Shown one piece after another: positions 1 to 64,000 of a DNA stretch of 64,000 bases. The notes beneath the pieces are model-generated. The model saw nothing but the letters and a program-made list of their open reading frames with translations. It did not search any database and had not been told where the DNA came from. The first letter of the stretch is position 1, and each line of letters begins with the position of its first letter. The DNA comes from Biscogniauxia marginata (lineage: Eukaryota; Ascomycota; Sordariomycetes; Xylariales; Xylariaceae), in NCBI GenBank assembly GCA_022695795.1, contig MU404173.1, positions 1 to 64,000 of the forward strand, given 5' to 3'. The position numbers and the translations under genes are program-made.

Positions 1-100
1 TTTTTATAATTTTTATAATTTTTATAATTTTTATAATTTTTATAATTTTTATAATTTTTATAATTTTTATAATTTTTATAATTTTTATAATTTTTTTTTT
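1..100. repeat. 9-bp AT satellite, about 11 copies
   Basis: About eleven head-to-tail copies of the 9-bp unit TTTTTATAA fill the left edge and then pass into a T-run. The array is cut by the window start, so its real length is unknown. It sits directly against RIP-decayed transposon DNA. Confidence 0.95.
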
Positions 101-3100
101 AATTTCGTCTTTTTCGAAACCCGTTTCGAGTAAATTATGTATATTATTATTACAAACCTAAACCTGTTAGAGGGGTTTCCTACAAGGATGTTGGGACACG
201 AACCATGGGGATGTTAACAAGATGGAGGATTTAAATGTAACATCACATAATATAGATCACTGTGGATAAAGTGATTTAAACGTATCTATTTAACAGTGTG
301 AGATGGATCACTGTGAATAGAGTGATCTAAAGGTATTTAATATACTAAAAGTGGAAGAAATGTATAAGGGAAAAATGAGTATAAAAAGGATGAGATTTCT
401 TATGTATTTAGTCATTTATTCTAGTTTTTTAGCTATTAATTTAAGATTATAGTTACTCCTTAATATTATAATAAGAATACCTTGAAATCTCTTTAACGAA
501 CAAGATAAAGTTAATTTCTTAAACTAACTTTAACTTATTATTACTTTTAAATCAAGAAAACCTAGTACGTACTTATTTATAAAGTTAATTAACTAGAAAT
601 ATATAAGGAGGTTCGTTATAATTATATAGTATTAAAATATAATATATATAACCCTTAATAATTATTTCGTTGTTTTTCTCGAAACTTAAATAAAAATAAT
701 ATACTTTAAAATAATATAATTATTATGGAACGTTATCGTAAATATATTTATTCTTTTTTGTGTTATTATTTTCTGGTTTTTAAAAATAATAATTAGTTTT
801 ATTTTTAAAGTTTTTATATATTTAACAAGTGTTATTAATATAAAAACTTGAATATAACGATATATATTCTTTTTATAATTCTATTATTTTATTTTTTAGT
901 TATTTTACTTTTTTTGGTTTAGGTTTTTCATTTAATAATTTATTAAGTTAATTAGTATTATTTAAATTTTAATAAACATCGTAATTATTATTTATATAAA
1001 AATTTTAATGTAAATTATTATGTTTACTTCTTTTTTAATGTGTTTTATACTTGTCGTCGTTATAATGGCTTTAATGTAATTTATTATAATCCGATTTAAT
1101 TTTTAAGTCGTATCTTAATTTATAAATATTATATTTATATAGTAATTCGCTTTTGTTATATCTTTATTTAATTTATTTTAGCGTAAAATACTTTAAATAT
1201 AAGTAATTATGCTTTAAATAATTTCTAAAGCCGACTTAATAATATTTATAACTTTTATGAATTATAATAAATAAACGATAATTCTTTAAGTAATATTTAT
1301 AAGCTTTTTCTTTATAACTTTAATAAACATTATAACTTTTTTTACTTTAATAATAATAATAATAAACACTTAATTTACCTTTTTACTACTTTTAAAATAA
1401 ACCCTTATTTTAAAGATTTTTTTCTCGAGTTAAGAAATCCCTTTTATTTTTAGTTTTTATTTTTTAGGGTTTTAATACTCGTTTTTATAATGTTTTTTCT
1501 TTTTATAGTTAAAATATTTAATAGTTAATTTTTTTTGTTTTTTTTTGTTTTTTTTAAGCAGCGTTGATTTTAATAAGGTTTAATTTAATTCTAATACTTT
1601 TCTTTATTCCGGTATTACTTTTATGATTTCCTCCTTTTTATTAATTATCGTTTTTTTCGTTATATCGGGTTTTTTTTAAGGTATCGTTCGAAGTTTTTAT
1701 TATCGATGATAATTATTATTATAACGTAATTATTAAACTTTTTAGGTTTTTTTTATATAAATTTATTTTATATAACTTATTTTTTATATAATTCTTTAAT
1801 TTTTAATAAAATAAGTAATATAAGTTTTTAATAAATAATTACAATTAACTTACGAGTTTTTTAAACTTAATAACGTAATTTAAGGTCTTTTTATTTTGTC
1901 GTAATTTGTGAAATCGAGTTTTAGCTTGTTACTTAAGAATTAAGTTGTTAAATATAGATTTAAGTTGTTTTTTAAATTTCTTATAATCTTTAAAAACCTT
2001 TTTTATATTTTTTAAACGTTTTATTTATTATTTAAGTAATTTTTTAACACTAATTAAAACCAGGTTAAAGTAGTTTTAATAAGGAGTTAAAATACCATGA
2101 AAACTTTTTGTTTTTTTAATAATAATTATTCCGTAATAAAACCGTAAATAAGTTCCGGCTTAAATTAAAAATCTTTTTAAATTATTTAACTTATTATATT
2201 TATTAAATATAATTAATTTAAAACTTTTTATATTAAGAGTTATTATGTTGTTTTTATCGTTTAAGCTATTAAAGTCGTTATCGTTTAAAAGTAGCTTTAG
2301 TTATTTATTTTTAAGAAATAAAAGTTATTTTACTTATTTGTTTTCTTTTTTAAGTACTTCTTTTTTTTCCTTTTCTTTTTCCTCAAATGATTTTTCTTGT
2401 TAAGTTTTAAAGGTATCTTTTTAAAGCTCTTCTTTAGTTATAATTATAATTAATTTTTATATTAGTTTTTTTTAAACCTTTTTATTATATCGTAAAAAAA
2501 TTTAAAGTTTTCGTTTAATAACTTATTAATTATTTTTTTTTAATTATTTCTTTTTTTGCTACTTTTTAGTTTTAAGAGGTATATTTATCTTAAGACGATT
2601 TAATTAAAAGTCTTTTTTTTAAACTAATGTTAAGTATTAATTAAAAAGCTATTAAAATATAACAAATCTCTTTATATATTCCTAGTTAACTAACTTTATA
2701 AGTAAATATATATTAGGTTTTTTTAATTTAAAAGTAATAATAAATTAAGGTTAATTTAAGAGATTTATAATGCTTCGTTTATTAAAAAGATTTTAAAGTA
2801 CTTTTATTATAATATTAAAAAGTAATTATAATTTTAGATTAATAACTAAAAAACGAGAGATTAATTATATAAGAGATTTTTCCTTTTTTATATTTATTTT
2901 TTATTCTTTATACTTTTTATATTAATATGTTAAATACCATTAAATCTTTTTATTTATAAAAATCTAACTTATTAGATTCTTTTAGATTCTTAAAGTAACA
3001 AGAATTTAATTACGTAATGTTAGATTATAATTAGGGATTAAATTAACTAGTTTAACTACTCTTGATCCGTGCCTCGACACCCTAGTAAGAAACTCCTTTA

Positions 3101-3590
3101 ATCTTATGGTTCGTAATAATAACTATATAATTTAATTAAAATAAAATTCCAAAAAATTAATATTAAAAAACATAAAAAGAAAACGCGTAAAAACTAAAAT
3201 CATAATAAAACGCACGGGCCTTTTACGTATTTCTTTATATTTTTTACTTTTTATTTTTTAATTTTCATTTTAATTAAACTATATAGTTATATAATTAGAA
3301 AAAAAGGTTCGAGACTTTTCTGATTTTTACATATAAAGTTATAAATTTTCAAAAAAGTCGATTTTATATAAAAAACTATTTCGTTTACGAGCTTGTTTTA
3401 TTTATTTGCTTATATAATATGTTAAACTAATTATTATAAATGAAAAAGTTATTTTAATTAAAATATATTATATATTAAAAATAAATATTATAATTATTTA
3501 TTTTTAAAATGGTTAATATATAAAAAAACAAGGTATAAATAAGCGTTCCGTTAATTTAACTTGCTAATTAGCCTATTTGGTATAGTTAAG
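101..3590. mobile_element. AT-rich, RIP-decayed transposable-element DNA
   Basis: This stretch is almost entirely A and T, has no ORF of useful length on either strand, and is full of TTA, TAA and TAT steps. That is the signature left in filamentous ascomycetes by repeat-induced point mutation of transposons. No reverse transcriptase, integrase or transposase motif survives well enough to name. The less degraded left end near position 189 starts with TG and looks like a Copia or Gypsy LTR, so an LTR retroelement is the best guess. The boundary near 3590-3640, where base composition returns to normal, is sharp. Element class is inferred; the decay pattern is directly visible. Confidence 0.7.
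189..331. repeat. Possible degraded LTR start with two internal direct repeats
   Basis: The segment begins TGTTGGGACACG, an LTR-like TG start. It contains two imperfect copies of a 27-bp unit beginning GATCACTGTG (254-280 and 305-331). It is the least AT-rich part of the decayed block. No matching second LTR was seen in the window, so this is a fragment or a solo remnant if it is an LTR at all. Confidence 0.35.
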
Positions 3591-4000
3591 ACCCGGTAGT
3601 GTTAACTATTTATAAATGGCTTTTTCGATCTTTCGAGTTGTAGCCGGCTGCAGCCAATAGAAATTATGCTAAAAGGTGTGGGGAATGGGATAGTCAACGG
3701 ACCCGGAGATTAGCCAGCTAGACTTGCTTTAGTAATCAAGCTACAATAAGGCAGTGGAGTATGTGGCTGCCTAAGGCTTAGCATTTCGGCTAGTGGGTTC
3801 TTATCCTTGCAAGTTAGACAGGAAATAAAAGCCAAGCTGATTACATCCCCTTTCTCTCGAACCAGAAGCGGCAAAATTCCTAGCCGCTCTTAATAGCGCG
3901 CGTCGTCTCGCGTCGTTTCTTGTGCCGTCTCTTGCAACTTAACCACATCCCATTTCTATCCCCATCTCTATCACCATCTCTATCACCAACCCCATCCGCC
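3591..4000. other. Gene-less upstream flank of the FunK1 pseudogene
   Basis: Composition returns to normal near 3640. Three imperfect 12-bp copies of CCATCTCTATCA lie at 3950-3985, immediately before the old start codon at 4001. They were probably part of the 5' leader of the gene before decay. Nothing else is recognised here. Confidence 0.5.
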
Positions 4001-6200
4001 ATGGCAGATCAGAACCGGTCAGAGATCATCCGTAGAAATCCTATCAGCAACGGTCTCGATGCTTTCCGCGAGAGTACGAGCATCCCTTGGTCGGAAGACG
4101 CCCTTAACGAGCTTAACAATGAAGGTAAGTAGCTCGCCTTTACTGTGGTGTATTCTTTTAATTATCATCTAGATTTCCAGAACACCACTATCGACCTTCT
4201 CTTAGCATTGCAACAACTTCGGGCGTCTCGTGTGCTTCGGTTCGGCAATAAGACTCTGTTAAGCGGCCTATTAAGCCTTACCTCAGCCGTTACGTCTAAT
4301 GACTTCGACTATGCCCGTGTTAAACCTCTTTTAGTAACAGTCATCGCTAAAAAGTCTAACGAGGAGATTTGGGACCAGGTTTACAGCGCTATTACCGAAT
4401 CTACTCCGCCTCCCCGACCAATAGCCTCTTCCCTCCAACAAACTCCATAGCTTCGCAACACGGGCAGTTTTACTAACTCCTCCGAACACCGAAAATATAT
4501 AGACGATGTGCTAAAAAAGGAGCTCGGCCCTATATATGTTGGGCTCCGCAACTTTCACGAGACGTACTTTGGAGGTGTAGTCGGCCTTGACACCGCAGCT
4601 GACGCTGTATTCAAGAGTTGTACCGAAGGCGAATACCCATTATTTGGTGAGGGGGGATGGAGCGGGTGGCCACAGGATGCGAATCAAGATCGCGTTTTAA
4701 GTTGGTTTACTAACATAAGCGAGGAGCTGGCAACACTTGCAAAGCGTGGCTCGATCTTGGGAGATACGTAAGAAAAGTGATTTTTTCTTAGGACACCCGT
4801 CGGTTTACTATTGCCTTTACCCTTTATGGATCTTTCATGAGAATATGGGTATTCGATCGCTTAGAGGGGATCGCATCCGACCGGTTTAATATAAACGAAA
4901 ACGGACTCCGTTTTGTATCTACTATTCTCGGGTTTCTTTGAATAAACAAGGCGCAACTGGGGTTTAATCCTACTATTATTACATCAGGTGGTAAACGGTA
5001 TATCGAAATTAACCGGAACAGCCGTTAAGAATGTTTAGTTATTAATATAGTTATAAGACGTACACCTTGTATCGCCAGCTGTGTAACAACTTGCTAAAAG
5101 GCCCATAGCGAAAATAACTTAACATTACTTGTTATTAAGGACTCTTAGCAGTATACAAAGCGTAGAGAAAAAAGCGAACTACTTCAAGAAGCGACTAGCA
5201 AAGGCGTAATTAACATGGGCTAATACTATTATCATTATACCGTTCAGGTACACAGAACTAACGACGACATACAAAACAATATCTAAAAGGGGCTAAATAT
5301 TACGACAGCAGAAAATTACCGTCCATAACGCTCAACGATCCCACGCACCGGCACGGCCACGGCAGGTTCGCGAGAAGGCCGCAGTGCTATATTTAGTCAA
5401 AAGCGATTTACCAGCTAGACAGACGCACCTCTGCCGCCTCTCAAACGACCCTGTTCGGTATCGCCAACCAAGGTAAACAAAAATACACTGCCGAATCGGA
5501 TACATCGGCGTTTAATTATTAGTAATTATAAAAAACCTATATATAAAGCAAGCTCCTATGTAGCTCTCCTTAACGCGTTAAAGAGTTATATCGTAAAACA
5601 CGAGTCATTATGCAAAGCCGGTATTCTTTACTGAGACATCTTAATTAACAACCTCATAATCAGTAAAGACGATAATAACCCCTTATAACCCTCATTTTTA
5701 ATCGATTTAAACCTTACTATTAAAAAACAACGAAAAAGAGCCTCGGGAGCAAAAAGCAAAACAGGTACAAAGGCTTTTATAACTATTAAGGCACTTCTAA
5801 GCGAGTAACATTCCTTTATACACAACTTCGAGTCTTTTTTTTAAGTGTTGTTTTAAATATATATTCATAACAAGGGACCAGATAAAAAAAAGCTTAATAG
5901 AGTTATCCCACGATTTAATAAATAAAATTATATAAACATAATAAAACTAGCACAACTAAAAAAAGGATATATATCATATAAAAAAAACTTCATCGGAACT
6001 ATGAAAAAAGAGTTTACTTCTTATTACTAACCGCTAGTACCTTAAGTTAATAAGTTGCGAAAAGTAGTATTTCCGAATGGTGAAAAGTAGGAGAAAAAGG
6101 ACGAAAACCTGTATATTCGGATAAAAAAGATCTTTCAAGAAGCTCAAGAAGATCTTTCAAGAAGCTCAAGAAAATCTTTCAGGAAGCTCAAGAAGATCCG
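4001..6200 (+). pseudogene. FunK1 (fungal-type protein kinase) pseudogene, RIP-decayed
   Basis: Translating across stops gives a near-continuous FunK1-family protein. An N-terminal region begins MADQNRSEII at 4001, with an apparent intron at about 4125-4171. A conserved middle follows (for example GLRNFHETYFGG and WSGWPQDANQD, 4550-4690), then a kinase core and tail to about 6200. The catalytic loop at 5620-5652 reads GIL-Tyr-stop-Asp-ILINN where the family has HRDIS.NN: His to Tyr (CAC to TAC) and Arg to stop (CGA to TGA). The DLDL segment reads DLNL at 5704-5715, and further stops occur at 4441-4450 and 5686-5688. C-to-T and G-to-A changes dominate and decay worsens downstream. FunK1 kinases are usually about 700 residues, matching this extent. 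The gene is certainly non-functional; the family call rests on recognised sequence blocks. Confidence 0.85.
6131..6196. repeat. Three 22-bp tandem copies at the kinase pseudogene 3' end
   Basis: Three consecutive 22-bp copies of a unit starting TCTTTCAAGAAGCTCAAG occur at 6131, 6153 and 6175, with two substitutions in the third. The unit length is not a multiple of three, so the expansion shifts the C-terminal frame of the FunK1 relic. It appears to duplicate the region encoding the family's C-terminal REAQ.D segment. Confidence 0.85.
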
Positions 6201-6327
6201 AACATATAACAGATAGATTTGTACTGGGACATGATATCCCACATTTCTCATCAAGTCTTGTTCCTATTGCTTTGGGTTGGCGGGCTCTATTGGGAATCTT
6301 AGCTAATGCGGTAACTACAAAAAAGGG

Positions 6328-8034
6328 TCAATCGGATTTACTTCTAACGAATGCTGCACGTGGTATATCACCTGAGAGACCTGTTGGGTTCTCAATAGGG
6401 ACGGTAGCCGTCACCGCACGGGTTTGGCTCGTGCTACTGCTTTTGGGGCCGGGGAATCCATCATTTCTGTTGCCGCTATCATCGCTGCTACCTTTTCCGC
6501 TATCGTTGCCAGAACCCAAGTCACTTGCGGATTCGCCTCTGTAGGAGCGATGAGCAACTGGGCTAGTTGGATTATAGAGCTTCGTCGCTATATCATCGAG
6601 GATAGGATCTTTGAACTGATCGGACTTGTATTCTAGTTGCTTTAGCAACGATATCCTTTCAGAGACATTTAGTTCGACTATGTTCCGCTTGCCTAAGCTA
6701 GAAGAGCATAATGAAGTAACCCCATTACCGCACAGCTTTTCCACATTAATAAGAAATTGCTTATAAATTGTTTCCCGGCGGTTCTTTAGCTTTGTTCGCA
6801 TTATTTAAAAGGCGGCAGTAATAAGATTTATATTTTATAATCGTTATATAGTTTAGAAGGTTTTAAAACTCTTCTTAATCTTCTCAAGGCAAAGCTTAAC
6901 GGAGGTTAGCATACACGAATTCGATCGCCTGGCAAGTTCTGCTCGGATAAATAGAGTCGTTTGTCGGCAGTGTTTATAAAGGGTATTAAGATCTTCCGTA
7001 GTCACATCAACGTAACCGTCTTCGTACGAAAAGCTGCCTCGATCGCATGTGCTTATGAGGATGTGTGGTGCTGTCATGATGGATGTACAATACCTAGCCA
7101 ATTTAGCATATTTCTTCCTAGGAAAGAGCTGGGAAATATTGGAGGAAAATATAGTGAATAAAGTGCTCGAGGAAGGATCTTAACAGTTGCCTAGCAGATG
7201 CCTAGAGAGTTTCCATTATTTACTTAGTACATACCCAGGACTTACCCAGTATTTCCTACATGTTATCCTTGCTTTACCCAGCAGCAACTTGGCACTTCCC
7301 TGTTAGACTGCAGTTAATGTAAGATCTATCATAGGCATTATTAGAATGCTCTACACGCTGAATCGGCCCCGCTGGTCTATCAGGCAAGATTAGAGATCTT
7401 TTGATAGGAGGGTTGCCTGAGATAGATGAGCTGTCCCGCATTAGCCAAGTTCTGTCGAGGTTTTTGAAGTTTTGTGCAAACCCCCACAGATATTCAAGAT
7501 TCCGGCGGAGGTGTAGATCAAATATACCGGATGCAACCCAGGAAATCAACAACAATAACATAGAGCCAATCAGATATACTTTAACATATCGATTTTACGT
7601 TCTATAGCTCCCTCTTTAGTAGTTGTTTAAATCAGTTGTAATAATAGGTGTTAAGCCACCAACCCATATACCATCGTAGTTTATCCTGCATTAGTCTGTC
7701 TTTGAGTTGCAATGCGTTCTCCAGGGGGATGGCAAAGTCGTACTTATAACGGGACCTTGTCCTGTATTCACTGCAGCCAACAGAGAATAGTTACCCCTCG
7801 ATCGTAAAACGGCATGTTACGGACATATGCAAGTTATCGTGGATATGGCGTCTCTAGTCATATTTGACTCAAACAGGGAAGTATAGGATGCAGACCGACG
7901 CCCGATCCAGATAATTTGCGCGAGTCCTGCCGTTCCTTGGTTACATCGATATACTACAGATACAGCAACCCGCCAACAACGGTTTCCGCTCTAGACAATA
8001 ACAAGGCAAGGGCCACAGGCAAGTCTAATTTCAT
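6328..8034 (-). pseudogene. Decayed membrane-protein gene of unknown family
   Basis: On the minus strand a signal-peptide-like start (MKLDLPVALALLLSRA) lies at 8034. It is followed, after a frame change near 7960, by a long reading frame running to 7274. That frame is interrupted by about four stops, which look like CAA or CGA turned to TAA. It includes a hydrophobic segment MLLLLISWVASGIF at 7561. After another frame change, two blocks in one frame (7101-6853 and 6801-6328) follow, separated by four stops. The last block is Ser/Gly/Asp-rich and probably a cytoplasmic tail. I recognise no family. The layout suggests a secreted or membrane protein with an N-terminal signal, one transmembrane helix and a disordered C terminus. 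The neighbouring FunK1 relic is decayed in the same way. That the blocks belong to one gene is inferred. Confidence 0.5.
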
Positions 8035-8406
8035 GTTGGTATCCATATTAGGTAGTATACAAAGCCCTTCGAGGGGTTTCCTAATGGATAGTTAGGTCTT
8101 CGAGCTGTGATTCTGACGATGGTGAAAAGTATAAGTATCCTCTCAGTTCACGCTCAATCTTGATATCTCGGATCAGCATCTCAATAAGCCCTCGCTGGAT
8201 TCTTCTATTCACTTTATACGCCAGTCAATAATTTCTATATTTTCTGGTGTGACATTACTGCCTCTGTACCTACAGTATAGTACCGCCAACGATCTACCGA
8301 CAGGTGACAACAAGCGCAATCCTCGAAGATTCTTGGTGAGATTTAGATGCTAGTATTTATACGACTTTTCACTGACTTGACGTGTTCTTCGGGGTGTAAT
8401 TCCACC

Positions 8407-9293
8407 ATGCCGGAAGAAGGTCAGAAAAACGAGAACACCGAAGAGCCTCAGGTCAATGGAGAGGAAACTTCGGGGGAGTCGTCATCAGATTCTTCACCAC
8501 CAAGCACTGATATGGTAGACATAAATGATGCGATGTCAGGGAATTATGGGCAGCATCGACTCCATTTAGGCCAAGTGTTTATGCAACGTACCTTGTTTTG
8601 ACAGCGCAAGACTTTGACTAGTAGTCCGTCTCGACATTTATCTTCTAGACAGCCCTTTGTAATCATTTCCTAACAGCGTTTCTTTTTACAATATCCAGTA
8701 CGGACAATATGGCCCAGTTTGTCGAACCCTATAACCAACTCGACAAGAGCATCTCCAATGCGCCTCAACCGGACCTTGACGAGAAATCTATAACTAAAGT
8801 CGAAACAAGAAACGCAGATGGGACGTTACGTGAGATTGAGCTATTTCGACTCAAGTGGCAGCCGGCGTGGGATGAGATCGTTAAACAAGCTGTCGAAGGA
8901 TCAGTATGTACGCATATTTCTAACTAAGCAGCTGCAACTAACTAACACAAGAAACCACAAATAAAGAAAATGGCTCTAACTCCACTGGAGTGGAACGCAA
9001 GTCTGTTCCTGCTCAGGCCGGGGGGCGTATTCGCAGCTAAGGACAGCATAATTCTCATACTACCTGTTGGGATTATGGACAAAAGCCCGGCTCCGCAGGC
9101 AGTATTTCATAGGAAAGACGAACGCCCTACACGTCAAGACTGGAAAAGGCGGATATATATTCTCGAACCAGGCTTGGGTGTAAGAATACTAAATGATGAG
9201 ATTATGTTTCTAGCAATTGTGTTTGACAACGTTAAGCAGAGGGTTAATGACGAGGGCTCGAAGGACTTGAAAGACCGCTCAATTATCTCATAG
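8407..9293 (+). CDS. Hypothetical protein, exon structure uncertain
   Basis: An acidic N terminus starts MPEEGQKNENTEEPQ at 8407. A possible first intron ends at AATATCCAG before 8702. A second segment (AQFVEPYNQLDKSISNA onwards, 8709-8910) looks genuinely coding. It ends at a good donor (GTATGT) near 8911, with acceptor candidates near 8968. The third segment, open to 9293, can be read in two frames, one of them interrupted by stops, so the correct join is unclear. One way to connect exons 1 and 2 in frame is a GTCAGG donor at 8535. No domain is recognised. The gene is divergent to the membrane-protein relic at 6328-8034 and may itself be damaged. An alternative is that only the 8709-8910 exon is real. 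Confidence 0.35.
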
Positions 9294-9632
9294 CAAAGTT
9301 CCAACGGAGAAATATCTATCTATGGCATCATTTAATGTGGTAACATTATCCCACCGTATGAATTGCTCCATCCATCCATCATCATCACCACCTACGCTGT
9401 TGCCGCAGGATTTATCAACACCAGAGCCAACACCTGAAGACCTAGCGTTGCCATGCGTATCACCTGGCGCTATCGTATTAGGACTAGAACGACCTGGTTC
9501 TGCCTCTCTGGGCGCATCATTCTGAACAAGCCCTAAGGCGTTACTTAACGTGGCGGTGCCTTGCCGTAGTTGTTCCCGATGGGAAGAAATCGTATCCACG
9601 CAAATCTGGTTGACGTCTCGGTGCGGGCACAC
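9288..9632 (-). CDS. Possible C-terminal exon of an unrecognised protein
   Basis: A 114-codon open segment on the minus strand has no ATG start and stays open further upstream, so it would be the last exon of a gene rather than a whole gene. It ends DAIDRYFSVGTLL and holds a Gly/Ser/Asp-rich stretch encoded partly by ATC/CCA microsatellite-like DNA. A C-terminal region of a fungal transcription factor is conceivable but unsupported. It may be non-coding. Confidence 0.2.
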   Translation of the reverse strand: MCPHRDVNQICVDTISSHREQLRQGTATLSNALGLVQNDAPREAEPGRSSPNTIAPGDTHGNARSSGVGSGVDKSCGNSVGGDDDGWMEQFIRWDNVTTLNDAIDRYFSVGTLL

Positions 9633-9639
9633 CGGTGCA

Positions 9640-10795
9640 AAGGGAATGGCGGAGGTATATGGCTAGTTGACTGGTTCATGTCCCGTAGGTACGGACAATC
9701 CGTACACGTTGACAATGCGTGAGGGTGCGCCTAAAGTGGCAATATGATCTAAGCCCAGTTGCTTGTAGATGGATTCATAATTGGTATACTATGAACGATA
9801 CCTTATACACAGTAAAAGCCATGGCCGGCAGAACCCTACCTTGGCGAACGCCCAGGGGACCAGTGCGCATCATACGCACACTAGGTACCGAATATAAAAA
9901 GCAACTCGTTGTAACTTTTACCTTCTTCCCCTTTTAAAAGTAAAGCATGTCGGCTCTTCCTCTCTTTGCGTGCGTTACCATGGTTTAATGACGGGGAACC
10001 CGGATTTTCTTTTCGGGCTCTTGACCTTTTTACCGCCTATGGTGAACACTGCCCTCTGTGACAGTGCAAGTCTTCTTCCACTGAATACTGACTGGGCTTA
10101 TTATTAGTGAACTAAGGCGTTCCTTAGAGGGTCGAAATTAACACCTATCTAAGAGGAAGAAGGAGGGAGGTACGGTTCAACGCGTTTGTAGATTCTTGAC
10201 AGGAGGAAACCAGTGCCATGCCTCTAAACGCTTTGGGGTTGTGTAAGGCAACTTTCTAGGTTACTCTGTTCACCATAGCTCTCCTGATTAATCGGACCAG
10301 GGAGGAAAATAGGATTCATACATGTTCCAGTGTGCACTCGACCAATATATAGCTGAAAAGTACCCAGATATGTGAGTGGATGGAGATTAATGGCTTGTAT
10401 CTAGCTTCGTTTCGAAGTCAGCGGTTGCTTCCTCCCAATACCTGCCTCTTATCTTGACTGACAGTCTTAACCTATAGCCACGAGCTTGCAACCTCTATGT
10501 TCTAGTCCCAATAGTCACAACAAACTAAAAATGAGTGAAATGTAACGAGAACCCCATCTCCCTTGATCGAACTACATGATCTATGAGCTTCTGGAAGGTA
10601 CTTCTCATTTGCTGTAATGACTGATAAAAATATGCGTTTCAGCTCACGGATTTCTCTGAACATCATATATAATTAGGAACACGGCTATCACCTACGAATG
10701 ATTGTATTTTGCTTTGGTAAAAATATAACGATGCCGCAACCCCCTTTTTATAAGGTCACTATTGAGAGTGCGAGGAACCATGCAGTGTGAACTAA
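9640..10795. other. Intergenic, nothing recognised
   Basis: Short ORFs only. No repeats, RNA-gene boxes or domain-bearing segments were seen on either strand. Confidence 0.6.
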
Positions 10796-11014
10796 CTATA
10801 TTCCATGTTTATTTCCCACAAGTGAATAAGCGACAAGAGTTGCGATAGCAGCACTCAGTACGTACACAAATCTCCTTCCCAAATCAACCAGCCGATTCCG
10901 TTCTACATTACGACTATGTGCGTTATCGACATATTCGAATTCAAAATTCTTTTCAAGTGCACATATATTCAACCCCATAGCTGAACATAAATAATCCTCC
11001 CAGCTTAGTATCAT
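10796..11014 (-). CDS. Small ORF with a C-terminal transmembrane helix, doubtful
   Basis: A 72-codon ORF with a true ATG at 11014 ends in a hydrophobic stretch, FVYVLSAAIATLVAYSLVG, preceded by basic residues. That is compatible with a tail-anchored or single-pass membrane peptide. There is no homologue I recognise and no nearby exon that obviously extends it. It could equally be chance or the remnant of a larger gene. Confidence 0.2.
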   Translation of the reverse strand: MILSWEDYLCSAMGLNICALEKNFEFEYVDNAHSRNVERNRLVDLGRRFVYVLSAAIATLVAYSLVGNKHGI

Positions 11015-11635
11015 GGAGACATGTAGTTAGAAAACAAAGCGAGGGCTTGGGGGCATCATTGTTCATTCATTAATCATTATCGACCAACCAACCAACCAAC
11101 AGGTCGATTTACATGTCTGGCTAGATGTACGTATGGCGTATGGACAAGATAAATGGTAGGCCATGCATGGCTGCAAGAAGGGAAACCCCCCTATCCCCAA
11201 CCCCCAAAACCCAAGAAAAGCCGAGAAGAGAGGACACAAGGTCCACCACCATTGGTATCGTATTTACAAAGTCATCTTACCCCCGTCCCCCGTGTCCGTT
11301 GCCGTTCCCTTTATGCCATTCCTTCTTTTCTTTTTTTCTCGCAAGATACGCTTATCAACAATCAGGAGGTATAAAAACCAACAAGATCTGGGACGCTGTC
11401 CAAATGGAAAACAAACAAGAACAAACTACAAAACTCCGACCAATGCAATTTTTTATACAACGCGCTGGGATTCGAATTCAAATAAAATAGATAGATAGGA
11501 ATCTTCTGGCAACGGCCTCACGATAATCACGATCCGCGTGTCCTCGACGAATTCACCTCGTGTGCGGGTCGGTTGTTTCATGTCTTGAGAATTCCTTTTA
11601 TTTACTCGCTGTGTGCGTGTGCGCGCAGAACGTTC
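11015..11635. other. Intergenic, 3' flank of SAC3
   Basis: Contains a short CCAA microsatellite around 11082-11100 and low-complexity C- and T-rich DNA at 11190-11340. Three overlapping plus-strand ORFs here show biased low-complexity composition and are not credible genes. The part next to 11636 is the SAC3 3' untranslated region. Confidence 0.6.
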
Positions 11636-14600
11636 TTAAAGGGGCCCTGAAGTCGATTTCTTGAGGCCGTCCACCTCCTTCATCAAGTTCGCAATACTGG
11701 CTAAAAAGTCTTGATCGCTGCTGGTCGACTGTGTGTCACCATCACCACTCCGAGCCCGTTTCCTATGGGCAGAGGCCTCCTTCCGATACGCGGACAAATC
11801 TTCATCCTCATCCTCGCCACGCTTCCGCTTCTGGGCCCCATCAATTATCGAGGGTGATCTGCTCTGCTGCAAGACGTCTATGGCTGATTGGAATGACATA
11901 TCGAGACTTCCTGGAGGTGATTGACTTCGACTCCCAGAGTCGACCGGTGGTAGGCCATAATCCCCTAGTCCAGGAAAACGTTTTCCCTCTTGCAACATAG
12001 GCAGTGCAAGTGATTCGTGAAGATACTCTCCGTTTGGCATCTGCACTAGCCCGTTGGCCTTTAAACGCCAATACGGATCGGTAACCTTTGACTGGGATTT
12101 CGAGACGCGGCTACTATTGAAACCGAGACTTGAGCGGTAACTGGAGCTGAAAGTCGAGTTACGTAAGCTACCAGTCGATCTAGACAGGGAGTCTCTGCCG
12201 GTGCCGTTTGATAGCGCCTTGAGCATGGCGGTTTTTGAGCCCTCTTTATAGGTCTTCGGTTCCGGAAACCTCTTTAATGGCAAGAGCCCACGTTTCCGTC
12301 GTCGTTGGTTTTCCGAGCGCAGTAGCATCTTTTCTGCCGGGAACATGCCCGATACAGATTCGTCCTTATCGTCCCGGGCAGCATGGCGAGCGGCGGCTCT
12401 CTCATCCCGGACGCCCCTTAACACGCCAGAAGCAAGTAATGCTTCTTCAACGCTATCCTCTCTCTCCTCTCGCCTTGACCGCGTTGATTCCCTCAATCTA
12501 GCGGTTTCTTCTATATTCCCTTGGGTTCTCTTTTGCATCAAATCCTTCGCCTCCTGGATAGCTCTCTCCTTTTCAAGTTTTGCTGCACGTTCGCGCTTTG
12601 CCACATTATCGGGCAACCTCCATTGTCGTGCTTTCTCTCTCTCCATCCGAATCCGCTTCACAATTCTTCGCTTGCGTGTGGTGTCGAGCCAGCGGTAGAA
12701 ATATGTAACCTTCAGACTATATTCCCGGAATTTGCGTGCTTCAGCCCAGGACCTTTCGTCTTCCTCCTTTCGTTGGCGTTCCTCTTCAAGTACCTGGAAG
12801 TTGTCCCAAGTATCTTGCAAAATATGTCCCATCATGAACTGTTCTAGCTGGTCCTCCATTAGGCCCTTGTCTGCACAAACAAACCAACGAGTGAAATCAC
12901 CCATAGGATCCGATTTCGTAATAGGTTTCGGGGTAGGGGGAGTCTGGTGAGAAAGTGATGATTCTGGAGTTGGACGTAACCTGTCCGACGAATCGCCCTT
13001 TGTAGTCGAGAGCGTCGACGATCCTTGGAAGAGAGGACTGAGGGTAGGCGGTGGGTAAATTTGTGGTTGAGATCTTTTAGACCCGTCACCTGAAAAAAGG
13101 AAACTAAGTCAGTAACAATTAACTGAAAAGATTTATTGCTGCTAGGGGCATTCGACACCAGTAGGCCACTAAGGCCTGTTGCATTGCAATGCATGAATAA
13201 TGAACCCAGGAATACGAAAGAAACAGATGGGCGTCGCTTTTATATAATGTAATGGAGGCTTGGAGAGGTGTCTTACCCGTCGGCAAAGTCTTTTCACTAC
13301 TAGAAACATCCCCATTGTGCGGTTTCTGGTATGCCGAAGAGGCAAATTGTTCATCGGTAGGCTTTGATTGACTCGCAGTGGCCGAAGGTGTTGACGAGCT
13401 AGGGAATTGGAACCCCGAGACTGTTGGCGTAGGTGTCGTCGAGAATACGGATTGTTGCGACCCGTCTTTGCCTAATGTATTTGATAAAGGCTTGGGTGCA
13501 AGTCCAGAGAATAGGGTGGCATTTGTATTGAGAGGGGCTGGTGCTGTATCATTTTTGGCGCTCTTGTCGCCTAAGAAACTAAACAACCCTGGTGCCGTGA
13601 TATTATTGTTTTGAACACTCGAAGGGTTCTCAACGTATGTATTATCACCGAAAGTGACTTTCTTCTTAGCACTCTGAGTAGGGGCGGGAAAAGGGGATTT
13701 TTCTAGCGGCTTCTGACCAGTCGTCTGATCTGTTATATCTGACCCTGACCCGCCTGAAAATACGCCAGACGGCTTCAGGCTAGTGCTGCTGTTTAAAGGA
13801 GGTTCGGTTGACGTGGAGGGCAATAAACTAGCGTTCTGAGATGGTGCTGGATTGCTAGGCTGAGAAAAGGTTGAAGGCGTGAGGTGTTGTTTGGTATCTG
13901 CCGTGTTGTTTCCAAGAGGAGTTGTTGTGACCGGAGGGCTAGACGGAGGGGTCCCGTCAACACCCTCTATATTAAACCTGGATGCCTGACCGTCGCTAGT
14001 CTCAAACGATGCATCACGGGTGTCGGTAACGAATAGGCTGTCTTCAGGGGTATTAACAGCAGAAGCTTCTTCACGAATCTCTTCATAGACGGTTTCGTGA
14101 ATAACATCTGGGAGAGAACGTCCAGAGCGTTTGCGTTCGACGATGTCTTGTGAGAATGAATGGGGTATTCGGGCATCGATGAATTGTTGGCGCGGATTAA
14201 CGAGGAGATACTGTTGGTCGCCTTCTCCGCTAAATTCGAAGCCATGTTTCTGAACAAAACCGATGGCTTCTTCCTCGGTGTCAAAACGCAGACGGTCCCT
14301 GAGAAAAGCTGGTGTGAGATCTTTCGGCCCATCCCTTGGTCTCGAATATGCCTTTCTTATGACTTGTAGCATCGACTTTCGGATGCTGTTGAAATGAATT
14401 TCGGCAAAGCAAGCCATGGTGTACGAGATTCTCGGCTGGGCCACGATGGAGAAGAACATTGATGCAACACTCAGCGCAAGTTCCGATGGAGCAAAGGGGA
14501 TTAGAGGGCCATGCAACCTCCAGGAGTTCTCCATAGCCTCTACCAAGCACATGGCAGTCCTGATTCCGTCGGACTTCCATAATCTAGTGCCCCAACCTTG

Positions 14601-16043
14601 AACAATCTCCTTCAGTTCAGGGTTGTGCGCATTGAAAACAACGTAGTAACCACGAAATTCAGCCTCATTCTGGCACTGTATGCCTTGTTGCGCACAGTCA
14701 TCGTAGAGTTCTTTTAAGGACATTAAAGTCTTTCCCAACTGCTCGATTTCTTGCTGCTCCGAGAAGTCGTCCGGGCCAAAGCCTTCCTGTGACAAAAGAT
14801 GAAGGGATGTTACGTGAAAGCGAGCGATTGTTTCGAGGCAGTATATTAAATCGTTCCTCTCGTCTGTCGTCATGGAGTACTTCTGTACGGAAAGATCGAT
14901 TCGGATTGCTCTTGTTCGGTCCCATAGAAAGCTATGCCTTGACGGTAACAAGTCGTCCGAAGGAATGAGATCATCGATCAGATAGTCCAAGGTTTTCCGC
15001 AAAGTAGCAAATGACCGTACGTCCATAGGCAAAGGGGCATCCTGGCCAGCTGCAGACCGAGCAAGACGCTTGACCATGAGCTGCGGCTTAGCCACGAGGT
15101 CACCAGCGTCGTCTGTCTCCTTTTCTAGAAGCTTGATATCGAGCTCGACGATGCGGGTAATCCTTTCCCATTCAGGACACATATCCTCCGAAATGCCCCG
15201 AAAGATGAGCGCTTTGTCTAGCGTGCGTTTCTCGTCTGGATCATCAATGAGGCCTGCGCGGATCAGGGATTTCCTGGCCTTTTCTCGATAGGCCTTATGT
15301 GACTCTCGTAACGACTCCACCGCTTGACGCTGCGCGTGACTTCCTGGATTAGCCGGCCACGGTGGAGGCTTGATACCGTCCCTTGCGAGTTGCTGATGGA
15401 TTTTGGCTGCCAAATCATGCGAACGTCCATTATGATTGGGCGATGGCTTCAAGCTACTCCAAGCGGTAGTAGGCTTGGTACCCCGGGATAGTTGAGGCCC
15501 CGAGCTAGATCGCTTAGAGGCAACCTTGCGATCTGGCGAGCTCCTCGAAAATTTCGATCTCCCCTGGAAGTTAGACTCGCTCCTCCTCTTGCCATTTGTT
15601 AGACCTTTGCTAGTATCGGTGCCCGACATCTGCGGCGACCCATTGTTCTGCTTCTTGGGCCATGCTGGTTGAACGAACTCGGCAACCTTCCTCTTGCTAT
15701 TTGGAGTAGAAGAGCTAGCCAAATTCGAGGATGGTGCTGAAAACGGCTTTGGTTTGAGAGCACTGGTATCAGGCGACGCTCGCTTGGGCCCATCTATTTT
15801 GTTATTGTTGCTAAAAGGGTTGAGGGGCTTTGCGGCATTCGATGGTTGACCAAAGGACGACGAAGCTGGTCGATTTTGACCGGAGTTGGTAGCGAGAAAA
15901 GGGTTCGGCTTGGCTCCAAAGGGGCCCGGGGGAGTTGCTTGCCCGTTCGGTTTAATATTAGAGAAAGGGTTGTTCGGCGGTTTAACGAACGGGTTGTTCG
16001 GCTGGGAGGGCGCTGGCTGGCCGAATGCTAGAGTGGTGGTCAA
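11636..16043 (-). CDS. SAC3: Sac3/GANP-family nuclear mRNA export factor
   Basis: Two exons, 16043-13277 and 13089-11636, join in phase 1 across a 187-bp intron (donor GTAAGA, acceptor TTTTCAG) to give 1406 residues. Residues 1-80 are rich in NPF and FGQP motifs, like FG-nucleoporin contact regions. The Sac3/GANP domain lies at about 285-620, opening with FRGISEDMCPEWERITRI and including a TPR/PCI-like helical stretch. A Ser/Thr/Pro-rich linker with dispersed FG-like motifs follows. Exon 2 adds a charged, probably coiled-coil region (about 960-1100) and a disordered tail. Sac3 is the scaffold of the TREX-2 complex at the nuclear pore, binding Thp1, Sem1, Sus1 and Cdc31 and coupling transcription to mRNA export. 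The basic, Arg/Glu-rich exon 2 segment is where a Cdc31/Sus1-binding helix would be expected, though I cannot pick it out with certainty. Confidence 0.92.
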
Positions 16044-17842
16044 TATATTAGCGCGAATTCGTAGGATGCATGGAGCAAGACGTGTGTATCAGCGCTTCGA
16101 TATTGCTCAAGGTGGTTTGGTTCTGGTGTTGAGATCCACCCGGTGGGAGGCGATGCGATAATTCGAGCCAAAGCCTTGGGTGTAGCCGATAACGCCTTTC
16201 TCTTCTAGCAGCATCACGACTGGCAAGCTCTGTAAAGCTAGTTTCCGTCGCTCATTCGCGTCGCATCATACGTGTTGCGGTTATAGAGGAAGGGTGTGTT
16301 TGGATGCTACCCGTCCCGCCCGAGCTGGAGAGGAATGGTATATATTCGTCGATTGAATGGATGTTCGGCATCGATGGTATCGTAGGAGCCCGCAACCAAG
16401 ATCATATTAAGGTAAGAGTTTCGGGAAAGAAAGCGATTCACTTACGGGTGGTGGACGTGTTGGTCGCCCCGCCGGTTCCCCAACCGCCGTGCCTCTCGGT
16501 ATTAAGCATGGCGCCCCGTCTGCTCGGCTGTCATCGACATAAGGGCGACCGGGTATGAAAAAGAAGAAATGTGTGAGGTTGGAAATGAAGGTAGCGTCGT
16601 GTTGTTTGTAGAAGATGGTCCTCGTCGTCGCGATGAAAATGTCAAACGGGTGGCTCGGTATCAAAGGAATATCCGCGTCGACGTGTACACGGTGGAATGT
16701 TGTGTAATGTTTTTCGCTCGCGAGTATGTGGGTGGGAGTGGGAGTTGATTAAGTGGTGGCTCAATGGCCATTGTGTAAATGTGAAGTATTGCAGCGATGC
16801 ACGATAACAGACAAAAGGACGTCGCAAGCGGCAGCTGGTCCATCTGCCGCGCCCGACCGTCCAAAAATCGCCGAAGATGGTTAGGTAGACTAGCTACCTT
16901 AGGTACCTGTGTACCTCTGTTTTCGCTGTCGATGTGGCTGCGGTAGTGGAGGTAGGTAGTGGCTGAGCGGCACCTTAGGGTATCTGTTACTAGATGCATA
17001 CCTAGCTATAGGTACATACATGTATCAAGTTATTTCCCCTTGCAGAGCTGCAACCAAAGCTGGGGAAATCAGTGCCAGCGGGAAAACGATTTACGGTCGT
17101 TACCACCCTGTAAACTGATTTCCTTCAGGTGCTATTCTGTGCCATCTGTAGTGAAAACTGCATGAAGCTACCCGAATCTAGGTACCCAACAAATTGCCCG
17201 ACGTATGTAGGTACCTAGAGAATGAGGTCATGGCACGTCTCGAGACTCCTGTAATTTATCATTTCTAATTTACAGGTAGTCGACCGGCATCCATGTCAAA
17301 CACTTACCCGTCACAGCTGGTGGAACAGAACACACCCTTCACAAGTTGCATGATCATTTGGAATTTGTTTGAATTTGGTTTTTTCCTTTTCTGAATTGGT
17401 CCCCATCCACACACACACACACACACGCAGCGATCCTGATCATCGTCGAGTCCCAAGTCCCAACTACTTCCGTCGCCCGATAGCTTGTCAAACTTTCTTG
17501 CTGGATAACAAGTCGCAAACCCTATCTTATCTCGCCAGCTCTGGAATACATCATCGTATATACACACATCCTATTATTTTGCAGCTTCATATCATCCAAG
17601 TTCCCTTGTAGAGCGGATCCAATTCTTCCGAATGGGCCCCCCCATCTTGACTGTCTGCAGCCTGCATGATTCGCTGACGATTATACAACGCGACTTATCG
17701 TAAGGCCGGAACTCCGACCTTTTCAGCCCTGCGTACTGGGGTTTCCACCCACCCAACCGACGTCTTCTTCTCTGTCGAGTCTCCGTCGCCCTATCGGACC
17801 CCTTCTATATCAAGTCCAATTCCACCGCAGTGCCTGTTTGTG
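16044..17842. other. Shared upstream region of SAC3 and the 17843 gene
   Basis: A 1.8-kb divergent intergenic region. It holds a CA microsatellite at about 17408-17427 and several copies of a CTACCTAGGTAC-like motif (16882-16916, 16998-17012, 17187-17218). The last 200 bp before 17843 are pyrimidine-rich, as is usual for a filamentous-fungal leader. No convincing coding exon was seen. Confidence 0.6.
17408..17427. repeat. CA dinucleotide microsatellite
   Basis: About nine to ten CA units interrupt the divergent promoter region between SAC3 and the hypothetical gene at 17843. A shadow ORF here owes its Cys-Val run to this repeat. Confidence 0.9.
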
Positions 17843-19171
17843 ATGGCCTTCCTAGAAGATCCTCGTCTCCGGCAGCGGTGGAACCAAATCTCACAGACCA
17901 CCGAAACCGTCACCGAAAATGCTGCCGCAGGTATCTGGACCTTCGGGCATACCTACATCAACCCTTGTGTTGCTTCGATCACCTCATCGTTAGATAGTTG
18001 TGTCGCGGTTTGCTTTGGGGACAGAGAAGAACGCGCGCGACGAGCAAGAGAACGCCAACGAGCACGAGGCCGCGCCGAATATAGCTTCGACTTTTACGAT
18101 GACTGGGACGAAGAATTGGGCCATGATGGGGGTCTTCTGGGAGGTTGGCGCAGCGAGGATTGGGACCGCGTACTAGCAGGTACGGGGTCCGGGAAGGGAA
18201 AGGGGAAGGGGAAGGGAGTGTCTGGTGAGGTGCTCGACCAGCCCAGAGGCAGGAATCGCGGCATGAGCTATGGAACACGGGGCGGACGGAGGAAGCCTAG
18301 CGAACAAGATGATCCCACAATCATCCCGAGTACCGCGCCCCTGGGTTTCTTAGCTCGTCTACCCTTCAGATTCGGAGGGACCCTAAGATACAAACCTAGC
18401 GCGGAAAACCTACAGGAACATCCCGGAGCGACGAGACACGAATTAGAAGGCGAACGCCAGCCTCTGTTAGGTACCGACAACGATGACGATTCGCACCCCG
18501 AAGAGATATCGGCGCAGAATAGGAAGCGTAGCGGAACGACGGGTAGCGGGGGTACCAGTGATTCCTTCAGATCGAGAGGTGATCTCTTTCCAAGTGACGG
18601 GGAAGGCGATGAAGATGCAATACCATTAGATGACGAGTTCACTATTGCGCTAGATCACATGGATGATCGCTCGAGTAGCAGGACAAAGAGTAGTAAAGGG
18701 AAGCGAATCGCTGGCTACAAGACGCCGCGGAGCGTCTCAAGGACGACGACAGATTCGAGGAGACCATCCTTACGATTAAGTTATCATTCAACGTCGAACC
18801 CCCAAAGCCCTGCCTTACTTTCTGCCCGGTCATTAGAAGATTTGCAAGCGGAAGACGCGCGGTTAGGGCAAGAAGAGGATGAGATTATAGAGAAGAAGAG
18901 GCAGGCCGCCGCAGAATTAGCTTTGCGGCGAGGACTTAGTCGAGAGAATCTTGCGATCGAGTCCGTACCGGAGGCAAAGTCGGAGATAGTAGAGGTGGAC
19001 GTAGTCCCGGTCCCGGAACATGCCATCTTAGATGAAGTTACCGACGATGAGGAAACCGAGGATGAAATAGGGTCAACACAAAATGAGCCCCGCCCGTCGT
19101 CAGCTACATCAACATCCAAGGATCCACCAGACGATCATTTCGTGCCTGCGCGTTTACCATATTTTCGGTGA
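17843..19171 (+). CDS. Conserved-type fungal hypothetical protein, charged and mostly disordered
   Basis: A single-exon ORF; an ATG pair sits at 17840/17843 and MAFLEDPRLRQRW is taken as the start, giving 442 residues. The first 65 residues look folded and amphipathic, with a short stretch (INPCVASITSSLDSCVAVCF) bearing three Cys that could be lipid-modified or membrane-associated. An Arg-rich run follows, then a GKGKGKGKG run, an RSE/Asp/Glu-rich acidic middle and a Ser-rich C terminus ending LPYFR. Acidic blocks (DDEETEDE) and basic blocks alternate. No catalytic domain is seen and I do not recognise the function. The long uninterrupted frame and normal codon use make it a confident gene. 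It is divergent from SAC3 but with 1.8 kb between them, so co-regulation is not implied. Confidence 0.75.
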   Translation: MAFLEDPRLRQRWNQISQTTETVTENAAAGIWTFGHTYINPCVASITSSLDSCVAVCFGDREERARRARERQRARGRAEYSFDFYDDWDEELGHDGGLLGGWRSEDWDRVLAGTGSGKGKGKGKGVSGEVLDQPRGRNRGMSYGTRGGRRKPSEQDDPTIIPSTAPLGFLARLPFRFGGTLRYKPSAENLQEHPGATRHELEGERQPLLGTDNDDDSHPEEISAQNRKRSGTTGSGGTSDSFRSRGDLFPSDGEGDEDAIPLDDEFTIALDHMDDRSSSRTKSSKGKRIAGYKTPRSVSRTTTDSRRPSLRLSYHSTSNPQSPALLSARSLEDLQAEDARLGQEEDEIIEKKRQAAAELALRRGLSRENLAIESVPEAKSEIVEVDVVPVPEHAILDEVTDDEETEDEIGSTQNEPRPSSATSTSKDPPDDHFVPARLPYFR

Positions 19172-20407
19172 CACTATACAGATATAACACATTTCAACAA
19201 GGTGTTCTCTTGAAGCACCATTCTCTCACATCAGCTCGGCAAATTAATTTACGTTTTTCCATGGCGTTTGGTTGCGATTGGATGCGAGACGCAGCGGATA
19301 AAAATTAACGATGGCAACAAGCCGCGACTACATCACCAACCAATTACTTTATAACGTGTATACGGCAAGTTTATGATCAAATCCTGTTTTCTGAAGTCAT
19401 CGTACAAAGGGGTTATTAACAAGGTGTGCTTCCTGGGTATTACATTGGAGCGGAGTTCACTTGCTATTGTTTAAGCAAGGTTGGGGATTGACATGGAACG
19501 CTATAGCATTAGAACGGCGACCTTTGGTCGTGAGGTTATCTAGGAGCGGACGTATATACCCAGATTTGTATCATACCTCTGTATATGTATGCTCAAGACA
19601 ATACTATGACATGTAATTTTTACTGAGATCTAGGTACATACCTATGGCTTGGAGAAAGGAGGTTGTGGTTGATATCTCGTAGCATGTCAGTCCTTGTATA
19701 TATCTGCTTATACATCCCTAATTCAGTATAAGTGGTTCAGCCTCAGACTAATCTAGTAGGTATGCTTTAGAGACCCCACCACAGCCTCTATGACATAGCT
19801 ACTATATGTGGACATTGTATATGGTATGTGTGAGCTGTACATCCTCCAGGGCTCGAAGCCCAAAAGTTGCCTCGGCATCTCCTCTCCGTAAACTAAGTAC
19901 TCCAGAAACCCCACCTTTATGGTGGCCAAGCTCCCCGGATTGGGGGATCAGGGGGCTTACACTGATAACGCCGTACATACAGACTTCAAATTGGTAGGTA
20001 TCGTGGAACTCACTGACTACTATGTTCTATCTTTGAATCAACTTTTTGGGTGTACCAATTTGGGACAGCACACTTATTCAAATCAGAGACCATCGAAGTC
20101 TGTATACATTATTTAGCTACACTTAGCAACCCTGCTCTAGCCCCCCATCGACGGCACACACAAGTCTCATAGGAAACTAAAAGGCTGATTTTAAATATTG
20201 GTCTAAAGAAGTTCCTCTCTACCGCCCGTGAAGGCGGTGTATAATCTAAGTTGAGACCTCCATTCACACATTGATTTACCTCCCACCCCCCATCGGGTAT
20301 CTCTCAACACCGCGCCCGTCCACGCCAACATTGAAGCGTGCACATACCATCATCAAGCCCCGACCTCCGACCCCGACCCCGACGTACCGGTGAAACCCCT
20401 AAGTATC
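19172..20407. other. Intergenic between hypothetical gene and nitronate monooxygenase
   Basis: Ordinary composition with only short ORFs. One copy of a CTAGGTACATACCTA-like motif lies near 19631. The final 150 bp before 20408 are C-rich and form the likely leader of the nitronate monooxygenase gene. Confidence 0.6.
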
Positions 20408-21638
20408 ATGGCACCGTCGGGACCGATAACCACGCCCCTGACGCAGCTCCTGGGGATATCGCACCCGATCATCCTAGCGGGCATGGCGCGGGTATCGGGC
20501 GGGGCCCTCGCGGCCGCGGTCTCCAACGCGGGCGGCCTGGGCGTGATCGGCGGGTTCATGTACACGTCGGACCAGCTGCGCTCGATCATCGCGGAGATGA
20601 AGGCGGCGCTGCGGTCGCCGGACCTGCCGTTCGGCGTGGACCTGGCGCTGCCGCAGCTGGGCGGCAGCGCGCGCCGGACCAACCACGACTACACGGGCGG
20701 CAAGCTCGACGAGCTCATCGACATCACCATCGAGTCCGGGGCGCGGCTGTTCGTCAGCGCCGTCGGCGTGCCGCCCAAGCACGTGATCGACCGGCTGCAC
20801 GCCGCCGGCATCCTGGTCATGAACATGGTCGGGCACCCGAGGCACGCGGCCAAGGCGCTCGACCTCGGCGTCGACATGGTGTGCGCGCAGGGCGGCGAGG
20901 GCGGCGGCCACACGGGCGACATCGCGAGCTCGGTGCTGATCCCCGCCGTCGCGGACGTGGCGCGCCGGTACCGGCCCGCGATGCTGGGGGGGCGGGCGGC
21001 GCTCGTCGTGGCCGCGGGCGGCATCTCGAACGGGCGCGGGCTCGCCGCGAGCCTCATGCAGGGCGCCGCGGGCGTGTGGGTCGGCACGCGCTTCGTGGCC
21101 TGCGAGGAGGCCAGCTGCAGCGACGAGCACAAGCGCAGCGTCGTCGCGTGCGGGCTCCAGGACACGGAGCGCACGCTCGTGCTCTCGGGCCGCCCGCTGC
21201 GCATGCGCACCAACGAGTACATCGCGAGGTGGCACGCGCGGCCGGAGCGCATCCGGGAGCTGTGCGACAAGGGCGTCGTGCCCATCGAGTGGGACTTTGA
21301 GCAGGGCAACGACGTCGACCCTCCGCAGTACGTATTTCAACAGTTCATTTTTATTTTCCCCTCTTCGTCTTGTCCTCGGGATCTAGAATTTCCCTGTCAA
21401 GCCAATTTGAGAGAATTTCGCTCCCCGAGACATGCTTTCAAATCTCGTTTTCTTGCCTAGAAGGGGTAATTTCTAACTCACATTTATAACCAGCCTCATG
21501 GGTCAGGTCGCCGGCGCCATCACCGAGGTCCAGCCCGCTGCGCGTATCGTATCCGATATGGTCGACGAGGCCGTCGCGATGCTGAAGCTGGGCGGCTCGT
21601 ATCTGAGTGACGGCGACGCTAAGAGCAGCAAGTTGTAA
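20408..21638 (+). CDS. Nitronate monooxygenase (2-nitropropane dioxygenase family)
   Basis: Two exons, 20408-21327 and 21494-21638, joined across a 166-bp intron (donor GTACGT, acceptor AACCAG), encode 354 residues. The in-frame GTG at 20390 is not used. The protein is an FMN-dependent TIM barrel of the NMO/NPD family. Visible marks are GGLGVIGG at 42-49, the phosphate-binding and catalytic-His stretch AQGGEGGGHTG at 160-170 (H168 the likely base), VAAGGISNGRG at 201-211 and VGTRF at 225-229. The intron junction creates the C-terminal HLMGQVAGAI motif, supporting the splice. The enzyme oxidises alkyl nitronates such as propionate-3-nitronate to aldehyde and nitrite, so a detoxification role is likely. 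The exons are far more GC-rich than all neighbours, with nearly every third base G or C. That could mean transfer or strong codon selection. Confidence 0.9.
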
Positions 21639-23939
21639 AAACTGGTAGAATTACAATAGCGCGATAGCTGACATGCGTTGAGCGGGTTCCTCGGTGGAGA
21701 TGAACGAGAAACAAGACAGAAAACGGGAACTGCAAGCCACAATGTTGTTCTTGCATACATATATGCGCTGTCCGCAAATGTTTGGCGCAGGGTCTTCGGG
21801 ACGAGACATTGATGCGAGGATAATTCCACTACAGATGATCATCGCGAACTATGCTAAACTATAATTTGCTCTATTTTCCGCTCTACTTAGCCACAGCCCA
21901 ATATAATAATATTATCGTCATATAGGTAGCATAACACGTAAGGCCGTTCGTAACACGCACACACACACACAAATACGTTTTCCCGTCACGATGTGTGCTA
22001 GGTACGTAGACAATGTAGCTTGTTGAGTTTGTTGTTGAGTTTGATGTGACCGTCAGCGACCTTGGTCTAATGATAGGAATTACGTACCACCAACTCAAAC
22101 CCTATCCATACATTCATACGCAAGCACCTTGAAATACGAAGAGGATGCGAAAAGTAATGACTCCTAAGAGATGCCAAAATAGTCGACACGAAAGCAGAAG
22201 TAGACAAGAAAAAGGAGGCGCAATGGATACGCACACCAAACGAGAAATCATCATCACCGCCAAGACAGAGTAAAAGTCTAAAAGCACAAACCAACGAGAT
22301 ATTGAACCCCGGGTTTTTTTCTTTTTCTTTTTCTTGGAAGGTGGGGAGGTGGGGAAGGGTTTCTTTATCTGGTTTGATTTCCCTTCACTAGATTTCTGTG
22401 TCTTCTAACCTCCGACACGACATCTACGTCCGTTGTCTACGTCTACGTCTTGCATGAGTTGAACATACACGTACATCAATATTTCATTAACGACCTCCGT
22501 ATCTCACAACAAATAATATCTAACCGTCGCCATCATCGTTACCTTGCATCAAGTACAGGAGAGGAGGAAAGAGGGAATATAGGTCGGTATGTGGTATAAG
22601 AGAGAGAGATGACAGGAAGGAAAAAAGCCTTCTCGTTTCAGAGTTTCGGGGGTTCAATTAGTCCTGGGCTCGGTGGCGTTGTCGCATACGGCCGCATGCA
22701 CGGCCTGTGTAAGGTGTTATGTGTATGCATGTAGTACCAATATAATACATATGTATCTTATCGGATGCATGTTTCCTGACGAGAAGAAAACCCCCGAAAG
22801 AAAAAGATAGAAAGATATGTAACCTACGTTACATTACCCATGTGTGTTACGATTAAGTTGAACGATAACAACAACAACGAGGAAAATAAGCATGTTGACG
22901 AGTTATAATGATGTGAAGTAAGCAGAAAAGGTAGATGTGCAAAGGTAGCGAGTCTTCTGAGAGGGCGGTCTGGGAAGAGAGAGAGGGAGAGAGAGAGCAA
23001 GATCAAGAGGGAAATATGCGAACAATTGGGGCTTCTTAGTCGGTGTGGGATATTACGTGTGTTGGTGGCGTTAGAAATATAGAGACCATGCATACGTCAA
23101 ATAGAAAGCAAAGAAAAAGGAAACATGGGTGGCATCTAAACTTTGAAAATTGAGATAGGCTCCTTTTCTCTCTCTCTCATAGGTAGTTCCTCTGTACCCA
23201 CCCCAGTACGTTAGGGTTTGGTGTTACAATGGATATAGTTGGTGTAAGGCAGGTATAACGAACGTATGTAGGTAGGGTACACATCTAGGTTTGCAAGGAT
23301 AGGGGGTAGCGGCATCTCGGCTTCGTGGGGTGCCTACCTACGTCTACGTAAGGGTCAGGCGTAACGACACATCTAGTCGAGCCCGACGTCAGAGGGCGAG
23401 TCAAGAAAGCGAGGCCGTTGGGAAATTGAGTTTGGATTCTATGACAGAGGTAGGGTAAGTAGTGTCGGTTAGTTGGTTGGTGATGGCAGTTGAGATAGGG
23501 GGGGTTCTTATCACCAATGACACTGCTCTCCCCTTCAATTTCCCCTTCAATTGCTTCACGATGGAGTAAGACGAGTGTCAAATTTTTATTTTATTTACTT
23601 CCTTAGGAGGGAATGAATAGTTTTGCAGTTGAATCGTAATTTGGTATCTAGTTAAACAAAACTCGCATTCCTTCTCTCTTCTCTTCCCTTTTTAGCGTCA
23701 GCTTGTATGCATGTTGGTAATATATATGCGCCCTTAGTAGAAAGCAATGTAGAAACGTAAAAACTGAAACGTAAAACTGAAAAAGAAAAATAGATATATA
23801 AAAAAGAAGAAGAAGAAAAAGAAGAAATCTAGTCAGCTCAGGCCAGACAGATTAGCTACCACCTCATCTCAAGACATTGACTTAGTGGCTAACCAGCATG
23901 TCGGTTACCACGGCAAATAGGTGGCCGTCACTAACACAC
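21639..23939. other. 2.3-kb convergent gap rich in low-complexity tracts
   Basis: Lies between two genes pointing towards each other. It holds a pyrimidine tract (22313-22335), GA-rich runs (about 22600-22612 and 22976-23000), a TC run (23166-23180) and AAG repeats (23802-23827), plus short CTACGT direct repeats near 22434-22450. No ORF with credible composition on either strand. A non-coding transcript is possible but not shown. Confidence 0.5.
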
Positions 23940-24728
23940 CTATTTGTCATTGCGGCTTTCTCTAAAAACCGCCGTCGACACGGCAGGCTTCTTTTCCCAT
24001 TGTGTTGGTAGCACTTGAGTCAGTCCGTCGAGCTCCTCCCGCGCAGCCTGCATCCGCTTCTTCATGGACTCGGGTATGCTAGCCGGTTCCCCTATCACCT
24101 GAGCCTCGTCCAGAAGCTTTATCTGCTCCTCCAGCTCCGCGATGACTTCCTCTTGCGACGCATCTTCGATAAGCTGGGACAGTGGGCCCAGTTCGACTTT
24201 GTCAGTGTCGTGTACGAAGATCATCTTCTGTAGTGAATTCAGGTCCACCTTCTTCCACCGCAGTACCCTCCATGCGCCCTCGGGTACTACCGCGAGTTGC
24301 TGTACCTTGTTCAGGTCTTGTGTAGACGCCCATAATGATGAGCACTCGGGCTTTAGTTCTTCATGGCCGAAAAATATGGTGTCTCGGCTGAAGTCGACGT
24401 ATATCCGGGCTTCTTTGTTCCCAACTCCGAAGGAAAGTGTGTAGTGTTTCAAAGCTTCATATCGAGCTTCTGAGTTGACGTGTAGAAGGGCAGGGATCTG
24501 TGTGGTGGACTGCCATGTTTTCTGGTTGTCACGTGTCTGTATTATTGCTTCGTCCAGTGACTTCGGTGTTTGTTGGTTTCTTGTAAAAGGAGACTTGACA
24601 ATAACAGTTCTTGCTTCAGGCATGGCATGTTGCCAGATCTTGATACGTAATTCGGGTGGAAGCTCATTGAACTTAGTAAAGGTGGTAAGCCCTTGGGGCT
24701 TAGTGAATAGTGAAGCGTTTTGTTCCAT
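23940..24728 (-). CDS. 2EXR-domain protein (F-box-like fungal family)
   Basis: An intact single-exon gene with a true ATG at 24728, 262 residues. Residues 15-35 carry the family's opening block, FNELPPELRIKIWQHAMPEAR, and at about 83-95 the second block, LLHVNSEARYEALKHY; both are hallmarks of the 2EXR domain. A C-terminal helix-rich segment (about 185-240) contains a short Glu-rich likely coiled coil. The family is hugely expanded in filamentous ascomycetes and its function is unknown; an F-box-like adaptor role has been suggested from the LPPELR block. Two degraded relatives lie downstream (28151-29009 and, less surely, 41838-42670), so this is the surviving member in the window. Confidence 0.85.
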   Translation of the reverse strand: MEQNASLFTKPQGLTTFTKFNELPPELRIKIWQHAMPEARTVIVKSPFTRNQQTPKSLDEAIIQTRDNQKTWQSTTQIPALLHVNSEARYEALKHYTLSFGVGNKEARIYVDFSRDTIFFGHEELKPECSSLWASTQDLNKVQQLAVVPEGAWRVLRWKKVDLNSLQKMIFVHDTDKVELGPLSQLIEDASQEEVIAELEEQIKLLDEAQVIGEPASIPESMKKRMQAAREELDGLTQVLPTQWEKKPAVSTAVFRESRNDK

Positions 24729-27700
24729 TGTTTCGTCGATAGTTTTGAGTAGTCGATAGTATTTGGAACAGTGCCAATGGTAAAGTCTTATAATAAGAAG
24801 GATTGAGCTTATGAGAGGCAGGAGGGTTACGGGAGCTTCATAATATAAGTTTGTCGACGGCAGTGATTCTTGGCATGATATCAGTAGGCGTGGCCTATGG
24901 TCGAGTCAGGCAAGATCTGTGAGCTTATAGTCTATGCCCCCAACAAGGATAGTGTGACGACTGCGCAATATGTTGTAGCACTTGTACTAGTGGTTCACTC
25001 GTGGGCTAGACACTACCAACATGTGATTGGTAAGAAGAGCTAGAGATATTATTGCAGGAGATATTGCAGCTTTCATTTTCTGGCCCACATTGTAGGTTGC
25101 CATGACTTATATGCGGTGTGCAGGTCGATGTAGGTCGAGCAATGAGGGGTCTCATCCCATTACCGTCGCTGTTTTCTTTGTACCTGACAACTTAAACGAT
25201 ACCTGCTCTGAGTCTAGACTTGGACGTAACGAAAGAGAATGGTGTACCTTTCCGCGCTAGAATGAGACTACTGCCAACTTTGTTCTTTCTAGGCGGGTGA
25301 CTATGTGGACTGGAACGTGGTTAGATGAGAAAAGACAACACCACAGCAGGCTAACGTTGATGCGAGGCAAGCCGACACGGGCACCGACAGGCCGCCTCCG
25401 TGATCATTTGACGATAGAGCGCATATGCGTACGTAGTCGAATACAACTGCACACGTAACTTGAGTTTTCAACCAACCTATGTGCCACAAATCTAGCGGCA
25501 AATATCAAATAAGTGATCTACGGCCGTATAACGATCAACAGGGGTTCTATTTAGACCGTAAAATCTCTCGGTTCCGAGATATTAGAAAGCGATGCGCGGA
25601 GCCATCGGATGGCGTTTCCGCTTTCTCCTTTCAAGTGAAAAACATCGGGGAAACAGGATTACTAGACCGGAAGTGTCGGCGAACCTGGCCTGAGACATGA
25701 ATCTCTTTGCTTGTAGAAGAGTCTTAAGCTGACCTGACTCTCAGCCCCGACCCCAGATCGCGAGGCAATCCGTAATTTTCGCTAGACATCGTGGAGGGTG
25801 AGAAATAATGGCCAGAAGGCTAAAGCCACGGCGGCTATCAGTGTAAGTCGAAGGCTTATTAGTTACTATTCTAGACGCTGATATCCAGGCAAGGAGGCTG
25901 ACTGCGTATAATTGGCTATTTTCCAACTCTGGTCGGCCTCGCCGTTACCCAGCGCCCGATCTACGATTACTCATTGTCTGTTCTAGTATAATAGCTGTGT
26001 GTATTCCTCATAAGGGACAAGGGGACACTGGTACATGTATGATTGTCTTGGTCTAAAGAAGAAGAAAAGGGATAGGAGGAGAGATAATCAAAACTGGTTC
26101 CTAGAGGTATTCTTCTCATCGGTAGTCGGCTGGAAGAGGTCTCCGTGCTGAGCACACTTGGAATTTAATGCAGATCGACCGCAGAATGAACGCGCAAGCT
26201 ACGCACATCATTGCTAAGAATCACTATCACGAAACGCCTACTTGCATACAGTGCATGTAGGCTCTCCCCCGACGTGCAATCATTTGCACCCCATCCGAGG
26301 GATGCAAGGGTGAACAGAGAGGATTGACGATAATGTGAATTAATTATCGCAATCAAAGTATCCCCTGTTTCCCAACACCTCCTCGCTCGGCGCTCAGAGG
26401 CAATCCCGCCGACTACCTAGTATTAGTCATTACGATCTTTCATTGAGACCCAAGACATATCGCTGAACTCTCTTTCAAATCATCGATGGCAACCAAATCG
26501 AACGCAAACTCGTAGTTCCGACCACCGACTACCGACTGTACCCTGACGCGGAATCAACCTCGGATCCAAGAGTTCATTCCTAAACTTTCGCCAATAGATT
26601 TGTTATCTGCCAAGACCATGCAAACTAGTCATTACGATGGAGGGAATAGAGTTACATACTTACATAAATACTTACATCAAGAGCATGCAGGGACCTGTCA
26701 GGTGCCGAGTTTCAGTTGGTTGTTGACGCTGAGACCTGCAATATTCATCATCGGCCTCGTCACCAAGACGAAGAAAGATGTCGACTTGGTTTTCCCGGCC
26801 TGAACCTAGCCATGTCTGTGACACACAGTTCTCAACAATGAGTTGAGGGATGTTGTCAGCAATATGACGTATTGAGATAGGTAGTAAGTTGGAGGTCGAA
26901 AGAGGAATAATTCCATATCGTAATTCATAAGCGTTTCCCCTTAATGAGGCATTATATGATACCTAGGATAGATCGTGTGCCTGTCAGCATCCTAATCCAT
27001 CCCGCAAGTGGTTTAGTAGCGGTCCTTTGCGCGAAGACATTCTCCTGGGACTCTACACTGAGACATTTCGCTTCTTAGAATCCAAGAGGTTCGGTCTAGA
27101 TTGCCCCATAATCCTCGATTGGCCAACTCTATGCGTTGCATGACGCCTGCCTACACGTAGGATAACAACGCTAGGATACATCGACAACTGAAAGATCATA
27201 CGTTTTTCGTTCGCAAACTAGAGGCTCGTCTATTTAAGCTATGCTACCGCGGAGTCTAACGTGGGCCACCTGTCACCGGTGCAGTAACAGGGGGGTGAAG
27301 GATCTAGCCTATACTTGCCACAACTAGGTATAAGCTTTTGGAAGATGTTACTAGATCCCAAGATCAAGGGAATTATGTCACTCTTATTATCGCTACCATA
27401 CTCCCCCACGCATCATGTATTACGCATCGTTTCAAAACTGGGGGCTCTCTCGTCGAGCTGGCACCCTTGCGTTAGTTACTCTTTCAAACCAATCAGCGTC
27501 AACCAAGACACCAGACCTGGCTAGATCATGGGACCTTAGGGTTGTTCCCGGTCTCGGGGGCCCCGGATTTTCGCTCTTGGCGTAGGATTCCCCTTTTCCG
27601 ACGAGGCTCCCGCTTCGAACGGCCCGTTGGCGTGCATTACTCAGTAAGACTTCACTAAGGTTAGGTATATTGACGTAAATATGGCATCGTGACATCTGTC

Positions 27701-28150
27701 ACTTTTTGCCTGAAGTGCATCTTCAATTGATGCGTCAATATGCACAGGTCCACTACTCAACACTACTTACCGAGTGCAGGTGGACCCCTGAGATAATGTT
27801 ACTCCCCGCTACGGGTTGTTATAAGTAATAAGTACCTATATAAAACTGGATTTCTTAAGAATATTTCAAAGTCGTAATATAAGTCTAAGTAAATTATTTT
27901 TATGTAACACTTTTAAAATTCTAATTCTATAGAAACCTTTTATATGGAGAATTGAATTAATGCGTTTTGACGTGTAGTGGAGAAAATCGGCGAGGTAACT
28001 CGGTGATGATTGTGACATTATTTCGAGGGTTGCCTTTTATACACCCACATAACCTGGCTGGCACTGCCAACTTGGAGCAGTCAGGATTCCAGTTTCTCGC
28101 AAGCAAGTACGCCGATTAACGGTTGCTCTAAGCGGAAATAATGCTGGATT
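24729..28150. other. 3.4-kb gene-less region
   Basis: Only short, unconvincing ORFs in six frames. The right part (about 27790-27970) becomes AT-rich, suggesting an old decayed repeat. No tRNA-like A and B boxes, terminal repeats or domain motifs were seen. Confidence 0.55.
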
Positions 28151-29009
28151 TTAAAAAAAATATTCCGTCACAAAATAATCCATTTCCCTCAAAAACGTGA
28201 AGATATAAGGATCACCATCGAGCTTCCAGGATGAGTCTCCCGACTGGACTTCAACAAATTTACAGGAGTTGCCGTAGAATTCTTGTCGTTCCTTCTCAGG
28301 AGCATATCCCGGTCGTCAACGGATTCTATAGTCGATAAACCAGAGGTTCTCTACCCAAGGTAACCTGTCGGAGGCTGCATCCATAAAACATCGATGGGGT
28401 CCTTCAACCTCGTGGTAGTCATCTATCCAAGGGATTTTCCATGCTGGGTCATACTCGAGTGCCACATGGCCGAGCCCGAGAGCAGCGATTGGAATCCCAA
28501 AAATGGACTCTTCGCCAATCAATGTTGTCGAAGTTGAATGGCTGGAGGCACAAGAGGTCGGATCTCGGATAAATCGTGAAATGCTGACTTTGTCCGTCCA
28601 AGTTGAAAGTCCCGCGGGCTGGAATCAGGTCGACATGGGGAGAACCTTGAGTTTTCTCGCACCAATCGTGCCAATTGATAGCCCCAAAAGGTAGGGACTT
28701 CTGCATGAAATATCTCGAGTCCCCGCAAGCTCCCCACAGGCCGATCTCAGACAGATATGCTGAGGGATTCGAATCTGTCCAGGAGAGTCTTTTAGAACCG
28801 CTGCAATGCGGTGCCGTCAAGCAAGAGATGAAGCGGGTGCCTGGGAAAAATGGTCTGGTGGCCATATCTGCTGCATCCTTTCTGTCATCGTATACAGTGA
28901 AGAAATGTGCCCGGGGCTTCTGAGGGAGCGAAAGCACTGCATATTCCCAGATTTGATACTGCAATTCCCTGGGCAGTCTCGGGAATGGGTGGAATTCTTG
29001 GAACGCCAT
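28151..29009 (-). pseudogene. 2EXR-domain pseudogene: one frameshift, one nonsense codon
   Basis: The true ATG is at 29009 (MAFQEFHPFPRLPREL). The family's opening block follows with RELQYQIWEYAV. The frame is lost within a run of five A (plus strand, 28499-28503). Downstream, in the shifted frame, the expected C-terminal blocks appear: IPIAALGLGHVALEYDPAW, then ENLWFIDYRIR. A TGA at 28318-28316 follows where CGA (Arg) would continue the frame, after which about 55 more codons run open to a TAA at 28153-28151, ending FVTEYFF. The two lesions sit in otherwise good coding sequence, so inactivation looks recent. The homopolymer indel could instead be an assembly error, but the TGA would remain. 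Full length before decay would have been about 285 residues, close to the intact relative at 23940. Confidence 0.8.
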
Positions 29010-30894
29010 GGTTTTCGGCAAGTAAGGTAGGCGTTCTCCAATGAGCAGAAGAGGATACCCGAGGATTATAGTGCTTGACAGAAAATTTATTTCTTAAGAA
29101 ATATCTCCAGATATTGATGGTGGACAGTAGAAATTGTACTCATCAACTATGCTTTCTCCGACAAGTCAACTGGCGAAATTGCAGCTCCACTCAAACATAT
29201 GGCAAGATACACGGGACTCTAAAATCTTGTATCCTTTTCCAAATCTTTATGAGTGCCTTGCTCATTGATGAGCTGTTCTACGCATTCGAAACCTCACAAT
29301 TGAGTAGCACAGCTTTCTAAGATTGCTTCCAAGTTCTCACTTAGGATATAGTCGTACTAATTAGTGATGGAGGGCAACTCTATTACTCCTAGAGAAAACT
29401 GTGGATATAAATGGTGGGCGCCATCATCTCTCTTTTATTTTCCAACTACTATTTAGTGTCCCTCTCTCGGGATTACGTAGCTGTCAGGGGTCTATCGCCG
29501 ATATCACGTATACATAAAAGGGGAACCATCGTCTAGACGGTGGCAGAGGTCAGATCTGGGACTGTAACTCAATATAGGACAAGGTAATAACGTAGTTATT
29601 GCGCGAGGAACTGGAGCTTCAGCTACCTACCTAAGGAGTCTGCGGAATACTTATTTGTTCTATTAAGCCACATGTAACTTAACTGTTGTTTATCTATTGG
29701 TCTTTCATTGCAACTGTTGGCGGGCATAAATTCTGACACACTGCTTCACTTTTAGGTTGATAGTGTTAGAACTACAGTAAACTATGTAATGCTGTTTTTA
29801 AATTTGTTTGGTATATGTATTGTTGAGGTGACGGGGTTGAATTCCTTCAACATTCAAGTAACTAAGTTGCATTGAATATATGCCCCTTTCGAACCGAACT
29901 TAGATAAATCAAGTCATCACAACGGACTCAATGCACTCTTTTCAACCACTCACTTAGTCATCCAATCACTCAATTCGTGAAATAATTGATGACCTCCAAT
30001 CTAACCTCACATCAGTATATTCTGATACATGCAGCTCACGCCATTCGTAGAGCATCGCTATCCAACTGGGAAGTAGGTGCTACCTAGCTAGGAGTCACGT
30101 ACATCTGTGAGGAAAGGTTTGAACAGCTACCTACCGAAACGGTTCATAACTTTACTTGGATAGGTGAGTCACGCTCGCTTCTTGAGAACGAACGTTCGGT
30201 TTCGTCGTCATCAGTACGTATATATGGGTATCTAATCCGGGGGGTGGGGTGGTGGAGGTCTTGCTTGAACCTTAATCTGGCCATAAAGGTTCCATGCCTC
30301 CTCAGATTGGCCAGAGGCTAGGTACTAAGGGGCAATATGACAATGTTGCGTGAATGTGCCTACCTGTCTCCCTACAAGTTTCAGTAGGCACCTTGGCAAG
30401 TGCTTGCACTTTAGCTTTCAGCATATTGATTTTATGGGAAGTTCGCCGGCACCCTTTCCTAATCACGTCTCGGGCTTACAGGGTATTTTATTGAACAGAT
30501 GGAAGGAAAGGGAGCTGTGGGGGTCGAGAGGGTAGTGTAATCCCATTAACTACCAAATTCTCATTGCGTTTTTGATTATTGAGGTAGGTACAGACGTAGG
30601 GAAACTACTTCTAAACAGTAGCTCAGTGGCACCTGGACACCTCTCGTCTTTCCAGTTCAGTAAGTTCTAGAGAGTTTCTAGTGTACCCCTTTCCTCAGTT
30701 GATCAGTAGCAGACAGGATGTCGAACCAGGGTGGATAGCTACGACGAGGAACACCTTCCCTCTGGAATACAACCAAAAATGCTTACTTTCTGCGTATATA
30801 TACCGACTCCCATACAAGTTTCTCTCTGGCTCTTCACCAAAGCTCCCACCGAATATAACCAACCTGCCAACACGGATCGGCCGCAACGGATACC
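29010..30894. other. Intergenic, nothing recognised
   Basis: Short ORFs only. Several CTACCTAC or CTACCTAGC motifs occur (about 29621-29632, 30084-30093, 30126-30134). No gene, RNA or repeat element identified. Confidence 0.55.
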
Positions 30895-31352
30895 ATGTTT
30901 TCCAAGACAACTGAGGACCCTCCCCCCGATTCCCCCACGGTGGTCAAACCAAAGCGAGGAGACGACATCTACCGATTCGTCGATGGCGTTCGAGTATTCA
31001 AGGACGCAGATTAGTTTGACCCCTGATACCGTCGAGAAGGCTGATAAAATTATTGTCGTGTAGACCTCATGGCAAGGCTGAAATAACCCCAGTCAAACGG
31101 CGCACGGTGGTTGAAGCTATCGAGGCGGACAATAAATGGCTGGTAGAGACTGATCCTGATCCTTATCTGGATTTGGATCTAGATCTGGATCTTGATTCTA
31201 TATCTACGGGCCTGGCAATTGCGGCATCACGGTTCCCCACGAGCGGACAGGAAAATCCTAAGTCTCTCGTGATGTTATCAGCGCGAAGGAGGTTTATATG
31301 GGGATTGGTCTTTGGGGGTTGGTATCTTGGATGGAGGCGGGCTTTACCATAG
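30895..31352 (+). CDS. Possible small two-exon gene, function unknown
   Basis: A 33-codon exon (MFSKTTEDPPPDSPTVVKPK onwards, 30895-30993) can be joined in frame to 31077-31352 by a GTATTC donor and a CAAG acceptor, giving about 124 residues. The second part has a duplicated Asp-Leu run, encoded by a short GATCTG-type repeat at about 31166-31196. It ends in an aromatic-rich segment, RFIWGLVFGGWYLGWRR, that could be a membrane helix flanked by Arg. The acceptor is poor and the intervening DNA is also partly open in another frame, so a frameshifted relic is an equal possibility. No family recognised. Confidence 0.3.
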
Positions 31353-32305
31353 TGTAAAGTACGGTCCGACGGCCGCTTCGCGGTGACGCAAATTGTCTGG
31401 TTTGAAACCGCAATGTTGTGTAGTCGGGCGGGCGACGAAGTCGGACTCTATGACCTCCACGTGGTGTCGCCTGGGAACCTGGCCTTCGTGGTTAGAGCTA
31501 GCAATAGAGACGCACATGTAATTATATGGGTGAATAACACAGTTATGTAGCATGCTAGGTACTACTCTTGAGTTCTATATTGTGGAATAACTGTACGACG
31601 TTGAAGTTTCTCTTGGACCCCCGTCTTTATCGATATATTCAGAGAGTCACCCTTAGGCAAGAGGTTCTAAATCGAGGCCTATTGAGATACCTAGGTATGA
31701 TATACCTAGGGTGGGTATTTCCCGTATCTGATGGGGGGTTCTAATTCGGATATTAGACTAATAGCAAGACAAGGCCCTGTATATGAAAAGATACCTACCT
31801 CACCTACCCAGAATACAACCCAAGATAGTGAGTGTGAAAGTCACCGTACACTATTTGCATGCGATAATAGCATAATGGACCTAAGCATAAAGTTGACGAT
31901 GCCCACGACCTCACTTAAAAGGTATGTATGAATACGTACATAGTATGCAATTGTTGAAGTGCATTGGTATGGTCCAAGCTCTAAGTCCAAGTGAGACCAC
32001 TAATAAAATCAGATTGCTGCTCAGCTGATTCCAAATCCTGGATAAACATTACCTATTACAACCTCTCGTCCCATCAGATCCGCGTGTGATATCCCTAATA
32101 CATCATGTTCCATCTTGATTATCTAGCGCTCCGGCACAACATGATTCGGCGCATGGGGGCATCCAATGTAACCCTAGAATGTCACTACTCTGGGCTAACC
32201 TACTCAAAGCGTCACGGTCGTTTCACCTCGTTGGTGGACGCGTCGTTAGCCAAGCCGAAATCATGAGGTCATAGCGATATTTACAGGGCAGATATCAGAC
32301 GCAGC
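31353..32305. other. Intergenic, nothing recognised
   Basis: No credible ORF. Contains a perfect TACCTAGGTA palindrome at 31688-31697 followed closely by a second TACCTAGG at 31703-31710. Confidence 0.55.
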
Positions 32306-32413
32306 AGAGGTTAGAAATAGCCAGAGGTTAGAAATAGCCAGAGGTTAGAAATAGCCAGAGGTTAGAAATAGCCAGAGGTTAGAAATAGCCAGAGGTTAGA
32401 AATAGCCAGAGGT
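32306..32413. repeat. 17-bp minisatellite, six full copies
   Basis: Six perfect head-to-tail copies of AGAGGTTAGAAATAGCC start at 32306, 32323, 32340, 32357, 32374 and 32391, followed by a truncated copy. Perfect identity of the units implies recent expansion. The array lies about 260 bp beyond the stop codon of the adenylation-reductase fusion gene. There are no spacers, so it is not CRISPR-like. Confidence 0.95.
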
Positions 32414-32668
32414 GGTAGGCATGTTGAGCATGTATGTACAATACCCTACTCACCAAGCCTTCCCATCCGGTTCGGCCCGCTAGGTCTCGCAGTCGGACCT
32501 GATTCGTACATACGATGCTGGGTCACATGAGGGTCCTTGGTTACAGATGGAACGTTTTATTTATACCGATTAGCCGACTGGCTACCTGGATGACCGGGAA
32601 CACTCTCGGTAAAGCACCATGGACCAGACCACCGCCTAATTTACAACCTTTCTTAATTACAACGTCTG

Positions 32669-35600
32669 TCAAGAGTCAAAAATCGCCCCGAACGCCGGAA
32701 CACCTCGTGCCTCAAGCCGATAGACGACCTGCTGTGTGACCTTTTTATTAGAGATGATGCAGACCGCCTCAGCATCGCTCTCCTTCAACATCTGGTATGC
32801 CATAGCAGTGAGATCAGGTTTGCCCTGAGTTCTTGTATTCCAGATGATCGCCTCCGGATCTGCCCGGAGCACATCATCCACGATATCCTGCCCGAACGTT
32901 TCTTTCGGGTGAGGCGTCGACCATAGAATTCGGGCTGGGACACGGCCCTCTAAAATCACAGCCAGGCATGGCCCAATTCCAGATCCAGTGGCGACGAGTA
33001 CCACTTTCTTAAATAGCGGCGCGATGGTAAGAACACCCGAGGCGAGAGCACCGCGAGTCCAAAGCCTCGTTGGCTCGCCATTAATGGTCTTCCTAGTCCA
33101 ATCTCCAGCATTCGATACGATGATCGAAAAGCCCTTCGCGCCTGGCTTGGCAAAGGCTGCGAAAGCGTGCCATTCACGCATGGGTTTATCAGAGATGCGG
33201 ACACCCTTGCCCGCGATCGGAGTCTCAAAATCAAAATGAAGCCTGATTGCGTGTTTTGAAAGTGGCTCAGGCCTGACAGTGACCTTGCGGAGACGAATCC
33301 AAGGGAGCGCAATGCTGAGCGTGATCAAACTCAGGAGGTAGACTGCCGGCGTTTGAGCCAGAGCAGTCGAGAGTGGGACGTCTGGAGCCCGAAGCGAATC
33401 GGTAGCGACGATCAGGTGTGCCCACACGAGGGCGGTGGCAGTCCAGCCGGCGAAACGATGAGTCCATTCGAATTGGTCATGCATTTTGACGCGGACATCC
33501 GGGTGCGCCATTCCAACGATGGCTGCCAAGAGGGCGAGGACGAGGTAACTGAGAACCACGGTTCCGACATTGATGCGGTACTCCTTGTTGCCGTTCACAA
33601 AGTTGACCGTAACAGCAATCGTGAAGACTAGCCACCACATCGATGCTGAGACGGCAGCACCTGAATGTATGCCTCCGATATGATACACACGGGCACAGTG
33701 ACGCCTGATACTTAAAGGCGCCCACGTCGGGACCCGAGTCGCGAGCCAGAAGCAAAAATTGATAACATAGTCTTGTCGCATGGCCACGGCGACTAGAAGG
33801 TTGCTTGCAACTGCGGTCGCAAGGCTGGGTATCGGCAAGCTACCCTTGTGCCAAGATTGCCACCAGACAATGGCAAATGCGATGAGGTTTCCGAAGAAAA
33901 TGAGGGAGAAGAACCTCCGGTACAAGGAGAAGAAACGATGACGGAGCCATCTCTCTCCATGGAAACCGTTCTTCTCGGGGAGTTTGTATTTCACTTCCTC
34001 GTCTTCCGAGGGCGCATAATATTGCAGTTCGCTCTCTGACACCTTCGACAGACCTTTCTCTGGATCAGAATATGTTGATACGGCGATGGTTGACGGGCTG
34101 CTTGACAGGGTTTCGAAACTGGGAGACTCAAGGAGCGCCTTTTCAGCTTCGGCTAGCGCTCTCAGTTTCCGCTTGTCAACCTTGCCGTTGGCTGTGAGAG
34201 GGACTTCGGACAAAAATAACCACCGAGTCGGTACTCCATAATATGGCATTTTCTGTCCCACAACATTTCGGATGTCATCCGAGTTGAGCTGATGGGGTGC
34301 TGAATAGAACCCCCATAGGTTGTCGCCTACTTTTAGGGCACAGGCCTTGGTCACGGATGGTACGCCTTCAATTGCAGCCGATACACCATCCAGTTCGACA
34401 CGAAAACCCTGCTATGGTTAGGTAAATTTATCTCGGTGTGTTGAATGGAAGCATTTGCGTGCTCACCTTAATCTTCACTTGGTCGTCCTTGCGGCCCAGT
34501 GGTTCTATGCATCCATCTTCAGTCCAGCGACCAAGATCTCCTGTGTTGAACATCATGGTGCTACTTGTGGTTAGTGCCATATCTTGCTTAAACATGATAG
34601 GTTCTCTAATTCTCTCACCCGTCTTTCGTGAACTTGTCTGGCTTGAATCTTGAGGCAGTCAGATCTGGCAAGTTGATATAGCCGGCCGAGACACCCACTC
34701 CGCCAGCCCACATCACACCCGGCTTCCCAATGCCAACAGGCTTCTCATCGTCATCCAGCAAGTACACATTGGTATTCGGCAATGGCCGTCCAATCGTCAA
34801 TGGAATCCCCGGCTTGTGTAAGTGCGCTGTGTTGAGGACACTGATCTCAGTTGGGCCACAGGCATTCCAAAAGTTGGCAGCTGCTGCCCATTCGTCTGCC
34901 AGCGCAACTGGACATGGTTCGCCACCGACAACTACCGTTTTGATGTTGGGATAGCTTGCTTGCGCATACTTGCCAAGGATAGTGGGCGTTGCGATAACTG
35001 TATCTACGCGCTTGAGGACGTCATCCCAGTCGCCGCTTCGAATGTGCAATGTCCCTCCGTTCATCAAAGTCGCAAGGATTTCCCACACAGCTAGCTTTGC
35101 GTCAGTACGCTGTTATCAACAATGGGGTAGACATGATTTATGCAAGCATTCAGGCTGCGGGCTTTATGGTAACAACATACCCATATCGAACGAGATATTC
35201 AGGAGCTGGGCCACATTGGTCCCAACACTTATTTTTAAATTTGCTGGCTCGACAAGCAAGTTGTTGGTCACACCTCTATGCCTCACATCAACTCCTTTCG
35301 GCTTCCCTGTGGTCCCCGATGTATATATGATGTATGCTCCGTAGCTCGAGTCGATAGCTACGTTCGGACGGGCCTCGTTACCTTCCCAGGCATCGCTGGA
35401 TTCATTGTCAAGTTCTATCACTTCAACCCCAAGCCCAACAGCATGTCGTTCGACTTTGGTACGAAACTTTTGAAGGGATAGGGTAAAGCCTGAGGAGGTA
35501 TCGTGGAAGATATGTGCCAACGCGTCATCGGTAACGACGCCACCATCCAGGGGTACATATTGTGCACCGGCTTTCAGCACAGCAAATATTCCCACTGTGA

Positions 35601-35883
35601 GCTCGATGGATCGGGATACGACGAGGCAAACTCGGTCTCCGGGACGAAGTCCTCGTTTGATGAGCTTGTTGCTAAGTACGTTGGCCCGCCGCTCTAGCTC
35701 TTGATATGTGATCGTCGTGCCATCGTGATGCCGTACCGCGGTGACATGGGGATGGTGATCAGCGATATGCTCGAAAGCCTGGTGAACCAAGCTGAAGGGT
35801 ATATTTATGCGTGGACCTCTGCCAAACTTGTTGAAGAGCTCCTGTTCTTCTTGAGAAAGGTTGTCTAGAGAATGGAAAGACAT
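32669..35883 (-). CDS. Adenylation domain fused to a ferric-reductase-like membrane flavoprotein
   Basis: Four exons (35883-35181, 35090-34619, 34560-34467, 34408-32669) join in frame to 1002 residues. Residues 1-510 are an NRPS-type AMP-binding domain: A3 YTSGTTGKPKG at 187-197, A5 NACGPTE at 310-316, A7 TGDLGR at 398-403, and the A10 lysine in NGKVDKRKL (K499). No carrier-protein LGG.S motif or reductase/condensation domain follows. Instead residues about 580-790 hold about six hydrophobic helices and 800-1002 a ferredoxin-reductase-like module (HAIRLHFDF near the FAD site, VLVATGSGIGP as nucleotide loop). The protein should activate a carboxylate with ATP and sit in an internal or plasma membrane. 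The architecture resembles fungal proteins annotated as TmpA-like membrane flavoproteins, A. nidulans TmpA being linked to asexual development. Substrate unknown. No dedicated biosynthetic neighbours are seen. Confidence 0.85.
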
Positions 35884-38288
35884 GATTGGATGGAGGGAGG
35901 GAGGTTTAGTTGGATATTATCATGCAGCACTGATATGCTTGCTTTCTGGGTTGATCCTTCGAGCATGGCAGCTTTAAGGGACTCTACCCTTAAATACTAA
36001 ACCGTCTTTTTCTTACCCCCAGAGCTTCAGAGCTCCAAGACATATTATCGACCCTCCGTTCCATCCAGCCTTGCATAGGCCGAAGCCAAGCGACCCCACG
36101 GCCTCGTCGACGTTTCGCGTTCGGACGGCCACTTGAAATGGAGGATGGCAACGGATCCGGTTGTTATAGTGGCCCCATTAGGAAGTTTACAATATTCCAC
36201 GGCCATATCCGCGTTCGACGAAGGCATGTGGCTTGCTCTATTTGGGTATTGGTGCGCCCTCGAGACTCGACCCCCGATCCCTTGAACCCTTGATTTCTAA
36301 ATATCACGTAAGGAAACCTTGGGACTGAGATAAGCTTGTGAGTCCCAGTCTCACGCGTCGTGAATGGTACCTTTCATGGATGAATCCTCCAGCTTAGGAA
36401 AGTCCGTTGACTGGTTTGGCCAGTGGGTGGATATGACATGGTTCAGGTTGGTCGGCGTCGACCAAACAGCTATGTGATTGTATAGGTAACTGGTTACAGG
36501 TTCGGTCCGGCTAACTTAGTCGCTGCCACTGACGGAAAATCTAGATCCGTATTACCCAGATTTGTGACAGATCCTTGAGCGTTTCTAGCGTGTACAGTAA
36601 TGTAATCAGTGTGCAACACACATAACCCCGCGCAACTGGGTAACGGGAATGCCTTGTCGTTCTCCACAGCGATAACGAGGCGAGGTAGTTACCAAGATGG
36701 TCATTCATTTAACGAGCTTTGCGGAGCGCCAAGAATGCAACCACGGGTATGAGAGGTAACAAAACCCCCTGACAAGTCCCAGGAATCTTGATTTCATGAG
36801 CTCACTTGTACCTGATAGTCATTCGATCAATAGCTGGGAAGCTTCTCCGAGCCTCGGCCATGGTCGATCATCTAACCAATCGCTAGCTTCTCCCATTACA
36901 TCACAGGGCTGCGTGAATTTTGTGGCGTTCGAGGTGTAAACAACCTTATTTTTTGCCGTAAGATCCATTCAGATCCATGAAAAGGATCTTCTGGTTGAGG
37001 TGCCAGTTGGGGCTTAGCTTCAGATCTGCTATAGAGATCGCTCGAATCGGCAGGTGTTAAATTAGTCTAGGTCTCGGTGGGCCCTATAGTATGTACATAC
37101 CGGCTGCCAAACGCATTCTATCTGAGCTGCATCGCGGCTTGTCGATGTCACCCTCCAGCATGTCCGAGTTACATAATGGGCTGATGAAATGTCTACCTAG
37201 GTAGTGTAAAGACGAACAAATAATTAGCCCTCATAAACACTGCGCCATCATATGATCATCTCTCACCATTGAATTCTCCGAGTCTTACTAGGCGCCTAAT
37301 TGAATTTCACATTCATGACATACCTCTGAGACTATGGACATAGGTTCCAAATCTATTGCGCTAAGTTAAGAATATGGAATGCCTACAGCCTTTGCTGAAA
37401 CAACTGTACTATCCTGAGATCATGCCTAGCATCATAGGCTGAAGGTGATTGCATTCGGAGGATATAAAGCACTCGAGTGGGATTTTACTGTTACTGATTC
37501 CACGTGGATATGACTGGGATATGACGAATGGCCTCCCCATTAATGTGTCTAGTATTGATTTCACATGCCATTGAGGGACGGGTTGCCGTCGTATTCAACA
37601 GTCAACAATGACCGGGGGACTTCGTGGTGGAAGTACACTGCAGGAACAGCCCCAGTCCATGCTAGCATACTTGGCATCGTCTCGCTTCTGCACATGTGTG
37701 AAATGCAGAACCCGCGGATGCGGCACAAGAGAGACATGGCGTCTAAGTCTTAGCCAGTCTTGCCAGTCATCCCTTGTATTGGCGCTTACTGTACGACTAG
37801 ACTGATGAGTCAGCCCGTCTTAAACTATTATACCATACTCCCTCTTACTAATGAACTAGATTATAGGCCCATCCTGATACATGTATGATCCTCTTGTCTT
37901 AAATGGGTAGACTATCTCAGGTTCTAGGACGGCAAATGGATATTCAAGTTCTTCTAGAACGATGGAGTTGTTGCAACCTTACCTAGACATTGCGGTTTCT
38001 GTTTCCGAAAACGGTGACGCCTGCGGCCCTGTGGATATACACGGGGTCCCTGGATAGCCTGCAGGAATAATCTCGTTTTTTTCTAGTTGAGGGAAACGTG
38101 TTCATTCGTCTTCATTTAATAACAGGATAAGTTGCCGCTTTGTTTCTAGACTCCTAGCTTGTCACATCCTAAGCTCAATAATCTCGACTTCACTCCTACT
38201 TTCATTTGCGGTCGACCTCGTGGTGTAGGACTAATAACCCCCTTCCCCTCCCCCCCCCTTAAACACGAGTTACCAGGAAACAACAACG
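35884..38288. other. Shared upstream region of the A-domain fusion and enoyl-CoA hydratase
   Basis: A 2.4-kb divergent intergenic region with only short ORFs. A perfect CTACCTAGGTAG palindrome lies at 37193-37204. The right end becomes pyrimidine-rich. Confidence 0.55.
38237..38260 (+). promoter_or_regulatory. Pyrimidine tract of the enoyl-CoA hydratase promoter
   Basis: An almost uninterrupted C/T tract lies 29-52 bp before the ATG at 38289. CT-rich tracts next to the transcription start are typical of constitutive filamentous-fungal promoters. The role is inferred from position. Confidence 0.4.
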
Positions 38289-39732
<1,444 letters not shown>

Positions 39733-41837
39733 ACGTGCGTACCCAGGAGGACAGGTACTATTAATAAACGGTGTCATAAATTCAAGCATGTAGTTTTGCA
39801 AGGGTACGAATACAACTTGTTGTTGCGCTGGAGAGGGAAAGCTCCTCTCCAGGCCTAGCTATCTAAGTACTTACTATATACATCTTGATGCATGGTCCAC
39901 ATGTCCGTGACAGTTTAATGTCACCGATTTATAATTATATAAGTGAATGGGTCTCCGAAATTTGAATCGGTAAAAGAACTCCCTTCCTTTTGGGTTTTTT
40001 TTCTTGGGCTCGTATCTTGTTTTAAAAAAAATCCTTTACAAGGGTTAGGAGAATGACAGATTTGGCGCTCCTCCGTGCCTAGGTAATTAATGCAAGGCAT
40101 TCCCTTTTTTTCTTTTTCTTTTTTCTAGACCCTTGTTTCTGCCGGGGGCCTCCGACTCAACTCCAAGACGCGACTGAGTAAAATCCTTTCAGCTCTGACG
40201 GCTTAGTCAGACAGGGAGAGGGACAGGGACAGGGAAAGGGGAAGGAACCTCGCTGCAAAGAAAAAAAAAGACATTTCCAACAAAACAAGGCAATAAATAT
40301 ACACCTAGTTAAGATACTTGTAAGCCCAGTAGTGCATTAGGCTTACTAGTGGCAACCGAAATGAAATTCCGGGGTGGTCTAGGGACCATTGCCCTCGAAA
40401 CTTGACTTACCTCCCTCTGTTGCAATATCCACGTCCTCCTGACGTCTAAAATAGGGTTTTCTTGTCCGGGGCTGATGTGATGAGTGCTCGTCATGATGGA
40501 ATATCTCTAGGCGCGCGCATACGGCGGCGAAACGGAACTCTTTCTCGATGGCAAATCACGCGGATTTCATCCTGGAAAGGGACTCCGGCGGTGTCTCGAT
40601 TGGATAAATGCCTTGGAAGATGAATCATATCATGCGGCGTCTTCCGGGTTGGGCATTCGGGCTGGGGTCAAGGCTGTTGTAATCGGCGTGTTCATCTCCT
40701 TGTAGTCGTTTTTCCCGTGATCAAATTTTAGGGAGGAGGGGGTGGCAATTGCAAGAGATCCTCATGAATGCTAGTATCAGATCTGTTTATCCCTAGATCT
40801 GCTAAATGTCAAGACGATTGTCAATCAATCTAAATAGAGCTCCACTAAGTACATATGGAAGCCGTTGAAACACAGAGTCATGCAGTTGCTTAATCATGTG
40901 AAGACTACTCTCTGGGGGTAGGAGGACCTGCCCCTTCATATATGTGATGGCTGGTGATGCCTTATATTTGCACTTGACGGGAATCCCCTTGCCACTTGAT
41001 TAAATAGAAGCTATTAACCTTTTTAATGCCGAAAAGTCGAGAAGCCCGTTAATATAGTATTTCTGTGTTCTGAAGCCTATTATTCCATAGAGACAATATT
41101 AAAGAGCTATCTAAACATTTAAACGAAGTTAACCTAAACCACGGACAGTCTACAGGTGAACGAGTGCCGTCGGTTTCCTTATAACTCGTTAAAAAATCAT
41201 ATCAAGCACAGTAAATATAAGGGCTCTAATCGCTTTTGGCATGGGATCGATTCATGAAGCATACTGGCAGAAACGAGGCTGTCGCCCTTATTGCTAAGTA
41301 CCAAGCTCTGGAGGTTCATAGCGGTAAAACCAACAAGTGATATCAGTCGAGATGGGCAACAAGTGAGGCATTCAGGTGTAAAAAGACGGCTTCCTCATAC
41401 AGCTTTAGTCCCAGTTCTTTGCGCAATACCTGCTTTGTTGCACCCTCGTATACTGGTACTCATCATGACAGATACCTACATCCAAGCGCTGTGGTTGAGA
41501 CTTACTTTGAGTCATGAGTTAACCGTAACCTTCTTTTTCAATATATTTGCTACATATGGTGTGATATAATCTAGAATGACTAGATCCGCAGCATAGTAAT
41601 TAAACATACTAACTAATTAATGCAGTTATTAACTGATACAACTCAACACGGATCTGCTTGACAAATGCGCAGTTGCCAGAAGTAAAAACTTTGGTATGTG
41701 TTTTTTTATAATTATAGTCCTGCCGTATTTAGCCACAAAGAACTTTCCCCCTTTTTAAAAAAGCTATTTCTCTGCCATGCTCCTGAAACGCACCCTCGTC
41801 TCTCGGTCACGAAATTCCCAGGATCATTGCGAATTTC
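39733..41837. other. Intergenic, nothing recognised
   Basis: Contains T- and A-runs (for example 40020-40032, 40100-40126, 40258-40270) and short ORFs only. No gene or repeat family identified. Confidence 0.55.
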
Positions 41838-42670
41838 TTAGACACATGACGTGCCTGATTGACTGGTCACCGTTAGACATGACGATATCCTACAGTACCA
41901 TTTCTTCGGCCTGTCGCTTTTCTTAAACTTTAAAAAAAGGTCAAACGCAAGATCCATCTTCTCGATATGCACACTGGCAGCTGGTATTCTCCTCTGCTCT
42001 CCTATCAATAGGTCCGTCACGACCGGCCAGAATCCACGGGGGCCTAAGAGAACTGGCCAGATATAGTATGGCATGAACCGGTCAGTAAATCACTTGACTA
42101 AAGTTTCCTTTGGCACATCGGTGTAAATGATGTCCTCTCGCGTTCTCCTGGACAAGAAGTGCTAAACATTGAGAAAATACCCGTCTCACATTGTCTCTAT
42201 CAGGCGCCAGTTCCGGACCAGCGGGTACTTCATGTGAGGTTCACTCCTCTCGATGGCGCTCATCAACTTCGACAAATCGATTCTGTAGGCGTGGACCGGA
42301 ATACAGTAGTCCTTTGAGTTGATGATGCGGCACTGGACCTGGGGCACGAGCATGCCCTGGCCAAAGAGCTGCTGCTGCAGACGGAGCTTGTAGTAGAGAT
42401 CGCGAACAATGAAGAGGTGGCGGTCGAAGTTGATCCAGCCGTAGAATGTTTTTTCCTCGCGCTGTGCGGTAGACCATTGTACGTCGACCAAAGTATAGGT
42501 GTGGTTCATGACTTCATGGGCTTCGTAGCAGGATCGACCGATTGCATTCACCCGGCCGACACGCTCGGTGCCTCGACTTGAATGTCTGAAGTTGGTGACA
42601 GACTAGTTCTAGCCGGGTTTTGGGCGCCAGTTGAGGGAAAAGGGTGAACTCCTGAAAATCATCATGGAGT
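41838..42670 (-). pseudogene. Probable 2EXR-family pseudogene with several in-frame stops
   Basis: Minus-strand translation begins with a 2EXR-like opening block (EFTLFPQLAPKTRLEL, about 42646). After a frame change near 42570-42620 it continues as VNAIGRSCYEAHEVM, matching the family's second block position, and stays open to TGA at 42188-42186. The same frame then continues through TAG and another TGA into a clearly coding block, WPVLLGPRGFWPVVTDLL and onwards, ending at 41838. The 42551-42186 and 42074-41838 segments are exactly in phase. The three stops are explained by CGA-to-TGA or CAG-to-TAG changes, the RIP or deamination direction. Family membership is moderately supported; loss of function is clear unless undetected introns remove all three stops, which is unlikely given the absence of suitable GT-AG pairs. 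Confidence 0.6.
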
Positions 42671-44182
42671 ATATGGATAAATGAATGGAGAGAAGTACGT
42701 GGGAGGATCCTTGAATAGGGTAAACGGTAAGAAGACAAGTCGAGTTGTCGACATGTGGTGTGTGGTGTGCGCAAGCTCTGTATTTTAAGTAAGCGCTGAA
42801 TTGATGTATCTAGTCACAAGGCGACCAACTGCTCGATGATACGTCATAAATACTTACTCTATAGGTTAAGGCATGCAAACATAGGCTTGAAATATTTTCT
42901 ATTACTGTAGGCAATTTGGAATCTGTTACGGCGACGCAGATGGTATATAAGGCAATGCTTGATTTTTCTGGTGTGTTAACGAAAATAATAAACGTGAGGA
43001 AAGAAGGAAATCTCTAACAATCCTGATACCATATATTGCGCATGGGACAATAGGGGAAATGGAGCGAATATTTTACGAGCCGTGCCGTCACATATAAGTG
43101 GATTCACTTTTATCATCTTGTGACCACCAATTGAAATATTAACGTCTTTTGCTTTTTATATATACTTGATTACTCGATACTATGAGGGTCTTTCGTGCCG
43201 AAAAAGGGATGCTATAAAGTAACAATATCAAGTATCGATCGACACCCCTCAATAATGATATGGAGGATGAATTCTCATTCACATTCAGCTAAACCACTAG
43301 TCACGAAAGTGCACTTCGCTATAGGTCGTACGATATTATATTGCCTGAAAAGCGCCCATATATATAAGCAGCTCTCGCTGCAAGCGATTCTCTCTCTTCC
43401 ACTTTTCTTGCTATGAACAGGTGATTCCCGCTCTGAAATATATTTGCTAACAATTAACCTGACTTACTGTAGCTTAGCTGGCAACCACTAAATAGTTCTG
43501 CGACCGAATAGTCTAGCTGACAAGTAGCTTAACTAGGTAGGTAGCCAGCAGTTTAGTTAATACACACTACTAGCAAGTGAAACGATAGGAAGTTGCCTTC
43601 GTTGTTAGATAGTGTAGCTAGCAAATATCCTAGCTTTTCAGTTTCTATACGTGGTACTGTTGCCCACAGAGTTTCGAAGCAGCGTTGACAACACCCTGAA
43701 GTAGTATAGGCACCCAGTAAATGATACAGATTTTATAGGTAGCAGCTCATAAGCAGGTCAGCTAGTAAACATGAATATCAGTGTAGTCACAATTATATTT
43801 TATACAAGACAGCTTTTTATAAACCTGCGCAAGGGTATTTCTCTGTGATTACCTAATCATCACTCTCTTTAGAGGACCGTCATCAGCTTCGTGTCTAGGA
43901 CAGGCAATATCCTATCGATTATGTACACTATAGGACATAACCTGGTTAGAGCTGTTCGAGTTACCAGGTACATTACTTTTATTGGTGCATCGAATACGAC
44001 CCACACTCGACTGAACAGGGGGGGCTGATCCACGCTCGCCTGTAGTGAATAAAGACGGTAGTCAGTCAGCCACCGACGTCCCGCATCTCTTGAGTCATGC
44101 ATACCTTCATTTCCGTTCTCTGGCCAAAGTTGTATCGGCTTCGGCATATTTGCATATCACCTCGTTTATTACTACCGTCACT
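42671..44182. other. Intergenic upstream of the NmrA-like gene
   Basis: Short ORFs only. Around 43440-43640 many short TAGCTA/AGCTAG words and a TAGGTAGGTAG occur, giving weak self-similarity but no clear repeat unit. No RNA gene identified. Confidence 0.55.
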
Positions 44183-45100
44183 ATGACCTTCAAGAATGTC
44201 GCTCTAGTAGGCGCTAACGGTAACCTGGGGACAGAGGTTCTCCGAGCCCTCGTGTCGGCGGGGGCCTTCTCGTTGACCGTAGTGAGACGGCAATCCTCAA
44301 GCTCAGCCCCAGCTTTCGAGAGAGAGGCAATTGTTCGCATCGTCACCGTCGACGACGAACTCTCGCTCGAGAGTTTGAAGGCAGCGTTCCAAGACCAAGA
44401 CGCAGTCATAACCTGCTTTCCCCTCCGGGACCCTTCACAGCATCTACGTATCGCCGAAGCTGCCGCTGCCGCTGGAGTTCGGCGTGTGATACCCGCCGAC
44501 TACGGCAGCTGCGATTCGAGTAGTGCGCGAGCGCAAGAGCTGGTGCCGCTGTTCAAGAACAAAACAGCCGTGCGCGGGAGGCTAAACGAGCTCGCTGCTT
44601 CTTCTGCTAGTGGGTTCTCATGGACGAGCATCGTGTGCGGCCATTTCTTCGACTGGGGCCTGCGAGAGAACTTCTTGCATTTCGACCTCAAAACCAAGAA
44701 GGCAGACATTTTGGATGACGGCAGGTACAAGAGCTCGACCTCGACGCTGGGCCGCGTTGCCGAGGCCGTAGTCAGGGTGTTGGAATTGGGGGAGGAGACC
44801 CGGAACAAGGTGATCTTCATTCAAAGCTTCTGTGTCTCTCAATTGGACGTGCTTGCCGCCCTGGAACGTGCCACCGGGTCGAAATGGGATGCCACGTACT
44901 TGGATTCAGAGGCATTCATCAAGGAGAAGAAGGCTAAGGCTGACGCGGGCGACCGCGCGGCTATTGAGGACTTGGTGTTTGCGCTGGGGGCTGTGGACGG
45001 GAATTGGGAGACGAGGGAGGGATTTGCAATGGACCTCCTAGGATTAAAGAATGAGGACCTCGACGAGGTGGTTAAACGAGTCGTGGATTCAGATGTGTAA
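44183..45100 (+). CDS. NmrA-like / isoflavone-reductase-like NAD(P)H oxidoreductase
   Basis: A single-exon gene. The long frame opens upstream at 44045, but the ATG at 44183 places the dinucleotide-binding motif at the usual N-terminal position, giving 305 residues. Residues 5-18 read NVALVGANGNLGTE, the G..G..G Rossmann loop of atypical short-chain dehydrogenases; VVRRQSSS at about 34-41 supplies basic residues expected for NADPH. A GVRRVIPADYGSC segment near 103-115 matches the fungal NmrA/PCBER family's region around VKRFIPSEFG. Family members are NAD(P)H-dependent reductases or redox sensors; in fungi many sit in secondary-metabolism or stress loci (CipA-type). No cluster partners are evident here. 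The downstream aspartic protease is convergent. Confidence 0.85.
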   Translation: MTFKNVALVGANGNLGTEVLRALVSAGAFSLTVVRRQSSSSAPAFEREAIVRIVTVDDELSLESLKAAFQDQDAVITCFPLRDPSQHLRIAEAAAAAGVRRVIPADYGSCDSSSARAQELVPLFKNKTAVRGRLNELAASSASGFSWTSIVCGHFFDWGLRENFLHFDLKTKKADILDDGRYKSSTSTLGRVAEAVVRVLELGEETRNKVIFIQSFCVSQLDVLAALERATGSKWDATYLDSEAFIKEKKAKADAGDRAAIEDLVFALGAVDGNWETREGFAMDLLGLKNEDLDEVVKRVVDSDV

Positions 45101-45716
45101 ACAACAGAAAAGTGAATTGATTCATGGTAAATGCTGCTGGTGTAATACCTTAGGGATATTCGGCACTAGAGCAAGACTTTTATAGAGAGTAAACCCCTGG
45201 CTATAGACTTGTGTGAAATAACAATATACAAACATGTTTAAGGGGTAATCTTAGAGAGGGATTTTAACAGAGCAAGATAAATCAATTCCAGCCAAATTGA
45301 GAGTAACCGGGGGACAATGTAGTCGAAAATTCTTTGGCACTTGGTTGTTTCCTCCTTCCTATTATCATAATCTCCTATCTACGTACAAAGCTCTTGTCTA
45401 AACCCAAGCTCCCATGCCCCTTTCCCGCGATGATTAGCTCACGCAACAACGCGAGGATAAGAGATACAGGGGAATTTGCCCGTCTAGGCCAAGAAAAGAC
45501 AAGAAACGTCTAAGACCAGGAGGTCCTCACTTCATGCTATGTACGATCAGAGATATGGTTGCTATGTAGTTACAAAAGAGTTGAAAAAAATACTTCGAAC
45601 AGTTTTAAAAGCAAAACGCAAATGAGTATATCGATGCCACATATGATCAAACATAATCACACGCTCCAAAAACGCCCCTCCCAATGCAATGACTAGATGT
45701 TTGAGAAAGCAAAGAC
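45101..45716. other. Convergent 3' region, NmrA-like gene and aspartic protease
   Basis: Holds the two facing 3' untranslated regions. No other feature seen. Confidence 0.55.
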
Positions 45717-47392
45717 TCAGGCAATCATGCTCGCTACCAATAGAGAAAATAATGCCGCCCAAGATTTACAGGAAAAATGCGAATGTGAATACCCCGCCGA
45801 GTTCGCGTTGGGTGAGCTTGTCCCCGCAGCTCCTGAATCACTCCCATCCGTGGCCACGGTCCCGGTCCCAGTTGGCTGGCTGCCCGAAGTAGTAGTTGGA
45901 GTAGCTCGCAGATCTGGCGCGTCGCAATCACCTGTGATGCCAGTCATGTTCGTCTGCGCAGTGATCTCAACCTCGTTCGTACCGCAGTTTACGTACTGAG
46001 CGAGATGTATGGCGTTGTTCGTCTGGTCAAAGACGGCTAGGATGCGTTTAGTATATGCGTACGCGTCGGGCAATCATCCGGGACTATTGTAACGCCAAAC
46101 TCACCATAAGCAGAACGCAGCATCGTGTCTCCCAAGAGAGCGAAGTCATCGCTTGGGCTGATGCCGAGAAAGCACTGCTATATTTGGAATCAGTAACTCA
46201 ACTTCAGAGAAGATAAGGAGTATGTTGACATACCTGCCCGCCGAAGGTTTGAAGTTCCCTGATCAGCTCATTGTACGGGACTTGGATTGTTATACCGTCG
46301 AACGCGAAATCAAGAGTCCCGGGCAGATCATTAAGGGAGCAGTCGACCGAGTAAAACCCATTAGCATCCGTGGCGGCAGCGCCGAAGTCAGCCGCAATGG
46401 AATTGGCCAAATTAGTTGGTAGAAGGGTAAGAGTTGCACCACTATCCAAGAAAACGGCCATCGACGTGTTATCATACTGCTTCCGATTCCCGCTGGGCGG
46501 AGTGAGACTCAACGAGTTCATGTTGACCCAATACCGTGGGACTCGATCGGGAGACTGTTCCGCAGGTATAATCGGCAGCGTTTGAAGGGTTCCGGTGAAC
46601 TTTCCAGTATCCATCCCCCCAAATATTATCACGCCTTCTTCTTCGTGCTTGCTCCCCAGAGCTAGACTGAAGGCCTTAGTATCGGTGGCTCCCTGGTCGG
46701 CCAATTGGTCGACGAAATTCTTGTACGTTATGGTCACATTCTCGCCGTGGCCAATGCCCAGGATACCAGAGAATTCATCCACGGTATCTATAGCCACGCC
46801 GAATTGGACACCCTGCAGTTGTGTGTCTAGGCCAACGTGTTAGGATATACGTTTCAAAGGCGACAGAAAGTTTACGTACTTGTGTCTGCCAGGCCAATGT
46901 CGTCTACGACGTACTGAATACTGGCGCTACCTATACCATACCGGAGCGTCTTTGTGCCCGCTATCTTGACGGCAGTAGATGATGATTGGGGAAGGTAATG
47001 GCCTACCGCCTGACAGAATCTCAGGTCGGCGGAGCCTTCCAGGTTTGAGCAGTCTGGATTCACCCAGAGCTCGAAAGACCCAGTATCTAATTGAACATAC
47101 ACTTCCTGCGGAGGCGTGCCAATCGCCACTTTAGAGTGTCAGTTGTGAGTTATCACGGGAAGCTTAGTAAGTGGGTTTATCACGAACATTTTGCGTAGTA
47201 CGCCACATCGGACCTGTTCGCTAACGGAACAGTAGTGATGGCTCTTTTATCCCAAACGCCAGAAAAGACGTTCCGGTTCGTAGAGTGCACAACTGGTAAT
47301 TTCACAAAGTGACCATCACGGCTCTTGATAGAGGAGTTGGCAGAGCATACAGCTACGGCAAAGTGAAGAAGAATATAGAACCAGGCTGCCAT
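45717..47392 (-). CDS. GPI-anchored secreted aspartic protease (pepsin family A1)
   Basis: Five exons (47392-47188, 47128-46880, 46826-46234, 46174-46105, 46036-45717) join in frame to 478 residues. The start at 47392 gives a classical signal peptide (AAWFYILLHFAVAVCSA). The first catalytic motif is LDTGS with D83 in IGTPPQEVYVQLDTGS; the second is FLDSGATLTLLP with D279. CFLGI and LLGDTMLRSAYAVFD mark the C-terminal lobe; the last join depends on a TACTAA branch site and CCTAG acceptor, and other acceptors give a stop. The tail is Thr/Ser/Gly-rich (about 415-460) and ends in a hydrophobic stretch, SWAALFSLLVASMIA, as in GPI-anchored yapsin/OPSB-like enzymes. Expected at the cell wall or plasma membrane, processing surface or host proteins. 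Exon 4 could start 3 bp earlier, adding one Gln. Confidence 0.9.
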
Positions 47393-50300
47393 GCTAACAG
47401 GCAGTCGATGAACAATGCTACCGCAGACTTTTCTGCATGGGAAGCTTGGGCGGACGTCTGAATTAAAAATTAGGCTAGAATGAAGGTGATGCGATGCGAT
47501 GCGGTGGTGAGGCCAATAGGTCGAGTCGTCCTGTGCGTCCCAAAGCTGGACTGACTTGCCGTCCGATGGAAATAGCTGCAAAATGGCCAAATAGGGAAAC
47601 GAAAAACGAAAACACGAAGGACACGAGAAAAGCGCCGGGGGATCGCAGAAGAGATGAATGAATTGAACGGAAAACGAATGACGATACCAAGACCCGACCT
47701 GCAGAGCCAAGACCAAAAACGACGAGCTGAAAGGGAATGCTAAGAACGAGGACAAGACTTGGACAAGAAACTAAGGAAATTCGATGAAGATAGACACTAA
47801 AGAAGAAAGCTGGATGTCGGAACTATTCATTGGGGGCGTCGGGCTGGCTCCATCGAGAAAGCCTAGCCTACCCGTTACGGCTCCTCGCCTGCCCGCCGCC
47901 GAAACTTCAATGGGTCGAACTCGTCCAAATTCAGGCGTGTCTTGGCGGGCTTCGCCTGTAATAAAGCGGCTACGACGGCGCCGGTGCGGGCCCTGTTGGA
48001 ATACCTACCTAGCAAGGCTCATAGGTTAGCAAAAGCTATTGCTAGGCGCGAGAAAGTCTGGCCAGCCATGGCGCAGGGACTATTATCAAATTTACAATCA
48101 TAGCCCCCCCTCCCCCCCCTAGGCATACGGGACGAAATGTTCTTTAGCGCTCGCGTGGTCCAGATTACCTGTTAGTCCCAAGACTTGGCGGGCGGTCTGT
48201 CGTGTCAAGCTGTGACCAGGAGATCAAACAACAGCGACCCCCTTCCAGAGCGCTGTCTGGGGCTTCGCGAAACCTCCGTGTTGTTCACACGCAGGTTTGA
48301 GCCCCTTCAGGCCCACGTCAATTGAGACTACCTACCTAGGTGGGCTGTCCAAGTCGTGCATAAGTATAAGTTAGTTGGGTAATGTTTCATTCAACGTTCA
48401 TAATCCTCAGGCAATAATTCATGTTTGATGCATGCGACACAACTTGGACATTTGTGAAGAGAAAGTGAACCAGAGTAGAAAAAATCCAGAGATATTGTGT
48501 GATGCGATGAAGAGTAGGTAATAAACAACTTTGCGCACATACCAAGACTACTACAGTACCTATAACCCCCCTGGATTTCGCTCCTTGAAACCGCCCAGGG
48601 CTGCTGATTAGGTATAGGTTAGTTACATGCACTCGTTTTCGGGTATCTCGGCCTCTCATATCCTTGGCGGCTTAGTATCCCAGTGTACAGTACGTAACGG
48701 TAACAAATAAGCATAGCACAATCCCATCCTACATGATATGGGAATTTTATCTTTTTCGAAAGATATACATAGGTAGTGTACATATTTCAACAGCAGATGC
48801 AGGTACGATAATACCACGTCTAGAATTTAGACTGCTCTATTCCCGCAAAAAGTGTCTGGCTGAAATCGGAGGCGGGTGCTTCACCAACGACATTCGAGAA
48901 AAGCTACCGACACTAGATAGTACAGCACATATAACCCTTTTGAACCAATATGTTATGCGAATGTATGAGCATCATACGTTGAGATATTCGATCCCGAATC
49001 GTCTAGCCCAGGAGACAAACTAGGTAGTTCGGGACACTATCAATTCGGTACTGCGCAGGAAGAGATTATCCCCGGGAGCATTAGTATTAGTATGAGGAAA
49101 GCGAGATAGAGTGATCGTTTTCAAACTAGGTAGGTATGTATAAGTATTTTGAGTCAGTCGCCAAGCCAGTAGATAAAACCATCCTAGGCGATTTACAAAA
49201 GCCGTATAATTTGCATCACACGGACAAATGAGCAAAGTTTTGACCGACAGTATCCTCAAACAATTTGACTTCCTTCATCTTTTCGTTACAGTATATTGGT
49301 TCCTGAAAGCGTACCTAGCTTATGTACATAATGTAGAGAGTCGAATATATCTATCCGACTATTTTATCTAATCAGCATAGGCTAAACTTAGAGAGAGTTA
49401 CACAAAGTGAGTTAACACCAAGGTATACATCCAATAGTCCTGCCATCAAGCTCTAAGCGCGCACTGGCTGGTTAGGTTCATACACCTTTGGGCCACCTTG
49501 ATACCTTGTTGACTATAGAGTAGGGAGAATTATTATGAAGACACTTCGACTGTAATACTCAAGGTAGATTGAATTCTCACGAGTGGTTCGTATGGATGTT
49601 CTGTTATCCACCCTCCCCGTCCCATCATCCATCCACGCGTGGTTTCTCGAATAACCAAATAGCCCAGTGGTCATTTCCCACACTTACATATTTACCAGAA
49701 AGACCAGCCGCTATGAACGTAAACTCACACTACAATGGGTCGGACACTACGTCGGATTTTCAGCGCAGCTGTGGCTAGGCACACGCGGCAACATAGCTTA
49801 TTCAACTCATCTGGCCTTGTTCCATTTTGTAGTCTAGCGAGCCAGTAAGATATATGAAAGGATTACTCAAGGATGATAATCTAATATATCTAAAAATGGA
49901 TTGCTTACGATAGTGCATTTATCAGTTAATTGTCTTCCAATTTAAACCACAGTTGCTAACTTATCAACCTTGAATCTGTTTACCTAGTGGCAGGATAGCA
50001 GTAGAAATGTCCATCGGCTAACACAAACGTATACTTATACTACTACCTAATAGCCTCAAGATTAGATTTCTGCTTCTAATCCGAACCAGAGATTATCCAT
50101 CCGGCAAGGAAGCAAAAGAACGTAACAATAACCGAGTAACCTAGGGCAGACTGTATCACAGCTTTTAAAGCGGTAGATATGGGAACCGTACTGCGTTTTC
50201 ATATAACGATAGAAATGAACAGAAGCCAGCCTTGATGCAACATTTTAAGGAGTATAGTGCATTGATCAGGAGTTGACAAGCCAGACAACCAATTCGTCCC

Positions 50301-50817
50301 ACATATAAACAAACTTACTAAAACGTAGTAAGCCTCAGCCCCATTCATCAGTAGGTATAAGCAGACGCCAGGTCACAATCTCCTATGAGGTATCTTATGT
50401 TCAACGCCAGCGCTGGCAAAGATGCTTAACTGTTATTCTCCCTATCTAAAAAAGAAATAATAAAGAGTTTAACGGTTCAAAACTCCATAATATACAAGAA
50501 CGAATGTTTCTATCTAGAGCCCCTGTTTCGAAGGGTATCTAGACAAGGGAATCCAAAATACCCACGCCGAAGCGACGCCAACGATACCCTAAATCAATAT
50601 ATCCTCCCACCCTTTTTTAATTGTATTTTTCTTCCTCTCCCCCTCCTCGCCCAAAACACCAAGTGTGCAGAGAACAAACAAGGCCGAAGTTTTTGCATGG
50701 GGCAACCATCTATCTCTGCTTGGTTCTCTCCGAATAAACAACATGATCCCAAGCAAAAGAAAAGTCGTATAGAGAGATAGATATTAAACGGTGTAAGTAC
50801 CGAGGCGGGCCGCGACC
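47393..50817. other. 3.4-kb intergenic region
   Basis: Upstream of the protease and downstream of the multidomain redox gene. The protease leader frame (to 47755) is open but lies before the signal-peptide Met, so it is not counted as coding. A C-run (48105-48119) and a CTACCTACCTAGGTGGG motif (48328-48344) are present. No convincing gene. Confidence 0.55.
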
Positions 50818-53800
50818 TCAAAACGTCGGTGCGACCTTCTCCTCCTCGACTAACCCTCTAAGCTTAAACGTGCGCAGCGAATTCGTGCTCTGCGCCGACG
50901 AGTGGCCCCTAGCGCGGCCCCGACCCGCCGACGCGCCACTACTGCTGTTTCCCATACTAGACGCAGATCTCATGCGCACGGGGCCCGCGGGCGCGGACCC
51001 CATCGAGGGGTTCGGGCTGGCGGGCGGGTGGTCACGGCGCCGCGTGTGGAGCTGGCCCATCATGGAGCCGAGCGCGCCGTGGTGGGCGGCGTTCACCGGG
51101 TGCTGTATCGGCGGCGTGGGCGGCGTGCCGATGACGGGATAGTAGGAGGAGGGGTTGTGGCCGAGGGGTGGCGACCGGGTGCTCGAGTTGGAGCGGCTCG
51201 TGAGGGAGTTCTGGCGGGACCGTGAGCGCGTCCTGGCTTGGAGTTTGCTCAGTAGCATCTCGGCGGATGTGGGCACGGGACCTGCATGTGTGGGTCGTGT
51301 GGGCGAGCGGCTGGATCCACGACTGGAGGGCGGCGTAGGGAGGGTGCCGGGGATGTTGGCGTCTTTACCGGACGAGGCCATAGGCATGGTCCCGTCGAAT
51401 TGTGGCGGCGTGAGACCGAGTTGTGCCATGCCTTGGGTTGCCTTTTGCAACTCCTCGAGGCTCATGCCCCCTGCGGGCATCTTGCTTAACCTCCGGATCG
51501 CTTTATTGTTCTTTTCCACGAAGGTGCTCATGGCTCTCAATGCGCTAGCATTCTCTCGAGTTGCTACAGCGCTGGCGTCTCCCGAACTTCTGCCTCGACC
51601 TTGATGCACCGCGTTGAGAGTCTGCGGTGGTGTTGGCGGCCGCTGGATTTGTGGTTGTGCTGAACCAAGAGTCGCCTGTACCTGCGACATTACCCTGTCG
51701 AAATCGATGTTCTGGTTCGGGTTCGTTCGAGATATATAGTAGGAAGACTGTCCCGCATTCAGAATATCCGTCTCCGCCTTGTGGGCTAGGACGAAGAGAC
51801 TTCCGTCACGGACACATCGTCGCACGAGCGCCCATCGGGTTCTAGCAGGGTTCCGCTCGAGCTCAGGACGGTATACGGAGCACCGAGCCAGTTGAGCGTA
51901 GAACACACCAAGTCGTCGAGCCATACGCTCTAGCACCTGAAGGAGGAACGTTGAGAGGGCAGTGAGGCGGGTGGCTTCGAAGTCGGGATCTTGCATGCTA
52001 TCCGGCGAGCCGTAAGCTGTGGCGATACTATCGAACGCATCCATGCCATTGCAGGCTTCCTGCCGAAGGTCTTCGAGCAGCTCTATATCAAGCTCTACAC
52101 TCTTTGAAGCATATGCAAAAACACCGCGCTCTTGGAACCGCAAGGCGCTTCCTGCATGACGTACGAGTTGGCCCACAAGTGCAACTTCTTTCGTACATGC
52201 CGCAGCGTCAGGACTAGTCTTCGATCGGGCGACTGCCCCCAAAATATCTGGAAGCTGGGTGGGAGATCCTGGTCCACTAGTATTGGCAAGACAGAAGGAC
52301 AGTTTGAGTACGAGCTCTTGAAGCTTTGGTCCAAATAGGGCAGCGAAGCCCCCCTGGAGAAGACGGCTCTGGTAATTGTAGAAAGTACGGACAGCAATGC
52401 TGTTCGGCAAATTCTCGCGCAGCCAGATGTTGGTGATGCCAGCCGGGTCGTGAGAGGAGGACGTTTCCATCGAGGCTCCCATGATCTCGTACATCTCAAA
52501 CTGGTGAGCCACTAATGTTTCGACGGTAGAGCGTAGGTAGGCGGCCCAGAGGTCGTATAATGACGATATCTCGCCATCTGAACCCTGGTAGTCAGGCTTC
52601 GGGGTTAGATGTCCAACGAAATACTTCGTCAGAAGGCTTGATACCTCTGGATTATTCGTGTGGGCCAAGTTGTCAAATGACTTAGTACAATCAACACCGG
52701 CGTTTGACTTGATAATCAATGTCCCACCTGGGTGCATAGGACAGAAGTCCGTTACGTCGTATACGCTCCCGTGGACTCCAATCCACATCCTTGAGTCTGG
52801 CCGGTGGCCGGTGTGTAAGGCAAGTTGAGACAGGGGGATAGTTGGCAGGTTGCATGGGAGAGGTTTTGGTGTCATGAAGACGTCCAGCATGAAGCGACGC
52901 TCTGCGAAGGCCTTATTCACGATCATATCAACAGTTTCCATACTCGCCGTGCAGTGCGTATAAACCGCCTTCCGGATTCCTTTCATTACGGAGTCGAAAA
53001 CCGAGACAGAACCACAGACGTAGAGATAACCTCCCAGGCCACCCTGCTTCTTGGACATCACCAGCTCGGAGATGGTCGCACCCTGCTCAAGGATCAGGGT
53101 ATCGATATATCGAGGAGGAGTGGGCTTCTCGACTAGGTCGTGATGGTGAGGATCATACGCGAGGCCACGCGAGTCTCTGGAAAATGCTACGTGAACTTCC
53201 ATAAAGTTCGCGTTGACATACTCGCGTAGCTCATCTTCGAAGCAGAACTTCTCGCGGGATTGTACGCCGAGATACAGAAGATTTTTGCCTCCCGACAAGC
53301 CGCTCGTGGTAAGACGAGATTGCCAAAAGCTTCGAAATGGTGCAATACCACTACCGCCTGCGAAGAATGCGCAAGGTGCCATTGGGTCAAGGGGTAGGTG
53401 GAAAGCCGCTGGCCGTGAGACGCCAATAAGAACTTCATCATCTAAGGATACATCATCAGATGGGGGAGACGGGTTGAGGAAACCACTTGAGACACCGGCG
53501 CGAGATATATCTTCTCCCTTGGAAAAGGTAGAACATAGCTTGTATTCGGCACGGGAGACCGCTAGGTCAACGGTATTGGGCAACAACTCATCGGTATAGC
53601 TGGCGATTGAGTATGTACGAGGCACCTCTAGTGGAATGAGATCAGCCAACCAGGAAATATTATTAAGGTCGAATGCCTTATCCCAAATATGGGTGGGAGT
53701 ATCCATTATAGCGTCTTGCAGCAGGTCTCCGAGAGAGCCTCGCACTGGCCATTCGTCCGTAGCTAAGACCTGAAGTACTGTGTTGGATGAGGCATGAAGT

Positions 53801-56152
53801 AGGCTGTGGACCTTCAAAGCAAGTTCTTTGGTGATCGGCGCTAGATGCCCACGGCGAAGAATATCGACTACTGTCAATTTTCGTGGCGCTGCTCGTCGTA
53901 CAGACGCGAGATGGAGCTCAAAGCGAGGCCATATCCCGGTCACTTCGACGGTGTCCTCCAAGCGTTCTTCCAAGCCAAGTGCGGCAGCAACTTTGGCACA
54001 TTCTTCCCAGCTGTTTAGGGGCATTACCGCCAGCCGATCACCAGGCATGAATGTTATACCCGTATCTTGAATATCCAGCGTAACCAAGGCAATGGAGCGA
54101 GACGGATCCGAGTCCACGGCTGATCGATTCAAGACTCGGGAGACATATCGGCATTCCTCGAAGGTACCGCGCATTTGATGGGGTTCGACAGCCAAAGCGC
54201 CACCTATAGCGTTAATGGGTTAGCACGGGGCTTGCAATAGTATCATATTTTAGATATTAGCTTACGATATGGCTCGAGACGTTCTTTCATCGCATCGGAG
54301 AATTGTTTATGTGTCTCCTCCCACGGGCGAGTTGCATCGGCAGCGCCAGAGGCACCATTCGTCTCCGTGCGGCCTGTTTTGGCAGCCACTTCGAGGATCC
54401 CAAAGACCTTATATCTGTGTACGCCCATGAAACCTCGTTCACCTGTATAAGCCTCCACGATGCCGTCTAGGACGCCCATGAGCCGAGGATCTCCAGATTG
54501 CTCGACAAACTCGGGAATACGATAATGATATTCGATAGCTGCGATAAAAGCTCGAAGATTAGAGGGCAGCCACGCCCTTAGATGTACACCCTCAACGCCA
54601 AGAAAAGAGGTATACCTATTGAATAGTCAGTTTTAGATCTTCAAACAGTCCCTTCGTATCAGTAGTATTGGGCAAAAATATTAAACTCCAAAATGTTTGG
54701 TATAAGGATGTGAGATTCTCTAAACTTACTTTTTGCGCCCCAAAAACGCGTCCATCACTAGGAAGGGAGGAAATTGCAGGCCAGAAGAAGCCGGGCAGCG
54801 TTTTGAAAGAGGGGCAGAAAACTTCCCCCATCGTACCCATTGCTGGACTGGCACGTAATTCTCGCCAGAGTTTGGATTTGGCGAGATAGAGTGGAAGGCG
54901 TTGGGCATACGTTCGAGGATTTCTTTGAGTCGAATCATTTCGCGAAGAAGACCTTCCACGTTCCTGTTCATCACATGTTCCTGGCAAGCAGCAATGGCAT
55001 CAGGCCCGTGTTGGAAGGATGCTGCGAAAAGTCAATAAACATATAATCAACCCAGACTTATCAGTGAGATTTACCTGATGTATCGGCACAACCCTTCAGG
55101 AATGTCACCTCTGCTCTCTCACCGAACATAGGCCATCGGAGTTCTGTATTGTCGAAGCGGGCAAGATAGGGGTAAGTGGATGTGACATCTTTTATCTTAA
55201 GGTTGAATGATGACTGGTCGACAAATGAGAGATGCGGAAGTGCCCGTCCCATACGGCGCGAAATCTGGTAATATGGAAGGGCGATACTGCTTGGAATACC
55301 CACCAGCTCTTCGCCCAGCTCGTCGCCCACCATGGAGCAGTTCAGTTTAAGCTTTTGGGAGCGGTTCGTGGTAATACCATCGTTGCCATCATGTTTGTCT
55401 TCGAAACGGTAGATAGAGCACAGCATACCCAAAACCACCACGGCTGCCCATAATGCTTGGTCAGTGATGACATCTTCAGTCCCTTCGATGATGGGCAGAG
55501 CAGCGACGGACTCGCGGACACGCCCCCGAGCAACACATCCGGGCATTCGTTCAGCTAGGTCAGCCCATATGCGGCCTGGTGTTCTTGCTAGAGCACCCAC
55601 GGATTCCTCGTAATCTGGTGGACAGAACCCATGCTCTACGCTGAGGTACCCATCACGCCAACCAGTTTGGGGACCGATTTCCTCCGCTCTTATCATTACT
55701 TGCCTAGCGGGTGCCCCCAGAGCGACTGCAAGTAGGTCTGCCTCATTAACATTAAATGAATCTACTTCAGCCTGTGTCTTTGCGGCATCGATTTCCTTTA
55801 CAGATGGGATATTGGCGTATAGAAGCTGATTGATGGACTTCCGCTCTCTGTTCAGATTATTTATGTCAGTGATATGTGCGTAACCTACTTGAGAGTATTT
55901 CGTACCTCATGCGGAGCCATTCATCAACATCGACGCCTCGGGGTATCTGTTTATGTTAGTCGATTTCGAGGAACCCGTGAGTTTTGAACATACATCGAAC
56001 GCAGCATGAAGATCACCTGGCTGGCAGAACCCAGAAAAGGAGCACCCGCGAGGACCCATACGGCTGTTGCTTCGTTTCGAGACCGCCGCGCCAGCTGGGC
56101 ATATTCCTCTCCCTCCAACAGAGCCTGATACCGGACAAGATCGTTCAGACAT
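50818..56152 (-). CDS. IDO-like dioxygenase / NADPH-FAD reductase / cytochrome b5 fusion
   Basis: Six exons (56152-55994, 55946-55906, 55847-55075, 55021-54730, 54615-54266, 54203-50818) join in frame to 1666 residues. About 138-530 aligns by eye with indoleamine 2,3-dioxygenase: EHGF at 138, a helical core, PASSG at 401-405 where IDO has its GGSAGQS loop, and FMGVHRYKVFGIL with H488 as proximal haem ligand. Residues 545-960 form a P450-reductase-type FAD/NADPH module with connecting domain: RTYSIAS 735-741, GVSSGFLN 776-783, GGSGIAPF 822-829, AFSR with S881/R882 at the 2'-phosphate site, YLYVCG near 932. There is no flavodoxin domain. Cytochrome b5 covers about 994-1072 (HPGG H1030, H1054). 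A helical region and Ser/Pro/Arg-rich tail follow. Predicted to oxidise an indole such as tryptophan using internally delivered electrons. Substrate is inferred. Confidence 0.85.
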
Positions 56153-59100
56153 GGCTAGTGTATTGTGTGAATATTGCAAGAACGACTGAAGGTGACCACT
56201 AGGGCTAGAATTAAATACTAATAGGCCTCCAGGGCAGAGAGTAAAAGCACCACCAGGGTAAGATGAGAAAGAACTTGGTGTATTATCTCGTACCAGGAGC
56301 GAACTGAAGCAAAGAGTTGTTGACTCAAGTCATGAAAAACAAAAGTGAGAATCACCACCCGGCGGGCATATGGGATAAATGATGAAAATCCATAGTGGAG
56401 CTAACCGGCGGCAAGAGGTCGATGCTCATCAGGCCCTACCGCGTGATAATTCGGCCGACGAAGTTACAGTTGTTTTGATAGAGCGCCAGTGTCACCGCCT
56501 GAGATGAGGATGCTCGGTAGACCAATAGGGGCGGTGCCACGAGGGTCCAATAATAAGCAAAACATGCCAAGCTTAAGTCCATCTGGTGAAGAAACCTGGG
56601 CAGGGTGGTGAAGTCCTGCCAAGCAAAGCGACATCAGTAGGGCTTGCTAGTATTCCCCTGAGATCATGATCATATGAAGAATTAACTCCGAGGCTTGGAC
56701 GCTTCATCGACATATCTTTTTTCAAGTGATCAGGCCTTACTCAAGCCCCCTTTGTGGACCTGGAAGAGCTGTATCGTGGAACTCGGGTACGCCCACGAGG
56801 CAGATGGAACTAATAACTGGCGCCCCAAAGATATCAGCCCCTATAGTTAGAGCTACTAGATATTGTAGTAATTAAATATTTGACGAATTAAAAAATTCAA
56901 TTGGTAACTGCTGTGTACCTTTCTGAGCCTCAACCCATGGTACATATTTCGGCAGGTTGGCACTGTTTCAACGCTTAACCAAAAAGTCAATGTTCATGTT
57001 TCAGCGGGAATAAGGTATTCGATTAGGTACCTGAGGCATGGACTGGAACATCCTCCTTTTCCCCTGGTTTTCTTCTTCTTGTTCCTCGTCTGTAGTCGTG
57101 AGAACTCATATGTGGCATGGGGGGGATTCCATTAGGTAATAGTTTGACATGGTGAGAAAGGCGAGAAAGGTGAATTAGGGAGGAGAGACGCGTGTAACGA
57201 AGTCCGAGTTGAGGCTCTACACTAGTGCTTTCGGCTTCTAGGCCCAAACGGGCTAGGTGCACGTGGGTCGCAGGGTAGACCTCTGCCCCGGGGGCGCTAA
57301 AACCATGGAATACAGGGGTTCGAGACGGTGCTAACCTCACATGCTTAAGTTTACTTGTTTGCGCCAGGAATTAGGCGGTTTTACTGTCTTGTTTAAGTAC
57401 CTTAACGCCGTCGCCAAGTGAAAACTCCTTGATCATCAGGCTTGAACAACTTCACCAACTTCTGATTTGTCTCCTAACAATACAACCTCTCCGAATTACC
57501 CACTTCCCGACAACTGCCCATATAATGCCTGCCCACTGCCATTCCATGTTGCTCATCACGCATCTCACCCTGCTTCTCTTGCCATTTCTGTGGCAGATCG
57601 AGATTCGGCCCTGCCGTAGATTTCCCGAATATCACTGATCTTAGTTGCTCATCACTCACGCTACCAGTTCATGATCTACATGATCGTGAAAATCTGGAAA
57701 ATCTGCTGCCTCGGGGTAACTTCGTAGGTAGCATACCTACCTAAGGTAAATAATGATTATTTACACTGCTAACTAACTAGTCTATCGCATAGCCTTTAGT
57801 AAAGTGGATGTTGAACAGAGCGAAACGAAACAAATGCAGTTCCTATAAACCATAAGTAAAGGTATTGACGTACTAATATTGCAAAGAGAGCGTGAGCTCT
57901 AGCAAAGCAAACACCGTATAGCCTCGTTTCACTCCTCATGTCATCATATACCTCCTAATTGATATCATTAGATCTCGAATCCCCGCGGAGAGAGATCAGG
58001 GTTTTAGGTTTTGAGTTTTCCGGGGATGGCAATCGACAGTTACCTTGATTTCATGCAGATGTTCTCAACCTGGTTTTCTGTACACTTGAGGAGTTGGGCT
58101 TAAGCCAAAGGAATATACCTACTAGACCCTCAGAAGGCGGGTACCGACGCAGATCGTCGCATTCGAAACATCCTTCTGACAGAGCTTCTAAATTTGGCAG
58201 GGGGCCAGAACTCGACAGCCCGACAAACGCTGTAGTTCTAATGTTGCAGTAGACCACACTAGAACGCCGAATCAAGTGTGTTATTTCCGGTGATCACACT
58301 CTATCACCATGTGATTAGTGCCTTTTACATGCCAACCGCCTCTCTGTTCTTTGGGCAGCACATACATAGCCACATTTAACAAGTCGTATCTCTACACTAC
58401 ATCTCTCGTGCTCCTGACACTGATGTAATGGAAGTATGTACTGTTAGAAGTATCGGCAAGGTTACGCGCGGGGTATCATATGATAGATAAGCCTCCTCCT
58501 ACAGACAATACCACCGATCGAATGTCTGCCATCTGATACATCAAGCTAATCATGCACGCGTTGACAAGATGAAAAGGTCATCTGAACTGTAGCCTATAGA
58601 GGCTTGCGGCTTTGAACTTTGCCGTCTTGGTAAACTTGTGATACACAACGAAAGCTTCACAGCTGTTGCGTTGAATTAGGTCATTTCTAGGAATATATTT
58701 GCAAGTCTACACACCGAACTATCATGACCTAGACTCTACCACCCAGCATGTGGCACAAGGTAAGGGTTGTGGTATGAGAGGATCGATGGGTAAGATGTAG
58801 GTAGTAACTGATACTACACAAGGGGATTACGGTGCATTTAGTCTGTGTAAAGGTATTACGTATTATGTAGTCGTAATTCTAGTTCCTCGCGCAACTACCG
58901 ATACGATATTCCAAGTGCATCATAACACGCACTAAACTTACGACTTTTCATCTGACAATATCAGCCAAATAACCCAGTACTTGCACATTGCTCACGCCTT
59001 ACCTAGTAACAATCGGAAACGCCTTTGACCTTGCACAGACTACCCTACAGTACATGAAGCTACCATAATATTCAGGGAACCCTTTGTTGCTGAAGTGTCC

Positions 59101-60690
59101 AGACCTGCCCTACCCGTATATTCAAAGCCAGCCAGAGCACAGCAACAACAATCCAGATCTTGGAAGGCGTGGCTTGTTTGCCTCGAGCCAGAACTAGCAC
59201 ACCTTTGTATTTGAAGAGGGGGTAGTTTAACTTAGACTACAGGTCAACTATGATATCTATACATGGCATTATGCGTGTACAATGTACTTATTTAGTTTAT
59301 GGGAATTTTGAGTTTCTCTAATAATATTTTGTAGTTGAGATAAACGGCAACGCTGACATGTTCCGCGCCCTTCTAAACTCTTCGTGAACACGGATGTGTG
59401 GGAATGAGAAAGCCTGCTACCAAAAGCTGAGAGAAAAGTTCCTAAGAATGGAAATATATATATTGTCAAGGCACAAGGCAGGTGCACTCCAGACTAAGAG
59501 TGATGGAGTATACGGTTGGGCCACTATTAGACTAAGAATAATCGCTAGATAACCCTCCCTCGGTTCCCTCAGGGTGTAGACGACTCTTATATGCCTACTG
59601 TATAGTAGATCTTCGTCCTCGTAGCCCACCAATCTCGAATAAGGTCTTTCACGCCCCTGATATATATATATACTGCAACGTGATAGCCTGTAGGACTTCA
59701 CAGATTTTATACTTAGAGCTCACGTATAACATAGTTTGTCAGGGTGTTAAGACGATGTACCTCCATCACCGATAGTTGCTGTGTGGGATACAAGGCTGGT
59801 TGGTACATGTGGCCTGGTAGGACAAAAAGGTGTTCTGTATAGACATGGCTTCCTATGTAGTGGTAGTTCTGGCCCTTCACGCAACATCTACGTTCTTGTT
59901 ACCTTGGCCCATACCAAGTTTAACACGACCAAGTTCGAAATTTCAAAGAATCTACGAGATATCAAGGTTGTGATGCACATCTATGATACTCCTAGTCCTA
60001 GTCGATCTATCGCCACTTAAGAAACTCCCTCGCAGCAAGTCCCAGGTGCCTGTCTAATGGGCTGTTGGCCTAGCATGCAAATCCACGACGAACACACCCA
60101 CCTATGAACTTAAGAGACGCTCGGAGCTCGATTAAATCACCGTTGTATAGATGATATGATTACGTGGCCAATGAAATAAAGTCGAGAATGTTTAGAATTC
60201 TGCCCAAACAAAAGTACCTATTCATTATTGTGTCATCGGCAAAGACACCCCTGTAAACCGGAGATTGAGTCCCATTTGAACGGGTAAACAGATATAGTTA
60301 CAACGAAACCGTTACTACATATGGGCTAGAAGATTTCTCAAAGTCTCATATGATCCACCCAGCCAGGCGGAATTGGTCTGTGTTTTCGAAGCTTTCCATA
60401 GCCAAGGAACTCGGCCCAACCCTACATGCTGGTGACTATAACAGCCCCAAGCGCATCGCGTTTTGCAGCTGATCTGTACTCCGTATAGGAACTTACTAAC
60501 TTAAGCAAGAGTCGATCCAATCACACCTCACGAGGGCTAAGACAATATTCACTGGGGTGATATAGATTAGCTACTGGGAACACATCCACGTAAAACCAGA
60601 AGCAAACCAGATGTACTAGTTAGCGCAGTAACCTGTTGACACTATTGGTCGATATATACCTACCTATATTGTCCTCAACGAGACTGGGTA
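56153..60690. other. 4.5-kb gene-less region
   Basis: The largest gap in the window. Only short ORFs with non-coding-like composition. A TAGGTAGCATACCTACCTAAGG motif lies at 57724-57745 and a TACCTACCTA near 60657. A GGTTCGA string at 57309-57315 resembles a tRNA B box but has no matching A box or acceptor stem. Nothing else recognised. Confidence 0.5.
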
Positions 60691-62253
60691 TCATATGTTT
60701 GAGGTTTTGTTCTTCTTTTGTGCCGGAGCGCTGCTGTTGCTGTCAGCCTTGCTGCTGCTGCCCGGCCTCTTCCGCCTCTTACCTTCGAGCATCTCCCGCT
60801 TCTCCTGTTTCCGCGTCTCCTTGTTTAAGCTACCGATAACCTTACTTTCCTTGCCGCAGGGCCATGTTTCATACGCCGCTGCTTCTTGCTCCTCTGACCA
60901 CTCCTGTGGCAGAATGGCGAAGACGAGGTATGAGGTGTGGGTCTTGAGCTCTGGCTCGGTGCGGTGGATGAGCTTTCCAAGCATCCACGGCTTCACCGAT
61001 GATGCATCTTCGTCTCCATCCGTCTCTACCTCGAGGGCATTATCCCCGTGGGAAAGCTCATACTCATCTGCCATCTCTTCGTCGTCGTCGTCACCATCCA
61101 TATCGGCCCGAGAAGATCTACATTGGTTTTTGTGAAAATTTTTGAATCGCCGTTCCACTTCTTTCAATCTTGCAACTGCCTCCTCAACATTGCCTGCAGC
61201 CTGGTTTGCACCGCGTTCCATGGGCATGTTTAATCCAACCCTCTCACGCATGACATTGATTCTTCGATGCAATACCTCGACCATCTCAATATCCACCCAC
61301 CCTAGCCGGCGCATCGTCTCGATCGTCTTGGTGACCTGTTCAATGCAAGGGGAGAAGGTACATATATATATGCTCCGATCTGCTCGTAAAGGCGATTTCC
61401 AATCAGATTCTGTCCCCTTAAGCGGATCTAGGCCGCTACTCGCCAATTGAGAAGGGGATGGTCTCCTGCGGGATAAATGCGGCAGAGCTCGCCACGGTGC
61501 TGGTAGGTCGAGGAAGATGCAGTCAGCCTCCGGGCTCTGGCCATCCACTAAGAAACCATCATTATAAACGTCTCGGTGTGATATCTGGACGATTCCATCT
61601 AAAAGATGTGACTTGATTTCCTCCTGCATCTTTTCGTAGCGGTCCTCGTTGAATTCGAAGCTCCAGACTTTTCCTCTCTTCTCTTCTGTAGCTTTAGGGT
61701 AGCCATTGTAGACCGCCCTTGCTGCAGCATGCGTAAAACTACCGCTTCCAGCGCCTGCTTCTATTATCTGCATACCAGGTCGAGCGCGAATTCGATGTAG
61801 GATATAGCTGTAGTCCGGGGTATACACAACCTGGGTTCGATGTGGTAAACTTGTCGTCCATGCTTCCGGCGTAGGCGGGAGGATGTGTATGAAACCGGTT
61901 GCGGCAGTCTTCACATCCTTCGCAGGGCCTGTGCTAGAGGCATCTTCAGCCGTGCCATCGTCTAACGCCTCCTCCGCTGCAACATTCTCGAGCTTGCGCT
62001 TTCTCCCTCTAGAACCAGTATCTACAATGGACGCGCGGATCTGCGAGCCCCAAGGCTTGTCGAGTAGTGTCGAGTGCGGGAATGAGCCGAATCGTGTGTT
62101 GATTACGGCGCCTTCTTCATAGCCATTCACGGCACCGGCACTCCCTTCAAGGTAGACGGGTTGGATGTTGTCGCGGGACAGATGGACAATGGAGAGTGTA
62201 TTTGGCGCGGTTAAAGGGCCAGGATCAAAAAAGGGCGAGATCTTGGACGTCAT
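60691..62253 (-). CDS. TRM61: tRNA (adenine58-N1)-methyltransferase catalytic subunit Trm61
   Basis: A single-exon gene; the true ATG is at 62253 (MTSKISPFFDPGPL), as the frame upstream has only a TTG. It encodes 520 residues. The protein carries a TrmI/Gcd14 methyltransferase domain: GFIHILPPTPEAWT at about 120-133 with the family's HILPPTPE motif, the SAM-binding EAGAGSGSFTHAAA at 165-178, FEFNEDRYEKM as motif II, and DCIFLDLPAPW as the catalytic DLP motif. Lys/Arg-rich and acidic insertions (about 80-115 and 395-430) and a basic C-terminal tail, probably nuclear-targeting, make it longer than yeast Trm61 (383 residues). With Trm6 it forms the m1A58 enzyme for tRNAs including initiator tRNA. 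It is divergent from the cysteinyl-tRNA synthetase, with 403 bp between start codons. Confidence 0.93.
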   Translation of the reverse strand: MTSKISPFFDPGPLTAPNTLSIVHLSRDNIQPVYLEGSAGAVNGYEEGAVINTRFGSFPHSTLLDKPWGSQIRASIVDTGSRGRKRKLENVAAEEALDDGTAEDASSTGPAKDVKTAATGFIHILPPTPEAWTTSLPHRTQVVYTPDYSYILHRIRARPGMQIIEAGAGSGSFTHAAARAVYNGYPKATEEKRGKVWSFEFNEDRYEKMQEEIKSHLLDGIVQISHRDVYNDGFLVDGQSPEADCIFLDLPAPWRALPHLSRRRPSPSQLASSGLDPLKGTESDWKSPLRADRSIYICTFSPCIEQVTKTIETMRRLGWVDIEMVEVLHRRINVMRERVGLNMPMERGANQAAGNVEEAVARLKEVERRFKNFHKNQCRSSRADMDGDDDDEEMADEYELSHGDNALEVETDGDEDASSVKPWMLGKLIHRTEPELKTHTSYLVFAILPQEWSEEQEAAAYETWPCGKESKVIGSLNKETRKQEKREMLEGKRRKRPGSSSKADSNSSAPAQKKNKTSNI

Positions 62254-62656
62254 GTTGGTAGTATCAATGCTCGGTCGGGGTCCTCCCACCGAAATTTCCC
62301 TCTCCAACTATCGTTTGGAACTTTGAAGGGGGGTTGATAACATAATTCGGGGGGAAATTTAGGGAAATTTTCAGGCGAGGCTACCACTAAACGAGACGCT
62401 AGGTAATGGCGGGGAATGGAGATCTTTGTGGCGCCCGATCGCGACAAGAGTGGCTGACCTCTGGAGGGGTAGGTATCAAGGTGGGGCTTCAAGGGAGTTA
62501 GTTAGGTAATCCCAATTAATTTATTTTGGAATGCCAAATGGTGTCAGTGTCTGACTCAAAATCCCATCTTCCTTCCCGTGACTGCTACGTGTCACCTCGC
62601 GGCCTTCTAAAGCTTCCCTCTCCCTCTATCCCTTCCTCTCCCGTCGCCTCGAATTG
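62254..62656. promoter_or_regulatory. Bidirectional promoter of TRM61 and cysteinyl-tRNA synthetase
   Basis: The 403 bp between the two divergent start codons must hold both promoters. A long C/T tract at 62613-62642 lies just before the synthetase ATG. No specific factor site is claimed. Confidence 0.5.
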
Positions 62657-64000
62657 ATGAGCGATTTCTTAGTCCGCAGCTTGGTTAGACGTCCGATCAC
62701 CACTTCTCTCAAAACTCGCCATCAACTGTGTCGGAGGCTTGCGACATACCCCGCGATGGACTCGATCAAGGTCCATAACTCCTTGAAGCCGGGAGGGCCT
62801 GTCCCTCTCGTGCCTATAGAGAAGGGAAAGCTATCCTGGTATGCCTGCGGTCCGACAGTATACGATCAGAGCCATTTGGGCCATGCGCGCAACTACGTCT
62901 CTACCGACATCATACGGCGCATTCTCGCGCATTACTTCGGCTTCAATGTCAAGTTTGTCATGAACTTCACTGATGTTGACGACAAGGTCCGCCGCGCTTC
63001 TGTATAGCTCTAGACCACTCTAACCTAATGGCGTCCTAGTAGATCATTATAAAGGCCCGGCGACAGAGATTACTGGACCTCGAGAAGAAGAAGAAACACA
63101 CAGATGCAGAGCTCAAGGAGCTGGCATTGGCCGCCTTCCAGGCTTATGCGAAAAGCAACCTCCCTGCCCTCCTAGACCCCGCCGACCAGCAATTAGACCT
63201 AGATAATTACAACGCTAGGAGAGATGCTGCCTATGGCAACATATTAGCTGGAGGCGCTTTATCGCCCGATGGCAAACCGGGCGATGCTGAAGCGAAGATC
63301 AAGATGCATATTAGCAACATGACCTCTGCAGTCATTTCTATCAGCGGGAACCACCAGATCTTCAAAGGCGCCGAAGAAATTCTGTTGCCCTACCTCGACT
63401 CGCTGTACAAGGAGACGATTGATACCAGCGACCAAACGATGTTTACAGATCTGACTCGGTTTATGGAGGGAGAGTTCACGGACGATATGGATGCGCTCAA
63501 TGTTCTTCGTCCTGACGTTGTCACGAGAGTAACAGATTACGTCCCGCAAATTGCGAAATTTGTCGAGAAGGTTGTGGAAAAGGGGTTTGCGTACGAGGCT
63601 GAAGGATCAGTCTACTTTGACATTGCTGCGTTTGAGAAGGCCGGCAATACGTACGCAAGGCTTCGACCGGACAGCCGAAATGATAAAGCTTTGCAGGAAG
63701 AGGGCGAAGGCTCCTTGTCGAAAAGCCTCGGGGGCAAACGAGGTCCTGGTGATTTTGCCCTCTGGAAGTCTTCTAAACCGGGCGAGCCGTACTGGCCAAG
63801 CAAATGGGGCAATGGACGGCCAGGCTGGCATATTGAATGCTCAGTTATGGCATCCGATGTCCTGGGTTCCCGAATGGATCTCCACTCGGGAGGTATAGAC
63901 CTCGCCTTCCCTCACCATGATAATGAGTTGGCCCAAAGCGAGGCTTACTACTGTAAAAATGGCCACGAACACACTTGGGTCAACTACTTCTTGCATATGG
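62657..64000 (+). CDS. Cysteinyl-tRNA synthetase, 3' part beyond window
   Basis: Exon 1 (62657-62986) and exon 2 (63043 to the window edge) join in phase 0 across a 56-bp intron with branch site CTAAC; the frame is open to base 64000, so the gene is truncated. Residues 1-33 form an Arg-rich, amphipathic mitochondrial presequence ([21 protein letters not shown] without acids). A second in-frame Met at 62756 (M34) starts the cytosolic-length form. The catalytic domain shows [18 protein letters not shown] with zinc ligand C64 and the HIGH box HLGH at 73-76, FTDVDDK at the splice, [17 protein letters not shown] with a second zinc Cys, and [18 protein letters not shown] lies outside the window. 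A eukaryote-type insertion rich in Lys (about 119-230) is present. It charges tRNA-Cys, probably in both cytosol and mitochondria. Confidence 0.95.

What the first reader, a model, noticed from the sequence alone, without database searches (positions are those of the whole stretch)
50818..56152. Self-sufficient indoleamine 2,3-dioxygenase-like fusion: IDO + NADPH/FAD reductase + cytochrome b5 in one chain
Seen: one six-exon frame (1666 residues) carries IDO-like blocks with a candidate proximal His (H488), a P450-reductase-like FAD/NADPH module, and a complete b5 haem motif (H1030 and H1054). Known: IDO must be reduced to ferrous haem, and cytochrome b5 with P450 reductase has been reported as a physiological reductant of mammalian IDO. 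Inferred: evolution fused enzyme and electron chain, so NADPH to FAD to b5 to IDO haem runs within one protein. I know of no characterised enzyme with this architecture. The substrate may be tryptophan or another indole.
Basis: partly seen in the sequence, partly recalled or inferred. Interest (0 to 1): 0.92.

Follow-up and report, generated by a model that had tools for sequence, protein, structure and literature searches.

The report
Fungal dioxygenase-like enzyme with built-in reductase
This fungal gene encodes one long protein that joins an oxygen-using haem domain of the indoleamine-dioxygenase fold to its own NADPH-driven electron supply; the same design recurs in chytrids, mushrooms and moulds, and its substrate is unknown and may well not be tryptophan.

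The parts
50818..56152 (-). whole gene: join of 55994-56152, 55906-55946, 55075-55847, 54730-55021, 54266-54615, 50818-54203 (1666 aa)
   Evidence: identical to P0001; introns GT..AG
55997..56152 (-). N-terminal Cys-Pro segment, residues 1-52 (SCPVSGS...CPAG...GPRGCSF), candidate haem-regulatory or metal-binding motif
   Evidence: 124 of 193 relatives have two or more CP[VAIMS] motifs in the first 75 residues and 17 have one, against 1 of 3681 windows with two or more elsewhere; function inferred
54184..55928 (-). IDO-fold domain, residues about 60-545, interrupted by introns 2-5
54417..54419 (-). codon of His488, candidate proximal haem ligand
   Evidence: codon CAC; H in 184 of 186 aligned relatives; model residue 405, inside helix 401-419
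53539..54147 (-). FAD_binding_1 domain, residues 558-760 (RTYSIAS motif)
   Evidence: S737 in 184 of 186
53197..53364 (-). NAD_binding_1 domain, residues 819-874 matched; further NADPH-site residues S880, R881, C935 downstream
   Evidence: S880, R881 and C935 each in 185 of 186; roles recalled from CPR/NOS
52606..52806 (-). cytochrome b5 domain, residues 1005-1071; haem ligands H1029 (52732-52734) and H1053 (52660-52662)
   Evidence: codons checked; H1029 in 182 and H1053 in 185 of 186
51769..52572 (-). C-terminal helical domain, residues about 1083-1350, function unknown
   Evidence: model of residues 1068-1350: pLDDT 77, pTM 0.73; no confident PDB match
50821..51741 (-). Pro/Ser/Arg-rich tail, residues 1360-1666, poorly conserved, probably disordered
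   Evidence: conservation; disorder inferred

Best explanation
A self-sufficient, NADPH-driven haem oxygenase of the IDO fold. NADPH reduces the FAD of a CPR/NOS-type reductase that has no FMN domain; the cytochrome b5 domain serves as the single-electron relay and reduces the haem held by His488 in the IDO-like domain, which then binds O2 and oxidises a small molecule that is probably not L-tryptophan bound in the usual way. Shown: domain order, cofactor residues, IDO fold (predicted), wide conservation. Inferred: haem occupancy of the IDO domain, direction and route of the electrons, catalysis, a non-tryptophan substrate, and a possible haem-sensing role of the Cys-Pro N-terminus.
Against: No biochemistry or transcript. 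The IDO model has modest confidence (pLDDT 63, pTM 0.60) and its haem pocket was not inspected (no coordinates to hand). Pfam and PDB sequence matches end before H488, and hhalign to two stand-alone IDOs of this genome was weak. One relative has Arg at the H488 column and one a deletion. The loss of the tryptophan site is uncertain: IDO1 226-231 aligns with low confidence, and two nearby Arg of the family, R388 (173 of 186) and R399 (184), could do the work of R231. IDO and TDO need electrons only for priming (recalled), so a pure dioxygenase hardly needs a tethered reductase. The b5 could serve another partner; human IDO1 was less active with b5 than with methylene blue (PMC4191572).
Confidence: 0.6

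Rival explanations
1. Self-primed tryptophan or indole 2,3-dioxygenase: the reductase and b5 only keep the haem ferrous, and the product is N-formylkynurenine or a ring-opened indole.
For: IDO fold, proximal His candidate; b5 suggested as IDO reductant; Phe at the position aligned with F163 (F316) in 182 of 186; conserved Arg388 and Arg399 could bind a carboxylate.
Against: S167 aligns with C/M/V (104/52/30 of 186), Y126 with F/Q (135/47); F226, F227 and R231 have no counterpart in the profile alignments, and none of the columns 366-377 is mainly Arg. That stretch aligns with low confidence. The genome has two other strong IDO matches, over profile 2-411 and 4-411, the second with one in-frame stop.
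Confidence: 0.2
2. Redox or gas sensor: the IDO-like domain binds haem (or NO/O2) as an input, the reductase and b5 set its redox state, and the Cys-Pro N-terminus, helical domain and tail pass on the signal.
For: Conserved Cys-Pro N-terminus; extra helical domain without a confident fold match and a long tail; active-site positions differ from IDO1.
Against: Strong conservation of NADPH and FAD sites suggests turnover; no output domain was recognised.
Confidence: 0.12
3. NO dioxygenase or other reactive-nitrogen enzyme, analogous in wiring to flavohaemoglobin, consistent with database names such as 'nitric-oxide synthase, salivary gland'.
For: Best solved-structure hits of the whole chain are nitric-oxide synthase reductase domains (7.3e-18); haem plus NADPH reductase in one chain.
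Against: The NOS-like names can be explained by the reductase alone; no NOS oxygenase or globin domain is found.
Confidence: 0.08

Closest known systems
Indoleamine 2,3-dioxygenase family (human IDO1/IDO2; fungal IDO alpha, beta, gamma / BNA2; PF01231)
   Same: Predicted fold, PF01231 match over the cut-off, conserved candidate proximal His
   Different: C-terminal half beyond Pfam's model; positions of several tryptophan contacts differ or cannot be found; fused to reductase and b5; far from the IDO genes of the same genome (family HMM scores them at 1.2 bits or less)
Self-sufficient P450-reductase fusions (CYP102/BM3, CYP505) and nitric oxide synthase (architectures recalled)
   Same: Haem oxygenase domain followed by NADPH/FAD reductase of the FAD_binding_1 + NAD_binding_1 type in one chain
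   Different: Haem domain is IDO-type; no FMN domain; a cytochrome b5 is present, after the reductase
Cytochrome b5 / cytochrome b5 reductase fusions of fungi (CBR-b5, e.g. ZtCBR2; PMC4557397, passages seen)
   Same: b5 and a pyridine-nucleotide FAD reductase in one chain
   Different: In that paper b5 is N-terminal on a CBR-type reductase; here the NAD part is PF00175, b5 follows the reductase, and an IDO-fold domain stands in front

Membership tests
IDO superfamily (PF01231) | Profile match above the gathering score | tested here: met
   44.5 bits against 26; 9 of 9 diverse members match at E<=0.01
IDO superfamily (PF01231) | IDO fold over the whole domain | tested here: met
IDO superfamily (PF01231) | Proximal haem His (IDO1 H346) | tested here: inconclusive
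   H488 in 184 of 186 and in the expected region of the chain, but sequence alignments to IDO1 stop just before it
Tryptophan-cleaving IDO (IDO1 type) | Distal-pocket Ser167 (role recalled) | tested here: not met
   aligned position C320 is C/M/V in 104/52/30 of 186
Tryptophan-cleaving IDO (IDO1 type) | Substrate contacts F226, F227, R231 (roles recalled) | tested here: inconclusive
   no counterpart in the profile alignments, but HMMER's confidence is low there; conserved R388 and R399 lie nearby
Tryptophan-cleaving IDO (IDO1 type) | N-formylkynurenine formation | not testable with these tools
   needs enzyme assay
CPR/NOS-type diflavin reductase | FAD_binding_1 + NAD_binding_1 with NADPH-site residues | tested here: met
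CPR/NOS-type diflavin reductase | N-terminal FMN/flavodoxin domain (PF00258) | tested here: not met
   no hit at E<=1; absent from the domain columns of the rows listed
Cytochrome b5 | PF00173 and two axial His (HPGG and downstream His) | tested here: met
   57.8 bits against 23.7; H1029 182/186, H1053 185/186
Nitric oxide synthase | NOS oxygenase domain | tested here: not met
   no such Pfam hit; oxygenase part is IDO-fold

The most novel reading that the evidence does not exclude
An ancient fungal family of self-sufficient haem monooxygenases built on the IDO fold: a BM3-like machine in which the IDO scaffold replaces P450 and cytochrome b5 replaces the FMN domain, consuming NADPH in every cycle to oxidise a non-tryptophan substrate, with a haem-sensing Cys-Pro N-terminus that switches it.
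Probability: 0.3. Interest if true: 0.9.

Novelty: new variant of a known kind. Interest (0 to 1): 0.72.

Why it matters
What keeps IDO haem reduced in cells has been argued over (superoxide first, then b5; PMC4191572, passages); here evolution has apparently wired reductase, b5 and an IDO-fold domain into one chain, found from chytrids to moulds and mushrooms. It gives a single protein in which that electron path can be tested, and points to a widely conserved fungal oxygenase that databases label as sulfite reductase or nitric-oxide synthase and for which I found no characterisation.

Tried and rejected
The test translation with the wrong first 41 residues went into; domain numbers are corrected by +12.

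hhalign of the family against two IDO genes of this genome was weak (probability 4.4, E 0.0094), and a family HMM scored the three other IDO ORFs of this genome at 1.2 bits or less; so the relation rests on human IDO hits, Pfam and fold.

N. crassa genes tested as 'NOS-like' without clear effect on NO (PMC4948021, passages): I could not tell whether any belongs to this family. Ten paper searches were answered; none led me to a description of the fusion, but I read listings and only passages of five papers: PMC4948021, PMC4191572, PMC10269595, PMC8071499, PMC4557397. Papers that cite these proteins under other names may have been missed.

Full report
Gene and reading. The gene lies on the minus strand, 56152..50818. 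Conserved N-termini in relatives support the start.

Domains. Pfam gives IDO, FAD_binding_1, NAD_binding_1 and Cyt-b5, each above its curated score, and nothing for a flavodoxin/FMN domain at E<=1. Against solved structures (175 matches, 60 shown) the best sequence hits of the whole chain are nitric oxide synthase reductase domains (7.3e-18), followed by sulfite reductase flavoprotein, P450 reductase and cytochrome b5. This can explain the database names 'nitric-oxide synthase' and 'sulfite reductase' among relatives.

Residues. In 186 of 313 retrieved proteins (those of 1380-1760 aa), H488 is His in 184; the exceptions are a deletion in P0119 and Arg in the Rhizoctonia model P0274. In the closer set of 108 of 120 (1500-1720 aa) it is His in 108. 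H1029 is kept in 182 and H1053 in 185, and S737, S880, R881 and C935 in 184-185 of 186. The positions aligned with IDO1 substrate contacts tell another story. Ser167 aligns with Cys, Met or Val (104, 52, 30) and Tyr126 mostly with Phe or Gln (135, 47); Phe163 is kept as F316 (182). Phe226, Phe227 and Arg231 fall on unrelated residues or gaps, but HMMER's confidence there is low. Placing the invariant F367 and its neighbour H368 on F226-F227 by eye does not bring an Arg to R231 either: columns 366-377 are not mainly Arg. Yet R388 (173 of 186) and R399 (184) are conserved close by and might do its work. IDO1 residue roles are recalled. The stand-alone IDO at L001 keeps both the F-Y..I-R stretch and the HxxxVT histidine in its alignment with IDO2. 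I conclude that fold and haem ligand are kept, and that the tryptophan site is probably remodelled.

Distribution. All four domains are listed for 115 of 120 best relatives (321 hits in all) and 110 of 120 (311 hits in all); the two lists overlap and were counted by eye. The named rows that I read are fungi: many Ascomycota, Agaricomycetes such as Volvariella, Rhizoctonia, Serendipita, Mycena and Marasmius, and two Chytridiomycota, Gaertneriomyces and Cladochytrium (groups of the other genera are recalled). The IDO-like domains of the two chytrid proteins are 52 and 54 percent identical to this one. Trees of the IDO part (185 sequences), the reductase part (185) and the b5 plus C-terminal part (186) each contain the identical 137-member clade at support 1.0. 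They group the 16 labelled basidiomycetes with nothing else but P0272 and/or P0274, which are Rhizoctonia proteins that I had left unlabelled (supports 0.96, 0.99, 0.88). Rooting on the chytrids was my choice. The simplest reading is one fusion before these phyla split, inherited as a unit; early horizontal transfer is not excluded. Animals, plants and other eukaryotes were not searched by themselves, and the prokaryote scans were insensitive.

Two further features. The N-terminus carries Cys-Pro motifs: 124 of 193 proteins of at least 1380 aa have two or more in the first 75 residues and 17 have one, against 1 of 3681 other windows with two or more. In the alignment 50 of 186 have a gap at C6, 133 have Cys there. 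The chytrid model P0285 has GPRGCAF but no Cys-Pro before it. Cys-Pro is the core of haem-regulatory motifs (recalled). After the b5 lies a conserved helical domain (pLDDT 77, pTM 0.73) without a confident PDB match, then a poorly conserved tail.

Mechanism. The most likely wiring is NADPH to FAD to b5 haem to IDO haem, with b5 in the place of an FMN domain as one-electron carrier. Literature passages name b5 as a suggested physiological reductant of IDO, with human IDO1 less active and mouse IDO2 more active in the b5 assay, and tell of IDO homologues with very low catalytic activity kept through evolution (PMC4191572). Whether electrons only prime a dioxygenase or are used every cycle by a monooxygenase is open. 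That a large reductase has stayed attached since deep in fungal evolution, and that tryptophan contacts seem altered, makes me lean to an oxygenase with another substrate.

Known or new? Ten paper searches led me to no description of this fusion; subscription papers are mostly not held. The proteins themselves are in public databases under other names. I rate it a new variant of a known kind.

Noticed in passing
window 55997-56152 (residues 1-52) and relatives: Conserved Cys-Pro motifs at the N-terminus in Ascomycota and Basidiomycota, a candidate haem-regulatory motif; the chytrid P0285 keeps only GPRGCAF.
   Followed up: partly
window 51769-52572: Conserved all-helical C-terminal domain after the b5 with no confident match to solved structures.
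   Followed up: partly
L001, L002, L003 (contigs C49, C53, C43 of G000): The same genome holds two strong IDO genes and one divergent IDO-like ORF (77.8 bits, only profile 110-339); the match of the second carries one in-frame stop, perhaps an intron.
   Followed up: partly
P0271, P0272, P0274 (Rhizoctonia solani models): Some Rhizoctonia models lack reductase or b5 Pfam entries, and P0274 has Arg at the H488 column; perhaps model or sequence errors, not checked.
   Followed up: no
window 32669-35883 (-): AMP-binding adenylation ORF followed by an ORF with hydrophobic stretches that has no Pfam hit at E<=0.001; may be one split NRPS-like gene.
   Followed up: no
window 60691-62307 (-), 44045-45100 (+), 23940-24728 (-), 20390-21460 (+), 13119-16043 (-): Other ORFs of the window: tRNA methyltransferase GCD14-type, NmrA-like, 2EXR, nitronate monooxygenase, SAC3/GANP; no sign that they form one pathway with the fusion gene.
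   Followed up: partly
P0133 (Didymella keratinophila): A 700-aa model joins the IDO-like part directly to b5 and the helical part without reductase; perhaps an annotation artefact.
   Followed up: no
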